Positions 1 to 64,000 of a DNA stretch of 64,000 nt are shown here, piece by piece. The stretch spans positions 20,870,684 through 20,934,683 of the forward strand of contig CP092870.1 of the NCBI GenBank assembly GCA_030710605.1, read 5' to 3'. The first letter of the stretch is position 1. Each line of letters opens with the position of its first letter. The DNA is from Cordylochernes scorpioides. Taxonomy: Eukaryota; Arthropoda; Arachnida; Pseudoscorpiones; Chernetidae. The notes beneath the pieces were generated by a model. The model searched no databases and was not told the origin of the DNA. It was given only the letters and a program-made list of their open reading frames with translations. The position numbers and the translations under genes were made by a program.

Positions 1-620
1 TATTTAAAACGATATAAAACGATTTTATGCTTCTATTAAAACATTTTAAAGTTTCATAAACACACTCTGTGAAATAATATAAGCATGGTAATCTTTTTAT
101 ATAACGAATATTTGAAATATAACAATAAAAATGTGTAGTATAACAACAAAAATGTGTAGTATAACAACGACATTTAAAATTTTAATTCCTAAATTCCTCG
201 GAGTTATTGTCTTTTGAACCTTTCTTAATGCAAATATACTGAATTTGAATACGTTCTTAATAAAAAGCGAAACGATATATTTCTTGATATGATGTGGTGG
301 TTCGTATGGTTTTGAAGAAAGGATTCAATTATTCATTCCAAAATATTTTAATTATTACAGATAAAATATAAAAATATATAAATTGTTACAAATTAAAATC
401 TAGTGAAGAATAGTTGAAAAAGGTTTGATGAAAATGGATGGATGAGAATGGACGTTGGCTCGTTGTGGCCTTCAATAACAATGGTATCCTCCCACGTGTT
501 TACCACGTCACCACCGCCGCGCATGCGCCGACTTGGCGCCACCGCCGGCAGAGGTGGTGGGGGTTGAAAGGGCTGTTCAAAATTGGCGGTGGGTCAAAAC
601 ACCGTCACAATATTGATATA
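1..620. other. AT-rich intergenic DNA, nothing recognised
   Basis: Mostly AT-rich sequence with short runs. A GC-rich patch at about 490-600 (CCACCGCCGCGCATGCG and similar) can be read as a 67-codon ORF, but its composition is arginine/tryptophan-rich and matches no family I know. I see no repeat boundaries or RNA gene here. Confidence 0.5.
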
Positions 621-623
621 TAC

Positions 624-895
624 TATCCTACAATATACTAACCTACGGATCTGAAATATGGCATAAATTAATTAATAAAAGAAGTAAGCAAATATTAAAC
701 TCTCAGCAATATCAGATTCTTCTTTGGGTAGTGAGAGCTTATAAAACGACCTCATCAAATTGCATACATAGTTTGGCAAAAATACCTATTCTCACAGATC
801 ACATAGAATCGTTGATAATAAAATACGAATTGGCCAGTTTATCAAAAGAAGAAATTAGATCCCGTCAAGACCAACTCTATCACATCCCTCTCACA
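624..895 (+). pseudogene. LINE (non-LTR retrotransposon) ORF2 fragment, post-RT region
   Basis: One reading frame carries TYGSEIW followed about 30 residues later by RAYKTTSSN and IPILTDHIESLI. The first motif lies just after the reverse transcriptase of Jockey/R1/I-type LINEs and the second follows it in the same elements. The fragment has no start and stops where Penelope-like RT sequence begins near 895. A second piece of the same kind of LINE, its extreme C-terminus, starts near 2223 on the same strand, so the two probably belong to one copy interrupted by the Penelope-like element. The RNase H domain expected between them is not visible, so a deletion must also have occurred. Family assignment is from motif recognition only. 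Confidence 0.6.
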
Positions 896-2222
896 GATAT
901 GCTTAAACATGAGCACCTTTACCTTTGACCATATCCATTTCAAACAGATAAGGGGATCGCCTATGGGAAGCCCCCTCTCCTCCATAGCTGCTGAGCTGGT
1001 TATGACCAGAATAGATAAATGGGTCTGCAACCTCCATTGTGATGACATCCTATTCTGGCGACGATATGTCGATGATATCCTTTGCATTTGTAAAACCGAC
1101 CATGAAGAAACCATCCTGTCCACTCTCAACAGCTACAACCCTAACCTCTCGTTCACCATGGAAAAAGAACAGGGACACATCATTCCCTTCCTAGACATTT
1201 TAATCATACGTACCCCGGCATCATTCCACACCACAGTATACTACAAGAATAGCAGTACCCCCACCTACACCCATTTCAACTCCATCTGTCCCATAGTACA
1301 CAAAATTAACATCGTTAAAACACTCACCAGGCGCCTTCACACACACTGCTCTCTACCCATCTTTAAAACCACAGAAAAAGCCCGTATCATCTCCCATCTC
1401 ACCGCCGCCTCCTATCCACTAACATTCATTAATAAACATACCTATTCTCCCGCTCCCTCCAATCCTCCCCCAGTCTTCAGGACTACATGCATGTTGCCCT
1501 ATTCTCCCTTAACAGTTAGCATCTCCCGCCTCATTAGGCCATTTGGCATTCGCACCTTTTTCATTAATACCCCCAGTATCCACTCACTTCTCCGACACCC
1601 CATTACAAAAACCAGTACCCAACTCAGTCCTCTGGACTCTTCTGGGGCGGTCTACTCTGTCTCATGCGAACATTGCTCCGCCACTTATGTGGGTGAGACA
1701 GGTAGAACCGTCGCCATTAGAATGTCAGAACATACCCGCAACATTAATAACAACGACCCACGTTCCCTCATCTATCAGCATGTTGCATCCACTGGCCACT
1801 CTTTTAATACCAACCACCCCACTATCCATTACCGTAACATACCCAACCTACACCAAAGATTAGTGTTAGAATCCATAGTATCCACCAAACTTAAAAGCAT
1901 AAATAGAAAAATAGAAATTCCCGAAATTTATGATATCTTTGTTTCAAACTAATTTTATTCCTTTTTACATAATTAAAAATCGTATATACAACAACTTTTT
2001 ACCATATCACTACAATAGTTACTTATTAAAAATTAACTTTCATTTAAAATTCTTACTGCTAAGCTTCAAAAATTGTGCTCTATGTAAATCATCCCATGTA
2101 TATAGCTCTGTCTCTCGCCTTGATTTTTCGTCAAACCTGTAGAAGGGCGTTTGCCCGAAAGCTCGTAACGTTTCCAAATAAAAGATCCTTATCTTCCGTT
2201 TAATGATACGTTTATTCTTAAG
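895..2222 (+). mobile_element. Penelope-like element, 5'-truncated
   Basis: A PLE fragment lying between two LINE pieces. It contains the C-terminal half of a PLE reverse transcriptase, the GIY-YIG endonuclease and a 3' region. Near 2137-2172 it has the hairpin GGGCGTTTGCCC followed by GAAAGCTCG, which recurs at 40.9 kb and 55.85 kb and appears to be a terminal motif of this group. No target duplication or paired terminal repeat could be defined. PLEs copy themselves by target-primed reverse transcription and are commonly 5'-truncated, which fits this copy. Confidence 0.75.
909..1952 (+). pseudogene. PLE RT C-terminal part plus GIY-YIG endonuclease
   Basis: Open frame of 347 codons. Residues 14-25 hold RGSPMGSPLSS (RT motif 4/B region) and about residue 52 holds RRYVDDIL, the catalytic YxDD box. 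From about residue 247 a GIY-YIG-type nuclease follows: AVYSVSCEHC, then ATYVGETGRT with the Arg of RMSEH downstream. This order, RT then GIY-YIG, is diagnostic of endonuclease-bearing Penelope/Poseidon-type elements. The N-terminal RT motifs with the first catalytic Asp are absent because of 5' truncation, so the annotated ATG is incidental and the protein cannot be a working polymerase. The frame itself has no stop or frameshift, which suggests a fairly recent insertion. Confidence 0.85.
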
Positions 2223-2790
2223 TTGCACACCGGAAGAGTTTCAAGTTCTACTAATTTATTTATACCACATGCCCCAACTATAATTCACAACTTCATAGAA
2301 TCAAGAATGGCTGAAACTATAGCGAACAATAATGAAACATTCCGAAAAAATTTCCCTTTTGGAATTCCTTTTTATTTTCGTCCAAATTTTTATAACTCAC
2401 AGTTCACCACAAATCATGGTAATTTTGGAGAATTTCTGTTGAAAATCGGGGCAACGGATGATCCTAGCTGCTTCAGTGGAAAAGAAAACCAAGACTCAAT
2501 ACATTTATTATTAGATGTCCGATATTTCACAGCTACAGAAGTAATCATTTTTATCCCATCGAAGAAATTTGCGAATTTGTATATGACAAAGATGCTTATG
2601 CAAAATTCAATAATTTTTGTAAATTCATTTTAGATTTTCTCTTCTGTTTGAGAAAACCATCGTTTTAGTCCGGTTATTGAGTTGTATATAATGAATTGTA
2701 TATAAGCTGCTAAAATGTATTTAGGCGCAAGTATCCAAAGCTGGGATATCGCGTCCGATATGTCAAATAAAAAAAATGATATATGATATT
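2223..2790 (+). pseudogene. LINE ORF2 C-terminus and 3' UTR
   Basis: The frame to 2633 carries FTTNHGNFGEFLLK, then an altered zinc-finger-like stretch (PSCFSGKENQDSIHLLL), the typical extreme C-terminus of R1/Jockey/I-type LINEs in which Cys and His residues follow the last helix. Here a Cys is replaced (CFSG instead of CxxC). The 3' UTR runs to about 2790 and ends in AAATAAAAAAAATGAT. The same 3' region occurs reversed at 18104-18440, which confirms a dispersed family. It lies directly downstream of the Penelope-like element and probably continues the LINE piece at 624-895. Confidence 0.65.
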
Positions 2791-5025
2791 CATTATATGT
2801 CCATTCGATAAAAATCTTTGATTTTAATGATAAAACGTAAATATTTTTCGAATTAATTTATGTTAATTATATCTAAGTCGTGATAGAAAAAAGAAAAATA
2901 ATTAGTAACTTGAAAAAAATACACATGAGATATTTTCAGTTATATAGAATTTATAAAATTAATTCTCTATTAGTGAATTGAAAAAAATAGGTGAGTTAAC
3001 TATACATATTCACAACATCTTCTAAATCTATGTGTGTGGTCAAAAATGTAGAATATTCAAAGAATGAAAATAAAATACACATATAAATTATAAAATATTC
3101 AAATTTTAAATTATATAATATATATATATTTTTATAGTATAGAAACTAATGACCTTTATAAAAATATTTATATTAGATATTTGAAGAGAAGCTTTACAAA
3201 ATTCCTAGGATTATGTAGTGGGTGTTCTTTACATATCTGTTTTAAAGTTTACATTATAAAATGGCATGTATAACAATTCTTTTTAAATGCTAATTCTTTC
3301 TCTATCTCTATAATCTTATTTATCCATATTTATATTCTTATTCTGTATTTAAACTTATATAATCTTATATGAACATTGTAATAAATCAGTTTCAACCCAA
3401 TCTCTCTAATTGTTTTTCGGCATATTTTACCATCTGAATATCAATACAACCAAAATGGGATACTCAGGAGAATGACAATTGATTGTGGCTAGCGGGTCGT
3501 CATCCCTCAGAGCATGTCTTCATTTATAGGATTGTTGATTCATTAATTACATTGTTGTAGTGTCCATGTCTTGTGTCGACGCCTAAAATAAAGAAATAAA
3601 AATGTGTCTACGGGAATATGATGATAATCTTGCAATCACAGCCGAGGATAAATAGTTTTGCGGTCTTCATGGTGATCCCACACTACGATAGGAGTGGTGA
3701 AACACAGGATAAGCAAGATAGTGGATGAAATTACAGAACAGAAACTCGAGGCTCAGGGAGGAAGACGCTAAGAAAAATCAGAATCAAAGTTCAGTCTGAC
3801 AAAATCTCGAACTATCAACCAACTGCTTCCAGACCTATAGACGACGCCTATTCACTCCCAGGGGACGATGGCCTGTCAGATCAAAGAGCTAACTCCATCT
3901 GTGGACTCCTAGACTAAGTTGTTGGAATGACAAGTGGAACTCTCAACCCTCCATCTTGGTTTCATCGGTTGAATTTTATTATCAATTCTAAAATTACAAT
4001 ATAAGAGGCGATATGCTTATTACAAAGAATTAATTCAAATTATGATTTTTATATTATATGCGCATGCAATATATATTTCGTATTTCTTTTTGTAAAATTT
4101 ATTTTCTAGATAATGCAAAAAAAGGTGTTGATTTATATATATTTTATTTTAAAAAGACTCCGCAATTCTTTATTTTAATTTTATAGGAGTTTAGAGGAAA
4201 TATGTAGAATTTCCTATATTGTATATTTTGTATTTGATTTAAAGAAAAAATTCTAATGAAAGATGTAAAGTTTGCGTGTGGCCACAAAAACATTTTAGAG
4301 GAGAGAGATTTGCATTTTTTTCCATTTGCTAATTTTTGGAGAGGCACCCGCGTTTATTCAACTTTGTTTTTCTACGCTCAACTAATTTGGGGGGTTTGTG
4401 TTTGGTGGGGAGTTTACAAATATTTAATGGGAATATATTTTTTTAAAAATTAAATATATATTTTTTACACTTCCTAGGGATATTTGTACCTACTCGATAC
4501 TAGAAAGCAATAAATATGGGGAACTTCTGAATTTGTTTGTTGCATTATTTAAAATGTAAAACCTAATTTTATTCTTTCCCTTTTTTATTGATTAAAAAGA
4601 CATTAGAAGATAAAATGTTTTTATTTTTTATTTTGTGAAGTTTTTTCGGCTTTGAGACAATATCCTCAACCTCCCTTTTTTATGTAGAGATTGTTTAAAA
4701 TGTAAAAATCCAATCTTATTGTTACGTATTCACTCCGGGATTATGTTAGCCAGATGTTAATAGAGGTTTGTCGAATCAGCTTTAATAAATACGTTAACAT
4801 AGATGTTTTCCCTTATCAGCTACATGCAGGGACATTTTCGATAAACAAATACACAATTATTCTATTTTTAAGTTAATAAAGCGCAATCAATAAATGATAC
4901 AGACAATGAATAATGTTGTAGATCTATATCAATTTGTAAATAGCAGAGAGAATTATCATAGATTCAACTATTTTTGTAAATATATTTACGTTTATCTCTC
5001 TAACCAGAAAGGTTCAGGTTCCTAA

Positions 5026-5058
<33 letters not shown>

Positions 5059-5540
5059 TACCTTTTCTTGTGTAATATGTTTATAACTGTTTCTGTTTTA
5101 AAAATAGTAAATTCAGGCAATTATCCCTAGCGGGATATCGCGTTTTGTGTGTTGAAATAAAGGGGAAAAAAGCGCAACCTTTACTTTATAAATAATACTA
5201 TTTTCATCCTAGTAAGGGGACAGTAAAATACGTTTTTTTTATAATTTCGGGGATAAATACCCGTGGTTTAGTGATTTTAAATTAAATGATTATTTCATTA
5301 ATATTTTTACCAAGTACACAGTAATGGCCATTAAACTATTGAAAAGAAGGCGACACGCTAGAGATGTGAAACACGATAGGAAGAGATGCTGTGAATATGC
5401 AAATGATTATATTTCATTGCATTTATACAAAAGGGGCGCTATGGTAGAGACACCTACAATGTGTTGAAAAATAAAGATTGTATAGCAGGTTTCTCATACA
5501 GAAATTTCATTTCAAAATTTGCTTCGCTGTGAAATGTTGT
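2791..5540. other. AT-rich DNA with a (TA)n tract; no gene seen
   Basis: About 2.7 kb of strongly AT-rich sequence. A TA microsatellite lies at 5026-5049. A segment near 5113-5150 (GCGGGATATCGCG) resembles the 3' end of the LINE at 2790 and may be a tiny remnant. The less AT-rich stretch 3470-3960 is unique in the window and shows no convincing reading frame. Confidence 0.5.
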
Positions 5541-5811
5541 TGTTACGACTACTAGAGTAGTCAACTTTATTTTTATGTAAATATATTTGTAACTTAAAAA
5601 CTAAGAGAAAAAAAAAGTATGTAAATTTCTTTAATGTATGAATTGATCGTGTTTTTCAATAAGAATGAGTTCTGGATAAGTTTTGGATGGTTGATAGTCG
5701 TCCTTAGAGGCTCTTCCTTGGAGTTGCCGAGCTGGTCAAGTAGCTGGACTAAACACTAGGTCGTCTCTCAAGGTAAAGAGAGACAGCAATCTATATTGAG
5801 AACCCTCAATA
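5541..5811 (+). repeat. BEL-1 5' LTR
   Basis: 271 bp beginning TGTTACGACTACTAGAG and ending CCCTCAATA. It aligns with the copy at 8786-9037, with several substitutions and indels, the largest being about 13 bp near 5667. A possible polyadenylation signal TTCAATAA occurs inside. The 3' end was placed where target duplication GTTGT follows the 3' LTR. Confidence 0.85.
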
Positions 5812-5815
5812 TTTG

Positions 5816-5831
5816 TGGCGAACCTGCCAGG
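5816..5831 (+). promoter_or_regulatory. BEL-1 primer-binding site
   Basis: TGGCGAACCTGCCAGG starts five bases after the LTR. It resembles the TGGCGACCGTGACAGG type of site used by many BEL elements (tRNA-Arg priming, recalled from family knowledge). It directly precedes the probable gag ATG at 5832. Confidence 0.6.
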
Positions 5832-6521
5832 ATGGATACGTCAAAAGAAACTGAGAATTTGAAAATTTTGAAGAGATCCAGAACACCAAGTATAATTATT
5901 TTTACCAAAGAAGTAAATGAAACTCTGGAAGAGTTAAAGGGAGTCTCCCCTGATGAATACCTCTTGATTGGAAAAAGAGATTTTATTGTCCAGTTCTACC
6001 AGCAGATAAAAGAATATGATGAAAAAATAGAAATAAAATTGGTCAATGCAGAGGACTACGACGAGCAAGCGGTTAGGAAAGAGTTAGAGTCCACCGCAAA
6101 ATATGCAAAAATGTATAGTGACATACAGATAAGGATCAGTAAAATCCTAGAAGCTAAGGCTGAGGAAAAGAAGGCAATATCAGAAGCCGGAAGTTAAGGC
6201 TCAAGAAGATAAAATCTAAAACTGCCAAAGATGGAATTACCGTGTTATGATGGGGGTTTGGAAAACTGGATTTCATGGTGGTCCAGGTTCAAGAAGATCC
6301 ATGAAGATAAGGATCTAAATAACGATGAAAAGATGCACTATCTAGTCCAGGCAATTATCCCAGGTTCACGGGCACATCGATTTTTGGGAGCTTACACTCA
6401 TACCGGGGAAAATTATGAGAATGCCATGGGAGCTCTCAAGAGTAGGTTTGGGGACAGAAATATATTGGTTGAATTATATTTAAGAAAATTATTAAATTTA
6501 GTTGTGCTCAATGCACGTTGA
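5832..6521 (+). pseudogene. BEL-1 gag N-terminal region
   Basis: ATG at 5832 just after the primer-binding site opens a frame rich in Lys/Glu (coiled-coil-like) to a stop at 6195. The same frame has another stop near 6210 and then continues from about 6225 with LPCYDGGLENWISWW and FKKIHEDKDLN, the core of the BEL/Pao gag-like domain (DUF1759), up to a stop after VVLNAR at 6521. Both early stops are therefore nonsense mutations in one original gag. Capsid-like function is inferred from the family. Confidence 0.8.
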
Positions 6522-6945
6522 CAAAATACAATTTTGAATCGTCTTTACGACGAAATTTCGGCATACATTCAATCCTTGGAATCATTGAATATTCCTTCCC
6601 GATAGTGGAGTGTTGCCTGCCCACACAAATATTACAAGTATGGCGGAGAACACCCGAGGCCGGGATGACGACCAGGATGTAGAACAAGGAAAGAGGGACC
6701 GACTGAAGGCCTTGATGAGCTTTCTACAGGCCGAAGTAAAGGCTCAACAACGAATAATTTTTTCAAGAATTGGAGTGGGTTAGAATAACCCCAAGCCCAA
6801 ATTTCCTTCAAGACCATTACACTTTAATAATAGCGACGAATCAACAGCAGCACAGTTTTATGTTTCGAAAATAAAAAGTATAAATCAAAAGGATTATTTT
6901 TGAACGAATTACGAGAGAAAGACCAAGTGCATCTTCTGTTATAAA
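6522..6945 (+). pseudogene. BEL-1 gag middle part, frame-broken
   Basis: Lies between the gag core and the zinc knuckles. It is broken by several shifts. A stretch at about 6630-6770 looks like unrelated or heavily mutated sequence. No continuous frame survives. Confidence 0.45.
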
Positions 6946-7176
6946 ATGGGCCATGAAAATTGGAAATATTTCAAAATTGGAAGAATGACTCGGGAAGAAC
7001 AACTTAAGAAGATGTCTGACGCAGGAGTCTGCTTCAAGTGTTTAAAAAGAAATCATCTAAGAAGACACTGTATGACAAAAATTATTTGCCAGAATTGCGG
7101 AGGACCTCACTACCTGATTTTCTGTCGAGGAAAAAAACTTAAGAAGGGATTCTATCTCAGAAGATGGAGGAAGTAG
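6946..7176 (+). pseudogene. BEL-1 zinc-knuckle (nucleocapsid) region
   Basis: The frame includes CFKCLKRNHLRRHC and CQNCGGPHYLIFC, a CX2CX4HX4C knuckle followed by a second CX2C...H...C unit, as in BEL gag just ahead of the protease. It stops at 7176. The following protease is in another frame. Confidence 0.8.
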
Positions 7177-7189
7177 TAGAGAGAAGAAA

Positions 7190-7476
7190 AACAATTATTT
7201 GGCACAAAATCAAAAGTCCTCTGTTCTGCTCACACAGTCCTGTTCATCCGAAATGCTTTTAATGACAGTGAGAGCAAAAATCTGTAGCTCTGAAACATCA
7301 AAAATAATAAATGTTTTGTTTGATTCAAGGAGTCAATATTCGTTCATTAAAGAATCCTTGGCAGAATAATTGGGATTAGAGAAATTGGGAGAACGGAAAT
7401 TGACTAATGCCTTTTTGGAGGTCGACAAACAAGAGAGGAAACGCACAACCTTTATTCCTTTTCCATCACAAATATT
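7190..7476 (+). pseudogene. BEL-1 aspartic protease, active site mutated
   Basis: At about 7308-7400 the translation reads VLFDSRSQYSFIKESLAE and then a stop. This aligns with the BEL protease box LLDSGSQ..I, but the active-site Gly of D-S/T-G is changed to Arg. The frame is broken again before 7477. The same enzyme is intact in the BEL-2 element at 46-50 kb (LLDSGSQVTMI). Confidence 0.7.
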
Positions 7477-8103
7477 TTGGAGGAAGAAGCTGTACAAGTC
7501 AAAGCGATGGGTCAACGGATGATCTGTGACAGAGTCCCTATTTTGACAGCAGGAACTTGGGCGCAGGATCTCGACAACAAATGTGTCACCATTATTAGAA
7601 GGACAAATGTTGAGACATCAGAAATCGACCTTCTGTTGGGCACTGACAATTTGAGCAAGATCTGGACTGATCAGGTGGTTTATTTGGAGGATGGATTAAC
7701 GGCCATCAAAACGAAGATTGGTTGGTCAATTTTTGGAGAGATTTCTTTGAAGGAGGGTTTGGCTTCGGAGTATATATCTTCTGTTTTCTTTACCATGAGT
7801 CATAAAATAAAGGATCTTTGGGACTTAGAAATGTTGGGTGTACCAGACCCTGTGAAAAATATATCACAGAGGGAAAAGGACAAAGATATCAAGTCGCATT
7901 TCATTGAAAAGGTTATTAAGCGCGATGATGGGCATTATTCCGCCTTTCTCCCCTGGAAAGAAGGCTGTGATGGCATTCCTTCTAACTTTAATGTTGCACA
8001 GAAGCGATTGGAAACGTGTGTTAACAAATTATCAACACAAATAAGATTAGAAGATTATTCTAAAATATTCACGGAATGGGAACAAGAGAATAAATTGAAA
8101 TAA
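7477..8103 (+). pseudogene. BEL-1 protease C-terminus to RT N-terminus
   Basis: 208 codons. TSEIDLLLGTDN and IGWSIFGEI are the conserved DUF1758 end that follows the protease in BEL/Pao polyproteins. Further on, HYSAFLPWKEG and the LETCVNKL region match the linker ahead of the RT. The frame stops at 8103 before the RT palm, and the next frame begins well inside the RT, so most of the fingers and the first catalytic Asp are deleted. Confidence 0.8.
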
Positions 8104-8113
8104 TCCATGATTA

Positions 8114-8785
8114 CAAAGCCGTAGAGTGTTTGGCTTGACCAGTAGCCCTTTTATATTAGGAGCGGTCATCGAACATCATCTTAAATCAATTATCGATGAA
8201 AACTTCTATGTAGCTCAACGTTTATTGAGATCCTTTTACGTTGACAACTGCCTCACATCGTTGAATAAAGAATCTGACGGTCATATCAAGGAAAAGGAGT
8301 CTGAAATAATTAATAGAGCTGAAATGGAACTTAGTCAGTGGGAAACAACGGAGACGTCCAATCTTCGAGATGGAAATGACACTTTGAATTGCGAGATGAA
8401 CATTGAAATTTCCCCTTCAGTGATAACAAGGAGAGTCAATTTATCTTTGGGGCAAATTTTATTTGATCCCCTCGGGTTTTATTCACCAGTGATAGCGCTT
8501 AAAGTTTTACTACAGAAAAGATGGAATAGCGCAGGTGGATGGGAAGATCCCCTGGGAGATGATATAAGTCAAAAGTCTAAAGATTGGTATGAGAAGATAA
8601 ATCATTTAAAGGACACAAAGATCCCTCGATGGGTTGGGCGGGAAAGAATTGTATTGATAATTTTGATTATATACCCCGTACCACAAAATATGGAGGAAAA
8701 ATTTCCAACCCTGAAGATTGTGAAAGTATTTTTTTTCTCTCTCTCTTTTCTTCTTTTGAACTCCTGTTCAAAAGCGGAGGGAGTA
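8114..8785 (+). pseudogene. BEL-1 RT palm remnant, YVDN
   Basis: The frame starts in the RT with FGLTSSPFILGAVIEHHLK and contains FYVDNCLTS where active RTs have YVDD, so the second Asp of the catalytic pair is lost. LFDPLGFYSPVIALKVL follows, the post-RT BEL signature (FDPLG..SP). Sequence then breaks off into the polypurine tract: RNase H and integrase are missing. This shows the internal deletion joined the end of RT to the 3' leader. Confidence 0.85.
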
Positions 8786-9037
8786 TGTTACGACTACTAG
8801 AGTAGTCAACTTTATTTTTAAGTAAATATATTTGTAACTTAAAAACTAAGAGAAAAAAGTATATAAACTTCTTTTAATGTATATATTGACCGTGTTTTTC
8901 AATAAAAGTTTTGGATGGTTGATAGTCGTCCTTAGAGGCTCTTCCTTGGAGTTTCCGAGCTGGTCAAATAGCTGGACTAAACACTAGGTCGTCTCTCAAG
9001 GTAGAGAGAGAGCAATCTATATTGATAACCCTCAATA
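8786..9037 (+). repeat. BEL-1 3' LTR
   Basis: 252 bp, begins TGTTACGACTACTAGAG after purine tract GCGGAGGGAGTA and ends CCCTCAATA, then target duplicate GTTGT at 9038-9042. Shorter than the 5' LTR mainly through a small deletion near 8903. Confidence 0.85.
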
Positions 9038-9042
9038 GTTGT

Positions 9043-9699
9043 CGTGATGCCTTGTGTAAGAAAACGTTTTTGAGCGTATAGAGGTTTAATGGTTGAGCCA
9101 ATAGGATAGCGGTTTATGGTACCGCTGTATTTCTGCTCGCATCGTCGAGATCCATGACTGATAGAATATATAATCGATGAGTTCAAGTGTGGAACGACGT
9201 TGTTCGCGCCTATTATGTAAATTTTGTTACTTTAGATAGATATGCAAATTTTGATTGTATAAAAACTGCCAGCTGGACAAATAAAACCGGTTTTGTAGTC
9301 AGTCATCGCATTGATGTAGTTCTTTGAGTCTGTACTCCAAATAATTAGCGTTAGGCGACTCACCTAGTCGAAAAGGGCTGATGTTGCTAATGTAGTCAGA
9401 TGGTTTTATAATGGATCGAACGGCTCTAATTCAAGGGTAATATTCAGCTGAAAAGGTCTGGCCTATCTAGATACACTTCACGCTCTGTCAAACTAAAACT
9501 TAAAGTACTAGCCAGGCTTATAGACATAGGAAGTGGCAAGGATTCCTAGCTATCGCTGCTAGGCCCTCATCCTCTATCGCCCAGACGTATTGGATTCAAG
9601 CAGCCCGCTCTATCACTAACATCCGAGTAGACCTACATGTTACCGGCATATGGCCGTATAGCCAGCTCAAGAGCTTGAGTAAAGAAATGGGTCGTTTGT
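9043..9699. other. Unassigned spacer with LTR-like signals
   Basis: No gene. At 9257-9300 a TATAAAA box and an AATAAA signal occur close together (TATAAAAACTGCC ... CAAATAAAACCGG), an arrangement common in LTR R regions, but no second copy or boundary is present in the window. Confidence 0.35.
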
Positions 9700-10340
9700 A
9701 AGTCAAAAGGTGTCTGCACCTAAGAATAATGGGCACTCGTATTTGCGACCATGGCTTCGCCTACCCTTGACACTACATCACAGACAGGGGCATCTTCGAT
9801 GGTATGATCAACGACGAATGCAGGAATGCGATGACGTCTTGTTTTATGACGAATCCAGGTTCGGTTTACAGCACCGTGTTGAGCACACCCAAGTTGGGCG
9901 CCATTGTAGAGAAGTACATTGTCAGCGTACTTTCGACATCGTGACAATGGCCCTTCTCCTGGAGTGATGGTATAAAGTGCCATTGGATACGCGTCTCGGA
10001 CACCTTTTGTTCACATTCCCGGAACTTTGAGCAGCCACCGTTGTATTTTTGATGTGTTAAAACCCTTATAACACTTTTTATCAGGAACATGTAAACGCTA
10101 TTTTTCAGCAAGTAATCCACAACCGCATGTTGCTGGTATTGAACGGAACTTCATACATACAGAAAAAAATAAGTTACTGGCCTGAACATCACTTTCTCTT
10201 GATCTGTCACCAATATAAAACGTCTGGTCAACGGTTTCCAAGCGGCTGGATTTCACCACACTTCAGCCAATACTGTCGCTAAACTGCGGCATCGTTTTAA
10301 AGCTGTATGGGAAGCTGTGCATGCACACGCCAACCAATCT
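9700..10340 (+). pseudogene. Tc1-like transposase remnant
   Basis: The frame at 9710-9967 holds RPWLRLPLTLHHRQGHL and a damaged first catalytic box, LFYDESRFGLQH, where Tc1 transposases have VFSDESRF. After 9970 frames are broken, but near 10190-10215 FSLDLSPI (the SPDLNPIE-like third box) can still be read. The wording RLPLTLHHRQ is typical of a Tc1 subfamily I recall as common in spiders. No inverted termini were found, so element edges are approximate. Confidence 0.7.
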
Positions 10341-11299
10341 CTGTTTCATTCACACACACAGGCGTATAAATGCTATTATTTCTAAAAGAGGTGGTTCTTC
10401 TGGGTACTGATTTCTTAGGATTCATACATTATGATAGGTTGGTGTTTTATGTTAGGAATGGAGGTTCTGTTCTTCGACTATTGACTATAAATATTATATC
10501 TAGAATTTATCACCCGGTAAAATCTGTGTGGATGTTTTGAGTTAACGCACTTACAGAGGGAAACAGGAAAATTACCAATGGTGTAAATAGCTGGGTAATA
10601 AATAAATGATGTGTCTTATTGAATTAGTTTAGAAGGACTAAAAGGTTTGCAGCAATAATTGTATTCTTTATTTTAAAAATTAATATTGGATATACAGAAT
10701 GAAATTTTGTGAAATTCACAACTATATTATATTAAACGCTACGATTCAGGATAAAATTTGCTATATAAATTTGTTTCCTGTAATTGAGTATTATCCACCG
10801 CTAAATTCATACCATAATTCACTTTACTATGGCAAAGGTAAGGTTCTTGTTTGGAAAAGAGGTCCAGGGGACAATCTACAAAAGCGTCTTGCAGCTAATC
10901 GACTGCCCTGATACTTTATCTTGTATTTAGTTGGGTGCATTTGATGTTTATACTGTTGGCCATTTTTATATTGGTATTAGAGTGTTTTGTATTGTTATTG
11001 TCTATTTGATTTTTAAGAAGAGGACAATCGCTAGAGTTATTTGTGTGATCAAAAGACCTCATTCTTTCTTTAAGAATGTCTGGAACAATTGTATTATTTC
11101 TGTGTGCCAAAATAACCACACACAACAGATACACCGCACAAAGCAAATATATTAATATTTTCAAGGCCTAGGATTGGAGATATTATATATTGATGATAAT
11201 TACTTAATATAAAAATTCACATTAATTTTTTCACAGTCGGCAAAGAATTTGTTTTTCATCTCTTTATCGAGACGTAGTACAATATTGTTCTTTTTTAAA
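10341..11299. other. AT-rich spacer, no gene seen
   Basis: Ordinary AT-rich sequence. Short overlapping ORFs on both strands at 10916-11164 are low-complexity shadows of each other and match nothing I know. Confidence 0.45.
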
Positions 11300-11593
11300 T
11301 CATCCCTAATACAGGTGGTACAGGCCATGATAATCATGGTGGGTAGACCTTGGCGACTGCTTTTACTGTAAGTGCACCATATGTCTACACTCGTGAAATC
11401 GACTTTTGCACTTACAAATGTGTCAGAGCCCCGTTTGATTACTTGCACTCGTTGGTGGGGTTGGATCTTTGCAAAAATTGGGGGTCATTCGAGCATTTTC
11501 AAATCAGAAAAAAAGTGTCCAATGCGCGGGATTCGATCCCGGGTGGTAGCGGTCGAAACCCAACGGTTTAGACCACCCTTCCAACGACCCCCG
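11300..11593 (-). repeat. tRNA-derived SINE, copy A
   Basis: Read on the minus strand, the 5' end resembles a tRNA: box A TGGTCTAAACCG (plus positions 11564-11575) and box B GATCGAATC (11530-11538) are spaced as in Pol III internal promoters. The body follows with a tail that includes CACTTACAGTAAAAGCAGTC and CCATGATTATCATGG. The same head and tail occur at 26548-26850 on the plus strand, with partial copies at 21.4-22.3 kb. Such SINEs are transcribed by RNA polymerase III and moved by LINE machinery; the partner LINE is not identified. Confidence 0.8.
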
Positions 11594-12228
11594 TACAATA
11601 CTGTGAGGAGAGATATTGGTCTTCATGGGAAGAAGGACCCACATTATGCCCCAAAACAATGAATTCAGGGTACTTTTGTATAGAGCTTGTATAGAATCGT
11701 AACTTACATTTGTTTTGAATTTCAACGCCAATTGTTGGATCTCTAAGTCATGGAAAGAAACCATTGTTGATGGATCTCAATTCTTTTGTGTTACTCAATT
11801 CTTCCCGAAAAATATCTTTATTTCTATCAATATCTGTTGTGTCCCTTTTTTATTCAAACGCAGATATTTTGATATGTAAATGTGCAGATAGGGATAAATA
11901 AAACAGCTTCTTATACGTTGTTATTTTTATTCCTGTAGAAGAGCAGAAACTCTCGAAATATCGGCCAAATAAATGCTTGCTATTTTGTACTTTTAATATA
12001 AACTATCTGTCGCAACACAATAAACTTTTATAGCAATTCTCATTTTGTGTTAATAATTTTAATGATATAAATATTGTTGGTGTAGCTCAGCTTCTTAATA
12101 TTTATAGAGAAAGTTTTTGAGCTATTATGTGTGAGTTCCAAAGAGATAGGCTCATTGCCAACTGTAACTTTGACCAAGTTAGGCGCGTTACTGTATGCAT
12201 TTTGCTTTATTCTGATAAATACAAGGTA
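11594..12228. other. AT-rich spacer
   Basis: No gene or repeat boundary recognised. Confidence 0.4.
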
Positions 12229-12640
12229 GGATCAAAAAGTTCCCGAACTTTTAAAAAATTAATTATTTATTCATAGAATAGTAATTTAGGCATCAACATT
12301 TTCAAAATAGAAGCCTTGGTTATCTAAACATTTTTTCCAGCGTGAAAAAAAGCTGTTGAAATGCTAGTTCAAAGTCAATTTTTCTAAGCTTGTTTAGTTC
12401 CACCGTCGCATTCTCAATTACTTCTGATGACAATGAAAAGCGCCTCCCTTTTAACGTCATTTTAAGTTTTGGAAAGAAGAAATCACATGTGTCGATTATC
12501 CATGTACAACCTGACTGTATTTTCATAGACCTTTTAGATAACCACTCGTTGTGGAATTCATCAAATTCTTTCAATAATCAAACTGACTATATCCATCTAT
12601 GACAATACATTTTGGTTGTCTATCAAGACCAAAGAAATGA
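12229..12640 (-). pseudogene. Mariner transposase C-terminal remnant
   Basis: The minus frame 12320-12574 contains TCDFFFPKLKMTLKGRRF followed by EVIENATVELNKL, the conserved region after the last catalytic Asp of DD34D mariner transposases (CDFFLFPKLK). A second frame continues to the C-terminus, so there is a frameshift near 12340. At 12229-12250 GGATCAAAAAGTTCCCGAAC looks like a mariner terminal inverted repeat. The upstream catalytic core is missing. Confidence 0.75.
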
Positions 12641-13071
12641 TTTTTTCTTTCGCCTGTTTTAGCATAGTGGATAAATTCGAGTTAAACCATATTTATAAAT
12701 CGTTTAATTTATTTACACTGTATGCAAAATTTCACCAATTTCAAATTTGATATTTTTCCCATCGAAACACAGCGCTCTTATATCTTAATTTAGTCTATAT
12801 TATATATTTTATTATTCATCGAACTATTAGATTTACCTAGAAAATGGAATGAAAATACAAGGCTAGAATTATAAAACATAAGATACAAAAAAATATATAT
12901 ATATGGAGAATATTTGCGGATTGAGATGATATATGTCTAACCAATCTAGCCACCTAGCGCCAAAGCTCGTGTTCAGTAAAGTGTGTGTAGAATGCTGATA
13001 TTTCAAATATTCCGAAATGTTTATGAAAAATGATTGAGTAAGAAATTTTAAAAACCTCTTGATTCATAGAT
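12641..13071. other. AT-rich spacer
   Basis: No gene or structure recognised. Confidence 0.4.
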
Positions 13072-13200
13072 GGAAATTTTGCCCCGGAGGATATTGATCT
13101 AAAAAGACAAAAGTCGCCTCTCCCGTCAAAATAGACGTAAAAACTAGACGTCTATTTTGACGGGAGAGGCGACCTTTGTCTCTTGATTCATATTTCCTCG
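13072..13200. repeat. Palindromic MITE (family 2), short copy
   Basis: ATGGAAATTTTGCCCCGGAGG and TTGATCTAAAAAG open the element. Inverted arms GTCGCCTCTCCCGTCAAAAT / ATTTTGACGGGAGAGGCGAC lie around a seven-base loop centred near 13145. The same terminus and arms occur at 41.0-41.6 kb and 45.6-45.9 kb. No coding capacity. Confidence 0.75.
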
Positions 13201-14104
13201 AATTAAAACAAGGAGAATCCGCGTGTTGAAAACTTCCAAGCTTTTACATTTGTCTTATTATTTTAGGATCAGAAGTTTACTAAAATACCTTGTTTTTCAT
13301 TTTCAATTGATCTTAGATCTTTAATGCAATTAATAATTAAATTACTCTTCTTTTCTCCTAACATATATAATCATATATTCAAATATTTAAAACATTATTT
13401 TTAGAGAGGTTGAACTTTTCGAGCCTCTCTCTCTAGTATTTTATTTAATCCCGGATAACGTTACATTTTTATCTGATATACTTGTGAGGAAATTTTTTTT
13501 GCCGCATTTTGCTATCACACAAAATAAACCACAAAATATTATGGCATAGATAGGGTTACGTTATTCATTCTTACAATGTATTATACTTGTTTAAAATTGT
13601 ACAATTCTTAAAGTTGCCCAATCCTGTTACTTCTGACGGTCTTACGCAGGTATGAACCGTTGTTTCTTAGAATTTTCATATTAAATGTATCAAACAATAT
13701 TGGTAATTTATGAATAAAATTAGTTAATATCGCATGGACACAAACAAGGTAAGAGCAAGAATGTAACTGAGGTATTTTATAAATTCCTTAATCTACGCCT
13801 TTAAATCTGGTTTCCCCTCACTGTAACTTCAGCATGCCTAGTTGAGCCGAACGCAATGTTATATTATTTACCTTGTCAATGCTAGTTGCTTCTACGTTTA
13901 TAAATATGTTTTAAAATTAATACTTCCTTTTAAGATTCTGAAAACGCCATTAACAGTTTAGAGACATATTCGATATATTTCTTTAAGATTTTTGTAGAGA
14001 AATGAAAATATCAAAACTATGTTAATGGTATAAAAGCGTATTTATATTTCGGAATTAAGTTCTATAGATTATGTTGAAGCACTTGTTTATATTTCTAGGC
14101 AAAA
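13201..14104. other. AT-rich spacer
   Basis: No gene, RNA or repeat recognised. Confidence 0.4.
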
Positions 14105-14606
14105 TTAAATTCCGGTTTTGAGATTCCTGACTAAATAAACAGAGACACCCTGCCGCGTTGAACGTTGACTATCTGTCGGTATATTCCAGGAATATACGGC
14201 GAAGATCTGTGCTATACCCGACGTATCTCTTAAATTCATTAAGTCCTGACTTCTGACTCGACTAGCGCAACGTTCTTTGTGTCGCCCGGACTGCTGTCTA
14301 TCAGAGGGTAGATCCCGAGCATCTATATCCACCGTAGACACAGTTTGTAGAGCGAGGTCCCGATTCCTGGACAACTGGTTCAATGCCCGGACTGCTGTCT
14401 ATCGATTGTCAGAAGGTAGACCTCGAGCATCCACCGTACACACAGTTTGTAGAGCGAGGTCCCGACTCCTGGACAACTGGCGCCACGCCCTGCCGTCCGT
14501 CCGGCCGGCTTATCGATTATCCAGCGGTAGATGGATCTACGGCAGGACGCCTACATCTAGGCTGCCGTCCTGTAGACGTCTGAGGGGTGAAATAATGGAC
14601 CTTTGA
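14105..14606. repeat. GC-rich block with two tandem ~101-bp units
   Basis: A sharply GC-richer island in AT-rich surroundings. Units starting CCCGGACTGCTGTCTATC at 14285 and 14386 share TAGAGCGAGGTCCCGA and CCTGGACAACTGG. The units give a 109-codon plus-strand ORF with a repeated Arg-rich peptide, but codon content looks like translated repeat DNA. Could be part of an LTR or a fragment of an unknown element. Confidence 0.55.
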
Positions 14607-15044
14607 TCACAACAGTTATTATTTTGCTATAAACCTCTCATACTATATAGAAATGACAAAAATACTAGGAAGTAATCTTCAATAGTTTCGATCATCAATG
14701 GCGAACCGTCAATAGTTTCGCCAGTTGAGTCTACCAGCCCACTATTGTTGTACTGGCATGTTAGTTTATACATCGTGTGGATATCTTATTGAAGGTATCT
14801 GTAGTCACATGTAGACAGCAATTATAGGAATGAGCGCAATGAAATATCAAATTTTGACCAATAGATGGGCGCACAGGTTTCCAATTTAAGGTCTAAATTC
14901 AAATTTACAAATCCGAATTGTTTCCTTTTGATTTTTTATGAATAAAATACAAATAACTTCTTGCTGAATTTTGTATTAAAATCCGATGATTTAATATTTG
15001 ATTAAGTGTTTTTAATTATATTTAGAGATTTATTCTAAAATTTT
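14607..15044. other. AT-rich spacer
   Basis: GGCGAACCGTCAATAGTTTC around 14700 repeats ATAGTTTCG twice. Nothing else recognised. Confidence 0.35.
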
Positions 15045-15607
15045 TTGAGAATATAGAGTTATTTGCAGATTTGTAGATTTAACTCGCAAGCAGCGCCCCC
15101 ATTGCGACGATGATAACAAGTTTTTTATCTATAAGTTTTATTATCACTAAGTTTATTATCTTAAAGATTATTTATCAAAAGTAAGATTTTCTACCTATTA
15201 ATTGCGCACATGTCAAGGTTAGTTTTATCATTTATCTACAACATATATATTGGGAGAATAGATAAAATGAGGATTTTGTAATGTAGAAAATTAGGAAAGA
15301 CAAAATTCAGGATGACACGGCAATTTATTCGAGACAAGAATAATGATACAATTCCAAGGCAAGATACTATTCCTTTAACTTCCAATTACCGAGGGAATCA
15401 ATTAATAGTGATTTTATTCAACTTATCGAGTATTTTTCAAGGGACCGGGAAAAATGTTCACTTTATCGAGAGATTCAAATTTACGAGTTTCAAATTATCA
15501 AAATATATCTATTATTTTTTTATAAGTTTATAGAGAATTGTTTTAACAAATGTTCGTTAGACAAACCTTTTCTCGGGTAAAACCCGGGCGAAGCCGGGTA
15601 CATTTAT
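15045..15607 (+). mobile_element. Helentron-like non-autonomous element, tandem copy 1
   Basis: Contains ACTCGCAAGCAGCGCC near 15087 and ends in the GC hairpin CGGGTAAAACCCGGGCGAAG at 15574-15598. These 3' hairpins characterise Helentron-like rolling-circle transposons of arthropods (family knowledge). Compared with copy 2 it carries roughly 130 extra bases in the middle. No protein coding. Its 5' edge is uncertain. Confidence 0.65.
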
Positions 15608-16133
15608 GCCTGACCAAACCACCCATTGGAACGCCATGAAACTTTGGGAAATTATATAGTATAGTACTGGGAAGGTTTCTGAAAAATAATTTCTTGAATA
15701 TCTTGAATATCCTTAGAGATATATGCAGATTTGTAGATTTAACTCGCAAGCAGCGCCACCATTGCGACGATGATAACAAGTTTTTTTTACCTATAAGTTT
15801 TATTATCACTAAGTTTATTATCTTAAAGATTATTTTTCAAAAGTAAAAGTTAGTTTTATCATTTATCTACAACATATATATTGGGAGAATAGATAAAACG
15901 ATGATTTTGTAATGTAGAAAATTAGGAAAGACAAAATTCAGGATGATACGACATACAGGGACCGGGAAAAAATGTTCACTTTATCGAGAGATTCAAATTT
16001 ACGAGTTTCAAATTATCAAAATATATCTATTATTTTTTAAAATAAATTTATAGAGAATTGTTTTAATAAATGTTCGTTAGACAAACCTTTACTCGGGTAA
16101 ACCCCGGGCGAAGCCGGGTACATCCGCTAGTAT
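15608..16133 (+). mobile_element. Helentron-like non-autonomous element, tandem copy 2
   Basis: Starts just after copy 1 (ACCAAACCACCCATTGGAACG), repeats ACTCGCAAGCAGCGCC at 15741 and long identical stretches of copy 1, and ends with hairpin CGGGTAAACCCCGGGCGAAG at 16094-16118 and terminal CATCCGCTAGT at 16121-16131. Head-to-tail arrangement is typical for rolling-circle elements. Confidence 0.7.
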
Positions 16134-16500
16134 CTAATAAAATATGAAATGTATTATTCTATTGCCTAGTTACTCTCTAGATGAATTTTCCAACTACTTT
16201 CTTAACGGGATTTTAAATACTTTAAAAAGTTTAAATCAGGAAAAGGTGAAGTTCTGGATGTGTAAATAGTGTTAGAAGGCTACTCCTAGTCTTGTAACCG
16301 AATGTAGAGCAATTCTGCCAGCTATATGTAAAATACCAAGCAACCGTTTTTGATATTTATTTTTATTTCACAAAAACTATGAAGGCGCATTCAAAAGGTT
16401 TAATACTCTGGTTTAAATATACACGTATATGACAGATATACATGTCACATGTGCGGCAGGCTATTATAATAGTGTATATATATTTATATAATAAGGGTCT
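16134..16500. other. AT-rich spacer
   Basis: No gene recognised. Confidence 0.4.
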
Positions 16501-16750
16501 AATTAAAAACTGGCAGTAAGATCTATCAAGTGATCATTAAGGTGGCAATAAATTAAACATGTAAGTGTAGCATATATAAACAGAATGATCCAATACAGTA
16601 TTAGGACTCTAAAGAAGCGGTCTGATAGATTAAAAAAATTGTCGAAACTGCTGGAAGGGTTCACCACTGATGAGCCAAACCCTTCCAATATTTTTTCATC
16701 GCAGTAAGGACAGTAGAAGTTTTATTTATTTGTGAAAATAAACATATGCG
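16501..16750. repeat. Hairpin repeat family, copy 1
   Basis: The right arm (16640-16745) reads GGAAGGGTTCACCACTGATG, AGCCAAACCCTTCC, then TTTTCATCGCAGTAAGGACA and GTAGAAG. It is the same module as the arms of the 22283-22537 palindrome. The left part is diverged (GGCAGTAAGATC at 16511). It forms a local hairpin GGAAGGGTT/AACCCTTCC. Confidence 0.65.
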
Positions 16751-18103
16751 TCTTAATATTTTTATTTATTATACAATAGATATTGCGTTATTGCTGTGTA
16801 TTAATTTATATATGCAAGTATTTAATTTTACTTTACTCACAACATAAGTAAATTTGAATAAACTATTTGTTTCAATAACAGAATTCTGATTAAAGGAGTT
16901 AGTCGCTATTTCGAATATTTTAATAGCGAAGACTTGGTGGTTTACCTGAGGCGGTCGTTATAGAGGCTTTCCCTTTTAAAGAAACCATTTACTACACACA
17001 CGAGTATATCTCTGATATTTTATAGATAAGGATTTTGTTCATAACGATAAAACTAGGAGAACATTATCTTATTCATAATATAGTAAAACCTTGATAAAAC
17101 GAACCGGGGATATAGCGAACCTGAAATAATCTCGATTCTTAAATCTATCATATAGTATTTATTCGGCTATTATAAGCCATCGCTATAAGGAAATAAAAAT
17201 TCAATCCCATCTGGGGTTTGCTATAGTAAAATTTTACTGTAACCCGCAATGCACACTTAGGGAAGATATTTATGTATCCATGCATGTGGTAGTATGTACT
17301 GCTCGATAAAAAATACTTTATATTGAAACGAAACATTATTTAATCGAATTCCGAATCATGCACAAGGTCAATACCCATAGATAATGTAAATGACCAAACG
17401 GATCAATAACATTTTGAAAGTGCAAAAACGAACTGATTCATATATCTATAAACAAATAGTTGCACTTACAGAATGATCAAACGTAAACCCCTATCCTCAA
17501 AGATTATCATGATTCCCTGTACCTTAGATTGGTGGAAAACAAAAGACATATGTTCAATTGAAAATCTATAATGTCGTTACAACATTGCCGAAAACTACAA
17601 TACTATCCGTGATATTTCAATCACAAATCCTTCAAATTTAAAAACTAGAGGGCATTAAATTACCCGAAGTAATTGAAATGTCCATTTATTTTAAGAATAA
17701 AACACAAATTATATCTTCTGTGCTGAGGGAATGTAATCGGTGGAAAAAGTCTCCCATTCATCCATAAATATCTTAGCAATTCACGCAATATACATATTGA
17801 TTGAAATTGTCCATTCACTTACCTATAAAGCGATAATTTCAATTTATCAAGAATATGTTTTAGGCATATTTTTATTTAAAATGTTTGGGCTTTCTCAAAT
17901 GTTAATTGAGACGACCTCAATATGATTATCCAATTCTTTCAGTAAAATTTATTTATTTTATTTAGAATTTCAAAGCTACAAAATCTACCTTTTTTAGATC
18001 TTAAAAGTATCACAACTTTATATTATAAACTGATATTTACATTTCACTTTAAAGCTGACATTGTTTATTGTTGAATTTATTTTATATTATTAGGTCTATA
18101 TCG
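16751..18103. other. AT-rich spacer
   Basis: About 1.35 kb without a convincing gene. A 61-codon plus ORF at 17740-17925 is AT-driven and hydrophobic, with no recognisable motif. Confidence 0.4.
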
Positions 18104-18440
18104 GACGCGATATTCGAACTTGGGATACTTGCGCCTAAGTACGTTTTTGCAGCTTAATTTTTAAACCAAAAACAAAATCAGTATACATTAAAACTACAAG
18201 GTCGGGGTTTTCTCAAACAGAAAATAAAATATAAAAGAAATATACAAAATTTATTGAATTTTGCATACGTGTCTTTTCTATATGCAAATTCTTACATATC
18301 TTCAATGGGAAAAAATGATTACTTCTGTAGCTATGAAAGATTGGGTATTGAGTCTTTGTTTTCCTTTCCAAAAAAAGCAGCTATGATCATCCGTTGCCCC
18401 GAATTTCGTCAATTTCATTGGAAGAATTAAATTTGAAATT
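18104..18440 (-). pseudogene. LINE 3' end, second copy
   Basis: Reverse complement of the LINE 3' region at about 2450-2780: shared landmarks are GGGGCAACGGATGATC, the Thr/Gln-rich C-terminal codons, and the end GGCGCAAGTATCC ... GATATCGCGTCCGATAT. Frames are broken. This copy is a short 5'-truncated insertion on the opposite strand. Confidence 0.75.
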
Positions 18441-18884
18441 GTGAAGGTTGATATACTTCAGTTTACGTATATATTCCTAGGCGTTGAAATATATTTGCAT
18501 TCCACAAAGTATTTCTTCTTCAAAGGTAAACTATGTTTACAGAAAATTCGATAGTATTTGATAATTAATTTTTAAAATATACAAAAAATATAATATTTAT
18601 ATAAGTTTAATATTTTCCTGTGTTCCTACATGTTATAAGTGCACAACAGAAGAGAACATATACAAACGTACTTTTATGAACAACACAAGTCCATCAGGAA
18701 TAACGATGTACTAAGAAGTAGTGAAGCCTGTTTTAAACTACTCTAGTTAAATAATATAGGGGTCTATATACATGTAATTGATATAAATACATATTATTCA
18801 AACTAAACTGTAAAAACCTAATTGAGATTTATCTCAGTAAAAATAAAGATATGATAACACAATATAATATATGAAGGGTAATAT
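18441..18884. other. AT-rich spacer
   Basis: No gene or repeat recognised. Confidence 0.4.
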
Positions 18885-19560
18885 ATTTGTCGCGTTGTCC
18901 CGAGCGACCCTGAGCTAGAACGACCCCCCATTCAGACGGCACACAATTAAAAAAACTCCCCCCCCCCCCTCCCAGTCTCTACAATGTTACAAACGCGTAC
19001 GAAAATCATTCAGAGCCGGCGGCGGCGGGATACCCTGTGCCTTCACAATCGATCGCTGGCGCAGAAGCCTGGCGCATGCGCATACGACTCTAGCCTCCTA
19101 TCAGTCCTTTTTCCCAATCCTTCTGACAGACCAACAGCCTGGGGTATGGAGCTCTTCGGATGCAGGTAGGACGCATGCACCCGGTGCTTCGCTATCAGCC
19201 GATGACTCTTTGAGGTCTATCCATTCCAGTCTATTCATTATCTATATTGGTTTGATACAAGCCGATGTATATATAGAACCTATATATCACAGATCGAACA
19301 GTATTATCTTCGTATTTGACGAAATTGATGATCTCGAATCATGACACATTCTCTCTCTTTCTTGTAAATATATTTATAACGAACCTCTTATAGCTTCACA
19401 ACTTCTGGGCTAAATCTATGTTGGAAGGAACAGTAGTGTAGCTAAACTATGTAGAGCCAACCAACCGACTGAGGTATCCACACACGGGGATGTTGCCCCG
19501 GTCGATACCCCGGTGTCCAGCTATGGCGGGACCTATCCATCACTCTTTCTTGCGCGGATG
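18885..19560. other. GC-rich, CpG-containing block of unknown nature
   Basis: Begins TGTCGCGTTGTCCCGAGCG, contains a run of 13 C (18958-18970), GCGCATGCGCATACG, a TATA-like GTATATATAGAACC at 19267 and hairpin GGGGATGTTGCCCCGG at 19487. The mixture of CpG, TATA box and start with TG would suit a solo LTR, but no matching copy, primer site or target duplication is visible. Confidence 0.4.
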
Positions 19561-19609
19561 ACCTGAGCAGCCATCGATTGGGTCTCACCTGGCGCCGCTG
19601 CAGCCTTCA

Positions 19610-20890
19610 CAACCCTTCTGTCAACATGTTCGTGTCGTTCATCCTTGATTTCATATCCCCATATAGAATGTTGCTGCTGGTGACGTTTGTCAACATGTAT
19701 CATTCTTCGTTGTGGTGGTAATTCTACATCAACATGTAGAAGGCTTGTACAGCCGATGGAAGGTTCTGTCAACATGTAGCATGCTCGTGTGGTCATTGTA
19801 AGATTTTATTAAACATGTGACAAGCTCGTTTCTTTCTTTTTAACATACTGGCAATATGTAGCAGGCTCGTATCATTCATATTTATCGGTAATTTTATATC
19901 AACATGTAGAAATCTCGCAATTCGTCGGTGCGGCTTTGTCAACATGTAGCAGGGCATTGCCGTCATTGTGAGGTTCTGGCAGCATGTATGAAGCCCGTTC
20001 TGTTCTTGGTAACATGCTGGCAATATGCAGCAGGCTTATATCATTCATAGTTGTTGGTAGTATTCTATAAATACGTAACAGGCTCGTAGTTCATTGGCGA
20101 ACTTCTGTCAACGTTTTGCAGACACGTACTGCTGGTGGTGACGTTTTGTCAATATATGGCAGGCTAGTGCGGTTGTTTATAACATTCATTTAAAGCGTAA
20201 AATCTCAGGGGATGAATAGCAAGTTATTATCATTGTTTGCCTTTTTTGTGAACATGTAGAAGGTTCTTGTAGCTTCTGGTGATGTTCAGCAAACGCGTGG
20301 CAGTCTGTTAATTGTTGCTGTCGTTCTGTTAATAGGTATAAGTGTCATATCGTTTTGACATTTTTCTGAACATATATCAGGTCCGTGTAGCTGTTGATGA
20401 CCATATGTCAATATGTTATAAGTTCGTACCGTTGTTAGGTATGTTCTGTCAACATGTTATAGGTTCGTGCCATTTTAGGTGACGTTCTGTTAATCTGTTA
20501 TAGGTTCGTGCCATTTTTGGTGACGTTCTTTCAACATGTTATAAGTTCATGCCATTGTTAGTGACGTTCTGTTATAGATTCGTTTTATTGATGGTGACCT
20601 ACTGTCAACCTGTTATAAATTCGTATCATTATTGGTGGCGATTGTTGGTGACGTTCTGTCAACATGTTATAAGTTCGTGCGATTGTTTGTGACGTTCTGC
20701 TAACCTGTTATAGGTTCGTACCGTTGTTGGTGACGTTCTGTCAACATGTTATAAGTTCGTGCGATTGTTTGTGACGTTCTGTCAACATGTTATAAGTTCG
20801 TGCGATTGTTGGGGACGTTCTGCTACCATGTTATAGGTTCGTACCGTTGTTGGTGACGTTCTGATACCCTGTTATTAGCACGTTCCATTG
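19610..20890. repeat. Minisatellite, 41-bp unit, graded divergence
   Basis: Tandem array. The last units (20640-20870) are regular 41-mers of the type GACGTTCTGTCAACATGTTA + TAAGTTCGTGCGATTGTTGGT. Units become progressively diverged and irregular toward 19610, where only phrases such as CTGTCAACATGTAG and GCTCGT recur. Open frames across it on the minus strand (19533-20023) merely translate the repeat. Confidence 0.85.
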
Positions 20891-20899
20891 TTCATTGTA

Positions 20900-21210
20900 A
20901 AGTTCCAATCAGAAAGGTTAACAGGTTGGGGAAGTTTGATGTCCAATTTGAATCACGGATATTAGCAGGTTAAATGTATGAGTTGGTTGTATAATTTCAA
21001 TCAGGAGGAGGTTGACAATTTGGGGCAAGTTCTATGTATAAGCCCAATCACGTAAATTAACAGGTTGGGGCAAGTTAGATATCTACGTCCAATCACAAGG
21101 GTTGAAAAATTTGGGACAAGTTATATTTATATGTCTAATCAGGAAGGTTAACAGGTTAAACAAGTTGATAATCTGAATTAAATCACGGAGGTTGATAGGA
21201 TTACTATAAG
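20900..21210. repeat. Second minisatellite, ~45-bp unit
   Basis: About six diverged tandem units built on GGTTAACAGGTTGGGGCAAG, then GTCCAATCACG. It directly abuts the 41-bp array but has a different unit, so two arrays lie back to back. Confidence 0.75.
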
Positions 21211-21450
21211 GTGTGGAATATTGTTATTCTTTGAATTCGTTATTAAGAATGCTCAATATGCCTTTCACTGTGTCTAAAATGTTAAAAGGCTAAGATATAG
21301 CGAATTACTTCTGCCTCGAATTCCTGCTGAGCCATAGTCTCGTTTATGGACTCACAATTTTTCAAGTTATCAAACTTTGAATATAATATATTTTTGCTAT
21401 ATTTAAAAGATAAAATAAACTTCAAAGTGTGTTTTGTGTGTTACATATCC

Positions 21451-21727
21451 CAAATACAGAAGGTACAGGTAATGAGAATCATGGAGGATAGTCAACGACT
21501 ACTTTTACAGTAAATGCACCACATGTCTACACATATAGAAAGCCAACCTTTGCACTTACAAATGTACCTACCAGAGCCTCGCTGGTGGTGCTGACCTTTT
21601 CAAGAAACGGGGGCCATTAAGCAAATTTTATTTTCCATTAAAAATGCCTACAATTCGGGATTCGATCCCGGGTCGTGGGGCCTTAAAAATAGATGGTTCA
21701 TATCACACTCAACCCTCTTTAACGCTA
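21451..21727 (-). repeat. tRNA-derived SINE, copy C
   Basis: Same family as 11300-11593: tail with CACTTACAAATG, CATGTCTACAC and GAATCATGG, and a head with box B from GATTCGATCCCGGG. The head past box A is diverged. Minus-strand orientation. Confidence 0.7.
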
Positions 21728-21829
21728 TAAATAAACACTATACCATATTCGTTCTTTTGTTCCGTTTTTCTAAATCACTTTATTAGGTACCGCTCGAAAA
21801 AGCAACCTATTTTATGATATTTGCAACAA

Positions 21830-21945
21830 AGAGGGTTATTCACATATTAAAACAAAGGGTCCAACGCGGGATTCGATCCCGGTTCATAGCTGTCGGGAAT
21901 CGAGGTTTTTTCCCACTCGTCCCACCGACTCTTTACTATATCAAA
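21830..21945 (-). repeat. tRNA-like SINE head, copy D
   Basis: Minus strand: box A-like GTGGGACGAGTGGG and box B GATCGAATCCCGCG followed by TTGGACC. Only the tRNA-like head is present and its sequence differs from copies A-C between the boxes, so it may belong to a related subfamily. Confidence 0.6.
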
Positions 21946-22128
21946 TTATAACATGTGTGAGTTAAAATATTAGAACTACGAACTTGGGAATTGAAGAAAG
22001 ATTCTCTCTGTTCTGTCATTGATGACCGTTTCACAATATTGTCTCAGCGTAGTCATAAACGAGACCTATTGTAGAATGACAGGGCAGCGAATTCATTCAA
22101 TAAATAAGTAATATTTTCAAAGAATTCA

Positions 22129-22255
22129 ATACTCCTAGTAGACGTGATACAAGCCATGATAATCATGGTTTGTTGTAGTTGGTGACGGCTTTTACTATAA
22201 GTACACCGTATGTCTACACATGTATAAAGTGTGTGCGCAGAGAGATATAATTCAA
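22129..22255 (-). repeat. SINE tail fragment, copy E
   Basis: Contains CATGATAATCATGG, GGCTTTTACTATAAGTACAC and GTCTACAC, matching the 3' half of the SINE family on the minus strand. The tRNA head is absent. Confidence 0.7.
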
Positions 22256-22282
22256 TATAAAACAATATAGTTATATTTACAT

Positions 22283-22537
22283 ATTATAAAACTATTTTAG
22301 AGGCGTAATATTCTTTTTAAAATAAAACAATTTCTACTGTCCTTACTGCGATGGAAAAATTAAAGGGAGGGCCTGGCTCATCAGTGGTGAACCCTCCCAG
22401 CATTAAACTGGCGAAACCGCTGGGAGAGTTCACCACTGATGAGCCAGGCCCTCCCTTTAATTTTTCCATCGCAGTAAGGACAGTAGAAATTGTTTTATTT
22501 TAAAAAGAATATTACGCCTCTAAAATAGTTTTATAAT
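22283..22537. repeat. Near-perfect long palindrome (foldback), 118-bp arms
   Basis: Left arm 22283-22400 and right arm 22420-22537 are reverse complements with only one mismatch that I can find (GGGAGGGTT versus GGGAGAGTT), around a 19-base loop. Arms contain CCACTGATGAGCC, CCCTCCCTTTAATTTTTCC and ATCGCAGTAAGGACAGTAG, the same modules found singly at 16.6, 27.5, 46.0, 52.7 and 56.9 kb. There is no coding potential. It could form a stable cruciform or, if transcribed, a long hairpin RNA. Confidence 0.9.
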
Positions 22538-22539
22538 TT

Positions 22540-24198
22540 GATAACAGATGGCGCTCTAGTACATCGTAATATTTACATATGTTGACAGTTACTCACTTAC
22601 ATAGTTTCTGAGGCTCCGTTATTTTTCCAAATTCAAAAAGAATTCTTTTGAGAAATAGATTATAATTATTTTTCATATACCTATATATAATTTCCATAAG
22701 TATTTTATGAAAAAAAAATATATATACACCATATATACACATTGATATTATTGTTTAAAAGTCATTTTTTTTCTGCTAATGCCAACTTTGACTTTAAATT
22801 ATATATGTACATCTCTAGATGAGATTTGTGTAGTACTTCGGTGGAGCATAAATCTCTAAATCTTATAATTGACTTTGAATAAATAACTATATAATAAATT
22901 AATACATCTAAATATATTTAATTGCATATTCTGTAGATAAACCTCTAATGCTTCGATTGGTATACCATAGATCGTCTGCAGGAATTGTCTTCTTTATTTA
23001 ACATTTGTTTTATTTTTGACATACGTGATTGACTTCATACAACTTCGATAAATGGCATTTCTCTGTTCATATTGAAAATATTACAAATATCTAAAATAGA
23101 TAATTATTGAAACATTTAAATCATTTACAACACAAAACTAGCTATTATTAACATTTTTAATCATAATGTTTCCAAAATATAGATTTCGTCACATAGATCT
23201 CACAACTGATTAGCATATGCGACCCGCATATTCCTCACTACATCAAGGATGCGATCTCTATTTGCACAGAGTAAATTATATAGCGTGTTAGAGTACATTT
23301 CTATTTGTCTGGATAGCAGTTAAACGTTAATATTTAAATGGCTGAATTAGTGATCTCTGAATTCTTTATGGGTGCCAAACAAGTTGCATAATTGATATGA
23401 CTGTGCCCTCGGATTAAACGACCCTAGCAGAGACCTGGCCTGAATCTGGTCGGTTGATGTTTCAGACATGTTAGAGGAGCGAGGAATCCCTTGTTAGTTT
23501 CTTACAACACACATATTCCTATTTGATATAAATCCCTAAATTCGCTTTGCCATTTGAATAATACAGAATTACTAAAGTCGTTATAATAGGAAATCTCATA
23601 ACAACGAAGAGAAGTTGAATTAAAAAGTTCTATCTAATTGTGAATACATTTTAAATGAAACCAATCAGCTTTACTCTCTTTTGTCGTTTGATTATAGCTA
23701 TTTTTTATTTCTTTGTTAATACAATATATTGTTATTTCTGGTTTTTATTTTTAGCGATGTAGAAATGTGTAATGATTCTTGGGCGCAAAAAAATTATTTG
23801 CTCTATTTATCATGACTTCTGGATTCACAGAGCCATAGAATGCTATGCGATCATATAAATAATAAGTGTACAGAACCACAGAATTATATGCAAATATGGC
23901 TGTGTGTAATCACATATATTAGCTGATAGTGCACATTTTATTATCATATATAAATGGGCAGTATAGTAGAATGTAATTACATATATCTGATTATGAACAG
24001 AACCATAGAATCCTATGTGATGTTTAAAACAATCTTATGAGAGCCCGGGACTATACACTCCTATATATATGTGTGTGTGTGAAAAAATAATAAAAAATAG
24101 AAAAAAATAAGCGGTCAGGATATGCCTATTTTTTTCTATATATATATATATGAAAAAAAACAATAGAAAAAAATAAAAGATAAGTGGGTCAGGTGTTG
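22540..24198. other. AT-rich spacer, no gene seen
   Basis: 1.65 kb of AT-rich sequence. At 23850-24010 ACAGAACCACAGAATTATATG-like phrases recur three times (AGAGCCATAGAATGCTATGC, AGAACCACAGAATTATATGC, AGAACCATAGAATCCTATGT), spaced about 60-120 bp: a very weak local repeat. Confidence 0.4.
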
Positions 24199-24317
24199 AT
24201 ATTAAAAATAAAGAAGGCATCTCCTGACCACGAGCACATGTGATTTTTAGATGGCCGAGCGCCATATAAAAAGCACATGTGCTCGTGGTCAGGAGATGCC
24301 TTCTTTATTTTTAATAT
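24199..24317. repeat. MITE with perfect 44-bp inverted arms (family 3)
   Basis: Arms 24199-24242 and 24274-24317 are exact reverse complements (ATATTAAAAATAAAGAAGGC ... GACCACGAGCACATGTG). The loop holds GATGGCCGAGCGCCAT. A related half-copy is at 31400-31460 (CTGACCGCTCACACGAGC, then AGATGGCTATCAGCCAT) and a diverged one at about 24110. Confidence 0.85.
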
Positions 24318-24319
24318 AT

Positions 24320-24970
24320 ATATATAATGTTGCGGAAGGATGATATACATGTATCTAAAAAGGCATCCCTTTCATTATGCATTGTTGTAGTGAAATGTCG
24401 CTGGTGGCTCTCAACGATAACGCGCATTTTTCTGTCGACGAAGTAAACCTCAACCACGAATTTTGCTGTTGATGGCAAAGCCACAGCGAGTATCCAGGAT
24501 TGTAGGTCCGGAGTCCGTCCAATGGTGGAGAACACCTCTCGGATCAGAGATAAAGGGATGTTCGGAAATTTTGCAAGTCTTAATGTTCCTGGATATAAGT
24601 AGGGGATGGTTCACCAGTAGAGAGTCCAAAGATAGTGCTATAATAGGAACGTGTGAAGTGATTCACATGATTACGACATTAAACCAATTAATAAATTGTT
24701 TTAACCTAAGAATTTTAATGACTTTATATGGGCCGATATATATTTATTAATTTAAAATGTGCTCATGTTCATCTAACCCTATTTATACAAAGGATGATGT
24801 GAGAATTTGGGAGGGGGGCATATTTATGAATCAGATCTCGAAAAGAATTGAATTTCTCTAGATATCTCAACAGTAATAATTCAGCAGTATTTGAGTGGAA
24901 GTTTGATGTCCAAGAAGACTGAAACAAAAAGACTGAGAGCAAAACAATATATATAAAGTGGAGCCAGAGT
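24320..24970. other. Spacer with hairpin-family remnant
   Basis: Near 24600-24640 GGGATGGTTCACCAGTAGAGAG resembles the hairpin repeat family core. A 95-codon plus ORF (24463-24750) and its minus shadow carry no recognisable motif. Confidence 0.35.
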
Positions 24971-24973
24971 AGA

Positions 24974-25485
24974 TCGGTGTTTACAGAAGATGGCTGCAAT
25001 AGATCAAAGTGTGTGATAAACTTGGAATTGAATGCTGTTAGTCTAAAATCACATCGAGTGCGTTATACGAACTACCTATTGCGAGATGCAATCATTCTAG
25101 GCGTTTTACAGCACGGTTGTCTTAGTTTACAGCTCGATGTCAAATCGGTGTTTACAGAAGATGGCTGCAACGGATCGAAGTGTGTAATAAACTTGAAATT
25201 GAATGCAGTTATCCCTAAGTCACATCGAGTGCATTATATGAACTATCTATTGGGAATGCAACAAATCAAGACATTCTACAGCACGGTTGTCTTAGTTTAC
25301 AGCTCGATGTCAAATCGGTGTTTACAGAAGATGGCTGCAACGGATCGAAGTGCGTAATAAACTTGAAATTGAATGCAGTTATCCCTAAGTCACATCGAGT
25401 GCATTATATGAACTATCTATTGGGAGATGCAACAAATCAAGACATTCTACAGAACGGTTGTCTTTTTACAGCTCGATATCAAAAG
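24974..25485. repeat. Three tandem ~170-bp units
   Basis: Units start TCGGTGTTTACAGAAGATGG at 24974, 25145 and 25315, giving 171 and 170 bp spacing. Units 2 and 3 are nearly identical, and unit 1 is more diverged. The third decays after 25480. An ORF crosses the first two because 171 is divisible by three, then shifts with a one-base deletion, which argues against real coding. Size is nucleosomal, as in many satellites. Confidence 0.85.
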
Positions 25486-25660
25486 CATTTTCATTCGTGC
25501 CGTTTTCTGTAAAACATGTCGAGTTTTACTGATTAAGTTGTTCCTTACTTGGTACCAAAGAAAAGGCAAGGGTTCGAGGCTGGTTTGTGTAATATTTCCT
25601 AATTTTTATATCCTGTAAGTAATTAATAATGAAGCAAATAGAGGAATAATAAATCCTTTA

Positions 25661-25832
25661 AGGTAAGAGTGTACAGTTGTGTTATATTTAAAACATATAG
25701 AAAGGCGAACATGTACAATTCCTGCCCTTTTAGTGTAAGAATGGATGTTTTTTATGAGAAAGTACTTCTATGGTCATGAATGCATATGGAAAATTAGTCA
25801 TTGAGCCTGTCTTTTGCTTACATTTATGACAG
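25661..25832 (+). repeat. Dispersed repeat X, copy 1
   Basis: Shares with 27600-27797 the phrases CCTGCCCTTTTAGTGTAAGA, AAAGTACTTCTATGG, CATGAATGCATATGGAA and GATTAGTC/AAATTAGTC. Direct orientation. No coding or terminal structure; nature unknown. Confidence 0.7.
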
Positions 25833-26547
25833 TAGAGGAGTGACACGGCCATTAGCCGTGGCTCAACATTGGAAGTCAAAGATGTCACCTGATATTTCCT
25901 CACTCGGGCATATGTGGGAAAACATTGAGCTCAAGAATAGAGCTATCTAGTACAGCCAAGATTCCAGCGTTGATCTTACCTTCCAGATCAAGCTAAAGTG
26001 GACTTCCATCCTACAGAATGACCATCTCCACGATCTCATGATCCCAGCGCCTGCACATTCAACCAAGTAAGGTCGACAGAGCCATTTAGGAAACTTTTAC
26101 GATCAAAACATATAATAATAAATCTTCCAACTAACATATTATCCAATTACATAAAATTTATATATTTTCGTCATAGTGTTTGAGGTCATTTTCAATCGAG
26201 GTCATATTTTAATTAATACCAAATCAATGACTGTTAAAACTAATATTAAAAATAAATATTTAATAAATTATTAAATATATAAATAATAAAATATTAAATA
26301 TATATATTTTTTTCTTTACAGATCCAGGTACGTCCTTTTATATAAACTTAATTGATGGATTGCCTTTTGACTAAAAATATGTTCATGTTGAATGCGTATG
26401 TCAACATTTATCGCATTAATAATGGTCTAGTATTTATTGTTGAAGTTCTAAATACACGTGAATCCTCTTTTCAATCTCAATCATCATATTTGAATTACAC
26501 GGGCTCATGATGAAACCATCGAAAGCATTAGATGTATTCACATATAC
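25833..26547. other. Spacer
   Basis: A moderately complex stretch at 25840-26090 (GTGGCTCAACATTGGAAGTC and following) is unique here with no clear frame. The rest is AT-rich. Confidence 0.35.
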
Positions 26548-26850
26548 TATGCAAGGTTCGTTGAAGGATGGTCTAAACCGTTGGTTTTCGACCGCTACGA
26601 CCCGGGTTCGATTTCCGCAATGGGCACTTTTTTTCTTATTTAAAAATGCTCCAATGGCCCCAGATTCATGCAAAAGTCCAACCCTACCAGCGAGTGCAAG
26701 TAACCAAACGGGGCTTTGGCACATTTGTAAGTGCAAAGTCGAACTGCTTTTCACATGTGTAGAGATGTGGTGGACTTACAGTAAAAGCAGTCGTCTACTT
26801 CAACCCACCATGATTATCATGGCCTGTACCACGTGTACTAGGGATAATCA
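26548..26850 (+). repeat. tRNA-derived SINE, copy B
   Basis: Box A TGGTCTAAACCG at 26569-26580 and box B GTTCGATTT at 26606-26614, followed by the family body (GGGCACTTTTTTTCTTATTT, then CTCCAATGGCCCC) and tail (ACTTACAGTAAAAGCAGTCG; CCATGATTATCATGG; TAGGGATAATC). It is the most complete plus-strand copy and defines the element at about 300 bp. Confidence 0.85.
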
Positions 26851-27479
26851 AATGTATATATATATATATATACTATGTAAAAATAAAAACTAATTTTATC
26901 ATTATCTCAATTAAATAATTTTATTAAAGAAAAATTTAAAGTCCAATAATATATATTAAGATCAAATTACACACACACCTACAAGAGAAAATATAAAATA
27001 AAATAATATAATTTATGTGCGTGAACTATACTAAATCAAATATTTATAAAAGAGCGCAAAAAACTATAATAAAAAAAGAATGCATTCTATATAAAATGTT
27101 CTATGGAATTTTATTTAATTCCGCACAAGATAGTTTTGGAAGTAAACCTTTTTGAGAGCTCCACGCCAACATTCTTTATTTTCGAATATTTCCGGATTAA
27201 TGGGGAAATCCCTTTTTTCAATCTTGCTCAGATTTTCTGCCGAATAATCCGTGAATATTTGAATCCATTGGGAGACAACCGGCGTTATACAATAATTGTA
27301 AACTTGAGGCCTAACGTTTATTGTCTAGTTTTTCTCTCTGGGAAATTTATTTATATTATTTTCATAAATATTGTTTTTTTATTAAATTGATATTAATATT
27401 AAATAAAACATTCTATATATATATGAAACTTGAACTATTTATGTTGCGTGTTTTTTTTAATGTAACAATTATTTTTTAA
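26851..27479. other. AT-rich spacer with (TA)n
   Basis: TA microsatellite at 26855-26871. The ORF at 27103-27390 is AT-driven with no known motif. Confidence 0.4.
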
Positions 27480-27560
27480 ATCTTATTACTGCAATGATAA
27501 AAATAATGGGAACCCCTGGGTCATCGGTAACTAACCCTTCCAGTTAAATCTACCATGCTG
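27480..27560. repeat. Hairpin repeat family fragment
   Basis: TTACTGCAATGATAAAAATA, then CCCCTGGGTCATCGGTAACT and AACCCTTCCAG: a diverged left arm of the family best seen at 22283-22537. Confidence 0.55.
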
Positions 27561-27599
27561 CTCTATTATATCATTTTTTTAGTTTTTCTCTAAAATATA

Positions 27600-27797
27600 A
27601 TTAAGGAATGTACAGTCTTTTAATATTTATAATATATAGAAACGCAATATACACAAACATGTCCAAATCCTGCCATTTTAGTGTAAGAAGGGATGCTTTT
27701 CATAAAAAAAAGTACTTCTATGGACATGAATGCATATGGAAGATTAGTCGTTGAGTCTGTTGTTAGCTGACATTTAGGACAGTGGAGGCAGTATATA
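27600..27797 (+). repeat. Dispersed repeat X, copy 2
   Basis: Aligned with 25661-25832 over nearly its full length, including CCTGCCATTTTAGTGTAAGA and CATGAATGCATATGGAAGAT. It lies 1.9 kb downstream in the same orientation. Confidence 0.7.
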
Positions 27798-28274
27798 ATG
27801 ACAATACAATAAGCGCTTAAGCATAAAGAGAGATTTATTGTAGGTTCCCAATAAGGCTCTATAAATCCTTGTTTATTTGCAGTACTTATTCTTTGAAAAA
27901 TATCTTACAAAGGTATGATTATAAATTTGGAGTTCGTATTTAGAATGCTCGTATTCAGGTTTTAAAATATTTTATTTAACTTGAATTTCTGTCCTTTTGT
28001 CTATATATCTACAAATCTTATAATCAATATTTAATATACAGTGGTACCTCGACATACGAGTTTAATTCGTTCCGCAACCTTGCTCGTATCTTGAATTACT
28101 CGTATCTCGAAGCAAATTTCCCCATACAAAACAATTGAACTACCATTAATCCGTTCCAACCTCCAAAAAATCACCCCAGTTATTTTTGTTACGTGGTTTT
28201 AAATAATAAAAACGTATTTATAAATATCAAACATTCATTGCACAAAAACAAAAAAGAGAATGTAAAGAAATAAA

Positions 28275-28643
28275 TTAGATATCCTCACTGGTCTTTGCCT
28301 TTTTCGCTACATTTTTCTCACTTTCACCTGTAGGCCGTTTAGAAAAAAACATGTCCAAGGAGGTTTGTTTCTTCCTCCCTCTCAGAATGTTCCGGAAATG
28401 AGTTAGGCAAGTGTCATTAAAAAGGTCAGATGCACGACCTGTTGCAACTTTTCCTGGGTGTTTTTTTCCACGAACTGTGAAACTCTCTCCCACATTCCTA
28501 AGATCTCCTTTATCTCACTTGTAGAAATAACCTCCTCCTATGACTCCTCAAAACCAATTACTTGCATAACCTCAGTATGCTGCTGTGACTGTAACTCTTG
28601 TATCTCCTCAGTCGTCAGTTCCTGGGTGTGCTCCTCGATGGTT
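28275..28643 (-). pseudogene. Tigger transposase C-terminal tail
   Basis: The frame 28275-28493 ends ..RNILRGRKKQTSLDMFF, followed by an acidic/basic tail. The phrase R-x-K-Q-x-S-L-D-x-F-F is the familiar end of Tigger/jerky transposases. Upstream in another frame ELTTEEIQELQSQQH and ISTSEIKEILGMWE precede it, with one stop and one frameshift between. DNA-binding and DDE domains are missing. Confidence 0.8.
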
Positions 28644-28783
28644 ATAAAAATAAATGAACTAAAACTGTAAATGTAAACGCAACACAAAACGCGAACACAA
28701 AACACAACTTATCACAGCGGAAGCACGCTGCTAACTGATCGTGATGGCGCGACTGCATGTTACTACCTGTTGTGTTTTAACTT

Positions 28784-29054
28784 TGTGGCGACTACACTTT
28801 GCTTCAGCGAGCCGAACTAAGACGGCCTCGGCATCGGCGGGCGTCAACACTTCACTACGCATGCGCGTGGGACGTCATCAGAGACGCTGGCGACTTAGAG
28901 GTAAACAACAAGGCTAGTGCGGCGGCCGTTATTTCAACCGTTGCTTCTTTTCTCTTTATAATTTCTTGCTTTGAATAAATTAATTTTAATTATAATTTTA
29001 TCAGCAGCCTTTCCACAAGCCACACCAACACAGCACATCAACAACCATCCCACA
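28784..29054 (+). repeat. Nested gypsy 5' LTR
   Basis: 271 bp, TG...CA with TGTGG/CCACA inverted ends. TTGAATAAATTAA inside may be the polyadenylation signal. Confidence 0.9.
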
Positions 29055-29081
29055 AATTGGTGAGCCGGACGTGATGCAAAA

Positions 29082-29726
29082 GTGACTACAGACCAAGGCA
29101 GGCAGTTTGAATCAGCACTTTTCGGTGAGTTGACACGGCTTCTGGGAATCAACAGAATAAGGACATCACCCTACCACCCAGCAGCAAACGGCCTGGTAGA
29201 AAGATTCCACAGACAGCTGAAAGACTCCCTTCGCTGTCACGATTCCACGAGCTGGTCCTTGAAACTTCCCCTGGTGCTCCTAGGGATTCGTTCGTCGCTA
29301 AGGGAAGATCTCAACACCACAACCGCTGAGCTGGTCCATGGGAAGGCCCTACCCCTTCCAGGAACATTTTTCGAGGACCCCCCCTCTGCAAGCTCGCCTA
29401 CCGACCCGTGGCTGGAGGACTTCAAGCGCGCCATGGCATCTCTGAAACCTGCACCAAGCAAACCACATGGGAACCGCCACGTTTACGTGCCCAAACCACT
29501 CGAGACATGTTCCCATGTCTATCTACGTCGGGACCTGATATTGCCACCGCTAGCTCCCCCATACGACGGTCCATATGAAGTCCTTTTTAGGAAACCCAAA
29601 ACTTACAAACTGAAAATTAAAAAGAGATCCACGTGGGTGTCAATCGACCGCCTCAAGCCTGCTTTCACATCAGAAGGACCGATGTTTTCCCAAGACCCGA
29701 CTTGGCAAGCCAATAAGATTGCATAG
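29082..29726 (+). CDS. Gypsy integrase C-terminal half
   Basis: Open frame of about 214 codons. [10 protein letters not shown] gives the second catalytic Asp, and [14 protein letters not shown] the catalytic Glu of the retroviral-type DDE core. The C-terminal region has an SH3-like stretch ([17 protein letters not shown]) and ends with [10 protein letters not shown], the usual end of Metaviridae integrase. The first Asp and HHCC zinc domain are missing. No ATG precedes it: the frame opens at the leader junction (GTG at 29082). The frame is intact, which is striking for a truncated protein and may reflect recent deletion. It cannot integrate DNA alone. Confidence 0.85.
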
Positions 29727-29760
29727 GATCGCTGGAAAGATCCTACTGGAGGGGGAGTAG

Positions 29761-30031
29761 TGTGGCGACTACACTTTGCTTCAGCGAGCCGAACTAAGAC
29801 GGCCTCGGCATCGGCGGGCGTCAACACTTCACTACGCATGCGCGTGAGACGTTATCAGAGACGCTGGCGACTTAGCGGTAAACAACAAGACTAGTGCGGC
29901 GGCCGTTATTTCAACCGTTGCTTCTTTTCTCTTTATAATTTCTTGCTTTAAATAAATTAATTTTAATTATAATTTTATCAGCAGCCTTTCCACAAGCCAC
30001 ACCAACACAGCACATCAACAACCATCCCACA
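29761..30031 (+). repeat. Nested gypsy 3' LTR
   Basis: 271 bp, differs from the 5' LTR at about five positions (for example GTGAGACGTTATC versus GTGGGACGTCATC). Confidence 0.9.
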
Positions 30032-30336
30032 ACTTTAAAAGCACACAAAAATAAAATAAACTTGAATTTGTTTTTTCAAGTCTCAAAAACAAAGCTTTGC
30101 ATATAGAACAAATAATAATGAAGAAGAAGAAAGAGACATTTTAGTAAAAGCAAAAACAAAACAAAAGTACTGGTCAAAAAGAAATATTTAAAATCACAGA
30201 TTAATATCTTCAACACTACCGAACCGAACTCGTATCTCGAATTTCGCTCGTAACTAAAAGCAAAAAATCACTTGCTCGTCGGCTCGTATCTCGAAAAACT
30301 CGTATGTTGAGGCGCTCGTATGTCGAGGTACCACTG

Positions 30337-31399
30337 TACTTGCAGTACACACCTAGAATTCTGAAATTTGACACACTTGTTTAAGCCCGATGACAATGCA
30401 ATTTAACAAAATTAATGGCTTCTGGGTGGTCGGTAATAGACTATATTTTCTTTATTTCGTTTCAAATTTGGTAATAAATATCAAAATTACTTTTTGACCA
30501 GGTAGAAGTCCTGCGCAAGCCATCAGCAACTTTCAGTTGCACGATAAGGAGATGCCTTTTTTTCATAATTTATGCACCTTATCCCAGTACAATATCACAT
30601 TTGTACTATCTTTTTACAGAATATAGAATATATATTGTAAAAGTCAAAAGGAGAAAATAGGCGCAACCGTTTATAGCTTGATAAGCGGCTGGAATTCCAT
30701 AACAATTAATCGGTAGTATGAACTAGAGCTGTAAATAAGTTTGAGGCTATTGTCAGAAATATATATAATAATCCTTAATTAATAAAATAAAAAATGAACC
30801 TTAAAAATAATGGTAAATCTGTACAATTAGAAAAAGAAAGTAGGAGGAAAAATCAATTAAATAATTAATTAATTTAAAAGGGTTTTAAAAAGCTTTTAAT
30901 AAAATGCTCTAAAATGTAAAATAAATATTTCAGCTTCCTCCATTGAGCAATTAGATGTATATGAGTCAAAATAAAACGGTGAATATAAGAATCAAGAATT
31001 TCGAACTTAATGTGATTTAATATGAAGCATCTGATTTGGAACTTTTTATGTTCCACTAAATATTTTATCTCTTCCCTCAATATACGATGATCGTCCCCTA
31101 CCGCCTTAATTTGACTTATGTAGATCTAATTGTACAATGGTGGAGAGAAACTGAAATATATATTTTCTTCTTTTTAGTGAATTTAATAAAGCTTTTTTAA
31201 TAACTATTTTACCTATCAATTATATATCATTGTTTTTCTCCTAAAGGATTTTAAAAAATATTATTATATTATAATTTTCAATATAAATAACGCGATATAT
31301 ATTCTAATACCATTTATTATTTGACATTGTTACTGGGTAGTTGTGTGTGGCGATCTATTATATATCTCTCTCAATATATTAACTAACTATATTTATATT
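30337..31399. other. AT-rich spacer
   Basis: No gene. The segment 30495-30560 includes GGAGATGCCTTTTTTT, similar to the family-3 MITE arm, perhaps a remnant. Confidence 0.4.
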
Positions 31400-31492
31400 A
31401 AAAAAAATACTTATCCTGACCGCTCACACGAGCATTTTAGATGGCTATCAGCCATTTTCTATTTTTATTATTTTTCACAAATATTATATATC
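31400..31492. repeat. MITE family 3 fragment
   Basis: TTATCCTGACCGCTCACACG followed by AGATGGCTATCAGCCAT, matching the loop and arm of the element at 24199-24317. Confidence 0.5.
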
Positions 31493-32174
31493 CCTATATA
31501 TATAAAAGTCAGTGTATGTATGTATGTATGTGTGTTTGTTCCTATGTCGGCTATACACGTCCACAATGTGTAACTAATCTGACTGAAAATTTAACAGTAT
31601 ATAAAGTAGAATCTGGAAAAACTTATAGTGAAAGTTTCAGGTCTCTATCCCGAATATTCTTTGAGTTATTTGCAAATTGCGTTGCAAATTTGCCCTTTCG
31701 CTCGCAAGCAGCGCCTCTAGCGGTGAAGATGGGAGGTAATATAAGCTGACCTAATGTACATGTAAAACGTGTTTTAACAGGACATAGAGAAAAATCTGGA
31801 AGAGATATTGACAGGTTCTGGGCAAAAAAAGTTGTTTTTCAGTCAGAAAATTTGACGACAATATTGCTGTATCATGTTTGATTATCAGATGTAAAATTAT
31901 ATCGGGAAAAATTTCAAAAAGCAGAGACCACGGGTGAAGCCAGTTCATTTTCAGTATGCAGGAACAATATTCTAACAGAAAAACATAATTCGAGCAGAAG
32001 ACACAAAGCCAGATCATCTCTCTATAAAATATCGCTTCTCAGACACAAAGTTTGGAGCGGGACGTTTCACAAGAGTGACATCCACGGCGCCAATTTATAA
32101 TTGTAACGAATAGTATTTGAATAAAAACATTTAATCGGGTAAAACCCGGGCGTTGCCCTGGTCATTCGGCTAGT
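31493..32174 (+). mobile_element. Helentron-like non-autonomous element
   Basis: Starts CTATATATATAAAAGTCAG with TGTATGTATGTATG, contains CTCGCAAGCAGCGCCTCTAG, and ends with hairpin CGGGTAAAACCCGGGCG at 32137-32161 and CGGCTAGT. These start and end features are shared with the elements at 15.0-16.1 kb and 33.6-40.3 kb. Non-coding and about 680 bp. Confidence 0.75.
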
Positions 32175-32904
32175 ATGTTATAAAAATTGTATTTAATTTT
32201 AAAATATATCGTTTACTCTGTGAAGCCGTCTTCCAGATAGCGCCGTTATACCATATTTAAATTTATTGTTGTTGTTTACTTTAGCCCCCACCATTTTCTC
32301 CCTTCTTTATGCCTCAAGTCGGGTATTTCATTCTCACTTATTTTATCAGCGCAATTAAATCAAATTGTGATATTTTAAAAATGTTTCAAATATATTTTAC
32401 AATATATATATTGACTATTCTACATGTTTTGACCCTAATTTTAGAATTTACTACTTTAAAAATTGTTGTAAATAAATAGTTAACATAACTTTTTTTTAAA
32501 TCAATAATTTAAGATTAATTTTTTAAAATCTATATTACTGTGAAAATATTTAATATGTAATTTTCTTCAAGTAATTTAAAAATTTTAAAAAGTTACTTGA
32601 TAGTAAATAATCATTTTAATTTTTATCACGAATACACCTTTAATTCTTTATTTTTCAACAACACAACATATATTCATAATATATATAACACGACTGCAAA
32701 TCATTGGCAAAATGCTTTAAAAAACAAGCAGTTAATAATTTATATATCTCAGAAAAATTGCAATATAACGTAAAGTTGCAGGGGAATAAAATAAATTTGC
32801 ATCTATCTTTTAAAATTCATTTTAAAAAGTGATACAATGCATTTTTTTCTATATATAAAAGGGCGAACCTAACATATTCAATGGATCGTTTTTTTTTACT
32901 AAAA
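32175..32904. other. AT-rich spacer
   Basis: No gene or repeat recognised. Confidence 0.4.
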
Positions 32905-33003
32905 TGCATTTTGTTTTATCACCCCGGTACAAAACGTAGATTTGGTGAGAACGAATGAGCTACAACAACAGTTTTAACAACAAATTAAACAAAAAACCAA
33001 CAA

Positions 33004-33046
33004 TTTGTATACCATGGTTTCGGGATTTCGCCTTCATCAGTACAAA
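33004..33046 (-). ncRNA. Hammerhead-ribozyme-like motif 1
   Basis: On the minus strand: stem I TTTGTA / TACAAA (6 perfect pairs), core CTGATGA, stem II AGG-CGAAAT-CCC (two G-C pairs and an A.C mismatch at the base), core GAA, then ACCATGGT and A at the cleavage position. All invariant core bases of a hammerhead (CUGANGA, GAAA, UH) are in order. Stem III is a self-complementary 8-mer, as expected for the minimal hammerheads of PLEs that work as dimers. Activity untested; the A.C pair next to the core is a weakness. Confidence 0.5.
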
Positions 33047-33383
33047 GGCGATTACGATTAAATAACATCCTACGAGGGGAATTATGACATCGGTCAAATT
33101 GGCCAAAAATCCGTTCAATATGATAAAGTGGAAAGAGAAGATTTTCCATAATACAACATAAAGTTGCGGGGAGATAATATTCTGGTACCAAAATTGCCAC
33201 CTCTTTCTTTGAAAATCCATAAAAAAAATGAAACAATGTCTTTTGTGTCTTCATACCAGTACAAATGTATTGTATTCTATCCAGAAAATCAGCCCTTGCC
33301 ACTTAACCAGCGTAAACGCCTCCTTGGAAAATTCAACCCATTTCATAAATTCTCTCGTAGGATGTTGTGAAATCGAAGTAGCC

Positions 33384-33427
33384 CCTGTACTGATGAAGTA
33401 CAAAGAACGAAACCATGGTATGCGGGT
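33384..33427 (+). ncRNA. Hammerhead-ribozyme-like motif 2 (degenerate)
   Basis: Plus strand: CCTGTA / TGCGGG can pair (with two G.U), enclosing CTGATGA, a 12-base segment with poor stem II pairing, GAAACC and ATGGTA. Core bases are retained but stem II is broken, so probably a decayed relative of motif 1. Confidence 0.35.
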
Positions 33428-33689
33428 TGGCCATGTTGAATTCGCCAAAACTGATGCTGTTGTTCATCCGTTATTACCAATTCTACGTTTTGTATCGGGT
33501 TATAACACAAAATGCAGTGTTTCCCTTTTATTTTATTTTTAAAAGTGAGAGGTGCCGCTTTTGGTGCATATTTATATTTTTGAAGTAAGTTATCTACTTA
33601 TATATTTGCCTTATTCTGTCTGTTTGTCTGTATGTCTGAAGCTCACGGATAGAATGCGCGCCCATTGGCTACCAGCCAACACGTGGCCT

Positions 33690-33865
33690 CCCTGCCCCCC
33701 TCTAGACAACCCTGTTATCAGCTGTGCGATACATACACCTGTCTATAGCGGCCACTCTAGACAACCCTGTTATCAGCAGTGTGCTACATCCACCTGTCTA
33801 AACAGACCACTCTGTCTATAGCGGCCACTCTAGACAACCCTGTTATCTGCTGTGTGATACATACA
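33690..33865. repeat. Minisatellite, left part
   Basis: Units of about 55-75 bp with CTAGACAACCCTGTTATCAGC and CACCTGTCTATAGCGG. Continues at 39740 after the LTR element. Confidence 0.8.
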
Positions 33866-34732
33866 TGTGATATCTTGGGACCTCTGGGACCAGTGTTACC
33901 TGATGCTAGACGAACCTCGATGTCAACTCTACCGTGCAGTCGTGGTGGAAGGCGACACAGCTGGGCCAAAGGGACCAGTGTTACCTTATGCTAGACGAAC
34001 CTCGATGTCAACTCTACCGTGCAGTCGTGGTGGAAGGCGACACAGCTGGGCCAAAGGTGAAATAAACAAACAGAGATTCCACTAAGAAGCGTCTGACGTC
34101 AAGAAGGAATGGGATGAGGAGAGAGAGAGTTCTTTAGAGCAAGTGTTACCGTTGGGATCCAAGCGCAGACTGCCTAACCTAGGTTCTCGATTTAACACCA
34201 CGACCTTTCTTCTTTCTAATTGGTAGGAAGATGTCACGTGGCCGTTGGCTATTGGTTGACCTACTTAGGTATTGTTTCCTAATTGGTAGGGATATGTCAC
34301 GTGGCCGTTGGCTATTGGTTGACCTACTTAGGTATTGTTTCCTAATTGGTAGGAATATGTCTTTGTCGGGAGATATACCCGGCCTTGCCCAGGAAATACT
34401 GGTCGTTAAACTCGACTTTTATGATTTCCGCGATTCATAAAATTACCTGTAAATTTATTAATAGTGGTGCTGGCTTTAAGCCTCTTTGCTAGGCCTTACT
34501 TCTACTCTCACCTAAGCCTGATTAGTTTTAACCTTAATTTTCTCCTGTTAGTCTCCATTCCTTCTATCTGTACAGTTGCTATACTTTATTAGATTCTTAC
34601 GCGGTACAGATTGATGTTAGTTGAGGCTTTCTATTTGCAGTACATAAGAAGTTATATACAGTCATGGGGTGGAACATGTGGTAGTAGATATCTGGACTAT
34701 TTACAAAAATTCCATGGTCTTAAATCATCACA
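33866..34732. repeat. LTR (left), with internal 85-bp tandem duplication
   Basis: 867 bp. An 85-bp segment starting GGGACCAGTGTTACCTGATG is present twice in tandem here and once in the right LTR, accounting exactly for the length difference. Both LTRs also share a duplicated ATGTCACGTGGCCGTTGGCT unit (about 63 bp). Otherwise about seven differences between the LTRs. Confidence 0.9.
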
Positions 34733-36843
34733 GATGGCCCCGGATGTGAAAGGGTTCATATGGAGGGATTTAAGAGAGCGGAATAGGAAGACTGTTATTA
34801 AGGAAGTAATTTTTTAAAAATTAATTGAAATTAGTTGGTATATAACATGGGGTTGATTTCTGTATATCCATAAGAGATAATAAAGCATAAACAACTAATA
34901 CTAAACATACAAGTAAAAATAAAAATATGAATAAAATATTTAATAGAGAACATATAATGATTATAGGTGAAAATAAAAATGATTGGATGGGTAAATCATG
35001 ATCTCTTCGTGATGGGCGTTAGAAAGGGTTGAGGGGTTAGTTATTACTAGGTTGAGGCAATGTCACTTTGACTCAAGTCCCAAACCATTTAATGTGCACG
35101 GCGCGGAAAACCTAGGCCATGTTTCACATGTAAATTTAAGGACCGAATAAAGTTACAGTACCACAATCGAAAAGTAAGATAAGGGTGATTGTTATGGGTT
35201 TTAGTAATTAGTCGTTAAGACGTACGCATGCAGGATAAATGAGGGCGAAGATCAGTGACCAGAAATCAAAGTTTTAATTGGAGTCGTCAGGGGCTTAGCG
35301 AGAAAAAGAGTAAAATAAAAAAAAGATGTGCCAGCGTGTGGCATGAGAGTGCCCTGGAATATATAAAAAAAATACAATTTGCACGTATCCAAGCCAGAAG
35401 TTGGGATAGGTAAATCTGGGGGACGGTGTGTCAATATTGTTAATTACGAAATCAAAGTAGGTCAAGTCTAGCCTGCGAAGGAGTTAAAAGTTCCAGCGGA
35501 AAAGGGTTAGTATTTATTAAGAAGTAACCTATAAAGTGGTTGTTTAAGAGGTTATTGAAGATTGCCCTGTTTTTAAATCATGATTTTTAGTTTGATTATA
35601 AAAGAATATATAATTGAGATATGAAATTGCGAAATTAAGGCTTTGCATATAGCGTTAAGGGATTTGAAAAATCGAAAATAAAATTGCGAGGTTAAATGCA
35701 AAGTAATCTTTAAAAAAAAAGTAAAAATAGCGATGACATAATACAACGATTAACACACTATAGCAGTATATAAGGGGTAATAGAAAGTGAAAATATTAAA
35801 TGACAAAAATAAGCAGTAATATACTCGATAGCATTGACATGGTAGCGGAAGATGAAACAATGTAAATAACATCTAATTTATAAAGTGAGAGAAAATATAA
35901 AATGACAAATGCAAATTAGTGATATAAATATGAAATATAAACTTGAGATTATTAGATATGAAAGATAAAATATAAAGTTGATTATAGAATAGAGTCATAA
36001 AGCGAAAGTAAATAAGCTTTGGTAAAGAAAAATAAAATAAAATGACAATAATCTAAACTGATTGGTTGACGTAAATAAAAAACTTATAAGAGCTAGATAT
36101 TGATTAGATAAAGGATATTTTTAAAAAAATGTTCATCGAGAAAGAAGAGCAAGTAAGATTATACATAGAAATTATATCGTGAAAGAATGGAAAGTTGTAG
36201 GCCCAATGTATGTTCCTGTTTTTTAGGATGGGTAGAGAGAGCTTTAAATTGTCCTCGATCGCGATATCTTTGGTCTTGTTGGCATGAGTTGATCTAACTT
36301 ATCGAATTTGTTTTATGTTTGACGCGACTCGTGGATCACATTGTTTCCAACTGTGAAACTTACTGAGTCCTAATGTTGTCGATTTTTTGTTCCCTGCGCC
36401 ACGTTTAGGTGAAAACGTGATTCTTCCTAAAGCGGCATTTATTCTGTTAGTGGACTGATTTGTTAGTAAATGTAAAATAACGTGTTGAGCAAGTTATTAG
36501 TAGCTAAACGGGATATCGGAGTAGAATAATGGGTTAGGGATTAGAACGATATATAGTAAAAGGCACGCACTAATATTTAATTTAATAGCTGGTAAAATTC
36601 ATTAGAGAACACGGGGTGGTGACGGGCTGTAACAAGATGTCGGGTGTTTGTTTGTCCATCTCCCCTCGAATTTATTATTAGCGAGTTCGGGCGGTGGCGG
36701 GCATATTTATTTGGGTCAGAGGCCCTTTGTGGGGGCAGCTTGCTTGGTGGTTGTCTCCCACCTTTGTAAACGCGGTTCTTGCCTGGTTTTCTGATGGCTA
36801 TGTATTCGTGACATCTTTTTTATTTAGGGGTCGATTGGGTCTG
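34733..36843. other. Non-coding interior of the LTR element
   Basis: About 2 kb of AT-rich sequence without usable frames up to roughly 36590, then a less AT-rich stretch. A short plus ORF at 36694-36903 is hydrophobic (WVRGPLWGQLAWWLSPTF), possibly a shadow. The origin of this interior is unknown; it may be a non-coding leader of a large non-autonomous LTR element. Confidence 0.45.
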
Positions 36844-37740
36844 TTAATTGGGACTACCTTCGGAGATATTATTTCTATAATTGTAAACACAAAAGCGTTT
36901 TGATTTGTCACGTTTGGTGACAAGCGTAATAGGACTGGCATAGGGAGATACAGAGGTTGTAATTATACCGTGTTCAAGCATGTGTTCGATTTGTGTTTGT
37001 ATTTCAAGTTGGTCATTTAGGGGTACGCGATAAGGACGTAAGGCAATTACCTTGTCCGAAGTAGTATTGATTTTTACGGGAGGTATTTCAAGCTTAGGGA
37101 CGTCGTATTTATTGGCGGCGAAAACGGGTGTAAATTGATGCAGTACCTTGTGTAAATTATAGGGACAGTGACCTAGGTTACTTGTGTCCAAAGATATGCA
37201 AGAGGAGGACATAGAGGCGTTGAAAATAGGATCAGGAACATTACATTGAGGCCAAATAAGAGTGTTGGAGTTCACCACGTGTGAGCAACCCGTTCCAGGA
37301 GGGGAAGATTTAGTAAATGGGACAGTTGTATTAACCTGTCCATGGGACACGTGTTGCTTGCACGAGGTGAATTTGTATAAGGTAGTTGGTAGAGGTACAT
37401 TATCTTGATACAGGAGTAGCTGAGGACAGTTTATAATTAGTAGAAATCTTTTTATGGAGTTAAGGGATAATATGCCAAAAGGCAAGGGGGTATCTATAAT
37501 ATGGAATTTTAGGTTCTGCGTTATGTTACCTATTTTTACGTTTAAAAAGATATAACCTATGGTGAAAATATTGTTAGCTATGGCATTAATAGTTAAGTTA
37601 AATGGGTGAACAGGTATTTTCTTTTGCAAATTGGTTTCTATTATTTTAAAAGTATTCCGACTAATTATATCGATAGATGCTCCTGTATCAAGTAGTAGAG
37701 GTAGGTTTACCTTATTGGACAGTTCAGCTCGAACGAGCAA
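36844..37740 (-). pseudogene. Gypsy protease and RT N-terminus (antisense to LTR signals)
   Basis: 298 codons. LLLDTGASIDIISRNTF near residue 15 is an intact retropepsin active site (DTG). The C-terminal third has LRPYRVPLNDQLEIQTQIEH and MLEHGIITTSVSPYASPITL then VTKRDKSKRFCVYNYR, the start of a Metaviridae RT (fingers). It ends abruptly at the first RT motif. Overlaps by frame with the gag ORF upstream (37745), as in typical gag-pol shifts. Catalytic RT residues are absent. Confidence 0.85.
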
Positions 37741-37744
37741 TTGT

Positions 37745-38344
37745 TCAACGAAAGTTATGTGAGGAGGAACCTACTGTTGTGCTGTCTTGGGCGTCGGAAC
37801 AGGCCTGTTTTGGTGCCGTGGTCGAGGTACCCATGGGACAGCTAGGGTTCACTGCTTGCGCTGGGCTCGTGGTGTAGAGAGGATCAGGAGAGCGGGTAAC
37901 ATGCGCTCGCGTGTTGTTAACTCGGAAGGGTGCGGGAGAGGACAACACAGTTCTGTCGTGCTGCGGATAAGTTGTGGCTCGGTACACAGGTCTTGGACGG
38001 CTCTGTGCAGGCCGTTTGGGGCACTGGGCGTGCCAGTGCATGGCGCCACAATACCTGCAGGATGAAGGGGGTGGATTGGCAGAGTAGTTGGGTCGCGCTG
38101 ACCATGGTCGCGGAGCACTGTACCTAGGTGACGGTGCGAAGGAAGGGTTGGGCGTTGTTCTGGTCGTCTGTTGGCACACTTGCGACGCACTGTGGGTTCC
38201 TCTTACGCGCGATACTACACTATACCACGCTTGGAGGGTGTTCGGTTGCACGGCAGCGACAATGCGCTGATCAGCGACGGGTAACCCATCAGTCAGGGAT
38301 TCTAAAAGGATTTTGTGGGGAAGGTTCAGCTGTAGGCCACACAC
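37745..38344 (-). pseudogene. Gypsy gag C-terminal part with zinc knuckle
   Basis: 199 codons, Pro/Thr/Ser-rich, with the zinc knuckle CRYCGAMHWHAQC (CX2CX3HX4C) around residue 96. It is the continuation of gag from 38326-38877, separated by a frameshift at a run of 12 T (38349-38360; A on the coding strand). The run could be a slippage mutation, an assembly artefact, or a programmed shift; a +1/-2 change is needed to join the frames. Confidence 0.75.
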
Positions 38345-38877
38345 CGTCTTTTTTTTTTTTGATAATATTCCTCTAACGAGGAGCGATCTGTCAACTTAAT
38401 GGCCAAGAATCGGGCAAATGACGCGTTTGTGGTTTCAGGAAAGAGGTCTATCAGGGCCTGCCTTGCGTCAACGTAATATAATTTGTCTAATTTTAGGCTG
38501 CGGAAGTAGTGCAGGGCCTTACCTTGTAGGAGGTTGGGAAGCCTTCTCAGTCTTTCGGTGTAGTGTAGTTGGGCCAGATCAGCTTGGGCGTCGTAGTTGT
38601 CGAAGAAGCTCTGCGCCTCGTACGAACCATCGTAGCGCTTTAGTTCCACATCTCGCGATAGTCCTGTCGCCGAGGAGAGCTGATATATCGTCCTGGCTAA
38701 ACTCCCCAGGACATCTGACACCGGCGGCGGGGGCGTGACGTCCTCGTGGTTGGGGGGAATTTCCTGCGTCCTACCGAGGGTGGTTTCTTTCTTTGGAAAA
38801 GTGGTGTTTTCGCCACTTTCGGAGTCGGGATCGGACTCCATTGGTTCCTTTGGATCCTCCTCTCTTCCCTGTTCCAT
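38326..38877 (-). pseudogene. Gypsy gag N-terminal part
   Basis: 183 codons from ATG at 38877. Acidic N-terminus, then LKRYDGSYEAQSFFDNYDAQ and LRRLPNLLQGKALHYFRSL and ALIDLFPET, the usual capsid-like core of Metaviridae gag (retrotrans_gag-like). It breaks off at YYQKKKRRCVAYS where the homopolymer shift occurs. The ATG is about 80 bp from the right LTR, a normal leader length if the element were read on this strand. Confidence 0.8.
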
Positions 38878-38957
38878 CTTTCTGTACAGACAGTGGTCTA
38901 TTTGCTTACTTGTACCTTGGCGTCCACTATCCTGTCGACTCTTCGGACGGGGGAGGC

Positions 38958-39739
38958 TGTGATATCTTGGGACCTCTGGGACCAGTGTTACCTGATGCTA
39001 GACGAACCTCGATGTCAACTCTACCGTGCAGTCGTGGTGGAAGGCGACACAGCTGGGCCAAAGGTGAAATAAACAAACAGAGATTCCACTAAGAAGCGTC
39101 TGACGTCAAGAAGGAATGGGATGAGGAGAGAGAGAGTTCTTTAGAGCAAGTGTTACCGTTGGGATCCAAGCGCAGACTGCCTAACCTAGGTTCTCGATTT
39201 AACACCACGACCTTTCTTCTTTCTAATTGGTAGGAAGATGTCACGTGGCCGTTGGCTATTGGTTGACCTACTTAGGTATTGTTTCCTAATTGGTAGGGAT
39301 ATGTCACGTGGCCGTTGGCTATTGGTTGACCTACTTAGGTATTGTTTCCTAATTGGTAGGAATATGTCTTTGTCGGGAGATATACCCGGCCTTGCCCAGG
39401 AAATACTGGTCGTTAAACTCGACTTTTATGATTTCCGCGATTCATAAAATTGACTGTAAATTTATTAACAGTGGTGCTGGCTTTAAGCCTCTTTGCTAGG
39501 CCTTACTTCTACTCTCACCTAAGCCTGATTAGTTTTAACCTTAATTTTCTCCTGTTAGTCTCCATTCCTTCTATCTGTACAGTTGCTATACTTTATTAGA
39601 TTCTTATGCGGTACAGATTGATGTTAGTTGAGGCTTTCTATTTGCAGTACATAAGAAGTTATATACAGTCATGGGGTGGAACATGTGGTAGTAGATATCT
39701 AGACTATTTACAACAATTCCATGGTCTTAAATAATCACA
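38958..39739. repeat. LTR (right)
   Basis: 782 bp, starts TGTGATATCTTGGG and ends AAATAATCACA. Lacks the 85-bp duplication of the left LTR. Confidence 0.9.
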
Positions 39740-40200
39740 TACACCTGTCTATAGCGGCCACTCTAGACAACCCTGTTATCATCAATGTGTTAAATTCACC
39801 TGTCTATACAGACCACCCTGTCTATAGCGGTCACTCTAGGCAACCCTGTTAACAGCAGTGTGATACATACACCTGTCTATACAGACCACCCTGACTATAG
39901 CGACCACTCTAGACAACCCTGTTATCAGCTGCCTGTCTATACAGACCACCCTGTCTATAGCGGTCACCTTAGGCAACCCTGTTATCATCAGTGTGTTACA
40001 TTCACCTGTCTATACAGACCACCCTGTCTATAGCGGTCACCTTAGGCAACCCTGTTATCAGCAGTGTGATACATCTACCTGTCTATACAGACCACCCTGT
40101 CTATAGCGACCACTCTAGACAACCCTGTTATCAGCTGTGTGATACATCCACCTGTCTATACAGACCACCCTGTCAATAGCGACCACCCAAGACAACGTTT
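39740..40200. repeat. Minisatellite, right part
   Basis: About six units of roughly 60-75 bp: CACCTGTCTATACAGACCAC, CCTGTCTATAGCGGTCAC and CAACCCTGTTATCAGCAGTG. Same array as 33690-33865. Confidence 0.85.
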
Positions 40201-40257
40201 TTAAAATATATTCGCACTCGGGTAAACCCCGGGCGTTGCCCGGGCCTTTCGTCTAGT

Positions 40258-41009
40258 ATATATATAACCAGAAATTTATAGAGAATTTATTTCTTCCTAA
40301 ATTATTTTTTTATTTATTATTTTTTATTTTATTATTTTTGTATATATTTATACTTGCAATATATTTTTATTTATATTTATCAACACAACATATTGAATCA
40401 TAATCCTTGCTCATTTTTATTTTCTATTATTTATCAGTCTCTTCATTTATTTAATCAAATGGTTATTTAATTATATACTCTTTTGATTATTATTATTATT
40501 AACGATAACAATTGTAAATATATATTTTATATACAGTGAAACTTTCATTAGATGGTTTCTTGCTTTGGTCTTGTATAGCGTAAGTGGATCACATACCCAC
40601 GTGATTTAGTTTAACTCAAAGAAAAGCCTTGATAAAAAGAGGCGTGTTGCCCCTAGAAATATTGGTTGAATAATAAATTTAGATCCAATATATGCTTCAT
40701 ATTCATTTATATATATATATACTATTTTGCATATATTTGAAAGAAAAATGGTTTTAAGAAGTAAAGAAAATTAAATGTAAAGTATATAAGGATTATATAT
40801 TATGAGGTTTCAAAAAAAAAACTTTTTTAAACCTTATTATATATTATAATAACGAATAGATTTAAAAAGGATAAGTTTCTTTATTTGAAAAATCAATTCG
40901 AGCTTTCGGGCGCAAGCTTATTATATATATATATTACTTATTTACTCTCACTTTAAATATTCTATACTTATAATGCCATTTTTCTTTCATATATATATAT
41001 ATATATATA
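40258..41009. other. AT-rich spacer with PLE-end remnant
   Basis: At 40895-40925 the minus strand reads GCGCCCGAAAGCTCG, the motif seen at the 3' end of the PLE near 2150. (TA)n tracts at 40921 and 40992-41007. Confidence 0.45.
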
Positions 41010-41260
41010 GATCTAAAAAAGCATAGGGCTCCTCTTCCGTCAAATTAAATGTCAAAACCAGACGCCATCTATTGACCATCGCTGCAAACTAGCAGCCTTG
41101 GGTCGATGACAAAGTCACAACACCAGCTTTGACAAACTTAGAAGTGACCACTTCGAGACCATGGCTTCGGGCTAATGTCCCACGTCAGCCTAGGAATCAT
41201 TACAATCTGCCAAAGAGGTGTTTAGCTGGCAAAGTGCAAGCCAAGGCCAAATATATGGTC
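41010..41260. repeat. MITE family 2, partial copy
   Basis: AAAAAGCATAGGGCTCCTCT, AGACGCCATCTATTGACC, GCAAACTAGCAGCC and GTCACAACACCAGCTTTG match the arm of the neighbouring complete copy. The right arm is missing. Confidence 0.7.
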
Positions 41261-41263
41261 AAA

Positions 41264-41616
41264 ATATAGATGGAAATTTTTCCGGCGGAAATTGATCTAA
41301 AAAGGCTAGGGCGCCTCTCCCGTCACATTAAACTTTGTAGCTAGACGTCATTTATGCCGCAAACTAGCGGCATCGGATCGGTGACAAAGCCACAACACCA
41401 GCTGAAGAGAGCTATTAGCACGAAACCACGGTCTCTAGGTGGACGCTTCTCAGTTTACCAAAGCTGGTGTTGTGGCTTTGTCACCGACCCGAAGCCGCTA
41501 GTTTGCGGCGACAGTCAATAGATGGCGTCTAGTTTTCACATTCAATTCGATGGGAGATGAGCCCTATGCTTTTTAGATCAATTTCCTCCTGGCAAAATTT
41601 CCATTCATATATATAT
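41264..41616. repeat. MITE family 2, complete inverted-repeat copy
   Basis: Inverted arms of about 135 bp: the left begins AGATGGAAATTTTTCCGGCG and reaches CAAAGCCACAACACCAGCT; the right starts AGCTGGTGTTGTGGCTTTG and ends GCAAAATTTCCATTCAT. Arms differ by several substitutions. The central part (GAAACCACGGTCTCTAGG) is unique. Flanked by TA tracts. No coding capacity. Confidence 0.85.
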
Positions 41617-42114
41617 ATATATATATAATGGTAACGTAGGAGAGAAGATGGTGTTTAGGGTGCTTAAAGACCTCTATTCGGTTTACTGGTACACTATACA
41701 AATATGAAGTAACATAAAACTATTCTTAAAATATATATTAAAATTTAGAGAATGATTTCATATTTTACTAAATATACAAATGGAATTAAAGAATTTTAAA
41801 AAGGAAAATAAATTCTTTTTAAAATTAAATGAATTTTGTTTTGCAAAAAAAAAAAAAAAAGTAATTTTCCAGACATAACCTTTTGCCTATCGATAAAATT
41901 TTTTTAAAATGTTTGAATATTGTATGAATCAAATAAATCATTTTATGTTGTTTTTATTTTCGCTATGGAATGTAACTATTTTATTGAATTTTATATATAA
42001 ATATTCGTAACATATTGTTGCACCAAGTTGCAGCTTTGCAGGGTTGTCGACCTTGGTTTCTTCCTTCTTGGTGTTATACACGTTTCCCGAACGGGTTTCC
42101 ATATTCAAAGCATT
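41617..42114. other. AT-rich spacer
   Basis: (TA)n at 41607-41628, a run of 16 A at 41845, no gene. Confidence 0.4.
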
Positions 42115-42278
42115 CAATAACTTTGAAAGGTAATTTATTTTTATTTACTTCATTTATTTACTTTTACTTTTATTTATTTGCTTTATTCAATTGTATTTAC
42201 AGTTGAATAAAGCAAATAAATAAAAGTAAAAGTAAATAAATGAAGTAAATAAAAATAAATTACCTTTCAAAGTTATTG
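42115..42278. repeat. Perfect palindrome, 76-bp arms, 12-base loop
   Basis: 42115-42190 and 42203-42278 are exact reverse complements by eye (CAATAACTTTGAAAGGTAAT ... GCTTTATTCAA). The loop is TTGTATTTACAG. The sequence is AT-rich with ATTTATTT repeats and is not part of the other inverted-repeat families here. Confidence 0.9.
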
Positions 42279-43465
42279 TGTTTATTTATTCGTGGTCTTC
42301 CTCGTAGGTCGTGATCCGCAGTCTCCCTTTAGGTCCTCTCTCGCTCCAATAACCAATCAAGATATATGTACAATAAATATTACAAAAGGAATGAAACTAT
42401 AAAAAGGAATGATGATAATCTAAATATTCTGTTTTAAATAAATATTAAATATCATAGAATATTTTGAATAAATGTAAGGCGCATTAAAATTGATGTAACA
42501 ATATATAAAGTATATTGATGGCAATATTTGAGTTTATTTGTAATATCACGTATTTCAGAGAAAGACATTTACAAACACACAACAATAAATATTTAAAAAA
42601 AAATTAAAAACTATATAAAATCACACATTAACTTATAAAATATGAATATATATAGAGATAAATTACTACGGTGTGTAAAAGTATATATTCCGGGTTAGCC
42701 CCCAAGATTGATAAAGGCGCATTGTTCCTTTCCCCAATATGGCTTGCCATGTTTTATTGCATTCCAGATGCGGGCAAGAAATATCTTTTGATATAGCCTG
42801 GCTCGGTACAATACATGCTGAACGTGGGACACAATTCAATATGAATTAATTCTCACCACATTCTAACACAGATTTTATCTTTTTTTTTTTTTTTAATTTT
42901 GGGCTTATTTTTTAGCGAACAATTTAAAAAGTAACTAAAGGTTATACAGAATATGTCATTTATCAAAATATTTTAGAGGTAAAATACTTATTTCGACTTT
43001 ATCGCGATTTTGATATTATCTGTTAGTTCGAATTTTTAAAAATGTGGTCTAAATAGATAGATGATATATGGAATTTTAAACATTCATCTCTAACAACTAT
43101 TTTTTCGATTTAAAAAAAATATATATTTATTTAACAATTTTACCATAATAGTTTTCATCAAAATACTTTTTAAAATAAAATTGTACTGTTTTATATACGA
43201 GTATATTATATATACTCGTATATATAATATTATTTATATAGAAGTATTTTTCCTATGTTCTGCTTACATGACGCGTAACTGCCGAGGCTACAGCGTGAAC
43301 TTGTTATAGCCCTATGTTGTTACTTAAAATATAAAACCTGTTTGATACTTTAATAGTAATATTTTTATAATTTGTTTTTAATTATCATTACTCCTTCTCT
43401 AATACAGCTAGCTTTCATATAAATTATATTTAATTCTACTCCACTTATATATATATATATATATA
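42279..43465. other. AT-rich spacer
   Basis: A small palindrome ATACGAGTATATTATATA/TATACTCGTATAT lies near 43195-43225. No gene. Confidence 0.4.
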
Positions 43466-44865
43466 CACTGCGTGACGTTGAAAATGGAACACCAAGAAAT
43501 AGTGGCCAGAAAATTAGGCAAATTTCAGGGTAGACGCGCCTAACCGAGTTATGCAAATGATGTAAAATGCGCAGCTCTCGTGCGCACATGGAGTAAGATA
43601 TAAGGGAAGGAACTTGCAGAAAGGACAGTATTCGTGTCGTTATTTCTTCAAGGAAAATCATTGTAGAAATTTTGTTCTTGTGTCAAAAGACACGTGTAAT
43701 AACAGAGAATGCCAGGTCATCGTAAACGGAGGCAGTTCAAGCAGACAGACGCTTTTACGAGGGTCATGGTGATTGGTCCATACGTCAAATCGCAGCTGAT
43801 ACACACCTTGGTGCGTCAACGGTGCACCGACTGTGGAGAAGATGGTTGGAACAAGGAAATGTGGCAATTTATAGGAATGCCGGTGCAACCAGAGTGACGT
43901 CAGCACGTGTGGATCGGCGTATCCTTCGACAAGCAGTGGCGGCCCCACAAGCCACTTGTACCGCCATCCTGCAACATGTGCAAGACACCCTAGATCATTC
44001 CATCTCGACCAGAACCATTTCCCGTCGATTGGTTGCTAATGGCTTGCACTCATGCCGTCCACTAAGAAGACTGCCATTGACCCCACCGAATAGGCGCCAA
44101 CGTTTGGAATGGTGCCGGGCTAGATCGACGTGGATGACGGAATGGCACAGGGTCGTGTTCTCAGATGAGTCGCGTTTCTGCTTGTCCAGTGATAGTCGCC
44201 GTGTACGCGTGTGGCGTCGACGTGGAGAAAGGTCCAATCCGGCAGCAATTGTGGAACGCCCCACCGTGCGACAACGTGGAATCATGGTTTGGGGCGCAAT
44301 CGCGTATGATTCCAGGTCACCTTTACTTCGTATTCAGGGCACTATGACGGCCCAACGATACGTTGATGATGTGCTGCGACCGGTGACACTCCCCTACCTT
44401 CAGGGGGTACCCAATGCCCTTTATCAGCAGGATAACGCCCGACCGCACACTGCTCGCATTAGCCAACAAGCTCCGCAAGATGTACAGATGCTTCCCTGGC
44501 CACCGTACTGTCCTGATCTCTCACCAATCGAGCACGTCTGGGACATCATTGGACGCCGTTTGCATGCCTTGCCACAGCCGCGTTCAGAAGACGAACTGTG
44601 GCAAATGGTTGAGAGGGAATGGAGAGCCATCCCTCAGGACGCCATCCGTACTCTGATTGACTCTCTACCTAGACGTGTTGCTGCGTGCATCGCCGTCCGC
44701 GGTGGTCCTACTTGTTACTATGCCGACGCCGTTCTCGCTCTGTATTATGACTATCATTTTGAAATAAAGATCACCTATTGTTCGTCCCTGTCTCTCTCTG
44801 TCTGCCGAGTTTCATCACTTTCTGGCCACTATTTCTTGGTGTTCCATTTTCAATGTCACGCAGTG
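43466..44865 (+). mobile_element. Tc1-like DNA transposon, nearly full length
   Basis: 1400 bp with 47-bp terminal inverted repeats differing at one base (left CACTGCGTGACGTTGAAAAT; right arm complementary with A in place of G) and TA on both sides (43464-43465, 44866-44867). Contains a transposase ORF broken near its N-terminus. TIR identity indicates a recent arrival. Confidence 0.93.
43709..44865 (+). pseudogene. Tc1-like transposase, N-terminal frameshift
   Basis: ATG at 43709 starts MPGHRKRRQFKQTDAFTR, the usual beginning. After about residue 22 a small deletion shifts the frame, which then continues from 43770 (WSIRQIAADTH) through the ORF at 43822. DNA-binding helix-turn-helix (STVHRLWRRWLEQ) and the catalytic domain follow: VVFSDESRF (first Asp), YQQDNARPHTA (second Asp), and PDLSPIEHVWD (Glu). 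I count 32 residues between the second Asp and Glu versus 34 in classical Tc1. The end ..AVRGGPTCY is typical, but no stop follows there and the frame runs out of the element to 44949. Cut-and-paste transposase at TA sites; inactive as found. Confidence 0.9.
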
Positions 44866-45574
44866 TATATAAATCTTTATATTAATTTTATTCAGGCATT
44901 AGAAAAAAAGCATTTGAAATTTGATCAAGTAAAATTAATCACTGTTTAATATGGAGTTACAATAATTCTTATATTTCCGCTAACAAGCTACTTCCCAGCT
45001 TTAACTTCAGACATTACTGTATATTTTGAATTGATTTCTATAGGTTCAAATTAAACATCACATAAGTTAGTACTTCCCTCGAGTGTGTCGATATTCATTC
45101 AGAAATAGAAACTAATATTACCACACATTGAAAACTAATAAATATGTTCAATTTTGAATGATTATTATATTAACTAAAACAATAATTAGCTCGCCATAAA
45201 TGCGATGAAGAAATATTTAACTTATATGATAAATTGTGCTATGTTTTTACTTAACATACAAAAACCTATTTAAAACCACAATTACGAAACAGCTGAAATT
45301 TAAGCTGGGAGGCAGTTTATAAATAAAAAAACAATTAGCTGAGGAAACTCTTCCCTCTGTATATTATATCTTATATATAATTTTACCGAGGGGATTATAC
45401 TATTAACAAGTTTATAAATAGCTTATGTGGCATCCTTGTATATCACCCAGTGAAAACAAAGGTTTTCTCACTGATTTTAAATACTTTGTAATATATACTG
45501 GTATTCAAAATCATGTGAACAAACACTTTTATTAAAACTCTATTTGTAATATTTAGAAAGTAGGTAACATCTTC
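44866..45574. other. AT-rich spacer
   Basis: No gene recognised. Confidence 0.4.
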
Positions 45575-45905
45575 CGTTGTTAAAACTAAGTGTCATCTAT
45601 TGTCCGTCTCAGAAAATTAGTAGACTCGTGTCGGCTCATTGGTTCCAGCTTTATCAAATAAAGAACGCCCACCTGGAGATCATGAAATCGGATTAATTAC
45701 CCTTGTCAATTCAGCGTTGGCCACATGACCTCTACAGGGGATTCTAAGTCGATCTTTAGGGCTTGCTAAATAAGGATTTGTAGCTTTATCACAAAAACCG
45801 GGTCCGCTAGTCTGCAGATACGGTCAATAATTGACGCTTAGTTTTACCGTCTATCTTGACGGGAGAGGTGGCCTTTTTTTAGATAAATATTTTCACGGAA
45901 AAATA
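45575..45905. repeat. MITE family 2, diverged copy
   Basis: Left AACTAAGTGTCATCTATTG and right GGTCAATAATTGACGCTTAG, with TCTTGACGGGAGAGGTGGCC near 45855, correspond to the family arms at 41.3-41.6 kb and 13.1 kb. Arms are diverged. Confidence 0.65.
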
Positions 45906-45989
45906 TCCATATTTATAATAAATACGTCTGAAAGATCAAAATTCTTAGATCTATGTAAAATTAAGCTGAAGACATTAGCGCTTCATCTA

Positions 45990-46044
45990 GCGCGCGATGG
46001 AAACGTATTTGGAAGGCCAGGACTTATTAGTAGCGAACCCTCCC
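45990..46044. repeat. Hairpin-family fragment at BEL-2 insertion site
   Basis: GGAAGGCCAGGACTTATTAG followed by TAGCGAACCCTCCC is a diverged half of the hairpin module. BEL-2 begins immediately after CTCCC. Confidence 0.5.
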
Positions 46045-46394
46045 TGAATCGAAATTAGCTTTGGCCTCCTGGCACTAAGGAGGAATCACCGCTAAATTCT
46101 TATTTTAACGCTGGTTTTAATTATATGCTTCTTAACTCAGCGAGCTAACTATAACTCATTTAAACTTGAATAACTGCTATTGTCTCGTCTTACTAACTCT
46201 AATGACTCAACCACGTATACCTTTTATAACTCTCGTCTCACCAACTCTAATGACTCAACCACGTATACTTTAATAACTCAATAACTGTCTTTATTTTCTA
46301 AAATCAAGATTATATACATTTCTAAAATTTACATAATTTAACAATAATTAACAAAAGTAAATTCTAACAATTTTGCATATTTAAGGCTGGAACA
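46045..46394 (-). repeat. BEL-2 3' LTR
   Basis: 350 bp, on the minus strand starts TGTTCCAGCC and ends CGATTCA. Contains an internal imperfect tandem repeat of about 46 bp (AACTCTAATGACTCAACCAC twice). Confidence 0.9.
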
Positions 46395-46728
46395 TACTCC
46401 CCCCGGCCGCTGAACCCTGGTTCAGATTTGAAGGGAAGCGGAGCCAACTTCGTAATAGGTCGCAGGTAGACTCCGGTAGCAGCCCGAACTTGGGCAACTC
46501 GCACCTTCTGGTCTTGAAGAACGACAAATACTTCTCTGCAGTCTCGTGTTCTTTATCAGCTGGTCCCAATATGAACACCAGGTCCAAAGCTACAGCAGTG
46601 TATTGACTATCTCTGTATTTGACATAGGTTGGTAGTTCAGTCCATTGTTTAGACTTCAGGTTCAACTTCCATAAATATTTCGACTCCTTCCCGGCGTGAA
46701 CAAATACAGCTCTTACCCAATCCTGCAC
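46381..46728 (-). pseudogene. End of the kelch-like frame, after a frameshift
   Basis: 115 codons. The first half continues the propeller pattern: AVFVHAGKESKYLWKLNLKS then KQWTELPTY and ALDLVFILG. From about residue 74 it runs out of frame into the BEL integrase tail (46512-46395) and stops at the LTR boundary (MFQP). It overlaps the end of the main ORF by a few codons. The break lies at a run of A's (coding strand) near 46755-46760, so a one-base indel probably split an originally continuous reading frame. Confidence 0.7.
46395..46512 (-). pseudogene. BEL-2 integrase C-terminal tail and polypurine tract
   Basis: In a frame different from the kelch frame the minus strand reads VAQVRAATGVYLRPITKLA and PLPFKSEPGFSGRGEYVP, the usual end of BEL/Pao pol that overlaps the polypurine tract. 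It shows that the original 3' end of the retrotransposon is kept downstream of the foreign segment, and that the foreign reading frame was not joined in phase to it. Confidence 0.85.
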
Positions 46729-47471
46729 AATAGTAAAGTGATTGATATTTTTGGATAGCCCTCTTTCTCACCAAGAATCGGAATAGTTGTATAACACCCC
46801 CAGGAATCTGTTTGAAGTCGGTAGTTATACAGATTACAGAAGTGTTGTTCCCACTGCATTCGAGGGAATAGTAAAAGTTTCTTGTTGGTATAGCAAATCT
46901 GAAGAGAGAGAAATTTCTCTTTCCAAAATATTTTGTCTGATCCAATCAGATGCCAATCTTTGTTTAGGAGATGATAGGAGAAAACCTTGTAAGTAGAGTG
47001 GTCGCGGGTCTCTGCAAGCATAAACAAGAACGCCGATGGTGCAAATGTCATTGCCAGGACCAAGAGGTCAGTTAGGGGCGACTTCCTGCTTTTCACTAAA
47101 ACAGAAGCCCGACCCTCTTTAAGTTTCACTCGGACAATATTGTCGGTGCAAGTTACCTTATTCCCTCTAGAGTGTATTCTCCCTCCTACAAAGTACACCC
47201 TTTTATCGTGAGAGGCATAAACGATAGACTTGGAAATAACTATTGGAGCGAAACCATTCACTTTTCTCCAGATCCATTTTTTGTGAGGGATGTGGTATTG
47301 GTACAATACCGAGCGGACATTCGGGCCATCTAGAGATTCCACATCTTCTATGAGGAGGTAAAGATAAGTTCCGTCGCCGACAAAGACCTTCGGGTAGCTA
47401 CATTGGATGGCTTTGGTAACTTCTGGCCACTCTCCATTTTCCTTCAATATGGCGCGGTGGTAGACTGGTAG
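46512..47471 (-). other. Captured kelch-propeller-like segment
   Basis: About 960 bp occupying the place of RT thumb, RNase H and integrase. Repeating units of roughly 45-55 residues have the kelch spacing of Tyr/Leu and Trp: SVLYQYHIPHKKWIW, then RVYFVGGRIHSRGN (the GG pair), YKVFSYHLLNKDWHLIG, NLYNYRLQTDSWGCY, and YLWKLNLKSKQWTEL. About five blades are visible, resembling the C-terminal half of kelch-like (KLHL) proteins, which present substrates to Cullin-3 ligases in cells. No BTB or BACK domain is present. No intron interrupts it, suggesting capture through mRNA. Boundaries are approximate; the kelch identity is from pattern recognition. Confidence 0.75.
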
Positions 47472-50273
47472 CCCTTCTAAATCCTCGACTTCTTTGACCG
47501 CGGTCTGCCTCTGGAGATTCGCCATTGCCACTGTAGTAGGTGAGAGGAAACCAAGTGGATCGAAAATCCTCGCAATATTGGAGAGAAGATCTCTTTTGGT
47601 AACAACTTCTTCAGGAAGAGTTATATTAACTCTAAACGTATCTTGTACATGATCCCATACAATTCCTAAAATCTTGGATATGGCTCCTTTCTCCAAGTTA
47701 ATTTTCTTCTCTTCGTTCATTTCCTCGACATGAGACACTATCTCGTGGCAATTTGAATTCCACTTTCTTAAGTGAAACCCTCCCTTTTTCATTAAGTCCT
47801 TTAATTGGTCTATTAGTTCTTTGGTTTCAGCAATCGTTTGAGCTCCTGTTAGCAGATCATCGACATAGAAATCATTCAAGGTCACCCTAGAAGCTTCAGG
47901 ATAATCTTGGCCTTCATCTTCTGCTAACTGTTGTAATGTTCTCATTGCCAAAAATGGAGCCGAAGTTGTACCATAGGTAACAGTCAGTAGTCGATAGTCC
48001 ACCACAGGCTCTTCTGGCGATGGTTTCCACAATATCCTCTGATAGTCCGCATCTTCTTGATGATGAGGCATGTAATAGCATCTGCACAATTCTCGCTTCA
48101 CTTCTGCAATTGGGACTCTTTCCATGTGGTTTAAGTGTTCATATTCCTTCATGAATCCCCGGTATTGGTCATATAATTTCACATTCTTACACAATTTTCC
48201 TTCCAACGAAAGGAACCTTCTTAATGCTTTTTCTCTTGATTCACCCAGAAGCGGTCGATGTTGTCTGAATGGCAATTTTACCCAATACCTTCCATGGCTA
48301 TCTCTGCCATGGTTATTCGAAAATAACCTTTCACAATCTTCGTCCTGTGTACAAAGATCCGGTGACGGCACAGATTCAATTTCCCAGAATCTTTTCATTA
48401 CGAATTCTAGTTCTGGTTCAGATTGTAAACTCAGGTTACAGACTTCTGTATTACTCTCCGATGTTCCCATGAGTTTTCCTAGAAGTACCCAACCTAGTCT
48501 TGTATTAATAGCCATTGGCAATCCTTCTCCGAGAGATATAGAGCCATTCAACATAAGTTCAGTGTATATATCTGCTCCCAATATCATATCTATTGGGGCT
48601 TGTATGTAGAACTCTGGGTCTGCCAATTTGAGGTTCTTCAAAGTTGGCCAATTAGGGTCTTTTAACCTGAAGTTCGGAATTTCTGAAGTGAGCACTCCCG
48701 TGACTACTGCCTCCACCGAGAATTCCTCAGAATTATTCAGTGGACAAAATGTCACACTTACTGTCGATGAAGAATGCTGCACTGGTGTGTTTCCAACCCC
48801 TATAATCATCCGATCTGATTTCCTTTGGACAAGTCCCAATCTTTCGCAGCATCCTTTTGTTATCATGGTGACTTGGGAACCGCTGTCCAGTAGGGCTCTG
48901 CAGGTGCATAACTTTCCGAGTCCATTTTTTATCTTGATTCTAGCCGTTGCGAGTAGTACGTGGCTATCATTGCAGTTTGCCTGTTGAGTATTCGTTAAAT
49001 TGATAGCACTTTCATGTTCCTTCGGAGTTGTGTTCTCAACTTGGGCCGAAGCGCCTTCCGTGCTCGGTTTATCATAATGAATCATTGTGTGGTGCTTCCC
49101 CTTGCATACTTTGCATCGTTGGTTCAGCCTACAATTCCATGAGAAATGGCCTTTCCTCAAGCAATTGAAGCACAATTTATGACCTTTTACTACATTTAAT
49201 TTTTCTTTTAAAGGCATTTTGCAAAATAAGCTGCACATGTATAGTGGATGATGCTTAGATTTACATAATATGCAAGTGTCCGATTTCTCAATTAGCATCC
49301 CGTAGCTTTGGCATTTGGGAAATCTCGATCCGGTGGTTTCTTCCCTTTTTGAACATTCCTTGACAGCACAAGACATGCTTCTCGCATGTCTGGAAATGAA
49401 CGCTATGAACTTGTCATAAGAAGGAAGAGTGTTGTCCACTGACAGTTCCCAATCCAACCTTAGATTTTCACTCAACTTCTGCTGGAGGAAGTGCACCAAG
49501 ATCACATCCACTAATTGATTTCTCTTCAATTCCAGCGTTTCTAAGTTTCTTATGGCTTCATTACAAACATCCATGAATTCATGGAGACACTTAGCCGATG
49601 GATTCTTAATTGCCCGGAGAGAAAAGATTTTTGACACCTGGGCATAAGCTAGCTCTCTCGGGTTATCATATCTTGATAACAGTGTACTCCATGCTTGGCC
49701 ATAATTTTCACTTAGTAAAGGGAAACCCCTTATTAATCTGGCCGCTTCGCCTTTTACTGCTGAATTCAAATATTGTAACTTCTGTATATTAGTTAACCCT
49801 GGATGTGCATCGATGGTGGTGAGGAATAGCTCTTTGAAGTTGATCCAATTGCCCATATCTCCATCATATATCGGTAAGTCAAATTGAGGCAATTTTATAT
49901 TTGCCTGAGAGCCATTTGGCTTTATGTCCGCCAGTTTGTCTTTGAGTTTTCTCTCATTTTCTATTTTTACCCTCAAGCTTCCAATCTTGTTCATTGAACC
50001 ATCATATGCCTCACTTTCTTTATCTATATCAACTTCATCCAAAGAAAACAGCTCGTCGTAGAGTTTCTCAATTTTCTCTTTGATCTCCTTTAATTCTTCA
50101 CCCATTATTTCTAAGCGTATTGTTTCACCTGCCTTAATAATTGAATCCACACTTTCAATAAATCCATCAATTCTCCTTATCTGACAACTTAACTTTCTTT
50201 GGAGGATCCTTTCGTCTCGAGACATTTGCAATTGTATTCTCGCTGAGTTTTTGCTAAATTTCTTCTGTTTCAA
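46713..50273 (-). CDS. BEL-2 gag-protease-deltaRT-kelch fusion ORF, 1186 codons
   Basis: Uninterrupted frame. Residues 1-135: coiled-coil-like N-terminus (start could also be Met17). About 135-300: BEL gag core (LPQFDLPIYDGDMGNWINF). About 335-405: zinc-binding repeats (CILCKSKHHPLYMC, CFNCLRKGHFSWNC, CKVCKGKHH). About 455: protease LLDSGSQVTMI with intact DSG, then DMILGADIYTELM and RLGWVLLGK. RT: YYMPHH runs straight into YQRILW, so the segment with the first catalytic Asp is deleted in frame; later VTYGTTSAPF and FYVDDLL are intact; IFDPLGFLSPTTVAM follows. From about residue 920-935 onward kelch-like sequence. Starts right after the primer-binding site. Probably nucleic-acid binding gag plus protease can be made, but not RT or integrase. 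Confidence 0.88.
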   Translation of the reverse strand: MKQKKFSKNSARIQLQMSRDERILQRKLSCQIRRIDGFIESVDSIIKAGETIRLEIMGEELKEIKEKIEKLYDELFSLDEVDIDKESEAYDGSMNKIGSLRVKIENERKLKDKLADIKPNGSQANIKLPQFDLPIYDGDMGNWINFKELFLTTIDAHPGLTNIQKLQYLNSAVKGEAARLIRGFPLLSENYGQAWSTLLSRYDNPRELAYAQVSKIFSLRAIKNPSAKCLHEFMDVCNEAIRNLETLELKRNQLVDVILVHFLQQKLSENLRLDWELSVDNTLPSYDKFIAFISRHARSMSCAVKECSKREETTGSRFPKCQSYGMLIEKSDTCILCKSKHHPLYMCSLFCKMPLKEKLNVVKGHKLCFNCLRKGHFSWNCRLNQRCKVCKGKHHTMIHYDKPSTEGASAQVENTTPKEHESAINLTNTQQANCNDSHVLLATARIKIKNGLGKLCTCRALLDSGSQVTMITKGCCERLGLVQRKSDRMIIGVGNTPVQHSSSTVSVTFCPLNNSEEFSVEAVVTGVLTSEIPNFRLKDPNWPTLKNLKLADPEFYIQAPIDMILGADIYTELMLNGSISLGEGLPMAINTRLGWVLLGKLMGTSESNTEVCNLSLQSEPELEFVMKRFWEIESVPSPDLCTQDEDCERLFSNNHGRDSHGRYWVKLPFRQHRPLLGESREKALRRFLSLEGKLCKNVKLYDQYRGFMKEYEHLNHMERVPIAEVKRELCRCYYMPHHQEDADYQRILWKPSPEEPVVDYRLLTVTYGTTSAPFLAMRTLQQLAEDEGQDYPEASRVTLNDFYVDDLLTGAQTIAETKELIDQLKDLMKKGGFHLRKWNSNCHEIVSHVEEMNEEKKINLEKGAISKILGIVWDHVQDTFRVNITLPEEVVTKRDLLSNIARIFDPLGFLSPTTVAMANLQRQTAVKEVEDLEGLPVYHRAILKENGEWPEVTKAIQCSYPKVFVGDGTYLYLLIEDVESLDGPNVRSVLYQYHIPHKKWIWRKVNGFAPIVISKSIVYASHDKRVYFVGGRIHSRGNKVTCTDNIVRVKLKEGRASVLVKSRKSPLTDLLVLAMTFAPSAFLFMLAETRDHSTYKVFSYHLLNKDWHLIGSDKIFWKEKFLSLQICYTNKKLLLFPRMQWEQHFCNLYNYRLQTDSWGCYTTIPILGEKEGYPKISITLLLCRIG

Positions 50274-50283
50274 ATCCTAATCA

Positions 50284-50299
50284 GGCTCTTGAGGGACCA
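50284..50299 (-). promoter_or_regulatory. BEL-2 primer-binding site
   Basis: TGGTCCCTCAAGAGCC immediately follows the 5' LTR end CGATTCA. It resembles the TGGTCCTTCGAGCC-type site common in BEL/Pao elements (recalled). Confidence 0.65.
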
Positions 50300-50648
50300 T
50301 GAATCGAATTGGCTTTGGCCTCCTGGCACTAAGGAGGAATCACCGCTAAATTCTTATTTTAACGCTGGTTTTAATTATATGCTTCTTAACTCAGCGAGCT
50401 AACTATAACTCATTTAAACTTGAATAACTGCTATTGTCTCGTCTTACTAACTCTAATGACTCAACCACGTATACCTTTTATAACTCTCGTCTCACCAACT
50501 CTAATGACTCAACCACGTATACTTTAATAACTCAATAACTGTCTTTATTTTCTAAAATCAAGATTATATACATTTCTAAAATTTACATAATTTAACAATA
50601 ATTAACAAAAGTAAATTCTAACAATTTTGCATATTTAAGGCTGGAACA
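50300..50648 (-). repeat. BEL-2 5' LTR
   Basis: 349 bp, same sequence as 46045-46394 except for GAATTGG versus GAAATTAG near one end. Confidence 0.92.
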
Positions 50649-50653
50649 CTCCC

Positions 50654-53100
50654 AATCAACTACAGTTTTCTCGCTGCTTGTAAACCTCCTGTATTGTCAA
50701 CTCCTTTCTCTCCCCGGTCTAATTAACTCCCTCACGTGACCCCAGAGCGGAGAAAAATGACAAAACAAGTGAAAATCGATGTCATCATTCATTTCCGTTG
50801 TTGTTGTCCTTTTTTTTCCATGTTCGCAATTCATAGCGGATTAATTCTTTCTGAAATGTTATTATTAATCATTCCTACATCGGGATAATTACGGCAGTTA
50901 TCTGCGTAGTGCGGGGCATTTAATTATCTGTGGTTGATGAATGCGACTCCCACCTTGAGGTACACTACTGTACTCTGAGAGATTAGAAGATATTGTATGT
51001 TCTGGTAGCATTTATAAAGCAATTTTTGGCATCCCAATAAAATATCATCATATCAGTTTATAATGCATATTCATCTCTACCTTTACAATTTAATAAATCC
51101 AAAAAGCAAATAAGGCAGGTTTATTTATTTTCTATTTCTCCAGCCTTCAGTACAACATGCCACTTAACAGGAGATCTAGAAGTATGGCTACCAAGTATGC
51201 TTGTTGGATCTGTTAACTACCAGTTTATAAGTCATACTGCCTCAAATTTATTAATTAAGCTTACTATTGTGACGTCAAATAATAATTTATTTCAAACACC
51301 TGTAATACCTCATATCCTGTTTCTCTTATTTTGTGCAACTAAAAATCTTAATCGATCTACATCTTCGCGTATAGAATGTTATTGATAAAAGCTGCCCATG
51401 TATACTGTTGACGGTCATATCCTTTAGGCATATGGAATACAAGTTGGTCTTTATCTGATGTTTCGAAATCTGGTGTCGTGGCATTATCATTGACCTTGAT
51501 CTACGCATAGAGATGTTGGAATAAGCGAAGGGTGATAATATTCGAATCCTATATATTATCAACATCTGTAATTTGCATTATTAGAACAGAAGTATTCGAA
51601 GAGAATGGAACAAAAGATTCCCTAATTTATTTCGGAATAATCAAATAGAGATTACACCAGGCCTATTGTGCCACTTGATCTTTAACACGAAGAAGCTGAC
51701 TTGAGTATGTAGGTTGAACAATGAGCATCGTTAAATTATTATAACTATCAAATTTATTTTTCTTCCAAACTTACTATAGGATATGAATATTTTATGATTA
51801 GTTGAAATCTTATATAAAAATAAAAGTGGAAGAGTCTCAGTCCCATTTCTCATTCTCTGAATCATATAAAACATATTACAAAGATAAATTTATCCGACAA
51901 ATGCTCTTCTTGCAAGTCGATAAATTAATGGGACGTCCCTCGAACAAAGGTCGGCTATTTAGCTTTGTTCTCAGGGGCCATCAAAGTGGCCCGCTGCCAA
52001 CGTTGCACTGCCAGAAAAACAATCCTTTTGGAAAGATGAAAGAAGCGAGGGTTGGCATCAAGAAGAACATTTCCATAAAATTGTCGTTAGAGGCAGCGAG
52101 CCACAGGCAAGTCTAATTGTGAGTCCTCTGGCTCTGTTCCAAGCCCCGACATTACATTCGAGTCCGATGATGGACCTCAATGAGACTCCCCCCCCCACCT
52201 CTTATTTTTGGAAGGATCCTCAAAGTCACGTTCTCCCATTGTAGCAGTGAGACTTGTGCAGTGTGGAAGGATAAAGAGGAGTCAATACTAACGAGCACCT
52301 AATATGTATAGCTAGGCCCGCGCTCTATCTCGCCATAGGCTCTCCTCATCTACATCTTCACTTTATTCTTCACTTCATTGTCAAAGCAAAATTCGGAAAT
52401 GTGTTCACTCAATCATTCACTTAATTCATAGCTGTTTAACATTTAAAATTTAATCAAATCAACACAAATCGCACAAGGGGAAAGAGGACCAAAACGTCAT
52501 TATTAATGTTAATAATTTTCATTTTTTAATACAAACATATAAAAATGCTAAAAAGGGAATTAAGATTTTCGAAATGCTTGTATCAGTGGTAAATATTCTC
52601 AGCGGGTTTGCAAATTTAATCAAATTTTGATATGCTTCAATATAAAAATCCATAGCCTATCGCATTACATAATTAAATACCATTATCTCAAAAACTATAC
52701 GTTGTTCGGTCAGTTAGATCAAATTTGGCAACCGCTGAGAGAATTTACCACTCATGAGCTAAGCGCTGTTAATATTTCGTTTAGTAGTTTAAAAACTTGT
52801 ATTTTTTAAAATAAGATAATAAATTCTCGAATTAAAACTGACTTCTCTTTAGTAGTTACCGATCTGTCTAGTTAAACCATTGAAGTCTGGAAATGGATAT
52901 AATGCTTCATTCTGAACAACATTGGAAAGCGGACACTAATTCTATGACAATATTCTAATGGACTAATGCTCGTTGCACATGCGACGGACAAACCTGAGGA
53001 TATTCGCATCGTATATTCGAATTATCATATCCATTCACCTGTCAAATATTTGGATCAAAATATTAAACTTGTTTGAATCCGCATTCAAGCTTTATGAAAT
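50654..53100. other. Spacer, possibly unique DNA
   Basis: 2.4 kb without a recognised element. 50690-50960 and 51930-52330 are less AT-rich than their surroundings; the latter includes a 104-codon ORF (51802-52116) with Lys/Ser-rich content and no motif, and a run CCCCCCCCC at 52189. A hairpin-family remnant (GCAACCGCTGAGAGAATTTACC) is at 52725-52760. These two patches might be host conserved non-coding or exon-poor sequence. Confidence 0.4.
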
Positions 53101-53102
53101 AC

Positions 53103-53288
53103 AAGGTTGTCCTAAAAGTTCATAAAAAATTGCAAAAGATTGAAATAACAATATTATTCGCCGTTATGTATAGTCTTTGTAGTATGCATGAAGTAATTGT
53201 ATTATGTATTCGTCTAGTAATATTATTCGACATGTAATAAGAAAAACAAAATTTTAAGATAAACACGAACTTTTGGGACAACCTTATA
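53103..53288. repeat. Mariner-type MITE
   Basis: Ends AAGGTTGTCCTAAAAGTTCA and, at the other side, GAACTTTTGGGACAACCTT (inverted, about 17 of 19 bases matching), next to TA. 186 bp, non-coding. Confidence 0.65.
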
Positions 53289-53765
53289 GAAATACCTTTT
53301 GAAATTCAACAGTCAGTTAGCATCTTTCTGCTAGGTGTCAGTGAGCCATTCATCTACATTTGGATCAGGAGGTTACTCTTTCATTAATTTATAGCACCCT
53401 GATCCATTTTCCCTTATTTAAACCCTTTATAAACCCATCAAGAAAAGGGTTGTAAAATTTTAACTAGAAAATAACTAGAGAATAAAATATAGTATAATAG
53501 TAATAGTAAAAAGTAATAGTAATAGTAAAATATTTTATTTGCTCTTATGAAGCACAGATATATATTTTTCATATATTATATTTTCCGACCTTCAAAAAAT
53601 AAATATTTTAAATATAATTTATACAACCAAATATACATCGTAGATTCAATATTAAATACACTCAGCTATTTATATGGAAATTGTGAATATTATACTTTTA
53701 AAATATTAATATCACCTCTATCGGGAAAATATTTACCATTAATAAACCCATGATTATTATTTTCT
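53289..53765. other. AT-rich spacer
   Basis: AATAGTAATAGTAAAA repeats at 53490-53530. No gene. Confidence 0.4.
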
Positions 53766-54303
53766 ATTTACAACAACAACAACAACAAAAAAATCCTTTA
53801 TTGAGGACCTCTCGTCCTATAGAGGATTCGCCAGTTTACAGAGTAATTGAAGAGAAGAGAACTAAGAATACAGAGAGAAACCTATATGTAGTAGGTATGG
53901 TATAGTATTTTCTACACTGTGACTATATACAACAGCAGCAACAAGCCTTTTACTGGAATCAAAGTCCCATACAGGATTCGTCATTCTAATCCTGACATAG
54001 ATTATTTACATATAAATATTTACATCAATTAGATTATGTGTATAGTTTCCCTTTCTCTTCAGCCGTCTTCCAAAATTTGAACAACGCAAACGCTCCATCT
54101 CTGTTTCTCACCACCTCCTTCAACAGGAGCTCCAAAGAGAGTCCCTCAAGGCCTATTTCACTGAGGAGCACTTCTCGTTCGTCTTTTAGCCCCATACATG
54201 AGAGTATATGGTGATGTAGCCCCGGCTCCATTCTTGTCCCGCAAATCTCGCATGTCCATCCGTCTGTTTCAAACATTCTGGGGCGATCATCAGTAAAGAG
54301 CAC
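53766..54303 (-). pseudogene. LINE 3' end with zinc-finger tail and (TTG)n
   Basis: The minus frame 54034-54303 has TCEICGTRMEPGLHHHILSC, a C-x2-C-H-C zinc-finger-like module typical of the C-terminus of R1/Jockey/LOA-type LINE ORF2, followed by a Glu/Leu-rich helix. Downstream a 3' UTR contains AAATAAAGGAT and ends in a (TTG)n tail (plus strand ACAACAACAACAACA at 53771-53786). 5'-truncated. It differs from the LINE of 2.2 and 18.1 kb. Confidence 0.75.
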
Positions 54304-55017
54304 CGAGAGGATTATTTTCTATTTACACAGATTGCTTTCATATTTGATTAATTAAATGATATCATACATTAATACCACATATTTTGTGTATGTTGTCATA
54401 TTTATTGAACATAACATAGATTTATCACATATGCAATGACACAAAATGGGAATATATCTTAATTGAAAGAGTAAAATTGTTTGATAAATTCAGATAGCTT
54501 TTTTTCTATTTCAAATATCCTTCAACACACTTACTTGATATTCTAATAAAATAACCATGCAATATTTGAGAAAAATAATATACCTCGTACAAATTAGAAA
54601 ATATCCAATTAAACTTTAAAATGTTTAATTAGGGCTTCAAATTTTTAATTTAAGTAAAGATATTGTATAATTAATACTCATTCAATAAATAAAAATATAT
54701 AATAGGTAATAATTGTATGATAAGTAAAAAATGTATATATAAGTAATACTCATACAAGAGTGTTTACAGAACAAGTACTATACATAAATTGAATATTTAT
54801 GCTTAAAAACAACTTCTTTATATTGATAATCTGTTAATCCTTATATTAAACTTTTAGGCAATTGATATAAGAATGATTTTTGATATTATTAAATACGTCA
54901 TATAAAATTTATGGAAAAATGTTGAAATTAATAACGAATATGATAAAGAAAAAGAGCTTGGCTTAATTCAGCGACTCAAATATAATGTATAACTTTGTGT
55001 ACGAGTATATGTATGTC
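54304..55017. other. AT-rich spacer
   Basis: No gene recognised. Confidence 0.4.
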
Positions 55018-55240
55018 GTAGCTGCCGTGGTCGAATGGAAGGGCGCAAGCGTTGTGCATGTACGCGTCAAAAAAAGAACTTGTTCGACACTCGTGAGCAC
55101 GCGCTACGCGGCGGAGGCGTGGCCTTCCCCCGCGCGCGCTGGCTCCCAGATTTATTTTGTACATATTTATACATGGGTGAATTTGTATTTACATTTTAAA
55201 ATATAATTATGGCGAAAATAAATATATCTCTTGGGCATTA
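55018..55240 (+). repeat. Possible tRNA-derived SINE or tRNA pseudogene
   Basis: GC-rich island. Box A-like TGGTCGAATGG (55028-55038) and box B GTTCGACAC (55082-55090) with a spacing of about 44 bases. The intervening segment is longer than in a standard tRNA and does not fold into a clean cloverleaf. Non-tRNA sequence continues to about 55200. No other copy in the window. Confidence 0.45.
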
Positions 55241-55789
55241 ATTATACAAATTATGACATGTATATGTATACGAGTATGTGTATATTCCCTCGGGCATGTT
55301 ATTATGTAAATTCCATGTAAATAATTATACAAGTTATGTGTAACGTCTAAATAAATAAAACTTGTTTCGTTTGAATTAAACATCGAAAGTTTGTCGCATG
55401 TATAACTCCAAAGTATCATCAAATCCGTCAAAGGTTGACTTCAAGACATTCCGACGCTCTAGAAGGTCAAGGAAGAATTTAAAAAATCAAAACAATCTTA
55501 CCCATTATAAATAGTTTGGCTTTGAAAACGGCTGAAGTGAGGAAACAGCGTGATCGCGCATAGGGCCTCTGATGCATCATTATAAATTATTGGCTTTGAC
55601 GATTTTTGGCTTTTTTCTTGTAATTCTAAGAAAGTTCGAGATAGAAACCTGAAATTTTGGATCACGTTCTCTTCTGAGGTTATGCAGAATCACTAATAAA
55701 AAACCAGGTAAAATCACAACCATTTCCGAGTTGAAGCCGTGTCTCTCCGACAGATAGACGTCATCTTTATAAAAATATATATATTAGGT
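55241..55789. other. Spacer
   Basis: No gene or repeat recognised. Confidence 0.35.
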
Positions 55790-55998
55790 TTATGGAGATG
55801 AGTTTATTTTGATTTTTTATTGCATTTCAAGCTTTCGGGAATTTCCTTCCTTTCACAAGGGTACAAAATGAACAATATAGAAAATTTTTCATTTTGTTGA
55901 AATTGTTCAGTGGTTCATTTTGTACTCCGGTGGAAGGGTGGAAATATTCGAAATCTTTGGAATGCAATAAAAAATCAAAAGAAACTCACCTCCAGAAA
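55790..55998. repeat. Foldback with PLE-end-like motif
   Basis: Imperfect inverted arms of about 85 bp: GATTTTTTATTGCATTTCAA / TTGGAATGCAATAAAAAATC and GTACAAAATGAAC / GGTTCATTTTGTAC around a 30-base loop. The left arm, reversed, includes AATTCCCGAAAGCTTG, similar to the PLE terminal motif. Confidence 0.65.
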
Positions 55999-57285
55999 CT
56001 TGTTACACTATTTAATTAATATCTAGAAAGGTCGCATCTATGAGATATCATATTTGTATGAATAAATTTAAATACATTTATATTATGCGGCATATTGAGT
56101 GTTACATTCAGTATTCAGCTATTTTATATTGATAGTTTTATTTGTATCCTCAAGGATTTCCTGGCAGAAATACACCTTATATCTTAAGACAATCTTCTCC
56201 ACACAATTGCGATTTCAAATATTCATCTTAAAATATGCGTCTACAAATTCAACTCTTAAAATATTTGAAATCTCAGTTACACATCTCTCCCAAGATTACA
56301 CCATGTATAAATCATTCTTTCTAAATGCAACTACTTTTGTTCGGAAAATAGCAGACATAAATAACAATTGTCAAATCCAAAATGCACTATAAAAAAGGAA
56401 GCGTTGAAAGCAATTAAAAATACATGTATTTAAATGTGGCGGAGTAATTGCACTTCCAGAGCTCACAAACTAACAACCGTCAAACCAACATTCAGCGCAG
56501 CGCGGTCTAAAAAACTAAACTTTCAAATCACAGCATCGATTAAAATAATGATGCAGGATCCAGAAAATTGGGCTTAATTCAGTGGTTTAAGTTTACGCAT
56601 CAATTTGGAAATAGGATGAAATAAGGGAGGGAAGAGAAAAATTCTAAATATAGTTGGTTGCTATCATATTGATTGATAGCGTAATTACTGCAAAAATTGG
56701 GTTATTTTCCGCTTTGATTGGTTACTTCCTTGGTTAGAGCAACACAAAACTTGGGATAAATAAATTACTTATAGTTTACAATAGAAATTTCCTCATTAAA
56801 ATTCTCAACTCATTTATCTTTGCAATGAGAACATTTCTGTCGGAATTATTAACCTTGGAAATATTTTAGTAAAATCTCATGATTTGATAATGTACATGGG
56901 TAACCTATATATCGATAGGTTTCTTCCATGGTACATATACCATTGTACTGGCTAAACTGCTGGAAGGGTTTACTACTGATGAACCAGGCCCTCCAATTAT
57001 TTAATCCTTGAAGTAAAAGACAGTAGAAAATTGTTTTATTTAAAAAATAAACACGTGTCAAAAATATAGTTTGACTTATTTTCAATAAAAATTGAAGAGG
57101 TGAATTTTTGAACTTGGATATAATTCCCTTCCGAAATTACGATATATACTACGGGCAGTTTATTCACAAACAGGGTGGTCCATATGTCCCGAACCCCTTT
57201 ATTTTTTTTATAAAATATTAAAAGGTAAACTAAAATAAAAACCTATAACTATTTTATTTTAAAGGTCAAAGACTCTTCCAGTAAG
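55999..57285. other. AT-rich spacer with hairpin-family copy and mariner-end fragment
   Basis: 56945-57070 is a hairpin-family arm (GCTGGAAGGGTTTACTACTG, ATGAACCAGGCCCTCC, GACAGTAGAAAATTG). 57172-57198 CAGGGTGGTCCATATGTCCC looks like one mariner terminal repeat with no partner. The 97-codon ORF at 56099-56392 has no recognisable domain. Confidence 0.45.
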
Positions 57286-57345
57286 ATATGTCAAGTAAGA
57301 AGTTTCAGAAGATTTTCATCTTCTGAAACTTCTTACTTGACATAT
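57286..57345. repeat. Perfect small palindrome, 28-bp arms
   Basis: ATATGTCAAGTAAGAAGTTT CAGAAGAT, loop TTTC, then its exact reverse complement. Not part of the other families. Confidence 0.85.
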
Positions 57346-57559
57346 TTTATTTTAGGTAAAAGATTTAATTATATTATTATATATTATTATAGATTTAATA
57401 TCTATATTACCTAAAATAGGTATATCAAAACAGGAGGTATTGATGTCTTAATTGAAAACAAATGATCAAAAGAAGATGAAAAATAAAAATATTTTACTGG
57501 AAATTCAGCCAAAATAATTATGTTTAGCATGTTGCGTTAGCTAGTGGCACGAAGGTAAC

Positions 57560-58265
57560 TCTTAGCTTTTGAGCAATGGGGTTGTCCAAGCAAGGAATTG
57601 AATTTATAGTTGGAAATGATATATTACAGAAATATTCGCCTTTAGGATCTACATATTTCTATCACTGTTGGACAAACCTCATAATCCCTTGCTTATAGAG
57701 CTATTCTGAAAGAAATGTAGCCATCTTTCTGCCACAGCCTCAACAACGTACTAAATAAAAATCTCCATGCTGCTTCTTATTGAAAGGTTCCAAACATATT
57801 AAAGTCGCTTGCATTAATATCTTTACTGTAAGAAAAATCGTCCAGAACTGACGATTTAATTTTATGTGTATCATATCATCTTCGGCAATATACGGACATG
57901 CGTTATTATGTAGAAAGAAGACTTATCGTGACATAAACCTGTGTTTTGTTTTCTTTATGAGCATACTGAGATGCTGAAGAGTTTGTAGATAGCTCTCGGT
58001 GTTAATTGTGGTTCCACCGAGGACAAATGAGGCGTTCAGCGTCCATAAGTCTTTTTACAATTATAGCCATAGGATGATACATCTAACAAATATATTCAGA
58101 GCAGACAAATGCCGCGACATTTTTAGGCGTTCCCACACCCAAAGGTAGTCATTGCTTGCTCTGTTCTTTAGTGTCAAGATCATAATGATGCCATGTATCG
58201 ACACTGGTTACTGAGAAGTCCATGCTATCGTTTGCGATTAGTCGAAGTTGTATTACGCTGAACAG
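57560..58265 (-). pseudogene. Decayed mariner transposase
   Basis: On the minus strand from about 58230 downward: HHYDLDTKEQSKQ (after the first catalytic Asp), LLHNNACPYIA at about 57910 (expected HHDNARPHIA: the catalytic Asp is lost), then ASDFNMFGTF near 57780, the S-D-F-x-x-F-G box with the third Asp. Many frameshifts and stops. DD34D mariner-like. Termini not found. Confidence 0.7.
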
Positions 58266-58547
58266 ATTTCTTCTGTCTTGTTGATCGGATGTGAGGTGAT
58301 GAGTGAATTCTCCACTATCCCAGGTGTAGAAAACAAATTAGAAGATCAGTTTTAAAAGCAATGGTAAATATAAAATGTGAAGATGGAAGACTCACAAAAT
58401 GAAATTCATAAAGTAAGTGTGAAAATCCGCTTTTCTTTCCAGAAAAAAAAAACCCGAAAAAAATAGTTCTTCCAAGTAGAAGCACAAATTGCAATTAAAG
58501 TAATATATTATCAGATAGTGCCAAATTTAACTACCTAGTTTCCCAAT
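58266..58547. other. AT-rich spacer
   Basis: No gene recognised. Confidence 0.35.
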
Positions 58548-58872
58548 TGAAACCTATTACATCGAGATTATACGGCATATTGTGAGTACTACAGGAAAAG
58601 TAATAATTTTCCGCTGGCAAAAGAAAGATTGGTAAATCCATCAAAAAACTGATTTTAAATATATTTAAAAAGTTGCTTACAGGTATAGAATTAGGTGATA
58701 AAAAGAGCCTGAGTAATTTCTTAGGCTCTTGTTATTACCTTATTCTGTAAGCAACCTTTTATCATATTTAAAATCAGGTTTTACTGGATTTTTCTTTTGC
58801 CAGTGGATATTTATATTATTTTCTCCTGCATTACTTACAATATCTCGTATGATCTCGATGTATTAGGTTACA
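58548..58872. repeat. Foldback repeat, ~150-bp arms
   Basis: AACCTATTACATCGAGAT at the left and ATCTCGATGTATTAGGTT at the right bracket further inverted matches: GCTGGCAAAAGAAA / TTTCTTTTGCCAG, ACTGATTTTAAATATATTTA / AAATATTTAAAATCAGG-like, GTTGCTTACAG / CTGTAAGCAAC, and AAGAGCCTGAG / TTAGGCTCTT in the centre. Arms diverged by point changes. Confidence 0.8.
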
Positions 58873-60120
58873 GCAATTACTTCAAAAATAAAATTCTTAG
58901 CTAAAGACAATTTCTCTGAGAAAATATTTTAAATGATTTTACTAGATAAAATGTCGAATTCAATTAAAACATCATAATAGTATCTGAAGAAAAATTATAT
59001 AAATCATCCGAAACAATGGACAAAATTGTGGATATCGATTGAAAATCCAAGATAAATTGCGTCAACAAAAGAACCTAGAGCATCGAGGAAATTCTAAAAA
59101 GGTCTAACCTAAACACCCGTGGAGTTTTCAATATAGGAAGAAGATCCTTCAATTTCAATTAACCCAGAAGCAGTGGCAGGTAAAGGGGTTGTAATCAGAA
59201 AATTCGCCTGTGTTATTTCCATTATAAATATGGATAAACTGTCACCCTGAGAAATGTAAACCATCCTGAAAATAGATGCAATAATCCTCGGAAACACCTT
59301 CAATAGAATTAGCGACTAGTTTTGTCGCAGACCTAATAAAGGATAGTCGCAGGCACTGTCTATTTGTAAATGAAAAAAAAAAAAAACGGGTGTGCAGTTA
59401 CTGATTGACAGTTGTTCTGATGCGATGTTCCAGGTTCCAGCATCAGAAAAGGAATTGAAAAGTGATGAACTCGCAATGTATGCTTCAAAATCCCAACATT
59501 CGTGATCAAAATGGACTTTTCCCATAAGCGACCTTTCCATTGGCGATTCATTATAGCCAGAGTGAACAAATAAATCATTGGAGCCAATATATTCGATCAT
59601 CACAAGCTAATTCTTGATATCAGCAATGAAAGATTATTATTGGAATAAATAACCTTACAATACAAGGCGAATTAAAAGATTCTGAAACTAAAAATAAAGA
59701 TGCGGAAATGTCATATTCTGAAACAAAAGCTATAAAGGTAAAAGTAGGCGATTATGGAATAAATGCCAAAAAGGTAACAGTAGCTGAGGAGGGAGCTTAG
59801 CAAGTGAAGTGGAGGATTCTAAAGCGACGGCCAAAGCTGACAAAGTCGAAAATTCAAAAGCTGCAGCTAAAACTTATTAGGTAGACTCAAACAATACTGA
59901 TATTCAAGGGCTTTCTATTATCATATGGTAAATGTAAGTAGTAACGTCTATACTGAAAGCATTAAACCATTCATATTCAAACCTGCCTATGTGCTAAAAT
60001 AAAAAGATGATATAACCATTACAGTTATAGTGACCCCAAGAAACACCCAACCTGAAAATGATGGAGCACCAGCAGTGTCATCTAAAACAAGTCAAGACCA
60101 GAAAGAATAAATATACTCCC
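58873..60120. other. Unidentified coding-like relic
   Basis: Minus frames 59109-59303 and 59316-59603 have protein-like composition (NDLFVHSGYNESPMERSL; DHECWDFEAYIASSSLF; PATASGLIEIEGSSSYIE). On the plus strand 59650-59910 a Lys/Ala/Glu-rich stretch (SETKAIKVKVGDYG; SKATAKADKVENSKAAAK) and 59945-60110 (DDITITVIVTPRNTQPENDG) also look translated, with occasional stops. I recognise no domain. It may be the remains of one or two host genes or of an unknown mobile element. Confidence 0.35.
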
Positions 60121-60539
60121 TGTTCGTTTCATATACAGAGTAGATACAATCCAGGTTAGAAGACTACCTTACATGTTCTTCATTTTCTTCATCTCGTAAC
60201 TTTGTTACTTGGGATGGAGTGATGTAAGAAACTAACCAAATGTTTAATTTGCATAGGTATAATTGTATATATTTAAAATGTATATATCTTTCTTTAAAAT
60301 ATATGATGATAAATATTATTCGAAGCACAGATTATATTAAAATGGTTTACAGATACAGAGGGTGTTCAGACTTATAGGAAACAAGTTTCATTATAAAATA
60401 TTAAAAATTAACACCATATTTGAATTTTTTTAAATGTTCTATTTGAAAGCGTTTTTGTTTATTTACAGAACGGCTTCTGATTTTCCACGATAGCAGACAC
60501 TTTCTGATCATGGTCATACTCAAAAGAAGCCATTCTTCC

Positions 60540-61468
60540 TTTATCACTTTCCAGAGACCTTCAATTGTCCTAGGGTGTCTCTTTCCAAGTGCTCTTTTAA
60601 AGCATCCAAAAATGCAAAAATCTATCGTGCTAAATCAGGAGATTTTACAGGGGTTCTGTTCTTTGGAATAGCGTTGATTCCTGTTCTTTGCCTCAGATCT
60701 TCCAAATAAGCTTGGGTCGAAGATGAGGTATGACTTGTGGCGTTATCATGGTGAAACCAGACTTTGTTGCTCTGTTTTCCATAGATAGAGGGAATATAAT
60801 TTTAAAATATAGGTTCTAAAATGTTGTTTTGATAGTACTCCGAGTTTATTTTGGCATTTCTTTCAACTTTTCTTATTTTTAATTTTCCTTTAATAAAAGA
60901 AAATCCTATGCCACAAAGAGATATAGCCAAATTAATAGGAACATTAGTGTCAACAATAAATAAAATAATAAATAAAGATTCAGGCCTAAAAGCTAAAAAA
61001 ATAAATTGCGGTTCACAAATTGTTTCAGAGCCATATTCGTCAGCGACACTTTTATAGTATTTTTATACCGCATGCCACCATAAATCCTTTGGGGTAACTT
61101 TCGGCACATTCCTTCAACCAAATTGGCCTAGATTTTTCCGCCCTTTTTAAAGAGTATATAGCTCTTTTTCTGTCGCAATCGGTTAAATATATCCATGCTT
61201 CGTCATATGTAACAATAAATTTCCATCTATCAGCAGTCAAGAAATTTTCATAAAATATCTGCTGATAGTGTGTCGCTGACGAATATGGCTCTGAAACAAT
61301 TTGTGAACCGCAATTTATTTTTTTAGCTTTTAGGCCTGAATCTTTATTTATTATTTTATTTATTGTTGACACTAATGTTCCTATTAATTTGGCTATATCT
61401 CTTTGTGGCATAGGATTTTCTTTTGTAATATATTTTTTCACTTTTTTGACAGTTGCACGAGTTCTCAC
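60540..61468 (-). pseudogene. DD41D transposase, interrupted
   Basis: From 61468: helix-turn-helix (MPQRDIAKLIGTLVSTINKI), then YDEAWIYLTDC with the first catalytic Asp, and PKGFMVACGI. The frame is then interrupted by about 165 bp. Beyond it, in other frames, KLKIRKVERNAKINSEYY and VWFHHDNATSHTSS (second Asp) continue, and SPDLA leads to the third Asp after a one-base deletion. I count 41 residues between the second and third Asp, the DD41D signature of the rosa group. Inactive because of the insertion, a stop near 60810 and the frameshift. Confidence 0.8.
60895..61056 (+). repeat. Inverted duplicate of transposase segment
   Basis: Nearly identical to the reverse complement of 61262-61425, coding for MPQRDIAKLIGTLVSTINKI through EPYSSAT. 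It sits inside the same gene, after the GFMVACGI codons. Confidence 0.9.
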
Positions 61469-61804
61469 AGATATAGGGTGATAATCCTTTGTCCATTTCT
61501 CCGTAGGTGCTTTGAATAAAAACTTGATATTTTTGTCGTGAATAATATTATAAATGCCTTTTTTTTTATAAATGTTGATATAATCTTGTTTTCATATTTT
61601 AATTATGTCCAAATAAGTAAGATTAGCTCTGGAAAGTGGTAAAGGAAGAATGGGATCTTTTGAGTATGACCATGAAAAGAAAGTGTCTGCTATCGTGTAA
61701 AATCAGGTGCCGTTCTGTAAATAAACAAAAGGGCTTTCAAATATGGTGTTAATTTTTAATATTTTAAAATAAAACTTGTTTCCTATAAGTGTGAACACCC
61801 TCTG

Positions 61805-62275
61805 TATTTTTAGCTGAATTGTTATAATCATCATTTAATTTGAATATCAATAAATATAAAAACAGTTTTGATGTAGAAAAGTGGATTTAAAAAATTAAAA
61901 ACCTATTTCCTATATATATTCCTAAAACCTATATATATATATTCGACACACACAATTAAATAAACATTCCCCAGGGAGATATATGATAGACAGAGCACCA
62001 ACATTGTTTCAACAACAACTACAAAGAACGGTGGTGGGAAGTAGCCAGCAGTTTTGGAACTTTCCTCTCCCACTAATTCCTCCGTCACTGATGAGAGTTC
62101 TCACTATTGGAATTGTTTCATTGGAGAGCTGGTCCTGCTGCTATATGAACCGCATTCAATGATATGGAGTATTTTATATAATAAATATGCACGATTTACA
62201 TTAATAAATAAACAAGGAGATTCAAATAGCCCGACCAAATATAATTTACCAAGATAATAAATTATATGCTCTATA
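61805..62275. other. AT-rich spacer
   Basis: CACTGATGAGAGTTCTCAC near 62085 resembles the hairpin-family core. No gene. Confidence 0.4.
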
Positions 62276-63500
62276 CAGGGTGTCCCAAAATAACGGATTT
62301 AACATTTTTAGTCATAATTTTATTTTAAAAATTTGAAAAAATTAACCATACATAACAATGTAATGAATAGAAATAACAATTTTTAGCCTGTTTCAAAGTG
62401 GCCTCCCTTAGCGGCGATACACAGGTCCAAACGTAACTTGAAATTTCCGACTATGGGCCGCAGGCCCTCCGGGGACAATCGGTCCCATTCTCGGCACAGT
62501 GATCGCTTCAGCGACATCAAACATTTGTGGCATGTAGCACAGGCCTTGGGCTGAAATATGGACCACACGCTGTGATCTATCGGATTGAGATCGGGTGAGT
62601 AGGGCGGCCTTTCCACGTGGTGAAGTCCCGAAAATGGGCCCATCCCCAGTCCTGAGTCAATTTCGCTTTGTGAGCTGGTCAGGAGTCCTGCAGAAACGTC
62701 CAATCCGCATCTCCAACGTGCTGTTGAGCCCAAGGGAGTACGACGGCCTCGAGAATGTCGTGGCGATACACTTCTTGGGGACCCCCTGATACACGAAAAC
62801 GTGGGGGGTCTTGCCATTGGCGCAAATTTCGACCCATACCATAACCAACTGCGGATTATAGCGGTCTTCGACGATGGCCGATGTGCCGGAAACCTCAGCA
62901 GACCAGCTCCTTTCGTTTTGGTGGTTGTGAGTCTGCTAAAATGTGAACGCTTCTCGTCCGTGAAGAGGATGCGCTTTCATCGATGACAAGTGGCCCGATT
63001 CTTGAGTTGGCAACATCTCTCTAGCCGTACGCGCTTTTTCTCATCCGCAAGAAGCTGAATATTTTGGAGCTTGTACGAATTGAAGTTGAGTTTCTTTTTC
63101 GCTTTTCTATGTACCGACGACTTGCTTATGCCGGTCTCATGGGCCATTTTTAATTGACATCCTCGAATATAGTTGAAGTCGATTTTTGATAATCTCACGG
63201 TCAGCGATGCACTTTCTTCCTCTTCCGCCACCGTCGCCTTCATGGTCAAGCTCATTTAAGCAATGGATGACCTTGAACACAGTTTGTTGAGAAAATTTCA
63301 CATTGACGTTTTCCTTGACGAACCATCTCAATAATTGCACTCTTTCCACGTTTCTTTGACACAAGTTATCACAAATCCAAACTTAACATAACGATACATA
63401 AAAACAGAGAATCCGACAAAACATAAATTAACTTATTACGGTTCAATACTTTCGTGTTAGGATAAATTAAACATTAACTCCATTATTTTGGGATACCCTG
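62276..63500 (-). mobile_element. Mariner-type element, DD37D-like
   Basis: Ends CAGGGTGTCCCAAAATAACG and, inverted, CAGGGTATCCCAAAATAATG with TA on both sides. 1225 bp. The transposase is on the minus strand and broken. Confidence 0.88.
62383..63400 (-). pseudogene. Mariner transposase, several frameshifts
   Basis: From about 63364: VERVQLLRWFVKENVNVKFS, then a GRG linker (GDGGGRGRK), second helix-turn-helix SLTVRLSKIDFNYIRGCQL and KMAHETGISKSSVHRK, then YKLQNIQLLADEKKRVRLE and FTDEK (first Asp) near 62955. MVWVEICANGKTPHVFVYQG follows in another frame; the second Asp (LQDS) is next to a stop codon; PPYSPDLNPIDHSVWSIF has the third Asp. Spacing between the last two Asp is about 36 as read across one frameshift, so DD37D-like. 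Ends EAAKGGHFE-like (IAAKGGHFETG). Confidence 0.85.
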
Positions 63501-64000
63501 TATCTTATAGTGTATGGAGTTCGGTTACCAATAAAAATCTGCTGGTCAGTGTTATATGAAGTGACGTGCTATATGGGAGTATAGTATATTTGCTTTAAGA
63601 TATTATATTACTAACTAGATATATGTGAACAATATGCTGTGGTGAGAAATAGAGTCGGGTGGGTGTGAAGCTTTCATAAATACCATTTATTCTAAGGAAT
63701 GTCGCAAGCAATGTCTTTGATGATGCTACTCAAAGGAAAGGCCAATTAAACGGTGCGGCAAACATGGCGTGAAAGGAATCAATTCCACACTGCATCACTC
63801 CACATATAACCCGATATTAAATTTTGATTTAAAAATACGTTTAGAATTCTTTCCCTTTCTCGCTCATTGCTAATCATAAACTATGGAGGAAAATTATTAT
63901 AAAAATTCCTCGGTATTGTAGTTGATCTATTTTGTACGTTAAATTTAAAGAAATATAATCTGAAAATATCATTATATCATATTTAAAATTCTAATATTTT
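63501..64000. other. AT-rich spacer to window end
   Basis: No gene recognised. Confidence 0.4.

Follow-up and report, generated by a model that had tools for sequence, protein, structure and literature searches.

Transduction of host genes is classic in retroviruses and has been documented in a few LTR elements. In acute transforming retroviruses, which carry gag-onc fusions, host coding sequence replaces replication functions and a helper is needed. Bs1 of maize is a plant element and lies outside BEL/Pao. It is presented as an LTR element with captured cellular gene fragments, and the title under which it is cited refers to a hybrid open frame (PMC5408686). The same source describes how, in metazoans, LTR elements mediate retroposition (Tan et al., 2016): microsimilarity guides template switches between the RNA of the element and a host mRNA. 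The sections cited of two other papers describe bdelloid LTR elements with extra ORFs and orchid Ty3 elements with an AlkB domain (PMC5408684, PMC9289625). No capture of a kelch sequence by a BEL/Pao element was among the papers listed in searches of the literature.

Here, a BEL/Pao element from the pseudoscorpion Cordylochernes scorpioides is described in which ∼1 kb of a host KLHDC10-like gene stands in place of most of the RNase H and nearly all of the integrase. The host sequence was likely acquired by template switching, and the resulting chimera is probably mobilized by intact relatives; a probability of roughly 0.9 is assigned to this reading.

Architecture of the element

The window, C8:20870684-20934683, is the whole stretch of 64,000 nucleotides that was analyzed, and the genome searched comprises 2.62 Gb in 24 contigs. 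The element occupies 46045-50648 of the window and is read from the minus strand. Its features, in the order of the element strand, are listed below.

50649..50653, minus strand: target-site duplication on the 5′ side, GGGAG on the element strand (from the sequence)
50300..50648, minus strand: 5′ LTR, which starts TGTTCC
50282..50299, minus strand: likely region of the primer-binding site, immediately following the 5′ LTR, TGGTCCCTC..., its role assigned from position
46713..50273, minus strand: open frame of 1186 codons, gag-protease-(core-deleted RT)-kelch, shortened in this copy by a frame break
49440..49868, minus strand: gag, DUF1759 (PF03564), profile match at E 8.9e-34
48576..48923, minus strand: aspartyl protease (PF13650), profile match at E 1.7e-6
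48056..48063, minus strand: join of the in-frame 210-bp RT-core deletion, from comparison with relatives, in 16 of 30 copies
47527..47600, minus strand: start of the Peptidase_A17 / RNase H region, as far as the 5′ capture junction
47527-47532, minus strand: microhomology AGTGGC at the 5′ junction, common to donor and BEL
46514..47526, minus strand: captured host kelch segment of 1013 bp, 98.2% identical to the donor at C8:23006126-23007139
46401..46513, minus strand: retained BEL integrase tail (DUF5641), in a different frame from the main ORF
46509-46513, minus strand: microhomology GACCA at the 3′ junction, common to donor and BEL
46395..46410, minus strand: likely polypurine tract before the 3′ LTR, from the sequence, its role likewise assigned
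46045..46394, minus strand: 3′ LTR, from LTR comparison
46040..46044, minus strand: target-site duplication on the 3′ side, GGGAG (from the sequence)

As had been reported in a first-pass annotation of this DNA, the LTRs are nearly identical (99.4% over 348 columns, with one mismatch and one gap), and a 5-bp duplication, GGGAG or CTCCC on the plus strand, lies outside both of them. Paired LTRs with a short target duplication, the DUF1759 gag, the aspartyl protease and the start of A17 after the RT are as found in BEL/Pao elements. Zinc-knuckle-like cysteine motifs and the later RT motifs can be recognized by eye in the ORF, and no envelope was seen in the window copy. The RNase H and integrase core, though present in relatives, is replaced by kelch, and the element is therefore a BEL derivative and not a complete BEL. 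In particular, the Peptidase_A17 match covers only positions 1-38 of 162 (E 2.7e-7), with its end already inside the insert, and downstream of the A17 start the best profile matches in the ORF are kelch propellers (E 0.0022 and 0.0042).

The 1186-codon ORF said to run from gag through RT into kelch is indeed present at 46713-50273, but it ends before the end of the propeller because the kelch frame is broken in the window copy. The RT credited to this ORF keeps its later motifs but has lost part of its core, which the first reading did not notice: 210 bp (70 codons) are missing in frame at 48056-48063, and in relatives an 8-bp repeat stands at both edges of this stretch. The RT core is absent from 16 of the 30 copies studied, the window's included, and kept in the other 14. 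The integrase tail that had been noted in another frame near the polypurine tract corresponds to DUF5641; the profile match (E 0.0005, 20.7 bits) is slightly below the cut-off of 23.1, and the DNA of the tail is 97.7%–99.2% identical to six BEL loci.

Several other elements share the window. Two direct repeats, at 33971-34732 and 38978-39739, are 98.95% identical and lie on either side of ORFs of the minus strand, one of which matches aspartyl protease weakly; together they are probably another young LTR element. A Tc1/mariner-type transposase ORF of 375 codons lies at 43822-44949, and a second, fragmentary BEL pol with a Peptidase_A17 start at 8126-8800. At 909-1952, RT and GIY-YIG matches, both under the Pfam cut-off, occur in one ORF, an arrangement like that of Penelope-like elements.

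Junctions with integrase-bearing relatives

BEL relatives were found in the same genome with an RNase H piece that is missing from the chimera. Relatives with this piece are present at a minimum of 150 places (150 of 150 scored places match, the best 150 of 7251 candidates), with open frames of up to 1737 codons. To the left, all eight relatives examined match the window element at 98.2%–99.2% identity as far as 47527; to the right, all six examined are 97.7%–99.2% identical from 46513 or 46512 onward; between the two junctions, no match to the window element was observed in these eight and six loci. Since the relatives match up to both junctions with nothing between, the insert is exactly 46514-47526. 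The segment originally put at about 960 bp is thus 1013 bp long, and its kelch character stands.

One relative was scanned over the stretch that the chimera lacks, and the rest of A17 (2.7e-40), an integrase zinc-binding domain (1.2e-8) and the rve core (1.8e-5) were found there. By sequence comparison, the insert replaces most of the RNase H and integrase and spares the DUF5641 tail. The LTRs of intact relatives are 91.5%–94.6% similar to those of the chimera. Elsewhere, three BEL matches at C6:107439792, 107443905 and 107448018 are spaced exactly 4113 bp apart, like a tandem array; two of the units (L067 and L068) have an internal deletion that extends into the DUF5641 tail.

The host donor and the boundaries of capture

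The genome was searched with a kelch profile, which gave 139 PF24681 matches, and 72 loci, some of them from one gene, were then compared. The closest of these 72 is a host gene at C8:23006126-23007139 (∼23.006 Mb), on the same chromosome as the window element and among the weaker profile matches, outside the top 30 of the 139. This putative donor covers the full insert with 98.2% identity over 1014 columns (17 mismatches and one gap), and the cargo of the element can be traced to an identifiable host gene.

The donor frame is uninterrupted over 367 codons from its ATG, with AATAAA ∼60 nt after the stop. The captured part consists of the single nucleotide preceding the ATG and 337 complete codons; the last 30 codons are left out, and the donor frame extends beyond the position of the 3′ junction. 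A host paralog on C22 is 24% identical to the donor protein over 226 aa (E 1e-9 in a small set), in an alignment that also covers the final 30 residues, weakly. In the 1,701 bp examined at the donor, no match to either half of the BEL element was found. The extension of the donor frame and of its paralogy past the 3′ junction, together with the lack of BEL flanks, indicates that the sequence passed from host to element. Donor and BEL have 6 bp in common at the 5′ junction (AGTGGC) and 5 bp at the 3′ junction (GACCA); random joins of the same two sequences share ≥6 bp in 0.2% and ≥5 bp in 0.6% of trials.

A host kelch parent with introns had been anticipated. The parent was found, but its coding region has no introns. 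Intron loss cannot serve as evidence for an RNA route, since the donor coding region is itself uninterrupted, and the earlier argument from an "intronless" capture is void.

No annotated donor protein was present among the database matches listed (best 5 of 449; best 26 of 1949), all of which are from C. scorpioides, and the protein-database matches inspected from this species are gene models of the chimera. The donor gene has no protein record among these listed matches despite its intact 367-codon frame. A viral source of the kelch sequence was considered and rejected; there was one pattern match, and no relative was found in viral contigs.

Identity of the kelch cargo

The proposed kelch similarity was borne out. 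A copy with an unbroken frame matched PF24681 at 1.4e-6 and PF24981 at 2.7e-5, both under the Pfam curated cut-off of 50 bits, and four shuffles of the kelch segment gave no match to a kelch family. Against solved structures, KLHDC10 was the only match at E ≤ 10 for the unbroken copy (1.5e-4) and again for the donor (1.7e-5). A profile built from the cassette and the C22 paralog matched KLHDC10 at 5.7e-7, with a thiocyanate-forming protein next at 0.0084. The window's own frame-broken fragment showed no kelch match in the PDB. The cargo is predicted from these matches to be a KLHDC10-like kelch propeller, with about six blades by reading of the sequence. Another host kelch locus taken for comparison (L048) has a strong KLHL/KEAP1-type match, unlike the cassette. 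An AlphaFold2 model of the window kelch fragment alone, made without relatives, was of low confidence (pLDDT 42), and a fold search with it (Foldseek) gave no match at E ≤ 0.001. Many beta-propellers can be read in the resulting list, with KLHDC10 at rank 5, but the model is weak and the list is given no weight as evidence.

The degron-binding residues of KLHDC10 include A155, F176 and Y208, as given in the cited part of PMC11568203. In the alignment from the KLHDC10 structure match, as read by eye and with the other pocket residues outside it, these three correspond to S, R and V in the cassette. Because they are not conserved, it is doubtful that the cargo would bind the degrons of KLHDC10. 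A BC-box (Elongin B/C) had no clear match by eye in the donor tail; the last 30 donor codons are also omitted from the capture. The idea that capture had removed a BC-box was dropped, the donor being without a clear one.

A mobile, multicopy family

Full-length matches to the kelch segment number at least 40 in the genome (best 40 of 197 candidates scored). Thirty copies (L001–L030), including that of the window, were chosen by kelch similarity and studied. The 5′ junction and the 3′ junction, to within three substitutions, and the start of the 3′ LTR were found in every one of these copies, so the chimera occupies no fewer than 30 sites. Of the 20 copies tested, 19 are bounded exactly at their LTR ends by a perfect duplication of 5 bp, and all 19 duplications are different, which shows that the chimera itself was retrotransposed, as the duplication at the window copy had first suggested. 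The remaining copy (L005) has no duplication, and its placed 3′ LTR end differs from the others. In 17 of the 20, the copy's own LTR pair is identical over the aligned part (75–231 bp). Among the 29 copies other than the window's, 27 have an open RT-kelch frame, which runs to a stop at the LTR start or inside the LTR; the other two contain a stop.

Selection on the cassette and recombination of backbones

Fifteen differences from the donor, in 1002 nt, are common to all 29 other copies (10 nonsynonymous and five synonymous); with each site scored alone, P is 0.31 against no constraint. Variants among the copies comprise 23 nonsynonymous and nine synonymous changes, close to the 75% nonsynonymous reckoned from codon counts. 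The kelch changes look neutral, and we infer that the cargo is at present mainly a passenger. Because these changes fit no constraint, youth is the best explanation for the open frames.

Over the 500 columns to the left of the 5′ junction, nucleotide diversity is 0.018; within the insert it is 0.0029 (a value biased down by the choice of copies by kelch similarity), and after the insert 0.0056. The backbone adjoining the insert is ∼six times more variable than the near-uniform kelch cassette. The shuffling of backbone markers is independent of that choice: with four common non-A/G markers and the RT deletion, all four combinations occur in nine of ten pairs, and of 34 backbone polymorphisms, 18 are found segregating in eight relatives as well. 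As the non-A/G markers have recombined and backbone polymorphisms are common to relatives, the cassette rides on many backbones, which supports its recombination onto many BEL backbones after capture. A four-gamete count over all common sites (78 of 91 pairs) was set aside because most of these sites are A/G and could recur by editing; recombination rests on the non-A/G markers.

On the element strand, the RT block of the L001–L030 backbone has 50 A/G and 14 C/T polymorphisms. The bias is opposite in the kelch insert, with six A/G and 12 C/T, and the eight relatives have 20 A/G and 11 C/T. The A/G bias might reflect RNA editing or cDNA deamination that recurs in the BEL pool.

Discussion

The structure of the chimera suggests how it may have arisen. 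An intact BEL RNA and the donor mRNA would have been packaged together, and reverse transcriptase, moving 3′ to 5′, would have left BEL for the donor at GACCA and returned at AGTGGC; such co-packaging and template switching is the capture route that we infer. The RNase H and integrase would have been lost in this step, and the LTRs, primer site, gag, protease, RT, integrase tail and polypurine tract retained. The product, whose RT and propeller lie in one open frame in 27 of the 29 other copies, has integrated repeatedly, with 5-bp duplications of its own. Because the integrase is absent, as is the RT core from 16 of 30 copies, the chimera would be moved by proteins of the abundant intact BEL copies. 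Mobilization in trans by these coexisting relatives is plausible given LTRs that are 91.5%–94.6% similar. The near-uniform cassette would then have recombined onto many backbones, as in copy-choice between co-packaged RNAs, a step that the shuffled markers support, and the kelch sequence, with changes that look neutral, may now be mainly carried along.

That a divergent BEL group has an unusual RNase H/integrase here, kelch-like in appearance only, was a possibility raised at the outset, and it might account for the weak kelch scores of the window copy and for the broken fragment finding no kelch protein in the PDB. Relatives that are ∼98%–99% identical on both sides, however, carry ordinary BEL sequence at this place and diverge abruptly from the segment at both junctions. 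The insert is also 98.2% identical to a host gene that is not BEL, and KLHDC10 is the one solved structure matched by the unbroken copy and by the donor. Junctions and donor together refute this explanation, which has practically no chance of being correct. Nor is there any realistic prospect that the chimera is an assembly join or a single aberrant insertion: no support for either was found, both junctions recur in 30 of 30 copies, and different 5-bp duplications accompany 19 of the 20 tested.

Entry of the host segment at the DNA level, by microhomology-mediated repair or gene conversion and not by template switching, is a stronger contender, although an unlikely one. Since the donor is uninterrupted in genomic DNA, DNA and mRNA donors would yield the same insert, and short microhomology fits DNA repair as well. 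On the other side, the insert begins 1 nt before the donor ATG, it lies in the sense of the element RNA and replaces an internal BEL stretch, and the backbones have recombined as expected of co-packaged RNAs; each of these points favors an RNA route, none of them decisively. It is marginally less improbable, and still improbable, that the kelch sequence has been kept as useful to the element, for instance as a means to block or redirect an adaptor of a host ubiquitin ligase. An RT-kelch frame open in 27 of 29 other copies, the preservation of frame by both the capture and the 70-codon RT deletion, and the many copies are all in keeping with such a role. Against it stand the 10:5 ratio of nonsynonymous to synonymous changes from donor to cassette (P 0.31 against no constraint), the 23:9 ratio among copies, which is expected under no constraint, and the three KLHDC10 degron-pocket residues (in the cited part of PMC11568203) unmatched in the alignment. 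Speculatively, and with a similarly small chance, the propeller might be an exchangeable BEL module, captured once and spread by copy-choice, whose expression as a gag-protease-RT-kelch fusion would enable an element without integrase to disturb host protein quality control and outcompete its helpers.

Taken as a host gene captured by template switching and mobilized in trans, the chimera would extend gene capture to BEL/Pao, with a kelch cargo. The donor, possible helpers and the chimera were found in one genome with exact junctions; to our knowledge, all three are rarely present together and nearly unchanged. Because they share a genome with exact junctions, the capture route, helper dependence and cassette exchange are directly testable.

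KLHDC10 (cryo-EM chain 9d8p_A) is the nearest described structure, since no other solved structure matched the cassette or the donor at E ≤ 10; the chimera differs from it in the three degron-pocket residues covered by the alignment, and no BC-box was seen by eye in the donor tail. Analogous to the acute transforming retroviruses, the chimera has host sequence fused to a polyprotein in place of replication functions and would need a helper. In contrast to them, it forms an arachnid retrotransposon family with a non-oncogene cargo, and no envelope was seen in the window copy. Bs1, as described in the cited source, is likewise an LTR element that has taken up host gene sequence, whereas in the chimera a single kelch coding region, near-complete, is set precisely at RNase H/integrase borders; its donor and intact relatives are in the genome that carries it, and there are at least 30 copies of it. 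The bdelloid and orchid elements, in the sections cited, are also LTR elements that have gained new protein domains. They add an ORF, whereas the cargo of the chimera replaces the integrase and its probable donor gene is identified. With LTR-mediated retroposition, as that process is summarized in PMC5408686, the chimera has in common microsimilarity at the switch points, switching being the presumed route here; that process yields retrocopies, whereas the chimera has kept both LTRs and likely cis signals and forms a multicopy mobile family.
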